Shown in pieces: positions 1-32,730 of a stretch of 32,730 nucleotides of DNA. Position 1 is the first letter of the stretch, and each line of letters starts with the position of its first letter. The translations under genes and the position numbers were made by a program. The notes beneath the pieces are model-generated. The model saw nothing but the letters and a program-made list of their open reading frames with translations. It did no database searches and had not been told where the DNA came from. The DNA comes from a virus. Where the stretch lies: positions 1 through 32,730 of the IMG/VR virus record IMGVR_UViG_3300030339_000160. One strand, given 5' to 3'.

Positions 1-112
1 TTTCTGTGGTTGTGGATACCATGAAGGAGCGTTAAGCCAAAGCGGTAAGAATGAGAAAAGCAGAACACTAGGAATTCTGCTCTAAGTCACCATTTTATTT
101 GAAGTTACGTTT

Positions 113-210
113 CTCACGAGCGTGAGGAACCACTAAGTCATGAAATTGCCGTTTTTTCCACAGAATTGCCGATCAGTAAAAACGAAGATTATTGAACTCG
201 CGAGCATGAG
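113..210. repeat. Pair of related 14-bp imperfect palindromes
   Basis: CTCACGAGCGTGAG (113-126) and CTCGCGAGCATGAG (197-210) differ at two positions and lie 84 bp apart. The first is a 6-bp inverted repeat around AG. Both are preceded by a GAAG...TT segment, so the similarity is longer than the core. Between them GAAATTGCCG (142-151) is echoed by AGAATTGCCG (162-171). Spaced, related binding sites are what Mu-type transposase ends look like. That role is inference; no protein binding is shown. Confidence 0.4.
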
Positions 211-294
211 ATAAAAATGAAAAGCGAGAACTGTGAAAATCCTTTGTTCTATATACCTTCAAAGGCTATTTAAACGAAATTGATTTAAAGCAGA

Positions 295-327
295 GTTCGG
301 AAGTCGAGTTCGGAAGTGTTCGGAAGT
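295..327. repeat. Three direct copies of GTTCGGAAGT
   Basis: Exact copies lie at 295-304, 308-317 and 318-327; the second and third abut and the first is separated by 3 bp. They lie just past the leftward terminator of the early operon, outside any gene. They could be iterated protein-binding sites at the phage end, or a simple repeat. The copies are directly visible; the function is not. Confidence 0.6.
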
Positions 328-335
328 TTTGAGAC

Positions 336-358
336 AAAAAAAGCCCCCTTTCGGGAGC
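336..358 (-). terminator. Rho-independent terminator of the leftward early operon
   Basis: On the minus strand GCTCCC (358-353), loop GAAA, GGGGGC (348-343) form a 6-bp stem with one G-T pair and a GNRA tetraloop. A run of seven T (342-336) follows. It lies 27 bp beyond the stop of the last leftward gene, as expected for the end of the roughly 9.6-kb early/lysis transcript. Confidence 0.85.
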
Positions 359-384
359 CATGGAAAATCACTTGAAATTAACGA

Positions 385-669
385 TTAGGATAAGACACTG
401 CATCCTAGCTTAATGATGAAAACCTTTTTTCCTATTGCAGCCCCCCAGTATGGATTCCCATTACCGATAGCGATCGATCTTATCTCTCGCATATGAGTCG
501 GTGCATTCGTTGCATAGCCGTTTCTGAATCTAACGTGTGAATATAGTTTCCCAACAAGTCGTTTTTTCCAATACTCTTTTATATCACGATATTCCTCTGG
601 TTTTTCATCAGAGACGATCATGTCAAACCATTTTTTCTTTATGGTGAGTTCTAGAATCGTTTTCCCCAT
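385..669 (-). CDS. Small ASCH-domain protein
   Basis: 94 residues, the last gene of the leftward operon. The sequence matches the small phage/bacterial ASCH family: an N-terminal strand ending in KKWFDMI, the EEYRDIKEYW segment, an RFRNGY strand near residue 50, a GNGNPYWGA turn near 70-76, and a closing strand VFIIKLG. ASCH is a PUA-like beta-barrel that binds RNA; one characterised bacterial member, YqfB, hydrolyses N4-acetylcytidine. The substrate here is unknown. The start overlaps the upstream stop as TAATG, implying translational coupling. A strong terminator follows. It may act on host RNA or modified nucleosides during infection, but that is inference. Confidence 0.75.
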   Translation of the reverse strand: MGKTILELTIKKKWFDMIVSDEKPEEYRDIKEYWKKRLVGKLYSHVRFRNGYATNAPTHMREIRSIAIGNGNPYWGAAIGKKVFIIKLGCSVLS

Positions 670-875
670 TATAAGATTCCTTTCTGCTTAAGGTCTTCCC
701 GCAAGTTTTCGATCTCATTCTGCGCTTCTGATTGAACTCGACTGATTCGACATTGCGTCAAATTGATTGCTGAACTTAATAGATTAACATCACTGAACAG
801 TTGGTCAATTTTCCACAAAGACGACTTTATCTGTTGCACGTCCTGTTCGAGTTTAGTAAGCCGATATTCATTCAT
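669..875 (-). CDS. Small coiled-coil protein, function unknown
   Basis: 68 residues from the ATG at 875, chosen because GGGGATGAG sits directly upstream; an in-frame start at 905 would overlap the upstream gene and lacks a ribosome-binding site. The product is hydrophilic and almost wholly helical, with heptad-like spacing of Leu/Ile (LEQDVQQIKSSL near residues 9-20 and a charged helix at 45-65). It has no cysteine and no membrane segment. It starts one base after the stop of the upstream gene and overlaps the ASCH gene by TAATG. No family recognised. Confidence 0.6.
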   Translation of the reverse strand: MNEYRLTKLEQDVQQIKSSLWKIDQLFSDVNLLSSAINLTQCRISRVQSEAQNEIENLREDLKQKGIL

Positions 876-876
876 C

Positions 877-1098
877 TCATCCCCTTTGGCATATTGCAAT
901 CTCACGGACTTTCACATAAAGACCCATGAAAACCCTATAAAACACTCGTTCACGACGGTTTGAAATCAGTTTGAACCGATCTGCAACAGCCTTTCCGATA
1001 TGCCATTTCCCATACCACGCGAAAGGCCCGACGGTATAAACCTTTGGATTAACTATGGCTACGAGGAGCTCCTTTTGTGACCTTCGTTTCTGCATCAT
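877..1098 (-). CDS. Hypothetical 73-residue basic protein
   Basis: The start codon overlaps the upstream stop (ATGATGA at 1098-1095), and the stop lies one base before the next start, so the gene fits the overlapped layout of the operon. The protein is basic (KRR near the N-terminus, RFKLISNRRERVFYR in the middle) with an aromatic patch FAWYGKWHIG around residue 26-35. No domain is recognised. The reading frame is supported by tight spacing rather than by homology. Confidence 0.5.
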   Translation of the reverse strand: MMQKRRSQKELLVAIVNPKVYTVGPFAWYGKWHIGKAVADRFKLISNRRERVFYRVFMGLYVKVREIAICQRG

Positions 1099-1202
1099 TT
1101 ATGCCCCACAATAATGCTGAATAGAGCAGAAATCGTGAGTGAGAAAGCCACTACAAGTAGCAGCATATAAGTGAACAAGGCTTTTCTTATCCAGTTCGGC
1201 AT
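1095..1202 (-). CDS. 35-residue single-pass membrane protein
   Basis: Starts at the ATG at 1202 behind a clear GGAGG (AATGGAGGATCA-ATG). Residues 9-31 form one uninterrupted hydrophobic segment (FTYMLLLVVAFSLTISALF) after a short basic N-terminus, so the product is almost entirely one transmembrane helix. It lies just downstream of the lysis genes, with a structured non-coding stretch between. It could be a small holin, antiholin or lysis accessory protein. An upstream extension of the frame to 1316 would run through the tRNA-like fold and is rejected. Confidence 0.6.
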   Translation of the reverse strand: MPNWIRKALFTYMLLLVVAFSLTISALFSIIVGHK

Positions 1203-1229
1203 TGATCCTCCATTGTTTTGAGTTTGAGA

Positions 1230-1296
1230 TTGCGGATCCGGGAGTCGAACCCAGAGCGATGGAAAGGAATAAATCATCGCGTCCACATTATCCGCA
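1230..1296 (-). ncRNA. tRNA-like element lacking a normal D-arm
   Basis: Read on the minus strand, TGCGGAT (1296-1290) pairs perfectly with ATCCGCA (1237-1231) as a 7-bp acceptor-like stem with a following A. Inside it lies a canonical T-arm (CTGGG-TTCGACT-CCCGG). The middle holds GCGATG...CATCGC, a 6-bp stem with a 13-base loop, preceded by a 9-base linker where a D-arm should be. At about 67 nt it is short for a tRNA, has no 7-base anticodon loop and no encoded CCA. It may be a decayed tRNA gene, a tRNA mimic, or a processing signal in the operon mRNA. Confidence 0.45.
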
Positions 1297-1301
1297 GGGA
1301 G

Positions 1302-1347
1302 TCCCGCACGGCCCACTCAACCACTAACCAACCTTTGCCGTGCGGGA
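1302..1347 (-). repeat. 10-bp stem-loop in the lysis-gene intergenic region
   Basis: TCCCGCACGG (1302-1311) is the exact reverse complement of CCGTGCGGGA (1338-1347), with a 26-base loop. It lies 4 bp past the stop of the membrane-anchored gene and 5 bp before the tRNA-like fold. No T-run follows on either strand, so it is not a standard terminator. It may be an mRNA-stabilising or processing hairpin. Confidence 0.6.
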
Positions 1348-1351
1348 ACTG

Positions 1352-2074
1352 TTATAGGCGCATTCGTATCCCGATCATCGTGGACAATCGGTATTCACCT
1401 AGGTCGGTATATGAGATGATGTTTCCTGACTTGGAAAGTCCCGCAGTCAGTGTCAATGGCCCGAACATCTGGTAGGATGCGTGGGCTGCAAGCACAGGAG
1501 ACACATGCAATGTCCCTGATACTTGCCCACCGATATCGGCACCAAGTTCAAACCTCTTCTCATCAATAGGCTGCGTAACCTTTGACTTCATTGCTGTCTC
1601 GCTGGTTGCCTGTTGCTTCACCATCTTGTCTTGAAGAGACACGACCATTGACTCCAATTCATGGACGCGGGTAATCGAACTCGTGGAATCAATCGATGTT
1701 GATGCTGACGTAGATTGAGAACTGGTTGAAGAGCTATCAACTTCTCTTTCTCTAGTCTCACGGCGTTCGGCACCGTTTAAGTCACGGGTTACAGTAGTGA
1801 CTTTCTCTACAATTCGATGAGAATGCTGTGCGATCAGTACCGAGAGAGAGTCGCGCTGCTGAAGGATTGAGGCTTGCGCGGTTTCTAGCGAATGAGACAT
1901 CGATACTTTTACAACGCTGTCTTTTGCATGAACGTCTTCAAGCGTTGCCATCTTTTCTGAATAGCTGGATTCCGTCATCTTAACGGTGCGAACCATCTGA
2001 ATGGAAATAATGATCACGACCGTCAAGATGAGAATGATCCAGTTGCGAGGGTTCTTTGCTTCTGTTTTTAACAT
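1352..2074 (-). CDS. TM-anchored coiled-coil protein with beta-rich C-terminus; spanin-like candidate
   Basis: 240 residues behind AAGGAG, following the endolysin gene by 8 bp. Residues 12-27 form an N-terminal membrane anchor after a short basic stretch. Residues 35-160 are predicted helical/coiled and contain a Ser/Thr-rich linker at 113-133. Residues 175-240 alternate polar and non-polar residues in four or five strand-like stretches, ending in IGIRMRL, as outer-membrane strands do. It cannot be assigned by homology. The topology (inner-membrane anchor, periplasmic rod, C-terminal envelope-facing domain) and position beside the endolysin make a role like an Rz-type spanin plausible, but this is inference. 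A virion or conversion protein is the alternative. Confidence 0.55.
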   Translation of the reverse strand: MLKTEAKNPRNWIILILTVVIIISIQMVRTVKMTESSYSEKMATLEDVHAKDSVVKVSMSHSLETAQASILQQRDSLSVLIAQHSHRIVEKVTTVTRDLNGAERRETREREVDSSSTSSQSTSASTSIDSTSSITRVHELESMVVSLQDKMVKQQATSETAMKSKVTQPIDEKRFELGADIGGQVSGTLHVSPVLAAHASYQMFGPLTLTAGLSKSGNIISYTDLGEYRLSTMIGIRMRL

Positions 2075-2082
2075 GTGGCTCC

Positions 2083-2601
2083 TTATACCAGCACATAACC
2101 GTTTGAGTCGACTTTCCCATTAGCCTTGCGCATAAGAAGTTCGGATGCACGGAAACCCATGGGTCGTTCAAAATGCGGCATGTCCTTGAACTCCTTCCAG
2201 TCGCCTCCCCATGCCCATTGATGGCTCTTGAAGATTCTTACGATCTCAATCCAATCCGCAATTCCGTCACCATCGAAGTCCGTGGCCGTATCCCATGAAG
2301 CAGTCTCATAGGTTCCGTTACCATCCTTGTCGATAAGCAATACGATATCAACGGCAAGTCCATAGTTGTGGATGCTGAGACCAGCTGGAGAATTCGTGAC
2401 TTTGGAGCCTGGCTTTGTTCGGCCTTGCGCATAAAGCTCTGCTTGTTCCGCAAAAGTCCGCAACACATAGGCAAAGCGACATATTGCCTTGCCTGTAAGT
2501 GCCTGAAGGATCTCGTTGTAAATAGCGAGGAGATCGTCTCTCACCTTTGGATGCGCAAGTGCAATCCTGTCGAGCGTGGCCTTATCTGGAGTCCTAGTCA
2601 T
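2083..2601 (-). CDS. M15-family peptidoglycan peptidase (endolysin)
   Basis: 172 residues with the M15 (VanY/L-alanyl-D-glutamate peptidase) signature: zinc ligands H78 and D85 in SIHNYGLAVD, then WGGDW and D140/H143 in KDMPHFE. It would cut the peptide stem of peptidoglycan to lyse the host. Between the motifs are two acidic loops, DKDGNG (91-96) and DFDGDG (108-113), which read as EF-hand/dockerin-like calcium sites. Calcium-dependent M15 endolysins are known, such as that of phage T5. There is no signal peptide, so release needs a holin, and two small membrane proteins are encoded just upstream. The start at 2601 overlaps the previous stop by 8 bp. Confidence 0.9.
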   Translation of the reverse strand: MTRTPDKATLDRIALAHPKVRDDLLAIYNEILQALTGKAICRFAYVLRTFAEQAELYAQGRTKPGSKVTNSPAGLSIHNYGLAVDIVLLIDKDGNGTYETASWDTATDFDGDGIADWIEIVRIFKSHQWAWGGDWKEFKDMPHFERPMGFRASELLMRKANGKVDSNGYVLV

Positions 2602-2824
2602 TGGGAGCCTCTTGTTGTGTTGAAGGTGCTATTGTATTTGCGTCGTCGGCCTTGATTGCCTTGTGTAGCACGCCTGCCCCACCTAAGCCGGTGCCAATCA
2701 ATGACAGCAACTGCGCAATGTCTGCGGGGATGTGCAGCCTAGGTGCAAGCAGCGTGCCGCATACCAACAAACCCGCACCAATCCATGTCTTCTTCCCATT
2801 GATCAGGATCATTAGTTTTTTCAT
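2594..2824 (-). CDS. Small holin-like membrane protein
   Basis: 76 residues from the ATG at 2824, which overlaps the upstream stop (ATGA). A longer frame to 2938 would duplicate the upstream gene's coding region and is rejected. After a basic N-terminus (MKKLMILINGKK) there are two hydrophobic stretches, roughly residues 13-27 and 34-52 (IAQLLSLIGTGLGGAGVL), followed by an acidic and polar tail. The size, two-helix layout and overlap with the endolysin gene suit a class II-like holin. Sequence identity to a named holin family is not claimed. Confidence 0.6.
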   Translation of the reverse strand: MKKLMILINGKKTWIGAGLLVCGTLLAPRLHIPADIAQLLSLIGTGLGGAGVLHKAIKADDANTIAPSTQQEAPND

Positions 2825-3015
2825 AGCACCACCTGCCATAAAGAGACTCCACCGATCTCGCGGCGCAGGTCGGCAAAGACCTTGCCACGTTGAAAAAGGA
2901 GAGATGATCCGGGAACGGATATGCCTGTTTCTTTCCAACCTTCCGCAGTGAGAAGGCGAGTCACAGCATCTATGCTTGCTTCGCCAAAAGCCCGAAGCTG
3001 CTGTTGCTTTATCAT
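2821..3015 (-). CDS. Hypothetical 64-residue protein in the lysis cassette
   Basis: Overlaps both neighbours by ATGA, so translation is likely coupled. The product is soluble: an amphipathic helix (residues 1-25), then a short beta-rich part with GKVFADLRREIG near residue 44-55. No cysteine, no membrane segment and no recognised family. It lies between two putative membrane proteins, so a regulatory or accessory role in lysis is conceivable, but nothing in the sequence shows it. Confidence 0.5.
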   Translation of the reverse strand: MIKQQQLRAFGEASIDAVTRLLTAEGWKETGISVPGSSLLFQRGKVFADLRREIGGVSLWQVVL

Positions 3016-3284
3016 TTGAACCTCTCTATGATTTTGTCGAAATTGAAGTACACGCAGATATTGATGACTGCCGCTGCGAGTCCATATACCAGTTGGTTTA
3101 GTCCGTCCTTGTAATACCCCCAGAAAGCCGCACCAACATTGAGCGCAATCATCATCAGGGCAAACCAGTTCACTTCTGGAGGAGGCTTAGGAAGGAGTCC
3201 TGCGGATGCGGCACCATAGATGGCAAGGGCATGGAGTCCGAACGAAATCAGGAACAAGCCAATGACAATGTTCTGGTTTTCCAT
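3012..3284 (-). CDS. Three-helix membrane protein, holin candidate
   Basis: 90 residues with three hydrophobic segments: about 6-28, 41-57 and 65-80, joined by short loops (a PKPPPEV turn near residue 32-38). The C-terminus is charged (DKIIERFK). Three helices in about 90 residues and a position upstream of the endolysin match class I holins. It starts one base beyond the stop of the DUF3164 gene and overlaps the next start by 4 bp. Which of the two candidate membrane proteins is the holin and which the antiholin cannot be told. Confidence 0.6.
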   Translation of the reverse strand: MENQNIVIGLFLISFGLHALAIYGAASAGLLPKPPPEVNWFALMMIALNVGAAFWGYYKDGLNQLVYGLAAAVINICVYFNFDKIIERFK

Positions 3285-3285
3285 T

Positions 3286-3921
3286 TCACATCGCCGAGAA
3301 GTTGAGGTTAATGGCCTGCCATTGCTCTGCGCCGCTTTCGGTTTTAGTCTTACGACTGAGTTGCAGATACTGCTTTGTGCCTACGATGCGCTGGCTTTGC
3401 CGAATGAGATCCATTGCAGCTTCCCAGAGTGGATCCTTGAAGTCGTACTTAAGTAACCCAATGACCATTGCCCGGTTCACTGCTCCAGCCTTGTCAACGC
3501 AGAAGGCTTTCTTCACCACAACGGCAAGCTTTTGAACGTTGATATCGTTGTCGGAATTTTCTGTCCATTTGGCAACGCACTCATTGATCTTGGATTTCGC
3601 AAGACCAAGGCGTTGATCGAACTCGATGATGTCATTCACGCGGATCTCGACGCGCAGGTCTCCGCTGAAACTGGTAAGGTTGATGTTGCCCTTACCCTCT
3701 CGCTTTGCCTTGAGTTCCTTCTCTTCCCAGTCCAAGTAGGCTTGCAAAGTCTCCATGCACCAGGTCTTTACTGCAAGCATCGCTTCTTCCAGATCGTTGA
3801 CTTTCTTGTGGATCTTTGCCACGGTCTTGTCGCACATCCGATCTACTTGTTTAATGAACTTTGGCGGGACGGTATCTCCGCGTGGATCGATCCAGTTTCC
3901 ATTCTCATCTTTCTTAGCCAT
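3286..3921 (-). CDS. DUF3164 family Mu-like early protein
   Basis: 211 residues. The N-terminus (NWIDPRGDTVPPKFIK), a central helical region, the NINLTSFSGDLRVEIR strand pair near residue 80-95, and the ending ...VGTKQYLQL...INLNF follow the DUF3164 pattern common in Mu-like phages. Its biochemical role is not established. DUF3164 genes usually lie in the early region near A, B and gemA, as here. The start has GGAGG upstream and overlaps the gemA stop by 8 bp. Confidence 0.8.
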   Translation of the reverse strand: MAKKDENGNWIDPRGDTVPPKFIKQVDRMCDKTVAKIHKKVNDLEEAMLAVKTWCMETLQAYLDWEEKELKAKREGKGNINLTSFSGDLRVEIRVNDIIEFDQRLGLAKSKINECVAKWTENSDNDINVQKLAVVVKKAFCVDKAGAVNRAMVIGLLKYDFKDPLWEAAMDLIRQSQRIVGTKQYLQLSRKTKTESGAEQWQAINLNFSAM

Positions 3922-4384
3922 GATAGGCCTCCATTGTGTTGTGTTGATCTGATTTCTTGAGATGCGTAATCGCAGACATGATTTTTCCCACTTGGGACTT
4001 CTCTATCCAGTTTGTCGATACGATGCCGAATTTGTTTTTGATGAAGACAGTAAAGGCGATCTGTTTTTCATGCAGTGTCGGCATGAACGAGCGTTGCACG
4101 AATGCAGCCTCAAGCATGCGCAACTGCACTGGTGTCGCGTAGTTGCTGTCTCGATCAGCCAGTTCGGAAAAGCGAGTGGGCTTTTTCTTGTTCACCTCAG
4201 TGCGAGGCAATTTGCGCATCAGGGCTGCGCAAAGTGATCGAGCCTGTTCATCAGACAAAGCCTTGCTTGAATCGACACCGAAATTATCGCGTAGCATGTC
4301 TCGATACTGCTCGTCAGTCATACGAAGCCGATGAGCCAAGGCATGGATGGTGCGCGTGTATGCTGATGATTGTGGAGTCATCAT
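3914..4384 (-). CDS. gemA: GemA-like protein (DUF1018, Mu gp16 family)
   Basis: 156 residues from the ATG at 4384, which overlaps the MuB-type stop as TAATG. A longer frame upstream would only re-read that gene. The N-terminal helix pair (IHALAHRLRMTDEQYRDML, then ALSDEQARSLCAAL) and the C-terminal part (ATPVQLRMLEA ... FIKNKFGI ... WIEKSQVGKIMSAI) match DUF1018. In Mu, GemA modulates host gene expression and DNA topology early in infection. Context directly after B and before DUF3164 supports the call. Confidence 0.85.
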   Translation of the reverse strand: MMTPQSSAYTRTIHALAHRLRMTDEQYRDMLRDNFGVDSSKALSDEQARSLCAALMRKLPRTEVNKKKPTRFSELADRDSNYATPVQLRMLEAAFVQRSFMPTLHEKQIAFTVFIKNKFGIVSTNWIEKSQVGKIMSAITHLKKSDQHNTMEAYHG

Positions 4385-5286
4385 TACCGTGCCACCGTGA
4401 TGAGAGATCTTGCTTGTTCGATCACGTCGATGCTCAACGGAATGTTGTTGTTCGTCATCAAACGGACGCACCAACGAACCAGTTTTGACAGGACACGTGC
4501 GTTGCGCTTACTTTCTTTTGCCAAGATGGACGCCATCTCAGATGTCAATTCAGGTATTGACTTTGATGCAATCAACTCTACGTCGGGATCAGTGAGTCCA
4601 TCTATGCGGCAGAAGGCTCCCAGTCGGCTCAGTATCTGCGCGAAGTGCGTCATGTCACCTGTAATGTTCTTCTGCAAGCGAGGTAGGCCTGCTAGGATTA
4701 CGCCAATGCCTGCCTTGTCATGTAGCCTTCTTATCGATTCCAAAGCCTTGATAGGCAAGTGCTCCGCTTCATCGATGATGATCAGGCGTCCTGAGTCTTC
4801 TAGCTTCTCGATTGCACGGGTAATCAGGTCGTGCAGGTTCCCCTTGGTCTCCAAGCCAAGCTTGTCGTTGATTTCTTGGAACAGGATGCGTGCTGTATAT
4901 CCATCGTCAGCCTCAACCATGATGCAACTCTTATGGTGCTTCATGAATTCCTTGAGGCTTGTGGTCTTTCCAAATCCAGCAGGGCCAATCAGCAAACCAA
5001 ACTCGCTGTCTCGCAAAACCAGTCCGCAGAACTGCCGGATAGAGCGGAATGCGGAAGTCTCCACCACCATTACCTTAGTTGGTGACTTTTGCGAACGCTC
5101 TTTGACGGTTTCCAGATATTCCACGACACGTTCGTTGACCTGCTCTACGCTTCCTTTGTACGTACCATTGAGCCATGTACTTAGGGCTGAGGGACTGATG
5201 CCGATTGCCGAGGCCACCTTGTTTTGCGATGTTCCTGTCGCTTCGATGTGGGCATTGATCTTGTCGATGATAGTCAGTTGTTCCAT
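4384..5286 (-). CDS. B: MuB-type AAA+ transposition ATPase
   Basis: 300 residues. Residues 15-42 form a helix-turn-helix (QNKVASAIGISPSALSTWLN). Walker A is GPAGFGKTT (101-109) and Walker B is LIIIDEAEH (168-176), with a LAGLP sensor-like strand near 218. The C-terminal region is basic and helical. MuB proteins bind target DNA as ATP-dependent filaments, attract and activate the transposase, and give target immunity. The gene has AGGAG upstream, 20 bp after A, the classic A-B order of transposable phages. All catalytic motifs look intact. Confidence 0.93.
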   Translation of the reverse strand: MEQLTIIDKINAHIEATGTSQNKVASAIGISPSALSTWLNGTYKGSVEQVNERVVEYLETVKERSQKSPTKVMVVETSAFRSIRQFCGLVLRDSEFGLLIGPAGFGKTTSLKEFMKHHKSCIMVEADDGYTARILFQEINDKLGLETKGNLHDLITRAIEKLEDSGRLIIIDEAEHLPIKALESIRRLHDKAGIGVILAGLPRLQKNITGDMTHFAQILSRLGAFCRIDGLTDPDVELIASKSIPELTSEMASILAKESKRNARVLSKLVRWCVRLMTNNNIPLSIDVIEQARSLITVAR

Positions 5287-5306
5287 TTGTACTCCTGCGT
5301 TGTGTG

Positions 5307-7262
5307 TTAAGCGTGTCTTGCGTATGGGACTTCATCTTCCCATGTGAATAGGGGTTTCTTTGGCTCACTATCTACGATGAGACCTGTCAGGTCATTTCTG
5401 CCTGCCTTGCGGTCTTCCGTGAGCGTGGCCATGTCGTAATCATGCGATGTGACCATGAGGCCACCCGCGGGGATATTGATTTCCGTGCGCCCAAGGGCAG
5501 AGCGCAATGACGAGAGCAGCTCATGTGATTCGTCACGGTTTGTTTCGGGCAAAAGCTCCTTGAGCAGCTTGCGCTCACGTGCCTTGCGGGCTTGTCCTTC
5601 TGCCACCATCGTTTTCCCAACCACGTCCTCTGGACTTACCAGCGCGTCCACGGCCTGAATCAGTTGGGCTTCGCCTAGCAGTGTGCCATCAGAAGCAAAG
5701 GCCTGCGCAACGCGGAGATCCTCGGGATCATAGCGCAGCGTGATCTCGCGACCCTTGTAAACCGGCATGAACTCAGCCCAGTACCAGCAATCCAGCTCGA
5801 CGAGGCGGAACCCACGATGGTGGATGCGCCCAGACGCCGTGCGGGTGGTGAGCATACGTGCAGTTTCGGGCGTGACCCTGCGCATTGGGTGTTCTGATAT
5901 CAAAGCGTTCCACAACTGCGCACGTGTCTTGCCTTCGTGGTGCTTGCCTTGGCAGGGCATATTTGCGAACACGTCGAGCAGATAGGTGTCCACCATATCC
6001 TTGAACTCGGCGAAGTCGGGATAGATGCCCGCCTTCAGGTTGGCTTTCAGCTTCTCTGGCTTCTCGGCCACCGAGCCACCCTTGTAGCTTGGGAAAAGTT
6101 TATCAAAGCTGTTCTTGATCACTAGGAACTGCCGCTCAATGATCTTTGCACGTGCGTTCTTTACCACTGCAAAGTGGATGCGAAAACCCAGTCTGGACGC
6201 AAGGCTCTCCGCCCGCTGCTCGTCTTCGCAAATCCTGTGGCCTCGGGTCTGTCCTGAGAAATCCTTGTTGCGGTATTCGCGCCCATTGTCTAGGTACAGG
6301 TCATCGGGCAGGCCATATGTCTCAATGCCTCGCCTGATTGCACGTAGTGTGTTGTCCGTGCAGGGGTCTGATGTATGCACATGCCATCCCATTGGAAGGT
6401 ACGAGCGCATGTCGAGAAAGAGCGTGATGTAGCATGTTGCGGGAGCATCTTGTCCAGGGACTCGCACGAACACGTCCCATGTACGGGTGTCACCGACCCA
6501 GCATTGCCCCACAGGCAAGTTCGAGTAGTCGCGTTCAAGGTGGATGCCGTAACGATCCTCGAACGGTTTCTGGCCATAGCGGGCATGGAATATTGTTGCT
6601 GGTGCCAACTCTTTCTTGAGCCTGCGCTCGAAGGCGTGGAGGCTTGGGAATGTATTGTCATCAACATCATCACCAGCATCCTTAGCCCTGCCAAGAGCAA
6701 TCGTGCGGCAGAGCCATGCAGACCGCAGGTCTTGGGTCAGGTAGGCGTCCTTGAAGTAGTCGAACCAGCTATCGAGGACGGTTGACTTCCATGTTGTGGA
6801 TGTCCGTAGCAACGCATCTCTGCCTTCGCTTCGAACCAACGTCCGCACTCGATAGAGGCTTTTCGCACTCGTTGCCATGTCTGGGTTCACGCGGTTCCAG
6901 TTGCGCACCCAACTGCCTAGTTCCGCTGTGCCGACAACACCTGCGGAGCGGCTCAGGATCAGTGACCATTTATCGAAATAATTTTTGATTCGGGTCGGGG
7001 CGTTGTCGTAGGCGCGGCGAATGCTTTCGGTGTCTTCAACGACGACGTTCACCTCGGGAATCTCTGGCAGGTTTGCGCGGCTCCACGATTCTTGCGCCGT
7101 GGTGGGTAGCGATGATACTAGGATCTCGCTGCGAAGGCCTCCAGGGGCTCCTTTGGCGGGAACTTGGCGTGTCTCGTACTTGTGCAGCGCCATACGGACT
7201 GCTCGCTCCGTTATGCCCAGATGCTCGGCGGCCTCTTCGATTGGTATCCAGAGGTCTCTCAT
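5307..7262 (-). CDS. A: Mu-type DDE transposase (MuA homologue)
   Basis: 651 residues, close to MuA's 663. The N-terminal Mu-type HTH (residues 5-35, IPIEEAAEHLGITERAVR) binds sites at the element ends or enhancer. Residues 85-240 are the helical end-binding region. The RNase H-fold core keeps the triad: D258 in VGDTRTWD, D325 in YLDNGREY, E376 in AKIIERQF. The C-terminal part carries the Mu-transposase beta-barrel and a basic tail likely to contact B. It catalyses strand transfer for integration and replicative transposition. The start has GGGAGGA upstream and overlaps the preceding mini-gene by ATGA. Nothing suggests inactivation. Confidence 0.96.
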   Translation of the reverse strand: MRDLWIPIEEAAEHLGITERAVRMALHKYETRQVPAKGAPGGLRSEILVSSLPTTAQESWSRANLPEIPEVNVVVEDTESIRRAYDNAPTRIKNYFDKWSLILSRSAGVVGTAELGSWVRNWNRVNPDMATSAKSLYRVRTLVRSEGRDALLRTSTTWKSTVLDSWFDYFKDAYLTQDLRSAWLCRTIALGRAKDAGDDVDDNTFPSLHAFERRLKKELAPATIFHARYGQKPFEDRYGIHLERDYSNLPVGQCWVGDTRTWDVFVRVPGQDAPATCYITLFLDMRSYLPMGWHVHTSDPCTDNTLRAIRRGIETYGLPDDLYLDNGREYRNKDFSGQTRGHRICEDEQRAESLASRLGFRIHFAVVKNARAKIIERQFLVIKNSFDKLFPSYKGGSVAEKPEKLKANLKAGIYPDFAEFKDMVDTYLLDVFANMPCQGKHHEGKTRAQLWNALISEHPMRRVTPETARMLTTRTASGRIHHRGFRLVELDCWYWAEFMPVYKGREITLRYDPEDLRVAQAFASDGTLLGEAQLIQAVDALVSPEDVVGKTMVAEGQARKARERKLLKELLPETNRDESHELLSSLRSALGRTEINIPAGGLMVTSHDYDMATLTEDRKAGRNDLTGLIVDSEPKKPLFTWEDEVPYARHA

Positions 7263-7423
7263 GCAGTCCTCCCGCCATGTGGATGTGAGAATGCGATGAT
7301 GCGGTCAAGGACGGCACTGCGGCAGCTAGTACGTGTACACACAGGAAATCCATTAATTACGCATGATGCCGTGCGGTCTATGCACACAACACACCAGCGA
7401 CACTTGCTTAGTTGCATTGTCAT
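7259..7423 (-). CDS. 54-residue Cys-rich (zinc-ribbon-like) protein coupled to the transposase
   Basis: Starts at the ATG at 7423, overlapping the exonuclease stop (ATGA), and ends overlapping the transposase start (ATGA). It fills exactly the space between them with no competing frame. The protein has six cysteines. CRWCVVC is followed by single Cys residues and a TSC, which gives a C-x2-C ... C-x5-C arrangement after residue 8 that could bind zinc. The C-terminal part is a short helix and a basic tail. No known family recognised. Tight coupling to A suggests co-regulation with the transposase. Confidence 0.65.
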   Translation of the reverse strand: MTMQLSKCRWCVVCIDRTASCVINGFPVCTRTSCRSAVLDRIIAFSHPHGGRTA

Positions 7424-7956
7424 TGTTGCGGTCCTGTCAATGGTGAAAGGTGGTCTAGGATGCGCATCAGATGTTTGGCCTGTGCTGTCGCATCTTGGAG
7501 CGCGTTGTGTCTCATCACTGGCGGGGCGAACGGAATGCTGGGCACAAGGGCACGGAGTGTCCTGTAGCAACGGTTCTGACGAAATGTCCATGGGACAACG
7601 CGGTTCCCAATTCGATATGCTTCGGCAAGAAGGACGTTGTCGAAGTCTGATCCATTGCCCCATACTTCAATCTCTGGACCGAGACATGAGATGTAACGCT
7701 CAAAAACAGAAAGTGCTTCGCCTATGGGAATCCCTAAGTTGTGGAGCTCAGCCAAGGCATCATAGCTTTGCTGCTCCCACCATTGCACGGTTTCGGGATC
7801 TGTCTTTAGGCCGTAGTCCGCTGACGATCTAAGGTCAATCCATTCATAAAAAGAACTGCGAATCTCATTGTCGCCGAACTCGACTGCGCCGATGCAAAGG
7901 ATCACACTACCTGGTCTAGTGCCAAAGGTCTCAAGGTCAAGCATGATGCGTTTCAT
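7420..7956 (-). CDS. DEDDh 3'-5' exonuclease (Rv2179c-like)
   Basis: 178 residues. The DEDDh residues are present: D7 and E9 in MLDLETFG, D104 or D106 in GNGSDFDN, H150 and D155 in RHNALQDATAQA. The short length and the TDPETVQWW segment (52-60) resemble the phage/mycobacterial Rv2179c-like exoribonuclease family rather than a polymerase proofreading domain. It would trim RNA or DNA 3' ends during phage replication or block a host defence; the substrate is not shown. GGAGAGG lies before the ATG at 7956. It overlaps the upstream gene by 20 bp. Confidence 0.85.
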   Translation of the reverse strand: MKRIMLDLETFGTRPGSVILCIGAVEFGDNEIRSSFYEWIDLRSSADYGLKTDPETVQWWEQQSYDALAELHNLGIPIGEALSVFERYISCLGPEIEVWGNGSDFDNVLLAEAYRIGNRVVPWTFRQNRCYRTLRALVPSIPFAPPVMRHNALQDATAQAKHLMRILDHLSPLTGPQQ

Positions 7957-8188
7957 TCATCACCTCTCCGTTGATTACTCTTCTGTCTTTTCCGATAGCC
8001 ATGTCAATGCCTACGATCACAACGATTCCCGGCATCAATGTTCCGAGGTAACATGCGCCACGGCCTCCTTTCTTGTGTTGCCATCCGCATGAACATTTAT
8101 CCTTTGCTTGTCCATTGCCGCCCCTGGTGCATTCGGAACAGTCAACACATAACCTTTTTGATGAGTCATAAAATGAATGGATCTTCAT
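7937..8188 (-). CDS. Small Cys-rich protein, function unknown
   Basis: 83 residues from the ATG at 8188, which has GGGAG upstream and overlaps the previous stop by ATGA. Cysteines 14, 17, 20, 32, 34 and 46 make a dense cluster (LCVDCSEC, then CSC) likely to bind a metal. A hydrophobic stretch (LMPGIVVIVGIDMAIG, 51-66) follows. No family recognised. It belongs to the early region between the dNTP hydrolase and the exonuclease, where phages keep small host-takeover proteins. Confidence 0.55.
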   Translation of the reverse strand: MKIHSFYDSSKRLCVDCSECTRGGNGQAKDKCSCGWQHKKGGRGACYLGTLMPGIVVIVGIDMAIGKDRRVINGEVMNETHHA

Positions 8189-8622
8189 CGTACATTCTCC
8201 CGGATATGCTCGATAGCCTTGCCCGGAGCTGCCGTGTGCCAATCGGACAACTTTCGGTTTTCATTAACGGTCTGCTTCCTCTGAAGCTCGGCTATAATCT
8301 CTTCTGGCGTATAGCCACAGCGTATGGCTCCATCAAAGGCCAGGATAATGATGTCTGTCCATTCTTCGATGAGACCTCTAGAATTAATGACCTCGTCCAT
8401 CTCCTTTTTGATGTGATCCAGAATCCCGTAGGTGCGGTTTCCTAGGCCGAAAGTTTTTTCAGAGAAAAGGATTTGACGATATAGGTGTGAAAGCAAACTG
8501 AATTCAGGTGGGTCACTTTCTTTCGGGGTTAGAACTTCAGCGAGTTCTATTAAAAGTGTCTGAGCGTGTGCTTCGACAAGGCTTTGCACCGCCATTCGTA
8601 CGTTGGCATAATTCTTTTCCAT
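8185..8622 (-). CDS. MazZ/DUF550-like dATP/dGTP diphosphohydrolase
   Basis: 145 residues. The DUF550 core is clear: the EKTFGLGNRT segment (55-64), HIKKEMDEV with E74 and E77, EEWTDIIILAFDG with E87 and D90, and the closing WHTAAPGKAIEHIRE. These acidic residues are the MazG-type magnesium site for cleaving dNTPs to dNMP and PPi. DUF550 enzymes are frequent in temperate and Mu-like phages; some (MazZ) support 2-aminoadenine genomes, but no PurZ-like gene is present here. CAGGAG precedes the ATG. The first 86 bp overlap the upstream gene. Confidence 0.85.
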   Translation of the reverse strand: MEKNYANVRMAVQSLVEAHAQTLLIELAEVLTPKESDPPEFSLLSHLYRQILFSEKTFGLGNRTYGILDHIKKEMDEVINSRGLIEEWTDIIILAFDGAIRCGYTPEEIIAELQRKQTVNENRKLSDWHTAAPGKAIEHIRENVR

Positions 8623-8923
8623 GTTTTTTCTCCTGTTTTGTCAACCATTCTTTTGCTGTTGTGAGTGCATCGATCAGTGCTTGCGCTGACTGCGATGTCG
8701 TTAATACTATCGATGTGTGCACGTTGGGCGCTCTCCATCCGTTTTCAATGGGAACAATCCCCAAGGCCATGTCCGAAAGGTCTGCGGGCAAGTAGTTCAG
8801 CGTGATTAAATTGACCGCAAACGCAGATAACTCGGTTGCATGGCCGAGTACTATTACCTCATCTCCTGCACCCAAGGCGATAGTGCGGCGCAGACGGGAT
8901 TCAGTGAGAGTATCAACGAGCAT
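8537..8923 (-). CDS. Hypothetical early protein, 128 residues
   Basis: Starts at the ATG at 8923, with a run of G residues upstream, and overlaps the preceding 58-residue gene by 11 bp. The first 95 residues look like a real folded protein: alternating strands (DEVIVLGHATEL), a hydrophobic core and an ALIDALTTAKEWL helix. The last 35 residues are basic, low in hydrophobics, and lie wholly inside the next gene's reading region. This 86-bp overlap is much longer than others in the operon; a lost stop or a frameshift may have extended the gene. No family recognised. Confidence 0.55.
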   Translation of the reverse strand: MLVDTLTESRLRRTIALGAGDEVIVLGHATELSAFAVNLITLNYLPADLSDMALGIVPIENGWRAPNVHTSIVLTTSQSAQALIDALTTAKEWLTKQEKKHGKELCQRTNGGAKPCRSTRSDTFNRTR

Positions 8924-9089
8924 CACTAGCCCCCCGTACTTCTGCAATTAGAGCCTCAAGTTCCATGAGAAATATTCGCTCACGCATTTTATCGCGTGGG
9001 GCATGGTTGAATACGAAGACGTTCAGTGCCGAATAGTTCTCATGCGCTACCATCTCATGGCAGGCCCTATTCCAAGTGGGGATTTTCAT
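8913..9089 (-). CDS. Small early protein, 58 residues
   Basis: Found by reading the gap on the minus strand. The ATG at 9089 has a strong GAGGAGG upstream and overlaps the BRO gene's stop (ATGA). The frame ends at a TGA at 8915-8913. The product starts MKIPTWNRACHEMV, has an NVFVFNHAPRDKM segment and a helical, acidic C-terminal half (FLMELEALIAEVRGA). It looks like a small mostly helical protein. No family recognised; support comes from the ribosome-binding site and the exact fit into the operon. Confidence 0.6.
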   Translation of the reverse strand: MKIPTWNRACHEMVAHENYSALNVFVFNHAPRDKMRERIFLMELEALIAEVRGASDAR

Positions 9090-9802
9090 GCCACCTCCTC
9101 GAAGTATTTGCTTACGATGTAGCCCAAGAAGTCTTTCTCAGTCGCGAACTCAATCCCTTCCTTGGATAGACGTGCACGCTCTTCACCAAGTTTTGCCGCG
9201 ACTGGCTTTTCGAACTCCATCTTGAAGTGGGTTGGGAAAAAGTCGAGCTGCTCATACAGCGCCTTTTCTTTGGCCTTCGCAGCATCTATGATGGCTTGGC
9301 CTTCGGGTGATGGGTTCAGCTTGCGGGAATTGTATTTGCCGTTGTGCCGCAGGCTGACCAAAACGACTTCATACACCCAGCGCTCAAACGCCTTGGCCTG
9401 CGGCTTCTCTGAATTAGTGATCAAGCGATAAAGGTCGGGCTCGCTGATGAACAGAATCATCTGCTGGCCACCATTGGTACGAATCTTTCTCTTAAGTGTG
9501 TATTTGCTGCAATGATTGGCGATGGCATCGGAGCTATTCTGATACCCGAGAATGGAGCATACGTCTGCCGCCTTGAACCAGAACTGACCTGTTGAATCGG
9601 TTACGCGGCCTAGTGTCTTGTCTGACCATACCAGTTGGCGATAGTCGTTGACTAACTCGACCTGGACTGGTTCCGGGTAGACAAAATCAGCGGGTAGCTC
9701 AAATGACTCGGAATCCCGTTGGGCGGGGTGCAAAGGGTATAGCGTTTCGCTATACCCTTTGGTGGCTACGAGGGCGTTTTTTGAGGGTGTTTTTGTGGTC
9801 AT
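9086..9802 (-). CDS. BRO-N domain protein (antirepressor type)
   Basis: 238 residues from the ATG at 9802, behind AGGAGGAGG; a longer upstream frame merely re-reads the previous gene. Residues 60-155 carry the BRO-N pattern: WFKAADVCSILGYQNSSDAI, then FISEPDLYRLITNSEKPQA and FERWVYEVVLVSLR. BRO-N proteins bind DNA and often act as antirepressors. The C-terminal 80 residues are helical and charged. The N-terminal 45 residues are poorly conserved in character and contain a perfect 14-bp hairpin in the DNA. As the second gene of the early operon it could help switch the phage from lysogeny to lytic growth. Confidence 0.82.
   Translation of the reverse strand: MTTKTPSKNALVATKGYSETLYPLHPAQRDSESFELPADFVYPEPVQVELVNDYRQLVWSDKTLGRVTDSTGQFWFKAADVCSILGYQNSSDAIANHCSKYTLKRKIRTNGGQQMILFISEPDLYRLITNSEKPQAKAFERWVYEVVLVSLRHNGKYNSRKLNPSPEGQAIIDAAKAKEKALYEQLDFFPTHFKMEFEKPVAAKLGEERARLSKEGIEFATEKDFLGYIVSKYFEEVA
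9731..9761 (-). repeat. Perfect 14-bp inverted repeat within the BRO gene
   Basis: CAAAGGGTATAGCG (9731-9744) and CGCTATACCCTTTG (9748-9761) are exact reverse complements around TTT. It lies about 42-72 nt into the BRO coding sequence. In the mRNA it would form a 14-bp hairpin with a 3-base loop. Function is unknown: an attenuator, a protein-binding site or an inserted element are possible. Confidence 0.85.
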
Positions 9803-9990
9803 CAGGCGGCCTCCTCCTGCATGACTCCGAGATGTTCTAGGATGGGTTTCAGTTGGTTGTTTGTCCGGTCTCCTCGGCTCACTTCCCTTATATACTGGGT
9901 TGGATAGACCTTTCCAGCCAGCTTGGAGACCTCCCTTGCTACAGCCTTCCAAGAGATTCTTGTAACTGTGAGTTGTGGATTTTTAATCAT
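9802..9990 (-). CDS. Ner/Cro-like small DNA-binding protein, promoter-proximal
   Basis: 62 residues, the first gene of the leftward operon, behind CAGGAG. The sequence is basic and helical. Residues 14-31 and 34-52 (YIREVSRGDRTNNQLKPIL) resemble the last helices of a Cro/HTH domain. In Mu the first early gene, ner, represses the early and repressor promoters; the position here matches exactly. Homology to Ner itself is not visible, so the role is inferred from place and size. Confidence 0.6.
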   Translation of the reverse strand: MIKNPQLTVTRISWKAVAREVSKLAGKVYPTQYIREVSRGDRTNNQLKPILEHLGVMQEEAA

Positions 9991-10004
9991 AGACTCCTGC
10001 GTTT

Positions 10005-10032
10005 ATTATGTTTCATTTGTGGTGGTGGTTAA
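10005..10032 (-). promoter_or_regulatory. Candidate leftward early promoter
   Basis: On the minus strand, TTAACC (10032-10027) and CATAAT (10010-10005) are spaced by 16 bp, a fair match to the sigma70 consensus. They lie just upstream of the first early gene. The -35 overlaps a TAACAC operator half-site, so the repressor could block it. Confidence 0.5.
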
Positions 10033-10058
10033 CACCACTACATAACACAATCTAAAAC
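10029..10058 (+). promoter_or_regulatory. Candidate repressor promoter
   Basis: TTAACA (10029-10034) and TAAAAC (10053-10058) are spaced by 18 bp. The -35 overlaps the -35 of the opposing early promoter, so the two would compete. The predicted start lies only a few bases before the TTG start of the repressor, implying a very short leader. Confidence 0.4.
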
Positions 10059-10083
10059 ACAGGTAACACATTGTCAAGTGTTA
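10030..10083. promoter_or_regulatory. Operator cluster of TAACAC half-sites
   Basis: TAACAC occurs at 10030-10035, 10043-10048 and 10064-10069, and as its complement GTGTTA at 10078-10083. The last two make an inverted pair with an 8-bp spacer over the repressor start. The same half-site forms a perfect palindrome inside the repressor gene. This is the expected position for repressor/Ner control. Confidence 0.6.
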
Positions 10084-10655
10084 TTGAAAAAAATGTTTTA
10101 TTGAATGATTTAGCGAAAGTCAGGTCATTTGGTATGGAACGCTATGGATCAATGAAGAGTTTTGCCAAAGATCTAGGCATATCTCCTCAAAATTTGAACT
10201 CATATTTGAAAGGTGAGAGGCGCTTTGGAGCAAAACAACTGCAACGCTTAAATTCTATAGGCTTTGATTTGGCTCAACTCCAATATTCAAATAAGCATAA
10301 TGTGTTATCTGATAACACTAATATTGTACAGCAAGTCGCACAATCAATGACTCCTCCGAGTATTTTCCCCGACATAAAACGCGCTTGCCGTTTGATGTCG
10401 TGTGAACCTGCAGACATAGCGCGTGGAGTTGGCGCGGATCCTTCTGTAGGGGAGGCATGGGCTGACGGAAATGATCGCCCAACTTATGATCAGCTGGCGA
10501 GTCTATATCACCAAGTGCTTGCTTTAGCTTTGCATTGCTGTGGTGAGGCCACTCCTAAAAACCTTTCTGCCTATGAATTGATGCAGGTAAAAGCCGTCCT
10601 CGCGCTCCATCAAAAAGAATCCGAGGCTCCGTCTACCGAGACGAATGTGGGATGA
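10071..10655 (+). CDS. cI-like phage repressor with two HTH-like regions
   Basis: 194 residues from a TTG at 10071; no ATG occurs before residue 22, and only a weak CAGG precedes the TTG, so the exact start is uncertain. Residues 27-52 form a clear helix-turn-helix (SMKSFAKDLGISPQNLNSYLKGE). Residues 105-145 (ADIARGVGADPSVGEAWADG, then YDQLASLY) read as a second HTH-like region. There is no S24 peptidase domain, so it is not a self-cleaving CI/LexA protein and would need an antirepressor or proteolysis for release. It reads away from the early operon, as Mu c does. Confidence 0.8.
   Translation: MSSVIEKNVLLNDLAKVRSFGMERYGSMKSFAKDLGISPQNLNSYLKGERRFGAKQLQRLNSIGFDLAQLQYSNKHNVLSDNTNIVQQVAQSMTPPSIFPDIKRACRLMSCEPADIARGVGADPSVGEAWADGNDRPTYDQLASLYHQVLALALHCCGEATPKNLSAYELMQVKAVLALHQKESEAPSTETNVG
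10302..10318. promoter_or_regulatory. Perfect 17-bp palindrome within the repressor gene
   Basis: GTGTTATC (10302-10309), T, GATAACAC (10311-10318): an exact 8-bp inverted repeat with a 1-bp centre. It shares the TAACAC half-site with the control region, so it is a likely intragenic operator for autoregulation or looping. Confidence 0.65.
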
Positions 10656-10659
10656 TCTG

Positions 10660-10674
10660 GGTTAACTTTTAACC
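10660..10674. repeat. AT-rich hairpin between repressor and cargo genes
   Basis: GGTTAA (10660-10665), CTT, TTAACC (10669-10674). It lies 5 bp past the repressor stop with no T-run following. It may be a weak terminator/attenuator or another binding site; it shares GTTAAC with the control region. Confidence 0.35.
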
Positions 10675-10698
10675 ACACTACAAACAGGAGAGGACTCG

Positions 10699-11658
10699 TT
10701 GAAAAATCCAGGGAAAAAACTAGTAGCAAAGCTTGAGCGATTTGATGCCGCAGAACCCATAGCAATGAATAAGTTCGGGGTAGTAAAATACAAGAATAAA
10801 GCCGCATTGAAATGGCATGATAAACTCAATCTTTGGGCTTGGCTTTTTGGTCCTCTCTATTACTTCTACCAAGGCCTCTTCGCTAAAGGCATTGCCCTCA
10901 CTGGATTCATACTCATAATCTATGGAATCATGTGTAGCATTCTGTTGACTTTCGGGATTGATGCATATTCTAAATCAGCACCTGCGACGGGAGCGATCTT
11001 CGCTGCATATGCTAATATCGACATTTGGAAATTGCACCGGAATCGGGAAATATTCTGGCCTGCCATTTCCTATTTCAGAGGAGCGCGTAGTGTTGCAATA
11101 TTGCTCTTTGGCTTTATTGCGTTGTTTCTTTGTGAAATGCAAGTTGAAGCACTCAAAAATAATCGTTCCTTTTCTGAGGAAATGACTGAGACGTTTAAGA
11201 CAGAGCCTTCGCAGGTTGATTCTACTGCAATGCGAAAATTATTCACTGCCGATATCGATCGGTTGTTTCGTGTCGAAGAACGTGAGAGCGCGGTTATTAA
11301 CGCCATCGGTGTCGCAAATGAAAAGATCAGCAAAGGACAAGGAGACGTATATGAGACTGTCATCATTGTACGTAACGCTCAAGCATCTATTGACCGTATG
11401 ATTTCTGGATATCTTCAATACACTCCAAGCAACGAGTTGCCTAGCGACATTCAAGATTCACTTTCGCGAATTGCAAAAGTTATGGCTCAGGGATCTCAAC
11501 GGCGTAAAGACGGAATGGTTTCATATGAAAAGTTCCTAAATGACCAAAGACCTAGCGACTTAGCGGATATGAATAGCTCATTTGAATCGTATCAGGCTGC
11601 CGGAATTCAAGTCGGCTCTATGATTGGCCAATTGAAAACGATTTTGGGAATTAATTAA
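10699..11658 (+). CDS. DUF2628 membrane protein (cargo gene)
   Basis: 319 residues from a TTG at 10699 with AGGAGAGG upstream. Residues 45-62 (WAWLFGPLYYFYQGLF) and 100-115 (ANIDIWKLHRN) match DUF2628, a family of small integral membrane proteins. Hydrophobic segments lie at about 45-58, 65-88 and 131-147. The C-terminal 170 residues are soluble, helical and charged, longer than usual for the family. It follows the repressor on the same strand, is richer in AT than the phage genes, and is likely expressed in the lysogen. A conversion or superinfection-exclusion role is inference only. Confidence 0.7.
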   Translation: MKNPGKKLVAKLERFDAAEPIAMNKFGVVKYKNKAALKWHDKLNLWAWLFGPLYYFYQGLFAKGIALTGFILIIYGIMCSILLTFGIDAYSKSAPATGAIFAAYANIDIWKLHRNREIFWPAISYFRGARSVAILLFGFIALFLCEMQVEALKNNRSFSEEMTETFKTEPSQVDSTAMRKLFTADIDRLFRVEERESAVINAIGVANEKISKGQGDVYETVIIVRNAQASIDRMISGYLQYTPSNELPSDIQDSLSRIAKVMAQGSQRRKDGMVSYEKFLNDQRPSDLADMNSSFESYQAAGIQVGSMIGQLKTILGIN

Positions 11659-11671
11659 ACAAGAAGACCAA

Positions 11672-12172
11672 ATGAGATCATTCATTTCAGTGTTTAGCCT
11701 ACTAGCCTGCTTTCTTTTGTTGCAATCATGTGATGACAAAGAACAAGGGAGGCGATCAAATCCCTCAAATGATGTCGGTAACTCATCACCTATAACAACA
11801 AATTTCCTTCGCATCCCAACAAGCGATGATAACGATAATGCTAACCGCTTATTGAAAAAATTTCATCTTAAAGTTGACACGATCTATGATTTCTCCAGCT
11901 TCCACTCGATCAAGACTAAACTTAAGATCATGGGAGGTGGAGACTACGAGTTTATCAAGTTTTCTGTAGCACATGATTCAACAAGAATGAATGGATTATA
12001 TGAGGCTGAATTAATTGCTCGCCATCTTCAAACTTATTGGGAAATGATTTACTACAAAGTGATTAATCAAACATGGATTGTTGAGCATTCAGGTAGTTCT
12101 GATGGTTCTACTTCATTAATACGAATAATTAAGGTCGCAAAAGGTCGTAACCCTAATTTGAACAAGGAATGA
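11672..12172 (+). CDS. Predicted lipoprotein (cargo gene)
   Basis: 166 residues. The N-terminus is a short lipoprotein signal: basic start, hydrophobic core, and a lipobox LLLQSC with the lipidated cysteine at residue 20 followed by DD. The mature part is a polar linker (about 21-55) and then a compact alpha/beta domain ending in a basic tail. No family recognised. It lies 13 bp after the DUF2628 gene, so the two are probably co-transcribed. A membrane protein plus a lipoprotein next to a repressor is a common pattern for prophage genes that alter the host surface. The function is unknown. Confidence 0.65.
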   Translation: MRSFISVFSLLACFLLLQSCDDKEQGRRSNPSNDVGNSSPITTNFLRIPTSDDNDNANRLLKKFHLKVDTIYDFSSFHSIKTKLKIMGGGDYEFIKFSVAHDSTRMNGLYEAELIARHLQTYWEMIYYKVINQTWIVEHSGSSDGSTSLIRIIKVAKGRNPNLNKE

Positions 12173-12270
12173 TGCAGAGAATCAGGATTTTACTTTGTTT
12201 GCAATCGTTATGAAAATCCTTGCGAACCCTTCTGGTGTTTGGTTTCTTGAGTCTGCCTAAATTGGCGTGC

Positions 12271-13080
12271 ATGAAAATCGAATCACCGACCCTGAAAACT
12301 CCCATCACCTATTACGGTGGAAAACAACGACTCTGCCGAACCATTCTTGCCATGATCCCGCCACACACGCTGTACGCAGAACCATTCGTTGGTGGCGCGG
12401 CTGTGTTCTTCGCAAAGCCTCGCAGCGAAGTCGAAGTCATCAACGACACCAACGGCGAACTGATCAATTTCTATCGGGTCATTCAGCGTGACTTCGTGTC
12501 CTTGGAAAAAGAGATCCGCATCAGCCTGCATAGCCGAGAGTTACATGCCGACGCGTCGGCTGTCTACAACCGTCCAAAACTGTTCAGTGAGATCAAGAGG
12601 GCGTGGGCTGTGTGGGTTCTGTCCCAAATGTCATTCAGTTCGATCATCGACGGATCTTTTGGCTATGACAAGACGAAAGGTTCAACGAGTCGAAAGATCC
12701 GCAATGCTCGGAACAGCTTCAGCGAAGACCTTGCGGTGCGCCTGCAAGATGTGCAAATCGAATGCACCGATGCCTTGCGTATCATTGAAAGCCGCGACAC
12801 TCAAGAAAGCTTTTTCTATTGCGACCCACCATACTACAATTCCGATTGCGGGCATTATGATGGCTACTCTATAACTGACTTTGAAATGCTGTTGAAGACC
12901 CTTTCAAAGGTAAGTGGAAAATTTCTTTTGTCGAGTTATCCATCCGATCTTCTTGCGCAATATGTTGCACAACATGGTTGGCAACAGAAGTCGATTGAGT
13001 CGGGAGTGTCGGTGAACAAAGGCGCAGGGAAGGCGAAGCGTAAAACGGAAGTTCTCACGTGGAACTATTCGCTGACGTAA
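12271..13080 (+). CDS. dam: D12-class N6-adenine DNA methyltransferase
   Basis: 269 residues from the ATG at 12271, chosen because the conserved TPITYYGGKQRL begins at residue 10; a TTG further upstream at 12220 adds unrelated residues, and neither has a good ribosome-binding site. Motifs of the Dam/D12 class are complete: YYGGK (14-18), EPFVGGAAVFF (37-47), INDTNGELINFYRV (57-70) and the catalytic DPPY (185-188). The enzyme would methylate adenine, possibly GATC, protecting phage DNA from host restriction or controlling its promoters. No partner endonuclease is next to it. Confidence 0.9.
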   Translation: MKIESPTLKTPITYYGGKQRLCRTILAMIPPHTLYAEPFVGGAAVFFAKPRSEVEVINDTNGELINFYRVIQRDFVSLEKEIRISLHSRELHADASAVYNRPKLFSEIKRAWAVWVLSQMSFSSIIDGSFGYDKTKGSTSRKIRNARNSFSEDLAVRLQDVQIECTDALRIIESRDTQESFFYCDPPYYNSDCGHYDGYSITDFEMLLKTLSKVSGKFLLSSYPSDLLAQYVAQHGWQQKSIESGVSVNKGAGKAKRKTEVLTWNYSLT

Positions 13081-13124
13081 GTTGTCACTTGCATATTGCT
13101 TGAGTAACTGTGTATTTTTGTGCA

Positions 13125-13433
13125 ATGCACAAGGCATGGGACGAACTCACACAGGACGATTTGCCGACGGACGATCTCCGCCGCATCGCCAAGAAGCACG
13201 GCTTCGAGGTCGCTAAAGACATTTGGAAGCTATGCCGTGGCACATCATTTTCTTTGCCCGTTCGTTTCTCTCGCGACTTCTGCATCCGTTACATTCGCAA
13301 GTACTGGGATGGGCATAACGTGATTCACCTTGCCCGCGAGCTAGGCATCACAGACCGGTGCGTCTACAACTACATCAACCATGGCATGCCAGATATTCCC
13401 TCGGACAAGAGCCAACTCAGCATGGGTCTGTGA
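13125..13433 (+). CDS. mor: Mor/C-family activator of middle or late transcription
   Basis: 102 residues from the ATG at 13125; a GTG at 13110 is possible, and no strong ribosome-binding site is visible. The layout matches Mor: an N-terminal dimerisation part (DLRRIAKKHGFEVAKDIWKLC), the beta turn GTSFSLP in place of the usual GGxxxYIP, then a C-terminal HTH with WDGHNVIHLARELGITDRCVYNYI (residues 61-84). Mor and C of Mu recruit RNA polymerase to middle and late promoters. Only one such gene is in the window. It faces the packaging block and is the likely activator of the structural genes. Confidence 0.75.
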   Translation: MHKAWDELTQDDLPTDDLRRIAKKHGFEVAKDIWKLCRGTSFSLPVRFSRDFCIRYIRKYWDGHNVIHLARELGITDRCVYNYINHGMPDIPSDKSQLSMGL

Positions 13434-13435
13434 TC

Positions 13436-13451
13436 TCACCTTGTGAGGTGA
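13436..13451. repeat. Hairpin between convergent genes
   Basis: TCACCT (13436-13441), TGTG, AGGTGA (13446-13451), located where the rightward mor gene and the leftward G gene end 2 bp apart. No T-run follows on either side, so it is at most a weak bidirectional terminator. Confidence 0.35.
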
Positions 13452-13972
13452 TCGGCGATTGTCTCCATCGCATACGAGATGTCTTCCTGCTGGATTACCA
13501 TGAACGTCCTTGCGATAATTGTTGATCCTGGATGATGGACACTCCTGCATAAGATGTTCTTTCCGCCTTTCATGAACGCCAAGGCCTTTCCGTTTCTGGC
13601 CTTGATTTCATGCGGCTTCGTCTTGCCTCCATTGTTCTGGATCCTCGCATACACGAGGCCAGAACTGACATGCGCAGATGTGGCGCTGCTCTCTGGTGTT
13701 ATGGATCGCATCAGGAGTCCAGACCTTAGCAGCGTCTTTCCCTTTTCATGTCCGCTGCGTAGTGTTGGAATGTTCTTTACTGGATCCCACTTCCGTTGCC
13801 CTCCTCGGATAGATCCCTCTTGGCTGAATCGTCCACCGACGCGAAAATTTTCCTGCACAGAGTTGCGCAGTGCGGTTGCGATCCTGTCCATGGGGCCACT
13901 CAGGTTCTTGCCTCTTGCCTCTATTTTTCGGAGGATTACCCTTGCACTGCTATCGTCAACTTCCACATGCAT
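13436..13972 (-). CDS. G: G-like virion morphogenesis protein (phage tail completion family)
   Basis: 178 residues. The pattern MDRIATALRNSVQENFRVGGRFSQEG followed by a GG..KWDP segment (57-64) and the TLLRSGLLMRSI helix are the hallmark of the phage virion morphogenesis family (PF05069; Mu gpG). Members help join head and tail. It is the last gene of the leftward packaging block, 127 bp after F. AAGGA lies about 10 bp before the ATG. The protein looks complete. Confidence 0.85.
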   Translation of the reverse strand: MHVEVDDSSARVILRKIEARGKNLSGPMDRIATALRNSVQENFRVGGRFSQEGSIRGGQRKWDPVKNIPTLRSGHEKGKTLLRSGLLMRSITPESSATSAHVSSGLVYARIQNNGGKTKPHEIKARNGKALAFMKGGKNILCRSVHHPGSTIIARTFMVIQQEDISYAMETIADHLTR

Positions 13973-14048
13973 TGCGCAGTGTCCTTGTTAATGGTATATT
14001 GGTCATAGCGAGGCTGTTTCTGAGTTAGTGGAGTTAGGCTAGCCACTT

Positions 14049-14064
14049 AGGGATTACGATCCCT
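14049..14064. repeat. Hairpin between F and G
   Basis: AGGGAT (14049-14054), TACG, ATCCCT (14059-14064). It lies about 40 bp past the F stop in a 127-bp gap that has no credible gene; an 18-codon frame overlapping the F stop is too short to support. It could be an mRNA processing or attenuation hairpin. Confidence 0.4.
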
Positions 14065-14099
14065 CATGGAAGAGTTTGCCGCCTTCCCAGCGCTTCGCT

Positions 14100-15449
14100 T
14101 CATTTCATCCTTTCCACTGCATAGATCGTTTCTGCGGGTACTTTGGTGGCCGTCCTGAAGTACAGGCATTGCCGGTCGTGCAGAATTCCCAAATCGAACA
14201 CAATTTTCCAACGCAATCCCTTTCCTCCCATCCGCGCAGATTCATTGAATGGCTCGGAGAAAAACAGGATCCCTCCGTCCTTCTCGATGACCTGAGTATA
14301 GCTGGACAACAGGTCGGGCAGGGTCGCGAGCATTTCAGCAGGCATCGCAAGTTCCTTCTCTTCTTTGGTGTCGCGCAAGGCATGGAGCATGTCCTTGTCG
14401 CGGGCAAGCAGCAATGGCGTCTCCAGCTGGATCTTTCTTTCACCAGTCTTCATTGCCACAGTCCTTCCGTTGATCTTTGCTGCCGTGGCTTCGTCGAGGA
14501 TACCAACAGCGACAGTGTCCCCACGTGGAATTTTCAGTGCCTGCTCATTGAGCACGAACTGTGCAAAATCCTTTTTGAATGAACCTTGCATTTGGTGCAG
14601 GAAAGCGGTCTTGACCTTTTCCGACGGCAAGGCCATGATCTTGTCGGCCAGCAGCTGCTTGGATCGCCATGCGAAATCACCGGGTGCATAGTCCCATCCA
14701 GGATCAGGGTACACGACATCGCTTCCAGTCTTGTAGCCAATGACGGTGAGTTCCTTTCCCTGCACGGTCACAGTCTTGGTTGTGAAGTCATCGGGCGAGC
14801 TTTGCTTTACCACATCAGCGACGGGGCGCTTGTAGACGTGCTCGACCAAGCGCTTGTCCATCTCTTCGACATCGCACTGGCAGCCCCATCCGTTACGGGG
14901 CTTATGAGAAGCCCAGAACGGATCATCGTAGCGGAACACAAGGTTGTTGAGGTGCTGGTGGTCTTGCCTGCGTGTTGGTCCTTGAGGCAATGCACGGTAT
15001 CTCCAGTAGGGCATCTCTTCGGCGTGCGCCATCATTTGAAAATGCTTTCCTGCGTCATAGGATGTCTTCATGTTGACGTCGAATATCTGCCTCAACCTGC
15101 GGTGCCCTATGTCCACGTCCGCTGTTTGCCCTGTAGCCTTGTTGAGCAGTGTTTGCTTACCCCACCATCCGCGAGCCTGCAGCGTTGGAATGATCGAGTT
15201 CGCGAACTGCTGGTAAGGAACTCCCTTAGCCATGGCGTCTTGCATGGCCGCCTTGATGTCCTTCACAAGATCGAGACTTGTCGCCTTCGACACGGTGAAT
15301 GCGCGGTCATGCGAATGCCGTAGCGTGTCCGACCAGTCCCAGTGTTGCTTGGGGCCACGCACGGCCTTGCTTTGGAAGTAGTCGACTACTTCCTTCGGCG
15401 GTTTACCAAATAGCGCGGTGAGGTCAGCGCTTGTGGGTTCTGCGGTCAT
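14100..15449 (-). CDS. F: F-like minor head protein with a C-terminal extra domain
   Basis: 449 residues. The N-terminal 220 residues follow the Mu gpF/SPP1 gp7 family: VNMKTSYDAGK near 125-135, then the metal-binding-like H...HLNNLVFRYDDPFWASHKPRNGWGCQCDV segment with paired Cys (about 165-195). F is a minor capsid protein near the portal. Residues about 290-449 are not part of the core. They form an alpha/beta region with basic strands ending FRTATKVPAETIYAVER, recalling the barnase/EndoU/RelE-like nuclease domains often fused to MuF proteins. That assignment is a guess from position and style. The start overlaps the portal gene by 26 bp. Confidence 0.85.
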   Translation of the reverse strand: MTAEPTSADLTALFGKPPKEVVDYFQSKAVRGPKQHWDWSDTLRHSHDRAFTVSKATSLDLVKDIKAAMQDAMAKGVPYQQFANSIIPTLQARGWWGKQTLLNKATGQTADVDIGHRRLRQIFDVNMKTSYDAGKHFQMMAHAEEMPYWRYRALPQGPTRRQDHQHLNNLVFRYDDPFWASHKPRNGWGCQCDVEEMDKRLVEHVYKRPVADVVKQSSPDDFTTKTVTVQGKELTVIGYKTGSDVVYPDPGWDYAPGDFAWRSKQLLADKIMALPSEKVKTAFLHQMQGSFKKDFAQFVLNEQALKIPRGDTVAVGILDEATAAKINGRTVAMKTGERKIQLETPLLLARDKDMLHALRDTKEEKELAMPAEMLATLPDLLSSYTQVIEKDGGILFFSEPFNESARMGGKGLRWKIVFDLGILHDRQCLYFRTATKVPAETIYAVERMK

Positions 15450-16935
15450 CGGTCTTGCCTTTCATTTCTGCGAGCAGCATGCATTTCTCGATGGCGTCAT
15501 TGAACTGAGTGAATGACAGTCCAGGCAATGCCTTGTCGAGCGCCTCCTCGAATTCTGCGTAGGAGCCCTGCTTGGCTGCTAGGTCGATGATTGGCTTTGC
15601 GATCTCGTCGATCTGGCCTTGCAGCTCTTCGGGAGCAAAGTCTGTCAGCAGCTTGCGGATATCGTCTTCGCCTGGCCCCTGCGTGGATTCGCCTTCTGCG
15701 AACTCAGCGCCTGCGACCTGGCCTTTGGAGTTGTCTACGCTGTCGATGTGGTCTGGGTCGATTCCGTAAGTGTCGACGAAGTATTTGTTCTTGAAGCGGA
15801 GTCCCATGCGCCATAGGTTGCCGTCGCGCTGGACTCGCCCCGCCTGCAAGTCCTTGGGCATGACGATGGAGAACCAAGGCAAATTACTTTCGGCAGGTGC
15901 GTTGATCTCGTAGATCCACCGTATTAGCTGGTTGACGGTCTGCTCGACCAGGTTGGCATCATCCTGTGCCAAGTCTGCGCGGACATCGTTGTGGACTTCG
16001 GTCGCGGAACGTGATCCGTTGGCTCCCTGCTCCGTTGTCAGCGTCTCGCCAAGGATCGCCTTGGACATTTCGGAATCAGCCCAGCGCACAAGTTCGCGGT
16101 ACAGGTCTCCGCTGCCGCTTTTCCCTGCTGCCTCGATCACTTCGACCGATGCGTTGTCTGGGATGACTCCCACGGCGTCTCGGATCAGCGAGGCCAACTG
16201 GCGTGCCAGCTTGTTCTTGTCTTCTTTGGTGGTGCTCGCGGGCACCTTGCCCAAGGCTTTCGCCGATCCCCACTTCTCGCAGAACAGTGCCCAGAACTTG
16301 AGGCCTCCCTTCTTGAAGGCGATAGGCCAAAAGCATGCGGACATGAGTGGCAGTCCATAGGGATTCGCAAAACTTCCCTGGTGTTTTGCCACAAGGAACT
16401 TGCGTGGCGGGACATCCTCGTACCGTCCCGTCCTGCTGCGAAGCTGTAGCTGGCTTTGGACTCCGAAGGCAAACCATTCTTGCGGCTTGGCCTCGATCTT
16501 CACTGGCATGATCCATCCATCCACGAGATCCCACACGACTTCGCTTGCTGAATATCCCATAAACACGGCTTCCAGGAATCCCGCAATGACATCCCTGATC
16601 TTGAACGATTCCAGTTGCAAGCGAATCCGTTCCGCATAGGCCGCGTTCGCCTTGCCTTTCTCCACCATCCATGGAGCGGACTTGACCGCAGCAACGCGCT
16701 TTGACTTCACCGCAATCAAATGTCCGTCGATCATGTTGCGGTACGTGGCTATGCTTTTCCCTTGTGCCCGCAGGATAGGGTCTGGGTTTGGCAGCATGCC
16801 GATGGCGGGCATCCACTCCTGGATCTCACGCGTTGCGATCTCTGGTCCAGTGAGTCCAACCTGATCCTTCGCTTCCGCGAACGTAAGTTCCTCTCCTCCG
16901 ATCCAGATCCTGTCATTTTGCTGTGCATTCTGCAT
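15424..16935 (-). CDS. Mu gp29-like portal protein (DUF935)
   Basis: 503 residues, typical for the family. Conserved features include IATYRNMIDGHLIAVKSKRVAAV near 62-84, the FLEAVFMGYSASEVVWDL helix, FLVAKHQGSFANPYGLPLM, and KAILGETLTTEQGANGSRSATEVH near 290-312, all diagnostic of DUF935 portals. Twelve copies would form the DNA gate at the capsid vertex. GGAG precedes the ATG. The gene lies between terminase and F, the usual Mu order. The acidic C-terminal tail (about 400-500) is normal for the family. Confidence 0.93.
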   Translation of the reverse strand: MQNAQQNDRIWIGGEELTFAEAKDQVGLTGPEIATREIQEWMPAIGMLPNPDPILRAQGKSIATYRNMIDGHLIAVKSKRVAAVKSAPWMVEKGKANAAYAERIRLQLESFKIRDVIAGFLEAVFMGYSASEVVWDLVDGWIMPVKIEAKPQEWFAFGVQSQLQLRSRTGRYEDVPPRKFLVAKHQGSFANPYGLPLMSACFWPIAFKKGGLKFWALFCEKWGSAKALGKVPASTTKEDKNKLARQLASLIRDAVGVIPDNASVEVIEAAGKSGSGDLYRELVRWADSEMSKAILGETLTTEQGANGSRSATEVHNDVRADLAQDDANLVEQTVNQLIRWIYEINAPAESNLPWFSIVMPKDLQAGRVQRDGNLWRMGLRFKNKYFVDTYGIDPDHIDSVDNSKGQVAGAEFAEGESTQGPGEDDIRKLLTDFAPEELQGQIDEIAKPIIDLAAKQGSYAEFEEALDKALPGLSFTQFNDAIEKCMLLAEMKGKTDDRRTHKR

Positions 16936-17078
16936 TGTTATGCTCCGTCATGAGTGGACTTCTTCTGATTTCGCCACAAGGGTGTTTAAACGCGTTCAAA
17001 AACGATTATTCCCAGCTTGCCCGCGCTGTTGTCCCTGTCCGCTCTGGAATGGCGTAGAGAGGCCTTTATGGGGGTCGA

Positions 17079-18542
17079 TCATATCCGCCCCCATTCTCCG
17101 CCCGGATCTTCGCTTGGCAGGTCTTTCCGGGATGTCTCCCCAAGGTCTCCATCTGTGCGTTCTGGCTCGGTACCTAAAGACACAGCCTCGACTGGTCCAG
17201 ATGTCTTGTCACAAGCAGCATGCAGGGCAAGAGCCAATCCCCAGAAATGGTCACCGTGGCCGTTCTCGCTTGCGGGCGCATCGTAGCGGGAGTTGTTTGC
17301 CGCAGTGATGTACTTGCGGACTGAGTGCAGGCCTTCGGTCTGCATCTGCTGCTCTTTGGGCTCAAGGCCTCGTGGAATGAAGATCTGCCCGTCCTGCGAT
17401 TCGTTGAGCAGTCCTATCGCGAGCTCTTCCTTCGCGGCAGGTGTGAACGTCACCTCTTCGACGCGGCTCCTGTACTTTTCCTTGCACTCCTCCGCGAGTT
17501 GCATGCCGATGCCTGAGTTGTCGATGCATGCCCTGCGCACCTTGGGACAGTCCATGAGCGTATAGAGGACTTCGCGCTGCTTGGAGAACTTGGTCTTCTC
17601 CATCACGATCAGCTTGCGGACATATTTTGCGAGTCCTAGTTTCTCGACCACGTAGATGATCGAAAGGTCGCGTTTGCGTGCGACGTCGAATCCCAAATAA
17701 AGATCTCCCGTGCAGCTTTCCAAGTCCATGAGCAGCCCATCCCGCTCCATCGCAGCGATGGCTGTGTAGGATAGCATGACGGTCGCTTCGTCCTGCGGGT
17801 TGCACATGTATTCCTGTTGCCATGTCGCCTCGTCCAGGCAGCCCGCACGCTCTTCCGCAAGCCACGCCTTGCGCTCTGCCCTCGTGGTCTTGTGACCCAC
17901 GATAAGATCAACGAGTCCCTGCGCCACAGCGTCCAGGATGGTCACGCGGTGGTGAGACCATGTTGCGATCTTCTTTGACAGTCCGATTAGTCGGTTGAAG
18001 ACGCTCTTGACTCCGTTGTGGGTCGATAGGATTCGTATCGAGAATCCCCACATGGCAGCAGGCTTTGCCGCAGCCCACATCTTTGCGGCTTGCTCGTGCC
18101 ATGCAGCCTCGTCCCAGACGATCTTGCCACCCTTGCTACGGAATGCTTTTGGATTGGAGCTGAGCAGGTAAATCTTCGAGCCGTTCAGGAACTCGATCAG
18201 CTTGACCTTGATCCCCTTGTCCTCGTCTGCAACAACGAAGTCGGTGCTGTTCTTTATCTCGTCATCGTCAAGCTCGCGCAACGCATATGCGATGCCGTTC
18301 AACTTGTGGATCCACGCCTCGATGTAATCCCCATATTCAAGGGATGCGGTCATGTCGGCGCTGCTGAAAAACACCTTTAGGCCAGGCTGGTCAAGGCAAT
18401 CAAGCACATCCTCGAATGCTTGCACATAGGTGCCACCGATACGGCGGCTCTTCTCCAGAATCTTGACACGGCTCTTGTCACGCAGATACTTGATCTGCCA
18501 TGGCAGGAACATCTCGTCAATCCTTGGGAGTGGAGCGCTCAC
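17079..18542 (-). CDS. Large terminase subunit (Mu gp28-like)
   Basis: 487 residues from a GTG at 18542 that overlaps the small terminase stop (GTGA). ATPase part: a Walker A-like KSRRIGGT (31-38) and Walker B IVWDEA (141-146), with a LLSSNP coupling motif at 126-131. Nuclease part: D286 in LGFDVARKRD, D341 in CIDNSG and D431 in HGDHFWG, a complete RNase H-like acidic set. The protein packages DNA into the prohead. The gap to the portal gene (143 bp) holds no supportable gene. Confidence 0.94.
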   Translation of the reverse strand: MSAPLPRIDEMFLPWQIKYLRDKSRVKILEKSRRIGGTYVQAFEDVLDCLDQPGLKVFFSSADMTASLEYGDYIEAWIHKLNGIAYALRELDDDEIKNSTDFVVADEDKGIKVKLIEFLNGSKIYLLSSNPKAFRSKGGKIVWDEAAWHEQAAKMWAAAKPAAMWGFSIRILSTHNGVKSVFNRLIGLSKKIATWSHHRVTILDAVAQGLVDLIVGHKTTRAERKAWLAEERAGCLDEATWQQEYMCNPQDEATVMLSYTAIAAMERDGLLMDLESCTGDLYLGFDVARKRDLSIIYVVEKLGLAKYVRKLIVMEKTKFSKQREVLYTLMDCPKVRRACIDNSGIGMQLAEECKEKYRSRVEEVTFTPAAKEELAIGLLNESQDGQIFIPRGLEPKEQQMQTEGLHSVRKYITAANNSRYDAPASENGHGDHFWGLALALHAACDKTSGPVEAVSLGTEPERTDGDLGETSRKDLPSEDPGGEWGRI

Positions 18543-18946
18543 AGGCCTAGTATCTCCCTGATCTTGCTTGCAAGTTGCTTGCTTTTTTCTTCGGGGCTCA
18601 GATCCGTCTTTGTTTTCTCTGGTGCCTGCTGTTCGTACTTGAGGCTTCTCTGCGCCGATTCGATGAGCCTTGAAAGGGCATAGAAACGCTCCATGTCCAC
18701 TTCGGTGCCTTGCTCAATATCGACCTGCATCTTGCGAAGCAAGACCTTTGCAGTCTCGATCAGGTCGGTGTGCAGTTTGCCAGAGCTAGTGACGGACGAC
18801 CGCTTCGTCTCCCACTCAAACTCGCGTGACCAGTTGTAGACTGTCTTGTAGGACAGGGAAAGGCGCAGCGCAATGTCCTTGAGGGTCATCTGCTGGATGA
18901 CGTAGAGCTCTTCGGCGTGTTTCGCGTGCGTGTCTTTCTTTGTCAT
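18539..18946 (-). CDS. Small terminase subunit (Mu gp27-like)
   Basis: 135 residues from the ATG at 18946, which has GGGAG upstream; a longer upstream frame overlaps the preceding gene and is not used. Residues 24-42 form an HTH (TLKDIALRLSLSYKTVYNW), as in the DNA-recognition domain of small terminases. The rest is helical with a central oligomerisation-like region and a Lys/Glu-rich tail. It directly precedes the large terminase with a 4-bp overlap. The exact family (DUF1804 or relative) is not certain. Confidence 0.8.
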   Translation of the reverse strand: MTKKDTHAKHAEELYVIQQMTLKDIALRLSLSYKTVYNWSREFEWETKRSSVTSSGKLHTDLIETAKVLLRKMQVDIEQGTEVDMERFYALSRLIESAQRSLKYEQQAPEKTKTDLSPEEKSKQLASKIREILGL

Positions 18947-19164
18947 CAGCGCTCCCGCTGCGCATGGCAGCAAGCGCTGATTGTTTCCAGAGCCGTTTTC
19001 TGGTCGGTTGTATATTTGTCGAACAATTGCTGCCAACGTTTCGAGTCTTCGGCTTGCATATGTTCCCACTTGGAGTTTTCGCCGCTGTAGTAGACAAGCA
19101 GGATGATCACAAGGACTGTTGAAATCCCGAGCTGCTTGAATGTTTCTTTCCAAAAGTCGCTCAC
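18946..19164 (-). CDS. Small TM plus coiled-coil protein at the head of the packaging block
   Basis: 72 residues from a GTG at 19164 with GAGG a few bases upstream. A hydrophobic helix (about 11-25, LGISTVLVIILLVYY) follows a short N-terminus. Residues 30-60 are a charged, coiled-coil-like helix, and the end is Cys/His-rich (ISACCHAQRER). This shape resembles short Rz/gp25-like or DUF2730-like proteins that precede the terminase genes in Mu. The stop overlaps the small terminase start (TGATG). The function is not shown; a role in lysis is possible. Confidence 0.6.
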   Translation of the reverse strand: MSDFWKETFKQLGISTVLVIILLVYYSGENSKWEHMQAEDSKRWQQLFDKYTTDQKTALETISACCHAQRER

Positions 19165-19279
19165 ATTGCCTCGCTGTGATGTTGGCTGATCCTCAACCCA
19201 AAAAGTTATTCGTTGCCCGCTGAAGCAGGGACTGAACGGATCGGGAGCGCCTTCCCTAGGTGCGACCTAACTTGTTGGC
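19165..19279. promoter_or_regulatory. Divergent late control region
   Basis: A 115-bp non-coding gap between leftward packaging genes and rightward capsid/tail genes, so it must start both or link to read-through transcription. No sigma70 promoter with good -35 and -10 boxes is seen, as expected if activation needs Mor. A short bulged hairpin lies near 19218-19232 (CCCGC...GCAGGG). The first rightward gene has no obvious Shine-Dalgarno. Binding sites for Mor cannot be identified by eye. Confidence 0.45.
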
Positions 19280-20464
19280 ATGAGCAAGAAAGACAAAGCC
19301 CCCAAGTCAGTCACTCCCCGCAACAAGCGTGTGCAGATCCTGCGCACAGGAACCTTCAAAGACATGTCGGGAACGGAAGTCACGTTTTCCGAAGCAGACC
19401 TTGACCGCATCACAGCCAAGATCAACAAGCAAGTTGAAGGGGGCTTCGAGCCACCCATCTGCAAGGGACACCCTAAGCATGACGACCCTCGCTTCGGGTC
19501 TGTCCAAGGAGCAGTCAAAGAAGGCAACAATGCTTATGTGATCGTGGACGAGCTGAGCCCGACTTTTGCCGAGGCTTGCCAAAGAGGCGAGTACAAATAC
19601 TGTTCCCCTGCATTATATGCCGACGGATCGCTGCGCCATCTTGGTGTGCTTGGTGCAATGAACCCAGCCATCAAGGGCATGGATCCCGTCGCATTCGGCG
19701 AGGGCATGTTCGCCGAAATGGACAAGGCCAACGGCACCGATGGAATCATGGTGTTCATGGAGCCAATGGACTGGCAGTCATTATTTGGCAACGCCTTGCA
19801 GCGCCTGGTTTGGAAGCTGCAGTCCGTGGGCGATCTGCTGCGTAGCCAGCGCAATGTGATGATCGAAGAAAAAGGCCTTGATGTGGCCGACAAGATTTTG
19901 CCTGAAAGTTCCGTGTCGAGTGTCGAACAAGCGAACGATGTCCTGAAAGATTACGCATTCACCGAGGGTGACGATTCAATTGTGGATCCCCCAGCTGCTC
20001 CCAATCCCCAGCCGTCCAAGGACGACGCGGAGAAGGAGCAGCTTCGGAGAGATCTTGCGGATGCGCAGAAGAAACTGAAAGAAACGGAATCGGCTGCGGA
20101 ACAACGCGCCTTCGGCGAGAAGATGGACAAGCTAGCATCCGAGGGGCGAATCACTCCCGCATCACGCACGAACCTTGAGAAGATTCATTCCGCTTTACTC
20201 GCGCTTCCGCTCGATGGAGAAGGTTTGTTCGGCGAAGGTACCGACAAAAAGAAGCCGAATGAAATTCTTGACCCGCTGCTTAATTCGTTGCCTGTCATCG
20301 TTGCGTTCGGAGAACATGCCCATGGATCTGGCCCCACGTCGGATGATCCTGTCAAGGTTGCCGCGCAGATCACGGCTCACATCGCCGAACAGCAGTCGAA
20401 AGGCCGCGCATTGACTTTTGCCGAGGCATCAAGCGAAGTTTCACAAATCAACAGGAGAACCTGA
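19280..20464 (+). CDS. I: Prohead protease/scaffold (Mu I/Z-like)
   Basis: 394 residues. The N-terminal 150 residues match the Mu I protease: RTGTF near 22-26, KGHPKHDDPRFGSV (62-75) with the likely catalytic H64, and YKYCSPALY (106-113) with S109. The C-terminal 170 residues are acidic and coiled (EKEQLRRDLADAQKKLKE near 255-275), typical of the scaffold moiety that is cut away after prohead assembly. It opens the rightward block and is followed 1 bp later by the decoration protein. The start ATG lacks a clear ribosome-binding site. Confidence 0.88.
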   Translation: MSKKDKAPKSVTPRNKRVQILRTGTFKDMSGTEVTFSEADLDRITAKINKQVEGGFEPPICKGHPKHDDPRFGSVQGAVKEGNNAYVIVDELSPTFAEACQRGEYKYCSPALYADGSLRHLGVLGAMNPAIKGMDPVAFGEGMFAEMDKANGTDGIMVFMEPMDWQSLFGNALQRLVWKLQSVGDLLRSQRNVMIEEKGLDVADKILPESSVSSVEQANDVLKDYAFTEGDDSIVDPPAAPNPQPSKDDAEKEQLRRDLADAQKKLKETESAAEQRAFGEKMDKLASEGRITPASRTNLEKIHSALLALPLDGEGLFGEGTDKKKPNEILDPLLNSLPVIVAFGEHAHGSGPTSDDPVKVAAQITAHIAEQQSKGRALTFAEASSEVSQINRRT

Positions 20465-20465
20465 C

Positions 20466-20825
20466 ATGTCCAAATACGGACTCATCCGACCATATACCGC
20501 AGAAGCCAAGGTCTTGCGCCACCGCTTCGTCAAGTATGGCGTAGGTAACAGAACAGCCGTGACGGCCACAGCCGCAAGCGACGCCATCATGGGTGTCTCA
20601 AGTGAGCTCGACATTGACACCACAGGAGCACTGGATATCGCCAAGACTGGCGAGACTTCGCTCGTTATTGGCGGGACAGTCACGAAAGGTGATTTCCTGA
20701 CCAGCGACTCTGCTGGAGCTGGTATCAAGGCTGTGTCTGGAAACCGCTACGGAGCAATGGCCGAAGAAAGCGGCGTCACTGGCGACCAGATCGATGTCAC
20801 CCTTTGCTTCGGCAAACTTCCTTAA
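20466..20825 (+). CDS. Capsid decoration protein, DUF2190-like
   Basis: 119 residues from the ATG at 20466, chosen because AGGAG lies 8 bp upstream; an earlier frame start overlaps the protease gene. The protein is small, beta-rich and full of Gly/Thr/Ala, with the AASDAIMGVSSELDI and GGTVTKGDFLTSDSAG segments typical of DUF2190 head-stabilising proteins. It lies between protease and major capsid, the normal place. The name rests on pattern and position. Confidence 0.75.
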   Translation: MSKYGLIRPYTAEAKVLRHRFVKYGVGNRTAVTATAASDAIMGVSSELDIDTTGALDIAKTGETSLVIGGTVTKGDFLTSDSAGAGIKAVSGNRYGAMAEESGVTGDQIDVTLCFGKLP

Positions 20826-20834
20826 GGAGCACTC

Positions 20835-21902
20835 ATGAAGAAATATCTCAGCATCATCCTGCGCGTGGGTCTTTGTGCCCTCTGCCTGCTAGTCCTCGGT
20901 TCCTACATGGGAATCACCCCGTTGCACCTGTCGGTACCAGGCACCATGAGTGCCATGGCGATTATGGTGGGCTTTGACTACGCGGTGACTCCTGAGCAGT
21001 CAGGCATGGTCATCGCATATAAGAACGCAGACCTTATTGCAGACTTGGTCATGCCTCGATGTAATCCATTCAAGTCTACGAAACGAACCTTCAACTATTT
21101 TGAACGCAACCTCAAAGCAGGATTTACGGTACCGGATACAGCTGTCAGCCGCAAGGGCCGTCCAAATTCCGTGGACTTTGACGGTGTAATGCACGAAGCA
21201 ACCTGCAAGCCCGAAGGCCTTGAACATTCGATATCAAAGGATGACATCCAGGAAGCTGATAATGGCAATGAGCTGATTACGCAGGAAATGCAGGCTATGA
21301 TCGACCTAGTTCTTCTTGCCCGCGAAGTCCGTGTGGCCTCAATGGTTCAGAGCGCAAACAACTACGATGCGACATGCGTCAGGGCGCTCTCTGGATCCGA
21401 CCTGTTCAGCGATCCATCCAGCAACGCACTGAACATCATCATGAAACAGCTTGACTTGCCCCTCGTTCGCCCCACCGTCCTTGGCATGAGCCAGTCGGTA
21501 TGGACTGGATTGCGGCAGAACCCAACAATTGTGAAGGCGACAAACAGGAACTCGGGAGACGCCGGAGCTGCAGCACGCCAAGCTGTTGCGGAAATTTTGG
21601 AAGTGGACGAGATCCTTGTCGGTAAGTCCCGCGTCAATGTCGCCAACCGTGGGCAGGATCCAAATTTGGCGACCTGCTGGGGTAATTTCCTCTGGGGTCA
21701 TTACCGCAACAAGAACGCAACCCTCAAGAACGATGTCACCTGGGGCTTGACTGCGCAAAGCGGCACTCGCTATACCAGCGTGAATGAGGACACCGAAATT
21801 GGTCTCGAAGGCGGCTATCGCATCGTGGTCGGCGAATATGTCAAGGAGCTCGTGCTCGGCAAGTCCGCAGGCTTCTTGCTTCAGAACGTTGTAGCGTCGT
21901 AA
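20835..21902 (+). CDS. T: Major capsid protein with N-terminal hydrophobic leader
   Basis: 355 residues. From about residue 47 it follows the Mu-like HK97-fold capsid pattern: VTPEQSGMVIAYKNADLIADLVMPR, then GRPNSVDFDGV near 114-124 and a beta-rich C-terminus. Residues 1-37 are unexpected: MKKYLSIILRVGLCALCLLVLGSYMG reads as a signal peptide or membrane anchor. The ATG at 20835 has AAGGAGC upstream, so this start is the better one. A second possible start is ATG 20946 (MSAMAIMVGFDYA), with only a weak AGG. If the leader is translated, it is probably removed during prohead maturation or anchors early assembly. No frame change separates the two parts. Confidence 0.9.
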   Translation: MKKYLSIILRVGLCALCLLVLGSYMGITPLHLSVPGTMSAMAIMVGFDYAVTPEQSGMVIAYKNADLIADLVMPRCNPFKSTKRTFNYFERNLKAGFTVPDTAVSRKGRPNSVDFDGVMHEATCKPEGLEHSISKDDIQEADNGNELITQEMQAMIDLVLLAREVRVASMVQSANNYDATCVRALSGSDLFSDPSSNALNIIMKQLDLPLVRPTVLGMSQSVWTGLRQNPTIVKATNRNSGDAGAAARQAVAEILEVDEILVGKSRVNVANRGQDPNLATCWGNFLWGHYRNKNATLKNDVTWGLTAQSGTRYTSVNEDTEIGLEGGYRIVVGEYVKELVLGKSAGFLLQNVVAS

Positions 21903-21911
21903 GGAGCTGTG

Positions 21912-22181
21912 ATGGATTTGAAGCAGAAATACCACGTGAAAGGGAACCTATCGCATGACCACAAGCAGTATGCGCCAGGCGACCAGGTATCGTTGACGGA
22001 TGCGCAGGCCAAAGGCCTGCTGTCCCTCAGGATCATTGAACTGGTGGAAGGTGTGAAGGCTCCTGCCCCGACTCTGCCACCAGAGGGTCTTCTGCTTGAT
22101 CCCCCCGTGACTGGCAACACGAATGATACACCCAACGCGGATGCCAATACTGGCAACGCAGACGGTGCGGACAAGGAATAA
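21912..22181 (+). CDS. gp35-like small head/neck protein
   Basis: 89 residues from the ATG at 21912 behind AAGGAG. The N-terminal 45 residues (YHVKGNLSHDHKQYAPGDQVSLTDAQAKGLL) match the Mu gp35/FluMu N-terminal type: a strand, the H(D)xxxYxPGDxVxLT turn and a helix. The C-terminal half is low-complexity, rich in Pro, Asn, Thr and Asp. It lies between capsid and the DUF1320 gene, as gp35 does in Mu. Confidence 0.75.
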   Translation: MDLKQKYHVKGNLSHDHKQYAPGDQVSLTDAQAKGLLSLRIIELVEGVKAPAPTLPPEGLLLDPPVTGNTNDTPNADANTGNADGADKE

Positions 22182-22183
22182 GC

Positions 22184-22621
22184 ATGTACTGTACTCTTGA
22201 TGACATCAAAGGTCTGTTGCCGGAAGCGCGGCTGATCGAGCTCACCGATGACCTGTCTCCGAATCCAAACGGGACGATCAACACTGCCATCGTTGACGCG
22301 GCTATCAAGAGTGCAACTACTGATATTGACGGATATGTGGGACACCGCTATGCACTCCCTCTGAAAGTCACGCCCGACCTGTTGCAGCAGATCGCCGTGG
22401 ATCTCGCGATCTATGGGCTCTACCGTCGACGAAACGAGCTGGATATTTCGGATGGCATGCAGATGACCTACAAGAACGCCATGGCTAAACTCAAGGGTAT
22501 TTCTGATGGTAGCGTTTCCATTGGACTCGACCCTGCGGATGCAGGAAAAGATTTTGGCTTGGACACGGTTTTTGAAGAGCAGCGCCCGTTGTTCTCCATG
22601 GAGGCTTTTGCAGGATGGTGA
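22184..22621 (+). CDS. gp36-like head-tail connector (DUF1320)
   Basis: 145 residues. The sequence YCTLDDIKGLLPEARLIELTDD at the N-terminus, then IVDAAIKSATTDIDGYVGHRYALPL (36-60) and IAVDLAIYGLYRRRNE (70-85) are classic DUF1320. This protein lies at the head-tail interface. AAGGAA precedes the ATG. The stop overlaps the next gene by 7 bp. Confidence 0.9.
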   Translation: MYCTLDDIKGLLPEARLIELTDDLSPNPNGTINTAIVDAAIKSATTDIDGYVGHRYALPLKVTPDLLQQIAVDLAIYGLYRRRNELDISDGMQMTYKNAMAKLKGISDGSVSIGLDPADAGKDFGLDTVFEEQRPLFSMEAFAGW

Positions 22622-23133
22622 GCGCAGAACAAATTGAGAACGCACTAGTCGAATTGTTCACAAAGGACAACAAGTTCCAACTTGTCGAAGTGGGAGCTCG
22701 TCCAGATGCGTTGAAGATACCAGGCATCAACTGGGCTGTGACTGCCGGAGCCTTTACGTTCCCAGGCAAGGCGCTGTGCCAACAGACATTTACGATCCTT
22801 GGGCTTGTGACCGTCAAGAACGTGGCGAAGGAAAGCGAACGCAGGAAAGTCATACATCCTGTCGTGCTTTATGTGATCCAGAAGACATTTCTTGAAACCA
22901 TTGGCCTTGACATCGATCCTATCCGTCCTGTGAGATGGCAGGAGACGACAAGTTCGGAGGACATGAGTTCGGCACTGATGGTGGTAGAGATTCGCCTTGA
23001 ATGCAAGGCGTGGATCTCGAAGATGCCAAAGACAGAACAAGAAGAACTTTTGGTGGGAATCGATGCGGGCTATGCGCTGCAACCTGAATCGGGTTCCGAC
23101 GATGTGATCGACAACCTTGAACTAGGTGGATGA
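22615..23133 (+). CDS. gp37-like protein (DUF1834)
   Basis: 172 residues. It begins with the helix SAEQIENALVELF, then FQLVEVGARPDAL and a central TFTILGLVTVKN strand pair. The order after gp36 and the VRWQETTSSEDMSSALMVVEIRLECK strand pattern (105-132) match DUF1834, a tail terminator/connector family. The C-terminal 25 residues are acidic and probably flexible. Its start overlaps the upstream gene by 7 bp. Confidence 0.8.
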   Translation: MVSAEQIENALVELFTKDNKFQLVEVGARPDALKIPGINWAVTAGAFTFPGKALCQQTFTILGLVTVKNVAKESERRKVIHPVVLYVIQKTFLETIGLDIDPIRPVRWQETTSSEDMSSALMVVEIRLECKAWISKMPKTEQEELLVGIDAGYALQPESGSDDVIDNLELGG

Positions 23134-23134
23134 T

Positions 23135-23305
23135 ATGCGGATCAGTGTGCATTGCAAGACAGGACAGACCGTGCCCATGGAGGGTGGCGGTTGGATCGGG
23201 GAAGAGCCGGTCGAAGTGGAACTGACACATTATGTCCGCACCTTGCTTGCGGATGGATCGCTTGTACGGGCTGAGGAAGCCCCTAAAGGAGAAGACGCGC
23301 AATGA
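23135..23305 (+). CDS. gp38-like small protein (DUF2635)
   Basis: 56 residues read from the ATG at 23135, with AGGTGG before it, to a TGA at 23303-23305 that overlaps the sheath start (ATGA). The sequence MRISVHCKTGQTVPMEGGG, then EEPVEVELTHYVRTLLADGSLV, fits DUF2635: VxxKxGxxVP...GxxVExxxYxxRxLxDGdLV. DUF2635 genes sit just before the sheath gene in Mu-like phages, as here. Confidence 0.8.
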   Translation: MRISVHCKTGQTVPMEGGGWIGEEPVEVELTHYVRTLLADGSLVRAEEAPKGEDAQ

Positions 23306-24720
23306 TTGAGACCAAGACACTTCCTTCGGGAATGCTTAAGCCTGGAGTCTACGGAGAACTGAATACTTCGACAGGCGCAAACGCCTTGCCCGCCAACATC
23401 CAGCCATTGTTGCTGATTGGCCAACGCACAAGCGCCGGTGTCCAGTCGGCATTAAAGCCCTTGCAAATTTTTGGCGCTGGCGAAGCCGCTGCGGCGTTCG
23501 GTACAGGCTCGGTAGCCCATCGCATGGCGCTCTCTGCCTTCAAGGTGAGCACCTCGGTGCCTGTATTCCTTGTTGCCGTGGATGATGCCGCCTCGTCTGC
23601 TGCTGCCACGGCTGTACTTACGTTGACAGGGACATCGACTGCTGCTGGGTCTATTGTCGCATTCTTCGGCAACGATCGTCTGGAGCTTGGAGTTGCTGCT
23701 GGAGTCTCTCCGGGAGCAACGGTCACGGCCTTGGTTGCCGCAGTCAATGCCGCAACTTATTTGCCAATAACCGCAGAGACCACAACGGATGGTGTCGCGA
23801 AGTTTACCTTCAAGAACAAGGGCACCGTCGGAAACCAATTGACGTTGAACGTATCATGCAGTGCGGCTGGTATGTCGCTCTCCTCGCAACGGATCGACTT
23901 TGCCGGTGGCACGGTAGATCCTGATCTGCAGCCTGCGCTCGACAAGGTCTTTGCTGGATCGTATGTGGTCTATGCCCATTATTTGCAGGATGCCTTGTCC
24001 TGTGGCCTGCTCAAGGCCCATGTCGATACGATCTCTGGATCAATCGAGCAACGTCCTGCACGTGCGGTGGTGGGAACCAACAGCACCGTATTTTCCAACG
24101 CAACGACATTGTCTGCAACGCTGAACGACGAACGTGACCATATCGCCTATGCGCGTGGATGCCGCAAGCCAGGCTATGAACTCGCTGCGGCAACGGCTGC
24201 AAGCCTTGCCGAAGAGACAGACCCTGCCGTGCCATTGGATGGAAAGGTGGTACCTGGCATTGATGTGCCCGACACCGTTTATCTGTTCTCGCGTTCCGAG
24301 CAGGAAGCCTTGCTTTCGGCTGGCGTGACGCCGCTTGAACCAGTTGGCTCCGACATGACCATCGTTCGCATGGTGACCACGCGCACAAAAACGGCGGGTA
24401 CCACTGACTTGACGCTGCTCGATACAGGCACGATCGCCTGCATGGACTACGTCAGGCTTTCTTGCAATACGCGCATTAAGCTCGTCTTTGGACGTGCAAC
24501 GCTGGATGACAGAACCCCTGCGCTGGTGGTTATTCAAGCCGTGGATGTCCTTTACCGCTTACAGGATCTGCGGATCGTACAGCAGGTGGACAAGTACAAG
24601 GCTTATGTCACTTGCGATTTCGATGCAAATGCAAAGGGACGCCTGCGCCTGCGTATTCCTTCGCCAATCGTTTACGGTCTTCACCAGATTTTCGAATTGT
24701 TCGACCTCATTCTTGTTTAA
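23302..24720 (+). CDS. L: Tail sheath protein (Mu L-like)
   Basis: 472 residues, close to Mu L. The start LPSGMLKPGVYGELNTSTGA, followed by LLLIGQRTSAG, is typical of contractile sheath proteins. The long Ala/Thr/Gly-rich middle and the C-terminal part with VRLSCNTRIKLVF, LVVIQAVDVLYRLQDL and the final LHQIFELFDLI match the gpL family. Polymerised around the tube, it contracts to drive the tube into the cell. The start overlaps DUF2635 and its stop is followed by AAGGAG for the tube gene. Confidence 0.93.
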   Translation: MIETKTLPSGMLKPGVYGELNTSTGANALPANIQPLLLIGQRTSAGVQSALKPLQIFGAGEAAAAFGTGSVAHRMALSAFKVSTSVPVFLVAVDDAASSAAATAVLTLTGTSTAAGSIVAFFGNDRLELGVAAGVSPGATVTALVAAVNAATYLPITAETTTDGVAKFTFKNKGTVGNQLTLNVSCSAAGMSLSSQRIDFAGGTVDPDLQPALDKVFAGSYVVYAHYLQDALSCGLLKAHVDTISGSIEQRPARAVVGTNSTVFSNATTLSATLNDERDHIAYARGCRKPGYELAAATAASLAEETDPAVPLDGKVVPGIDVPDTVYLFSRSEQEALLSAGVTPLEPVGSDMTIVRMVTTRTKTAGTTDLTLLDTGTIACMDYVRLSCNTRIKLVFGRATLDDRTPALVVIQAVDVLYRLQDLRIVQQVDKYKAYVTCDFDANAKGRLRLRIPSPIVYGLHQIFELFDLILV

Positions 24721-24731
24721 GGAGATGATCC

Positions 24732-25100
24732 ATGAGTACTGATGCAATTTTGACTCTTACGCTTGATATTGACAAGACATCGATCGATGATTTTAAGAGC
24801 ATCGAGGAGCACGAGGTCGAGTATGGCAAGGTCGTCGAGTACATGAACAAGACGGGCTATGCTGGAAAGACTCCGCGCTTTGGATTCACGCTTGAATACG
24901 TCGTGCCAAAAACTGGAGCCTTCAACTTCTCTTCATTGAGATACAAGGATGCTGTAGTAACGCTCACGTATGATGGAGGAAGTACTACCGTGTATCGAGG
25001 CGTGCGATTGCTCAAGCGCGGAGCGAAAAAGCTTGATGGAGACAATGCTGTCGTTATCCCATATGAATTTTTCGCAACAGCAATGGATCCTGAAGTATGA
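24732..25100 (+). CDS. M: Tail tube protein (Mu M-like)
   Basis: 122 residues after AAGGAG. A short beta-barrel protein: the LTLTLDIDKTSIDDFKSIEEH start, central FGFTLEYVVPKTGAFNF, LTYDGGSTTVYRGVRLL and a final VIPYEFFATA strand match the Mu-type tail tube family. The tube carries the DNA. It sits directly after the sheath and overlaps the chaperone gene by 4 bp. Confidence 0.88.
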   Translation: MSTDAILTLTLDIDKTSIDDFKSIEEHEVEYGKVVEYMNKTGYAGKTPRFGFTLEYVVPKTGAFNFSSLRYKDAVVTLTYDGGSTTVYRGVRLLKRGAKKLDGDNAVVIPYEFFATAMDPEV

Positions 25101-25594
25101 ACATCATTGACCGAATCAAGGCGGGGTGCCGGAACAACGTGGTTGTGCGTTGGCCTGGTACCGATAGCGAAATCACGCTGCGCGTATTGTCCAAGGCAGA
25201 ACTGCATGAGGCGACCTTTGCTGCGCATCACCGGTTTGTGTATTCAAAGGTGTCCGTGGAAGCTCACACAATCGAGACGTTCAAGGATGAGGAGACGGTG
25301 CAGATTCTGTATCGCGCTTTATCTGGTGTCGGCGATGAGACTGGTAAGCCGCTTGCGGCAAGTGTGGACAAGTTCCGCGCAAACGTTAGCTCCGAAGAGA
25401 TTTCTGAGCTGGCGCAACGCTATGAGCAGCTGCAAGACGAGTGCTCGCCTTCGATGGAGGCCATGTCGGACGAACAGTTCGACGCCTTCTTGAATGATCT
25501 CAAAAAAAAACCAGAGCCAATAATTTCCTCCGTTTCCAGTATCGACTTTGCGAGAAGGCTTCTGCGTTCTTTGGTTGCACCGCCAGAGAGTTGA
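25097..25594 (+). CDS. Tail assembly chaperone, short form (gp41-like)
   Basis: 165 residues in the zero frame. A globular first half (LRVLSKAELHEATFAA, EEISELAQRYEQL) leads to a polar helical region and a poly-lysine point (LKKKPEP) at residue 136-142. Genes here, between tube and tape measure, encode the chaperone that coats the tape measure during tail assembly. A slippery run of A lies at the KKK codons, and a -1 frame is open downstream. The segment after the slip is a strand-poor, basic stretch consistent with the short product of a two-form gene. Confidence 0.8.
   Translation: MNIIDRIKAGCRNNVVVRWPGTDSEITLRVLSKAELHEATFAAHHRFVYSKVSVEAHTIETFKDEETVQILYRALSGVGDETGKPLAASVDKFRANVSSEEISELAQRYEQLQDECSPSMEAMSDEQFDAFLNDLKKKPEPIISSVSSIDFARRLLRSLVAPPES
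25501..25511 (+). other. Slippery site for programmed -1 frameshifting
   Basis: C followed by nine A (25502-25510) read as CTC-AAA-AAA-AAA in the zero frame. The -1 frame downstream stays open to a TAG at 25699-25701, three bases before the tape measure start. Frameshifting between the two chaperone genes is conserved in tailed phages. Confidence 0.75.
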
Positions 25595-25701
25595 CTGACG
25601 CACAATGGTTGTTGGTGCTCGCCCTTGAGGCCGAGCGGGAAAACGCTGCGCCACCAGGCAAAGGCAGAAAACAGCTGATCGGAAAATACAGGAACCAGTA
25701 G
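25510..25701 (+). CDS. Tail assembly chaperone, -1 frameshift extension (gp42-like)
   Basis: No good start exists for this frame, so it is read as an extension. After the slip the frame gives RANNFLRFQYRLC..., then an Ala/Arg/Leu-rich helical part (GCTARELTDAQWLLVLALEAE) and a basic end (KGRKQLIGKYRNQ). The full fusion would be about 201 residues (138 from the zero frame, then 63). This matches the G-GT arrangement: a short chaperone and a longer form whose extra domain binds the tape measure. Confidence 0.7.
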   Translation, partial: TRANNFLRFQYRLCEKASAFFGCTARELTDAQWLLVLALEAERENAAPPGKGRKQLIGKYRNQ

Positions 25702-25704
25702 ACC

Positions 25705-27912
25705 ATGGCAGATGAAGTCAAAATCGGATTGTCGGTAGACCCAAAGGGCGTAGCCCAGGGTACTTCGGCTGCCGAAAAATCATTGACCAAGCTGGAAGGC
25801 AAGTCGCGTGATGCCAATGTCCGTTGGGTCAAGGCTTCACAGGCTGCTGGGTCTGCGACGAAAAAGCTTGCGGATGATGTCGGCGTGGCCAAGAAGGCTA
25901 CGGAGGGACTCGGAGACTCGGGTCTGGACTCATTCCGCAAGTTCCAGCACGGAGCCGACCAGGCTGCCAACGCCACCAAGCGCATCAACACAGAATCAAG
26001 GAAGATCGGCAAGAGGGGATCCTTCATTGAGCAGGCGGCGCCCAAGGCGCTTAACAGCGTCACAAGCCTTGTGGCGGGCGGAAGTATTCTGCTTGCAGCC
26101 AAGCAGTCCATGGACTTCAATGCACAGTTGACTATGATGGGTGTCAATGCCCGTGATGCGCAAGGCAAGCTGAACGGCAAGGACTTTGCACCAGAGCTCG
26201 CAGCCATGCGGCAAGAGATCATGGGCGTAGCGCAGCAGATGGGGCAGTCGCCTAACCAGTTGCTCGAAGCCATGAATGCGATCGTGGAGCGCACGGGAGA
26301 CCTTCCCCTTGCTAGGCAAGAACTCAAGCTGATGGCCGATACCGCTATGGCAACAGGATCGGACTTGGGAGATGTCGGAGCCCTTGTCAGTAATCTTGGC
26401 GAGAAGGCGAATGTCAGCGCAGGTGACATGAGGAAGGCGCTTGAGATCCTTGTTGCGCAAGGAAAGACAGGTGCTTTTACGATGAAGCAACTCGCAACGG
26501 AAGGTGAAGAATTATTTGCCGTATTTCCTCAGTTCCAAAAGAAGGGTGAGGCGGGTCTTCGCAGCTTTGGTGCCTTTATCCAGATGGCCATGGTCGGTAC
26601 AGGCAAGGCTCCCGAGGCCGCAACGGCTATCAAGGCTCTCGCGGCAGACCTTGCCGATGTGACTGTGCTACAGGAAAAAATGAAGAAGGCTGGTATCCAT
26701 GGTGTCAAGTTCTTTGATCGCAAAGGCGTCAAGCGATCTACGGAAGACATTGTCAAGGATATGATCATTGCCGCCAAAGGCAGTGCAGACAAGTTGAGTG
26801 TTGCCTTTACGGAAAGTTCGCGTAGTGCGGTTCTACCGATTGCGAAAGACTACGCGGATGGTAAAGGCTTTGCGCGATTTGAATCGTTCAAACAATCTGA
26901 TGGCAAGGGAATCATAAACGATGATGCAAAGACGAACTTGCAGGAAGCCAATGCCCAGTTGGACATCTTTATGCAGAAGGTGCGTGGCTTTGCCGACGAG
27001 AAACTAAAGAGCCCGCTGGAGTACTTCAAGGCAGACATGACGTTCATCAATGAGCACGCCGAAGGCACAAAGCGGGCGTTCGAGGTTATAGGCATTGGCG
27101 TCGGGGCTTTGGCATTGCAAGTCGGAGCCCTCAAGATTAAAGAGTTTAACAATTGGATGAAAGAGGCCATGTCTGCGGGCAAGAATACGACAACAGGTGC
27201 CGATGGGAAACAGAAATCGTTTGCGCTAGGCGGGGTGCAACAGGTGTTCATCACGAACTGGCCAGCCGGTGGTGCTGGTGGTGGACCGTCATACTATGAC
27301 GACACTCCTTCAGCAAAGCCAAAACCCGCAGGCGGTTCAGAGCCTTCCGTAAAGCCAAGGGGACGTATTGGTCGAGTGCTCGATGGAATCAAAAGTAGGA
27401 TTGGAACGACACGAATGGGACGCGCCTTTTCATCTGTTGCAAAAGTTGGTTCCAAAGGACTTCCAGCGATCAAGAGTCTTGCAAAGAGTGGTCTCGGTAC
27501 CGGGCTTATTCTCGGCGCAGGAGATATGGCCTTGAATGGTGGATTTACTGGTGAAAATGTAGCAGGAATGCTTGGGGGAACTATTGGTGGGCTTGCTGGT
27601 ATTGCTGGTGGTGGCGGCCTTGCCTCCCTTCCGTTTGGTATTGCAGGAGGCATTGCGGGAGATAAGGCTGGCCGTTGGATCTACAACGATTTCTTTGCGA
27701 ACAATTCCGCAGGATCAAACAAGTTCCGGCCAGAGGTATGGAACCCTGATTATGCCTCAGCGAAGGAGACTCCTACTCCCACGCCCATGATGAACATGGA
27801 ATTGAATGTCAGCTTTGACAAGGATGGGCGTGCCACCACAACAGTGACTGGAAAGGATGCGGGCAACGTGAACCTGCGTCCCTCGCTCACGCCGGCATGG
27901 GGGGCTCGATGA
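25705..27912 (+). CDS. Tail tape measure protein
   Basis: 735 residues, the longest gene in the window. It sets tail length and is ejected ahead of the DNA. The N-terminal 120 residues are charged helices; then comes the tape-measure pattern MGVAQQMGQSPNQLLEAMNAIVERTGDLPLARQELKLMADTA near 172-213. Hydrophobic stretches lie near 115-130 and 455-470. A glycine-zipper region of small residues occupies about 590-660, likely to cross the host membrane. A Pro/Lys-rich linker is near 530-550. No peptidase or lysozyme domain is seen. AGGAA lies before the ATG. Confidence 0.9.
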   Translation: MADEVKIGLSVDPKGVAQGTSAAEKSLTKLEGKSRDANVRWVKASQAAGSATKKLADDVGVAKKATEGLGDSGLDSFRKFQHGADQAANATKRINTESRKIGKRGSFIEQAAPKALNSVTSLVAGGSILLAAKQSMDFNAQLTMMGVNARDAQGKLNGKDFAPELAAMRQEIMGVAQQMGQSPNQLLEAMNAIVERTGDLPLARQELKLMADTAMATGSDLGDVGALVSNLGEKANVSAGDMRKALEILVAQGKTGAFTMKQLATEGEELFAVFPQFQKKGEAGLRSFGAFIQMAMVGTGKAPEAATAIKALAADLADVTVLQEKMKKAGIHGVKFFDRKGVKRSTEDIVKDMIIAAKGSADKLSVAFTESSRSAVLPIAKDYADGKGFARFESFKQSDGKGIINDDAKTNLQEANAQLDIFMQKVRGFADEKLKSPLEYFKADMTFINEHAEGTKRAFEVIGIGVGALALQVGALKIKEFNNWMKEAMSAGKNTTTGADGKQKSFALGGVQQVFITNWPAGGAGGGPSYYDDTPSAKPKPAGGSEPSVKPRGRIGRVLDGIKSRIGTTRMGRAFSSVAKVGSKGLPAIKSLAKSGLGTGLILGAGDMALNGGFTGENVAGMLGGTIGGLAGIAGGGGLASLPFGIAGGIAGDKAGRWIYNDFFANNSAGSNKFRPEVWNPDYASAKETPTPTPMMNMELNVSFDKDGRATTTVTGKDAGNVNLRPSLTPAWGAR

Positions 27913-29165
27913 GCGATGGCAGATTGCAATGCAAGGTTGACCACATGGTGGTTGACCTGCTCGATGTCTCCGACCAGTTCAAGGCCGCCATTGCCAAGCA
28001 TTCATACGTGGGCAAGAATGGTGCCGAGCTTGAATGGCTTGGCATGGAAGCCAACGAATATCGTTACCGAGCAAGCTTCGCTGGCGACCAGTTTGAATTG
28101 TATCCACGCTTTTTGCAAAAGTGCTCAACAGGCAAGCTGCTACAAGTAATCCACCCTATCTACGGTGCCTTAGATGGCCTTGTCGAAGACGTATCCGTCA
28201 AGCACGACGACTGCACCGACAAGGTCGATGTCGACTTTACGTTCATTCAAGACGGCCTTGACAAGACGTTGCGCTTCCGAGCAGATGCCAAGGATGTGAT
28301 CATTGCGCAGGCTCAGGCGTTAGTGAATTCTCAGTATAAGCAGCTGGCAGAAGTGTTCTACCCAAATAATCCTCCATCTCCCAACCTGACTGATCCAGAC
28401 TGGTTCGACAAGCTGTCTGGCTTGAGCAATAAGGTACTCAGTGTCGTGAGCGACATCAAGTCAGCGCTTGGCCGCATTGATGCCGCTATCGCTGCCGTAG
28501 GGGCTCCCATCAGTGCCCTTGCAGGCGCGATCACTTTTGTGGAAGACTTGCCCGGAGCACTGATCGACAAGGTGACCCAGCTCGTCGATGTAGCGACTCT
28601 GATCCCTACTGCGCTTGACCGCGACCCTACGATTGACGTAAGTGCAGCACTCGACACCCTGCGCAACCATATCGATACATTCACTGGCACCTCTGCAGAT
28701 GTCCCTGTGAAGTCCATGGCTGCTTTGCAATCGTTGCGCCTTGTCAGCACCATGATGGACACGGACTTGGACACGTTGCGTACCATGCAGGCCTACGAAG
28801 CCGCTGACTCATTCGACGGCGAAGGCAACTGGGTTGGCCAGTCATCGTCAGCACCGCGCCTGCCTGCCACAGCAGACCAGGTCGGGCGTCTGGTTGTTGC
28901 TGCCCGAACCTTGACCCAAGAGGCTATCGCAGTCGTTGACGATCCAAGCCCACTGCTCATCGCATCGCTTGCGTTGCAACGCCAATACCGTGACCGCCTT
29001 GTCGAATTCGAGAACATCAAGGAGATCGAGGTCGCTGACCCGATTCCTCTGCATCTTCTTTGCCTACAGCTTGGACTTCCGTACAACACCGCAGAACGCC
29101 TTATGCTGATCAACGACATCCGTAATCCGTCCTTTGTGCAGGGCAAGGTAAGGGTCTATGCTTGA
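27909..29165 (+). CDS. N: DNA circularisation/baseplate protein N (Mu gp43-like)
   Basis: 418 residues from the ATG at 27909, which has GGGGGG upstream and overlaps the tape measure stop (ATGA); an ATG at 27897 adds only four residues. The N-terminal 115 residues (YRASFAGDQFELYPRFLQKC...LLQVIHPIYGALDGLVEDVSVK) match the DNA circularisation N-domain family, a baseplate component in Mu. The middle is helical and Ala/Ser-rich. It lies between the tape measure and P in Mu order. Confidence 0.87.
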   Translation: MSDGRLQCKVDHMVVDLLDVSDQFKAAIAKHSYVGKNGAELEWLGMEANEYRYRASFAGDQFELYPRFLQKCSTGKLLQVIHPIYGALDGLVEDVSVKHDDCTDKVDVDFTFIQDGLDKTLRFRADAKDVIIAQAQALVNSQYKQLAEVFYPNNPPSPNLTDPDWFDKLSGLSNKVLSVVSDIKSALGRIDAAIAAVGAPISALAGAITFVEDLPGALIDKVTQLVDVATLIPTALDRDPTIDVSAALDTLRNHIDTFTGTSADVPVKSMAALQSLRLVSTMMDTDLDTLRTMQAYEAADSFDGEGNWVGQSSSAPRLPATADQVGRLVVAARTLTQEAIAVVDDPSPLLIASLALQRQYRDRLVEFENIKEIEVADPIPLHLLCLQLGLPYNTAERLMLINDIRNPSFVQGKVRVYA

Positions 29166-30150
29166 CCAGGACACGATCATGCTCAAGGTCAATGGGTTCG
29201 AGATGACGAACTTTGTCAAGGCAACAACCACATCGGATCTATACGATCCTGTGGGCTCATTTCAGTTCACGCTTGGCTACAGGCCAAAAGCAAAGGAAGG
29301 CGACCGTTGCGAAATCTATGTCAACGGCCAGCTCGAACTCACGGGCATCGTCGACCTGGTCGATGACTCGTGGGACAAGAAGAACCATGGCTACGTCGTT
29401 TCTGGTCGCACGCTTGTGGGCATCCTTGCCGACAGCTTCCTGACTTCGTTTTCCGCACCTCCCAATTCTCTCAAGGCCATGGTGCAGAAGTTCCTCGCCG
29501 ATGTCCCCTACCTGAAGACGTGCGCGGTTGAATACCACAAGGACTGCTCGATATCTGTGCCATACCATGGCCTTGAAATTGGAGCAACGTACTTCAGCGT
29601 GTTTAACGAGTATGCGCTTTCTAGAGGGCTCATATTTTGGGCAAAACCTGATGGCACCCTTGTGTTCGGAAAGGCCAAGGATGCAGGCGTGCCGATGTTT
29701 GTGGTTGATACCTCTACCGCAGAGAAAGGGCGCTTGACTAAGGATATCTCCAAGCTTTTTTCCGAAGTCATTGTCATCAGCGACAGCGGATACGAAACGA
29801 AGAAGGTTGTGCTCAAGAACCCGAACGTGCCGTTCCGCAAGCCGTTTGTGGCATCCTACAACGCCGAAGGCGGGTCAATCACCAAGCAGGCGAACATGCT
29901 CATGCACCAGCAGAAGCTTGCCGCCTACCAGATTGAATATACGGTGCCAGGATTTTCGCAGTCTGGCAAGAACTGGCGTGTGAATGAATTGGCAAAGGTC
30001 GATGATGAGGAAACGGGTGCGACAGGGAGCTTCCTGATTCATCGTCGTGTCTTTGACAAGGATCGCACAACGGGATCCACCACGAAAATTTCTCTGGGTC
30101 TCAAGGTAATTGAAGAGCCGTTCAAAGCCGTTTCAAGGAAGGGTAAATGA
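29158..30150 (+). CDS. P: Baseplate hub protein P (Mu gp44-like)
   Basis: 330 residues. It starts with LKVNGFEMTNFVKATTTSDLYDPVGSFQFTL, the hub-protein barrel, and contains GDRCEIYVNGQLELTGIVD and FLADVPYL patterns. The central part (SVFNEYALSRGLIFWAKPDGTLVFGKAK) is strong evidence for the gpP/gpD hub family (T4 gp27-like). Trimers form the centre of the baseplate with the spike. Its start overlaps N by 8 bp and its stop overlaps the spike gene by 4 bp. Confidence 0.92.
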   Translation: MLDQDTIMLKVNGFEMTNFVKATTTSDLYDPVGSFQFTLGYRPKAKEGDRCEIYVNGQLELTGIVDLVDDSWDKKNHGYVVSGRTLVGILADSFLTSFSAPPNSLKAMVQKFLADVPYLKTCAVEYHKDCSISVPYHGLEIGATYFSVFNEYALSRGLIFWAKPDGTLVFGKAKDAGVPMFVVDTSTAEKGRLTKDISKLFSEVIVISDSGYETKKVVLKNPNVPFRKPFVASYNAEGGSITKQANMLMHQQKLAAYQIEYTVPGFSQSGKNWRVNELAKVDDEETGATGSFLIHRRVFDKDRTTGSTTKISLGLKVIEEPFKAVSRKGK

Positions 30151-30587
30151 ACTTTTTCCGTGCAGTAGTGGAGACGGTGAAGGATGCCAGTACTGGACTT
30201 CGGACTGTCGTTGCGATTGGAAGCGGAGTCCGTGAGATCACGGATCGCCCCATGATGCAGCAACGTGGTTTTATTTCCATACCCAAGAAAGGCGACCAGG
30301 TTCTATTCCTCAAGGACTCAGGCTTGGTCATCGCGATTGCATCGGACAGCGAAGATCGTCCAACGGGTAAAGAGGCTGAGTCTATCGTCTACTCCACGAA
30401 AGACTGCTTCATTCGCGTAATGCCTGACGGCTCAGTGCACGTGAAGGCGAACAAGATTGTTTTTGGTGATGATGATTCGATGTTACCGACTTCGGGTGTC
30501 GTTACAGGAGAATGCCTTGATCCTGTAACGGGATTGCCTTTCCCTGACATAAGTTCAATCGTGTTTGCGAAGAAGGTATCCACATGA
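30147..30587 (+). CDS. Baseplate spike protein (Mu gp45-like)
   Basis: 146 residues. The OB-like N-terminal part (MNFFRAVVETVKDA) is followed by QRGFISIPKKGDQVLFLKDSGLVIAIASDSEDRP (40-73), then a beta-helical C-terminal region ending in short strands (FIRVMPDGSVHVKANKIVFG). This matches the Mu gp45 central spike that punctures the outer membrane. It follows P in the normal order. No iron-binding HxH tip is obvious. Confidence 0.85.
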   Translation: MNFFRAVVETVKDASTGLRTVVAIGSGVREITDRPMMQQRGFISIPKKGDQVLFLKDSGLVIAIASDSEDRPTGKEAESIVYSTKDCFIRVMPDGSVHVKANKIVFGDDDSMLPTSGVVTGECLDPVTGLPFPDISSIVFAKKVST

Positions 30588-30904
30588 GCCTCAGTGACGA
30601 CCGCATAACGCAGGCAGCCTTGCAAAACTTGAGGGATATAGGCTTAAGACCTGAAGCCGTACCGCTTGGGAAAACAGGTAAGTCGGTTCTTGAACATATC
30701 GTATCTGCAATCTCCAAGGCTATAGTGCAGGAGATCATTTCCCATGCAGAGGTCTCGACAGGCCTGACCAAAGGCCTTGCAGCGTGGATTGGAGATGCAT
30801 CGGTAGTGCCGGTTCCAATGGACGGAGGTGCAGCTATTAAAGGGCTTCTTGCCACCCTTGCAGCGGACAAGTCTTTTGACAAGGCCACAGGGGGCATCGC
30901 ATGA
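30584..30904 (+). CDS. Hypothetical baseplate-cluster protein, 106 residues
   Basis: Overlaps the spike stop and the gp46 start by 4 bp each, so it is part of the same operon. The product is helical in its first 70 residues (SVLEHIVSAISKAIVQEIISHAEV), with a short Gly/Pro-rich turn (VPVPMDGG) near residue 75-82. It has no Cys and no membrane segment. In Mu gp46 follows gp45 directly, so this is an extra gene. Function not recognised. Confidence 0.65.
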   Translation: MSLSDDRITQAALQNLRDIGLRPEAVPLGKTGKSVLEHIVSAISKAIVQEIISHAEVSTGLTKGLAAWIGDASVVPVPMDGGAAIKGLLATLAADKSFDKATGGIA

Positions 30905-31242
30905 TCTACACGGGCACCTTTGACCTTGCAGGATCCACAGTTTCTATCCAAGACAAGATCTGGAATTCTTTGCATATCCGTAAAGGCTCGTGGTTCCAAC
31001 GGCCAGATTTCGGTAGCGAACTACACCTCCTGTCGCGAGAAAAACAGTCACCCGACGTCCTGAAAACAGCCGAAGGCATGGTTCGCGCTGCGCTCAAGTG
31101 GCTCACTGATTCTGACAAGCTTACCGACCTCACCATATCGACCAGCTTCCCATCCAATGGCAAGTTGCTTATCCAGATCCAGGGCACTTCAAGTGGCGAG
31201 TCCGTTTCGATGAACTACTTCGTCCCTGTCAAAGGAGCTTAA
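30901..31242 (+). CDS. Baseplate wedge protein (gp46/W, gp25-like)
   Basis: 113 residues. The segment LHIRKGSWFQRPDFGSELHLLSRE (25-48) contains the GSWFxxPxFGSxLHLLxREK pattern of the gp46/gp25 wedge family, and a VRAALKWL helix follows. A beta-rich C-terminus (ISTSFPSNGKLLIQIQGT) closes the domain. It is placed immediately before gp47. Confidence 0.88.
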   Translation: MIYTGTFDLAGSTVSIQDKIWNSLHIRKGSWFQRPDFGSELHLLSREKQSPDVLKTAEGMVRAALKWLTDSDKLTDLTISTSFPSNGKLLIQIQGTSSGESVSMNYFVPVKGA

Positions 31243-31246
31243 CACA

Positions 31247-32014
31247 ATGGCCACTTACCGCAGCTACGACGAACTGTTCAATGGCATCTTGACCAGCTAC
31301 AGCAACGCCGCAAAAGTTGAAACAATTAACGTTGGCGATGATCTGTATATCCGTGCGACAGGGCTTGCTGTTGCGATCTGGGGGCTTTACAAGGAAGCCC
31401 TATGGGTAGAGAACCAGATATTCGAGGATTCCGCAAGCAAAGCAAACATCGCAAGGCATGCCGCGTCATACAGCCTATTTCTGCGGGACGCAGAATCATA
31501 CGATTCCCTGCTCACCCGCCTGCAAGCTCGCAAGCGCCGACCTCCAGCTGGAGGAAACAAGTACGACTTTCAGACCTGGGCGCTCGCAGTCTCATTGAAC
31601 GGAGAACGAGTGGATCGTGCAGTTTGTGTTCCAAATGGGAAAGGCATTGGGACTATCCTGGTGCTTGTCTATAATTCTGATTCCTCGCAGCCTTCTGACG
31701 CGTTGATCGTAGCAATACGGACTGCGTTGATGGATCAGGCTCCTGTGTCTCCTCGTGAATTTTATGTGGAGCGTCCCACGGAATTACTGGTCGACGTGTC
31801 GATCAAAATGACCAATGGAGATGTATCCACAGCACGCACCAATATCATTTCGTATGGCGAGAGTTTTTCCCCTGGCCAGACGCTGAAGACGTCGTTCCTT
31901 TCCGTCTTCTGCATCCAAGCGGGAGCGGATGATGTTGAAATTTTGTCTCCCTCAGCTAATGTTGTTCCTGGTGCCTATGACAAGATCACCATTAACTCGG
32001 TGGTGTTTTCATGA
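31247..32014 (+). CDS. Baseplate J-like protein (Mu gp47-like), short
   Basis: 255 residues, against about 350 for Mu gp47. The N-terminal helical part (ELFNGILTSYSNAAK, then LAVAIWGLYKEALWVENQIFEDSASKANIARHAASYSLF) and the later ISPREFYVERP-like VSPREFYVERPTELLVDVSIKM strands are typical of baseplate J. The central beta insert is small, so it appears to be a trimmed member. It pairs with gp46 and gp48 to form the baseplate wedge. The start lies 4 bp after the gp46 stop. Confidence 0.83.
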   Translation: MATYRSYDELFNGILTSYSNAAKVETINVGDDLYIRATGLAVAIWGLYKEALWVENQIFEDSASKANIARHAASYSLFLRDAESYDSLLTRLQARKRRPPAGGNKYDFQTWALAVSLNGERVDRAVCVPNGKGIGTILVLVYNSDSSQPSDALIVAIRTALMDQAPVSPREFYVERPTELLVDVSIKMTNGDVSTARTNIISYGESFSPGQTLKTSFLSVFCIQAGADDVEILSPSANVVPGAYDKITINSVVFS

Positions 32015-32730
32015 GTGTCGGCCATCTTAATGTTTTGCGCTCAGTATGCCCCATTGATGCAAATGCTCTGGAGTCTGTTGACGCACAATATCTTGATGAA
32101 GTCCGCGTTGTTTTAGACAAAACCTTTGCAGATATTTTTCCCGACAGCACAACCAAGCTTGATCGCTTCGAGAGTCTTCTTGGATTAAGCAGTACTGGAT
32201 CGATCTCTGATCGTATTACACGAGTAACGGTACGTCTTGCGGCCACAGGAGGCCTCAGTGCTCCGTATTTCATCTCGTTGGCCAAGCAGCTTGGATATGC
32301 CGTTGAAATTCCCTTGCAGCCAAAGCCATTCCGTATGGGCATGTCTAAAGTCGGGGAATGTGTTTATGACCCGCTCGGAATCAATGGTCCATGGTATTGG
32401 ACTGTGCTAGTACCATCTACTGGAACTGATTCATCAATAGAAATTTTGAAAAACCTATTTGAGGAACTTGCTCCTCCTTTCACAAAAATTAACTGGAGAT
32501 CGGCAGACTCGTCTACACTACTTCGCTTAGATGAGGCAGAAGTCTCGATGCTTTGCATTGATGGTAGTGATGGTAAAAGTAACGCATTCCAACTTCATCC
32601 AATTTTTGATGATGCCAAAACACATCCATGCCAATGGTCAAGCTCTGATGCTACGAAGGCAACAGTGTCGAGCACTGGCGTAGTTACTGGCGTGGCCGCA
32701 GGAAGTGTGACGATCACTTGTACTCATCTA
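32011..32730 (+). CDS. gp48-like baseplate protein with C-terminal Ig-like (BIG2) domain, truncated by the window
   Basis: 240 codons are visible and the frame is still open. Residues 1-170 follow the Mu gp48/DUF2313 pattern: DALESVDAQYLDEVRVVLDKTFADIFPDSTTKLDRFESLLGL near 16-60, a helical region, and WYWTVLVP strands near 130. From residue about 208 the sequence WSSSDATKATVSSTGVVTGVAAGSVTIT is a clear bacterial Ig-like group 2 (BIG2) motif. gp48 normally ends without such a domain. It overlaps the gp47 stop (ATGA). Further tail-fibre genes must lie beyond the window. Confidence 0.85.
   Translation, partial: MSVGHLNVLRSVCPIDANALESVDAQYLDEVRVVLDKTFADIFPDSTTKLDRFESLLGLSSTGSISDRITRVTVRLAATGGLSAPYFISLAKQLGYAVEIPLQPKPFRMGMSKVGECVYDPLGINGPWYWTVLVPSTGTDSSIEILKNLFEELAPPFTKINWRSADSSTLLRLDEAEVSMLCIDGSDGKSNAFQLHPIFDDAKTHPCQWSSSDATKATVSSTGVVTGVAAGSVTITCTHL

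Follow-up and report, generated by a model that had tools for sequence, protein, structure and literature searches.

An in-frame hairpin in the Bro-N antirepressor gene of a transposable phage is probably a copy of a selected nucleic-acid element of Bro-N genes

The Bro-N antirepressor gene of a transposable phage carries near its start a perfect hairpin of a kind that, in Bro-N genes, is very probably selected at the nucleotide level and independently of the encoded protein. This conclusion is drawn from three sequence comparisons, namely compensated changes in the related phage L276, a match in the Bro-N gene of another phage (L003), and base pairing throughout the family beyond what the protein needs. 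We thus regard the hairpin as a likely copy of a nucleic-acid element selected inside Bro-N genes, which in this phage group would reside in an N-terminal extension of the protein.

Results

The stretch of viral DNA analysed here (32.7 kb, the window) is that of a transposable, Mu-like phage with the Bro gene in its leftward region (Table 1). The earlier note had described a perfect 14-bp hairpin with a 3-base loop at nt 42–72 of this gene, and coordinates and pairing are confirmed exactly: at 9731–9761 the arms are complementary at 14 of 14 positions, nt 42–72 being counted from the ATG at 9802. No other short-loop inverted repeat of the window is as long, the runner-up among perfect repeats (loop of at most 8 nt) having arms of 10 bp. 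The coding-strand stem reaches −21.7 kcal/mol as RNA and −14.8 as DNA (z about −7), a stability equalled by none of 200 shuffled versions. With its outer stem GGG/CCC, the hairpin shows the Watson-Crick stem of at least 9 bp, the 3-nt loop and the G-run/C-run that characterize the element. A search for other copies of the half-site in the window, allowing up to 2 mismatches, found none.

The host gene matches Pfam family PF02498 (E 1e-23; 84 bits against a curated cut-off of 25.6) as well as several PHROG anti-repressor families, and the hairpin lies in its N-terminal extension, outside the Pfam Bro-N domain. A sequence-based search for a solved structure related to the Bro protein found none. 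Between the divergent genes, at 10018–10077, the repeats TAACACAATCTAAA and TAACACATTGTCAA and an inverted repeat form a probable operator region. Also in the early region, the gene at 8185–8622 encodes a dATP/dGTP pyrophosphohydrolase domain (PF04447) and may serve the nucleotide pool or counter-defence, while a DUF2628 ORF (10699–11658), a possible cargo gene, adjoins the possible repressor gene and is transcribed away from the early operon.

Table 1. Positions of the hairpin, its host gene and neighbouring genes in the window.
Feature	Position	Strand	Remark
Arms on the + strand	9731–9744; 9748–9761	+	CAAAGGGTATAGCG; CGCTATACCCTTTG
5' arm in Bro mRNA	9748–9761	−	coding strand CAAAGGGTATAGCG; first base is CDS nt 42
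Loop	9745–9747	−	coding strand AAA (TTT on +); GAAAC including the closing pair
3' arm in Bro mRNA	9731–9744	−	coding strand CGCTATACCCTTTG
Bro-N antirepressor gene, 238 aa	9086–9802	−	hairpin encodes about residues 15–24 (KGYSETLYPL)
Bro-N domain, residues 67–148	9359–9604	−	Pfam match
Bro-N core place where related genes bear the hairpin (HCSKYTLKRKI)	9482–9514	−	no hairpin in the window
Upstream ORF, 62 aa	9802–9990	−	its stop and the Bro ATG overlap; similar to the L002 ORF at the corresponding place
Divergent ORF	10071–10655	+	weakly HTH-like; possible repressor
rve/Mu-type transposase	5307–7262	−	marks a transposable phage; served to identify the kin L002 and L276
AAA/TniB-like ATPase	4384–5286	−	early-operon context

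We found two related transposable phages, L002 and L276, whose transposases are 53% and 51% identical, respectively, to that of the window. A peptide-pattern search for the window Bro protein in viral_contigs and genome_contigs gave no match, and its kin were reached by alignment only. L276 is the closest relative with the hairpin. Its Bro protein aligns with that of the window over residues 1–237 at 33% identity, and the gene bears a hairpin, AGGGCATACCGAAACGGTATGCCCT, at the matching place of the coding sequence, where a common AAAGGG runs from nt 43 after the ATG in both genes and in the same frame. Both hairpins share the loop GAAAC; the stem counts 14 bp in the window and 11 bp in L276. 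Overall the two genes have 49% DNA identity, and 5 of the 10 hairpin-encoded residues differ; in the hairpin itself 21 of 25 nucleotides are equal, and the 4 differences make up two compensated pairs (T-A to C-G and G-C to C-G). That the window palindrome arose by chance, for which its single copy there might speak, is hardly credible, as about 0.001 cases of 14-nt arms with a loop of 0–8 nt are expected per window, and refuted by the hairpin with compensated changes at the same place in L276. L002 lacks the hairpin segment and shows no comparable hairpin in its N-terminal extension or in its core; in this phage group the hairpin is hence kept as a structure in two of three members. The idea of a small recent insertion, raised in the earlier note, stands as to its form, given the missing segment in L002, but not as to its age, because L276 carries the hairpin with compensated changes.

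Beyond this group, an exact search of 2.9 million viral contigs (viral_contigs) with the 23-nt core GGGTATAGCGNNNCGCTATACCC gave a single match. It lies in L003, within a Bro-N gene belonging to another phage, where it follows HCK in the domain core and is read in a different frame. When the outer pairs are included, the resulting 29-nt hairpin gives no exact match among the viral sequences. A looser hairpin pattern yielded 83 loci, 24 of which lie in Bro-N genes by protein comparison, while the non-Bro matches L016, L071, L073, L081, L084 and L090 look by eye like ordinary terminators. Since these loci had been selected by their palindrome, a second set of 160 Bro-N loci was gathered via peptide patterns outside the hairpin. 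Many of the latter have stems of 8–14 bp at the same core place with very different arms, such as AAGGGGGTAACGAAACGTTACCCCCTT, AAGGGGGTGGCGAAACACCACCCCCTT, GGGTGCAAAAGCTGCACCC, TAAGGGTGCCCTGAAACGGGGCACCCTTA and AAAGGGGGCCGTGAAACACGGCCCCCTTG, and in another codon phase AAAGGGGTGAACGAAACGTTCACCCCTT. Stems thus occur in two codon phases (KGVTKRYPL and KGVNETFTPS), with 2 nt more per arm in L003. Most of the sampled Bro-N genes have it in the domain core, immediately behind the conserved HC; the window copy lies elsewhere and has a loop of the accepted type (GAAAC, or GAATC/GATTC). The sampled loci were ordered by their likeness to a Bro-N protein whose gene bears a hairpin, and all these counts describe the sample rather than prevalence in the whole family. 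Several Gram-positive Bro antirepressors that we checked have no hairpin; together with the close relative L002, they count against the explanation by a selected hairpin of Bro-N genes. The earlier note had held that absence from close homologues without phenotype would refute its proposal, and the absence, as one half of this, applies to L002.

Some further hairpins were observed along the way. A Bro gene of L266 whose core hairpin is imperfect has a second GAAAC hairpin, GACGGTGCCCCGAAACGGGGCACCGTC, in its leader, immediately ahead of the ribosome-binding site (2394–2420, identical in L253). The Bro gene of Microbacterium phage Min1 likewise bears an imperfect core hairpin. The sequence AAGGGGGTATCGATTCGATACCCCCTT, or one close to it, occurs at L083:2139–2165 and in L027, L057 and L066, about 0.85–1 kb upstream of a Bro-N gene that belongs to a different subfamily, and in L083 directly follows the end of a small, putatively Arc-like ORF. 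A short BLAST search against named phages and plasmids returned weak matches, those in Hymenobacter, Paracoccus, MT835874 and Phass-1 having no annotated Bro gene there.

Selection on pairing was tested with a fixed centre at 87 distinct core sites (27-mers) picked by peptides elsewhere in the protein. On average, 8.98 of 12 positions are Watson-Crick paired, compared with 5.58 ± 0.12 (maximum of 300 draws 5.91) when synonymous codons for the same protein are redrawn by Bro-N usage, and 8.10 ± 0.08 (highest of 1000 draws 8.33) when such codons are shuffled within each column; shifting the partner by 1–3 nt leaves 3.8–5.0 pairs. An extended set gave 1574 pairs against 971 ± 15 expected, an excess due in part to the choice of the best centre, because hairpin centres were there taken from the observed sequence; the 87-site test is free of this effect. 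Furthermore, the RNA folding gain over synonymous redraws amounts to −6.6 kcal/mol for the 60-nt region and to −0.1 and −0.6 for the flanking 60-nt segments, and at least 71 pair-to-pair double changes over the twelve pairs were counted on a domain tree built without the hairpin residues. Of the perfect hairpins of at least 9 bp, 20 distinct ones fall at the core place; within 1.5 kb, no other 150-nt bin holds more than 5. The supposition that such symmetry in coding DNA is selected is thereby supported, as the arms change in compensated pairs both in L276 and in the Bro-N core hairpins, and do not vary freely at third codon positions.

It could be argued that the peptide KGxxxxxxPL is what is selected, with the palindrome as a by-product of its codons, and the core peptide KGV[TA]KRYPL is indeed conserved across many Bro-N genes. 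We consider this very improbable: redraws that keep the protein lose pairing, which already refutes it for most of the pairing, and the hairpin is kept in other codon phases and with unrelated peptides, those of the window and L276 differing at half their residues. Within the core, an amino-acid coupling between the two ends of the motif, K..PL versus R..PI, mirrors the base pairing of AAG/CTT versus CGT/ATC.

As to the strand on which the hairpin acts, GAAAC is the commonest coding-strand loop at strong core sites (74 of 131, with GTTTC at 2 of 131), and the N-terminal copies of the window and L276 as well as the leader copy of L266 also have GAAAC on the sense strand. This polarity favours a sense-strand hairpin, that is, one in mRNA; in the main codon phase AAA encodes Lys, so that the polarity there may partly reflect protein constraint. 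Observed folding energies are nearly the same for sense and antisense, so that the excess of folding gain on the sense strand is a difference between the nulls. In the extended set, G-U pairs (124 against 258 expected) and A-C mismatches (91 against 203) are reduced to the same fraction of the null. If selection were on mRNA only, G-U should be spared over A-C; their equal loss speaks somewhat against a purely mRNA explanation and would fit a DNA palindrome or a case in which both strands matter. Weighing the loop polarity against the absence of a G-U preference, we tentatively lean towards an mRNA mechanism for the Bro-N hairpin, about which considerable doubt persists, and hold a DNA site to be possible though rather unlikely.

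Such a DNA site would be a palindrome bound as duplex or cruciform, most simply by the gene's own Bro protein, serving autoregulation or as a cognate self-recognition mark. The strictly Watson-Crick pairing is in line with this, and the Bro genes of one phage bear different arms, as cognate self-recognition would permit (in the L003 contig of 48,998 bases there are three Bro-N genes, and in the two whose sequences were read the hairpin arms differ). Yet the spacing of G-run and C-run differs, by eye, between about 13 and 17 nt, and a fixed dimer on duplex DNA would cope poorly with such variation; moreover, the loop has a strand polarity, and the window has no second half-site copy.

Discussion

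Several known kinds of element were compared with the window hairpin. An intrinsic terminator was rejected, as no T-run is present (CACCCC follows the stem on the coding strand and GTGGCTA on the other), and the terminator listing of the window has none with the 9731–9761 stem. A search of the window against Rfam at gathering score gave no family match. The P1 and P7 c4 RNAs and the P22 sar RNA exert antisense control on phage ant genes, using hairpins as pairing sites, and act at the leader or translation start. They provide a precedent for RNA-level control of an antirepressor, whereas the window hairpin lies inside the coding sequence; no antisense RNA was found here. Rickettsia palindromic elements (RPE) are in-frame palindromes in coding genes, much longer and dispersed in many unrelated genes of one genome; the Bro-N hairpin is also in-frame, but is about 25–31 nt long, found in one gene family and covarying in its arms. 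A dispersed repeat (REP, MITE or RPE) was also rejected, there being one copy in the window record and 0–1 of the core type per genome.

The internal activation sequence or operator enhancer of Mu is a cluster of repressor and transposase sites between the repressor and the early promoter. The window likewise belongs to a transposable phage and the hairpin to its early-region DNA; in contrast to Mu, there is a single palindrome inside the coding sequence of the second early gene, away from the presumed operator region, and repeats are found instead at 10043–10077. A transposition enhancer of this sort, which the earlier note had put forward, is further unsupported in that such hairpins occur in the Bro genes of many phages and bacteria and also in the L003 record, where no relative of the window transposase was found.

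A role in recombination or mobility, with the hairpin as a hot spot or as a small mobile palindrome that enters antirepressor genes or reshuffles them, appears improbable, even if presence and absence, a changed place among relatives, and the copies and arrays that some contigs (L061 and L064) have outside Bro genes agree with it. Of 23 genomes with Bro genes, 7 contain the strict pattern, each a single time, as does 1 of 398 Pseudomonadota genomes, which is also one of the 23; the arms, moreover, diverge with compensation, whereas those of a mobile family would stay identical. In the two contigs named, differing GGGGT..ACCCC hairpins are clustered outside Bro genes, about 50 nt apart or as a loose array (L061:7555–7700 and L064:950–1240).

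Another short element at the beginning of a phage gene is aba of bstA from prophage BTP1, which acts on the product of its own gene (PMC8585504). Its 63 bp span the start codon and carry essential CCCGCC direct repeats at the ends; bstA itself serves abortive infection and encodes a KilA-N-like domain (PMC8585504). Like the window element, aba is short, overlaps the beginning of a coding sequence and belongs to a phage gene whose N-terminal domain resembles DNA-binding ones. The window element differs, being an inverted repeat from nt 42 on, wholly within the coding sequence and devoid of terminal CCCGCC direct repeats, in a gene of the Bro-N rather than a KilA-N-like family; an aba-like element was thus not recognized. 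Still, aba functions as DNA and is cognate to the protein of its gene (PMC8585504), which speaks for the DNA site discussed above.

Returning to the mRNA mechanism, we infer that the hairpin would act in cis, on the sense strand, in the antirepressor mRNA. It may be bound there by a regulator, which could be the Bro protein itself, or be a target of antisense pairing, processing or pausing, and would set the amount of antirepressor made when the prophage switches. The hairpin may also be an attenuator or a translation control of the antirepressor, as the earlier note had suggested. More speculatively, and with rather low probability, Bro-N genes of phages and bacteria might each carry a cognate hairpin, kept by compensated change, that the protein of the same gene recognizes in mRNA or in DNA, such that the gene would combine a regulator with its recognition mark, and the mark would be able to move within the gene as the protein changes.

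Bro-N genes are widespread in phages, yet the action and control of their products are poorly known. Our literature search, limited to open-licence papers, found no published description of the Bro-N hairpin, and the sequence comparisons point to a hidden control element, seemingly not described before, in a switch gene common among phages. Base pairing may also explain the odd protein coupling of K..PL versus R..PI. An in-frame hairpin kept by dozens of compensated changes offers a testable handle on antirepressor synthesis and prophage induction.
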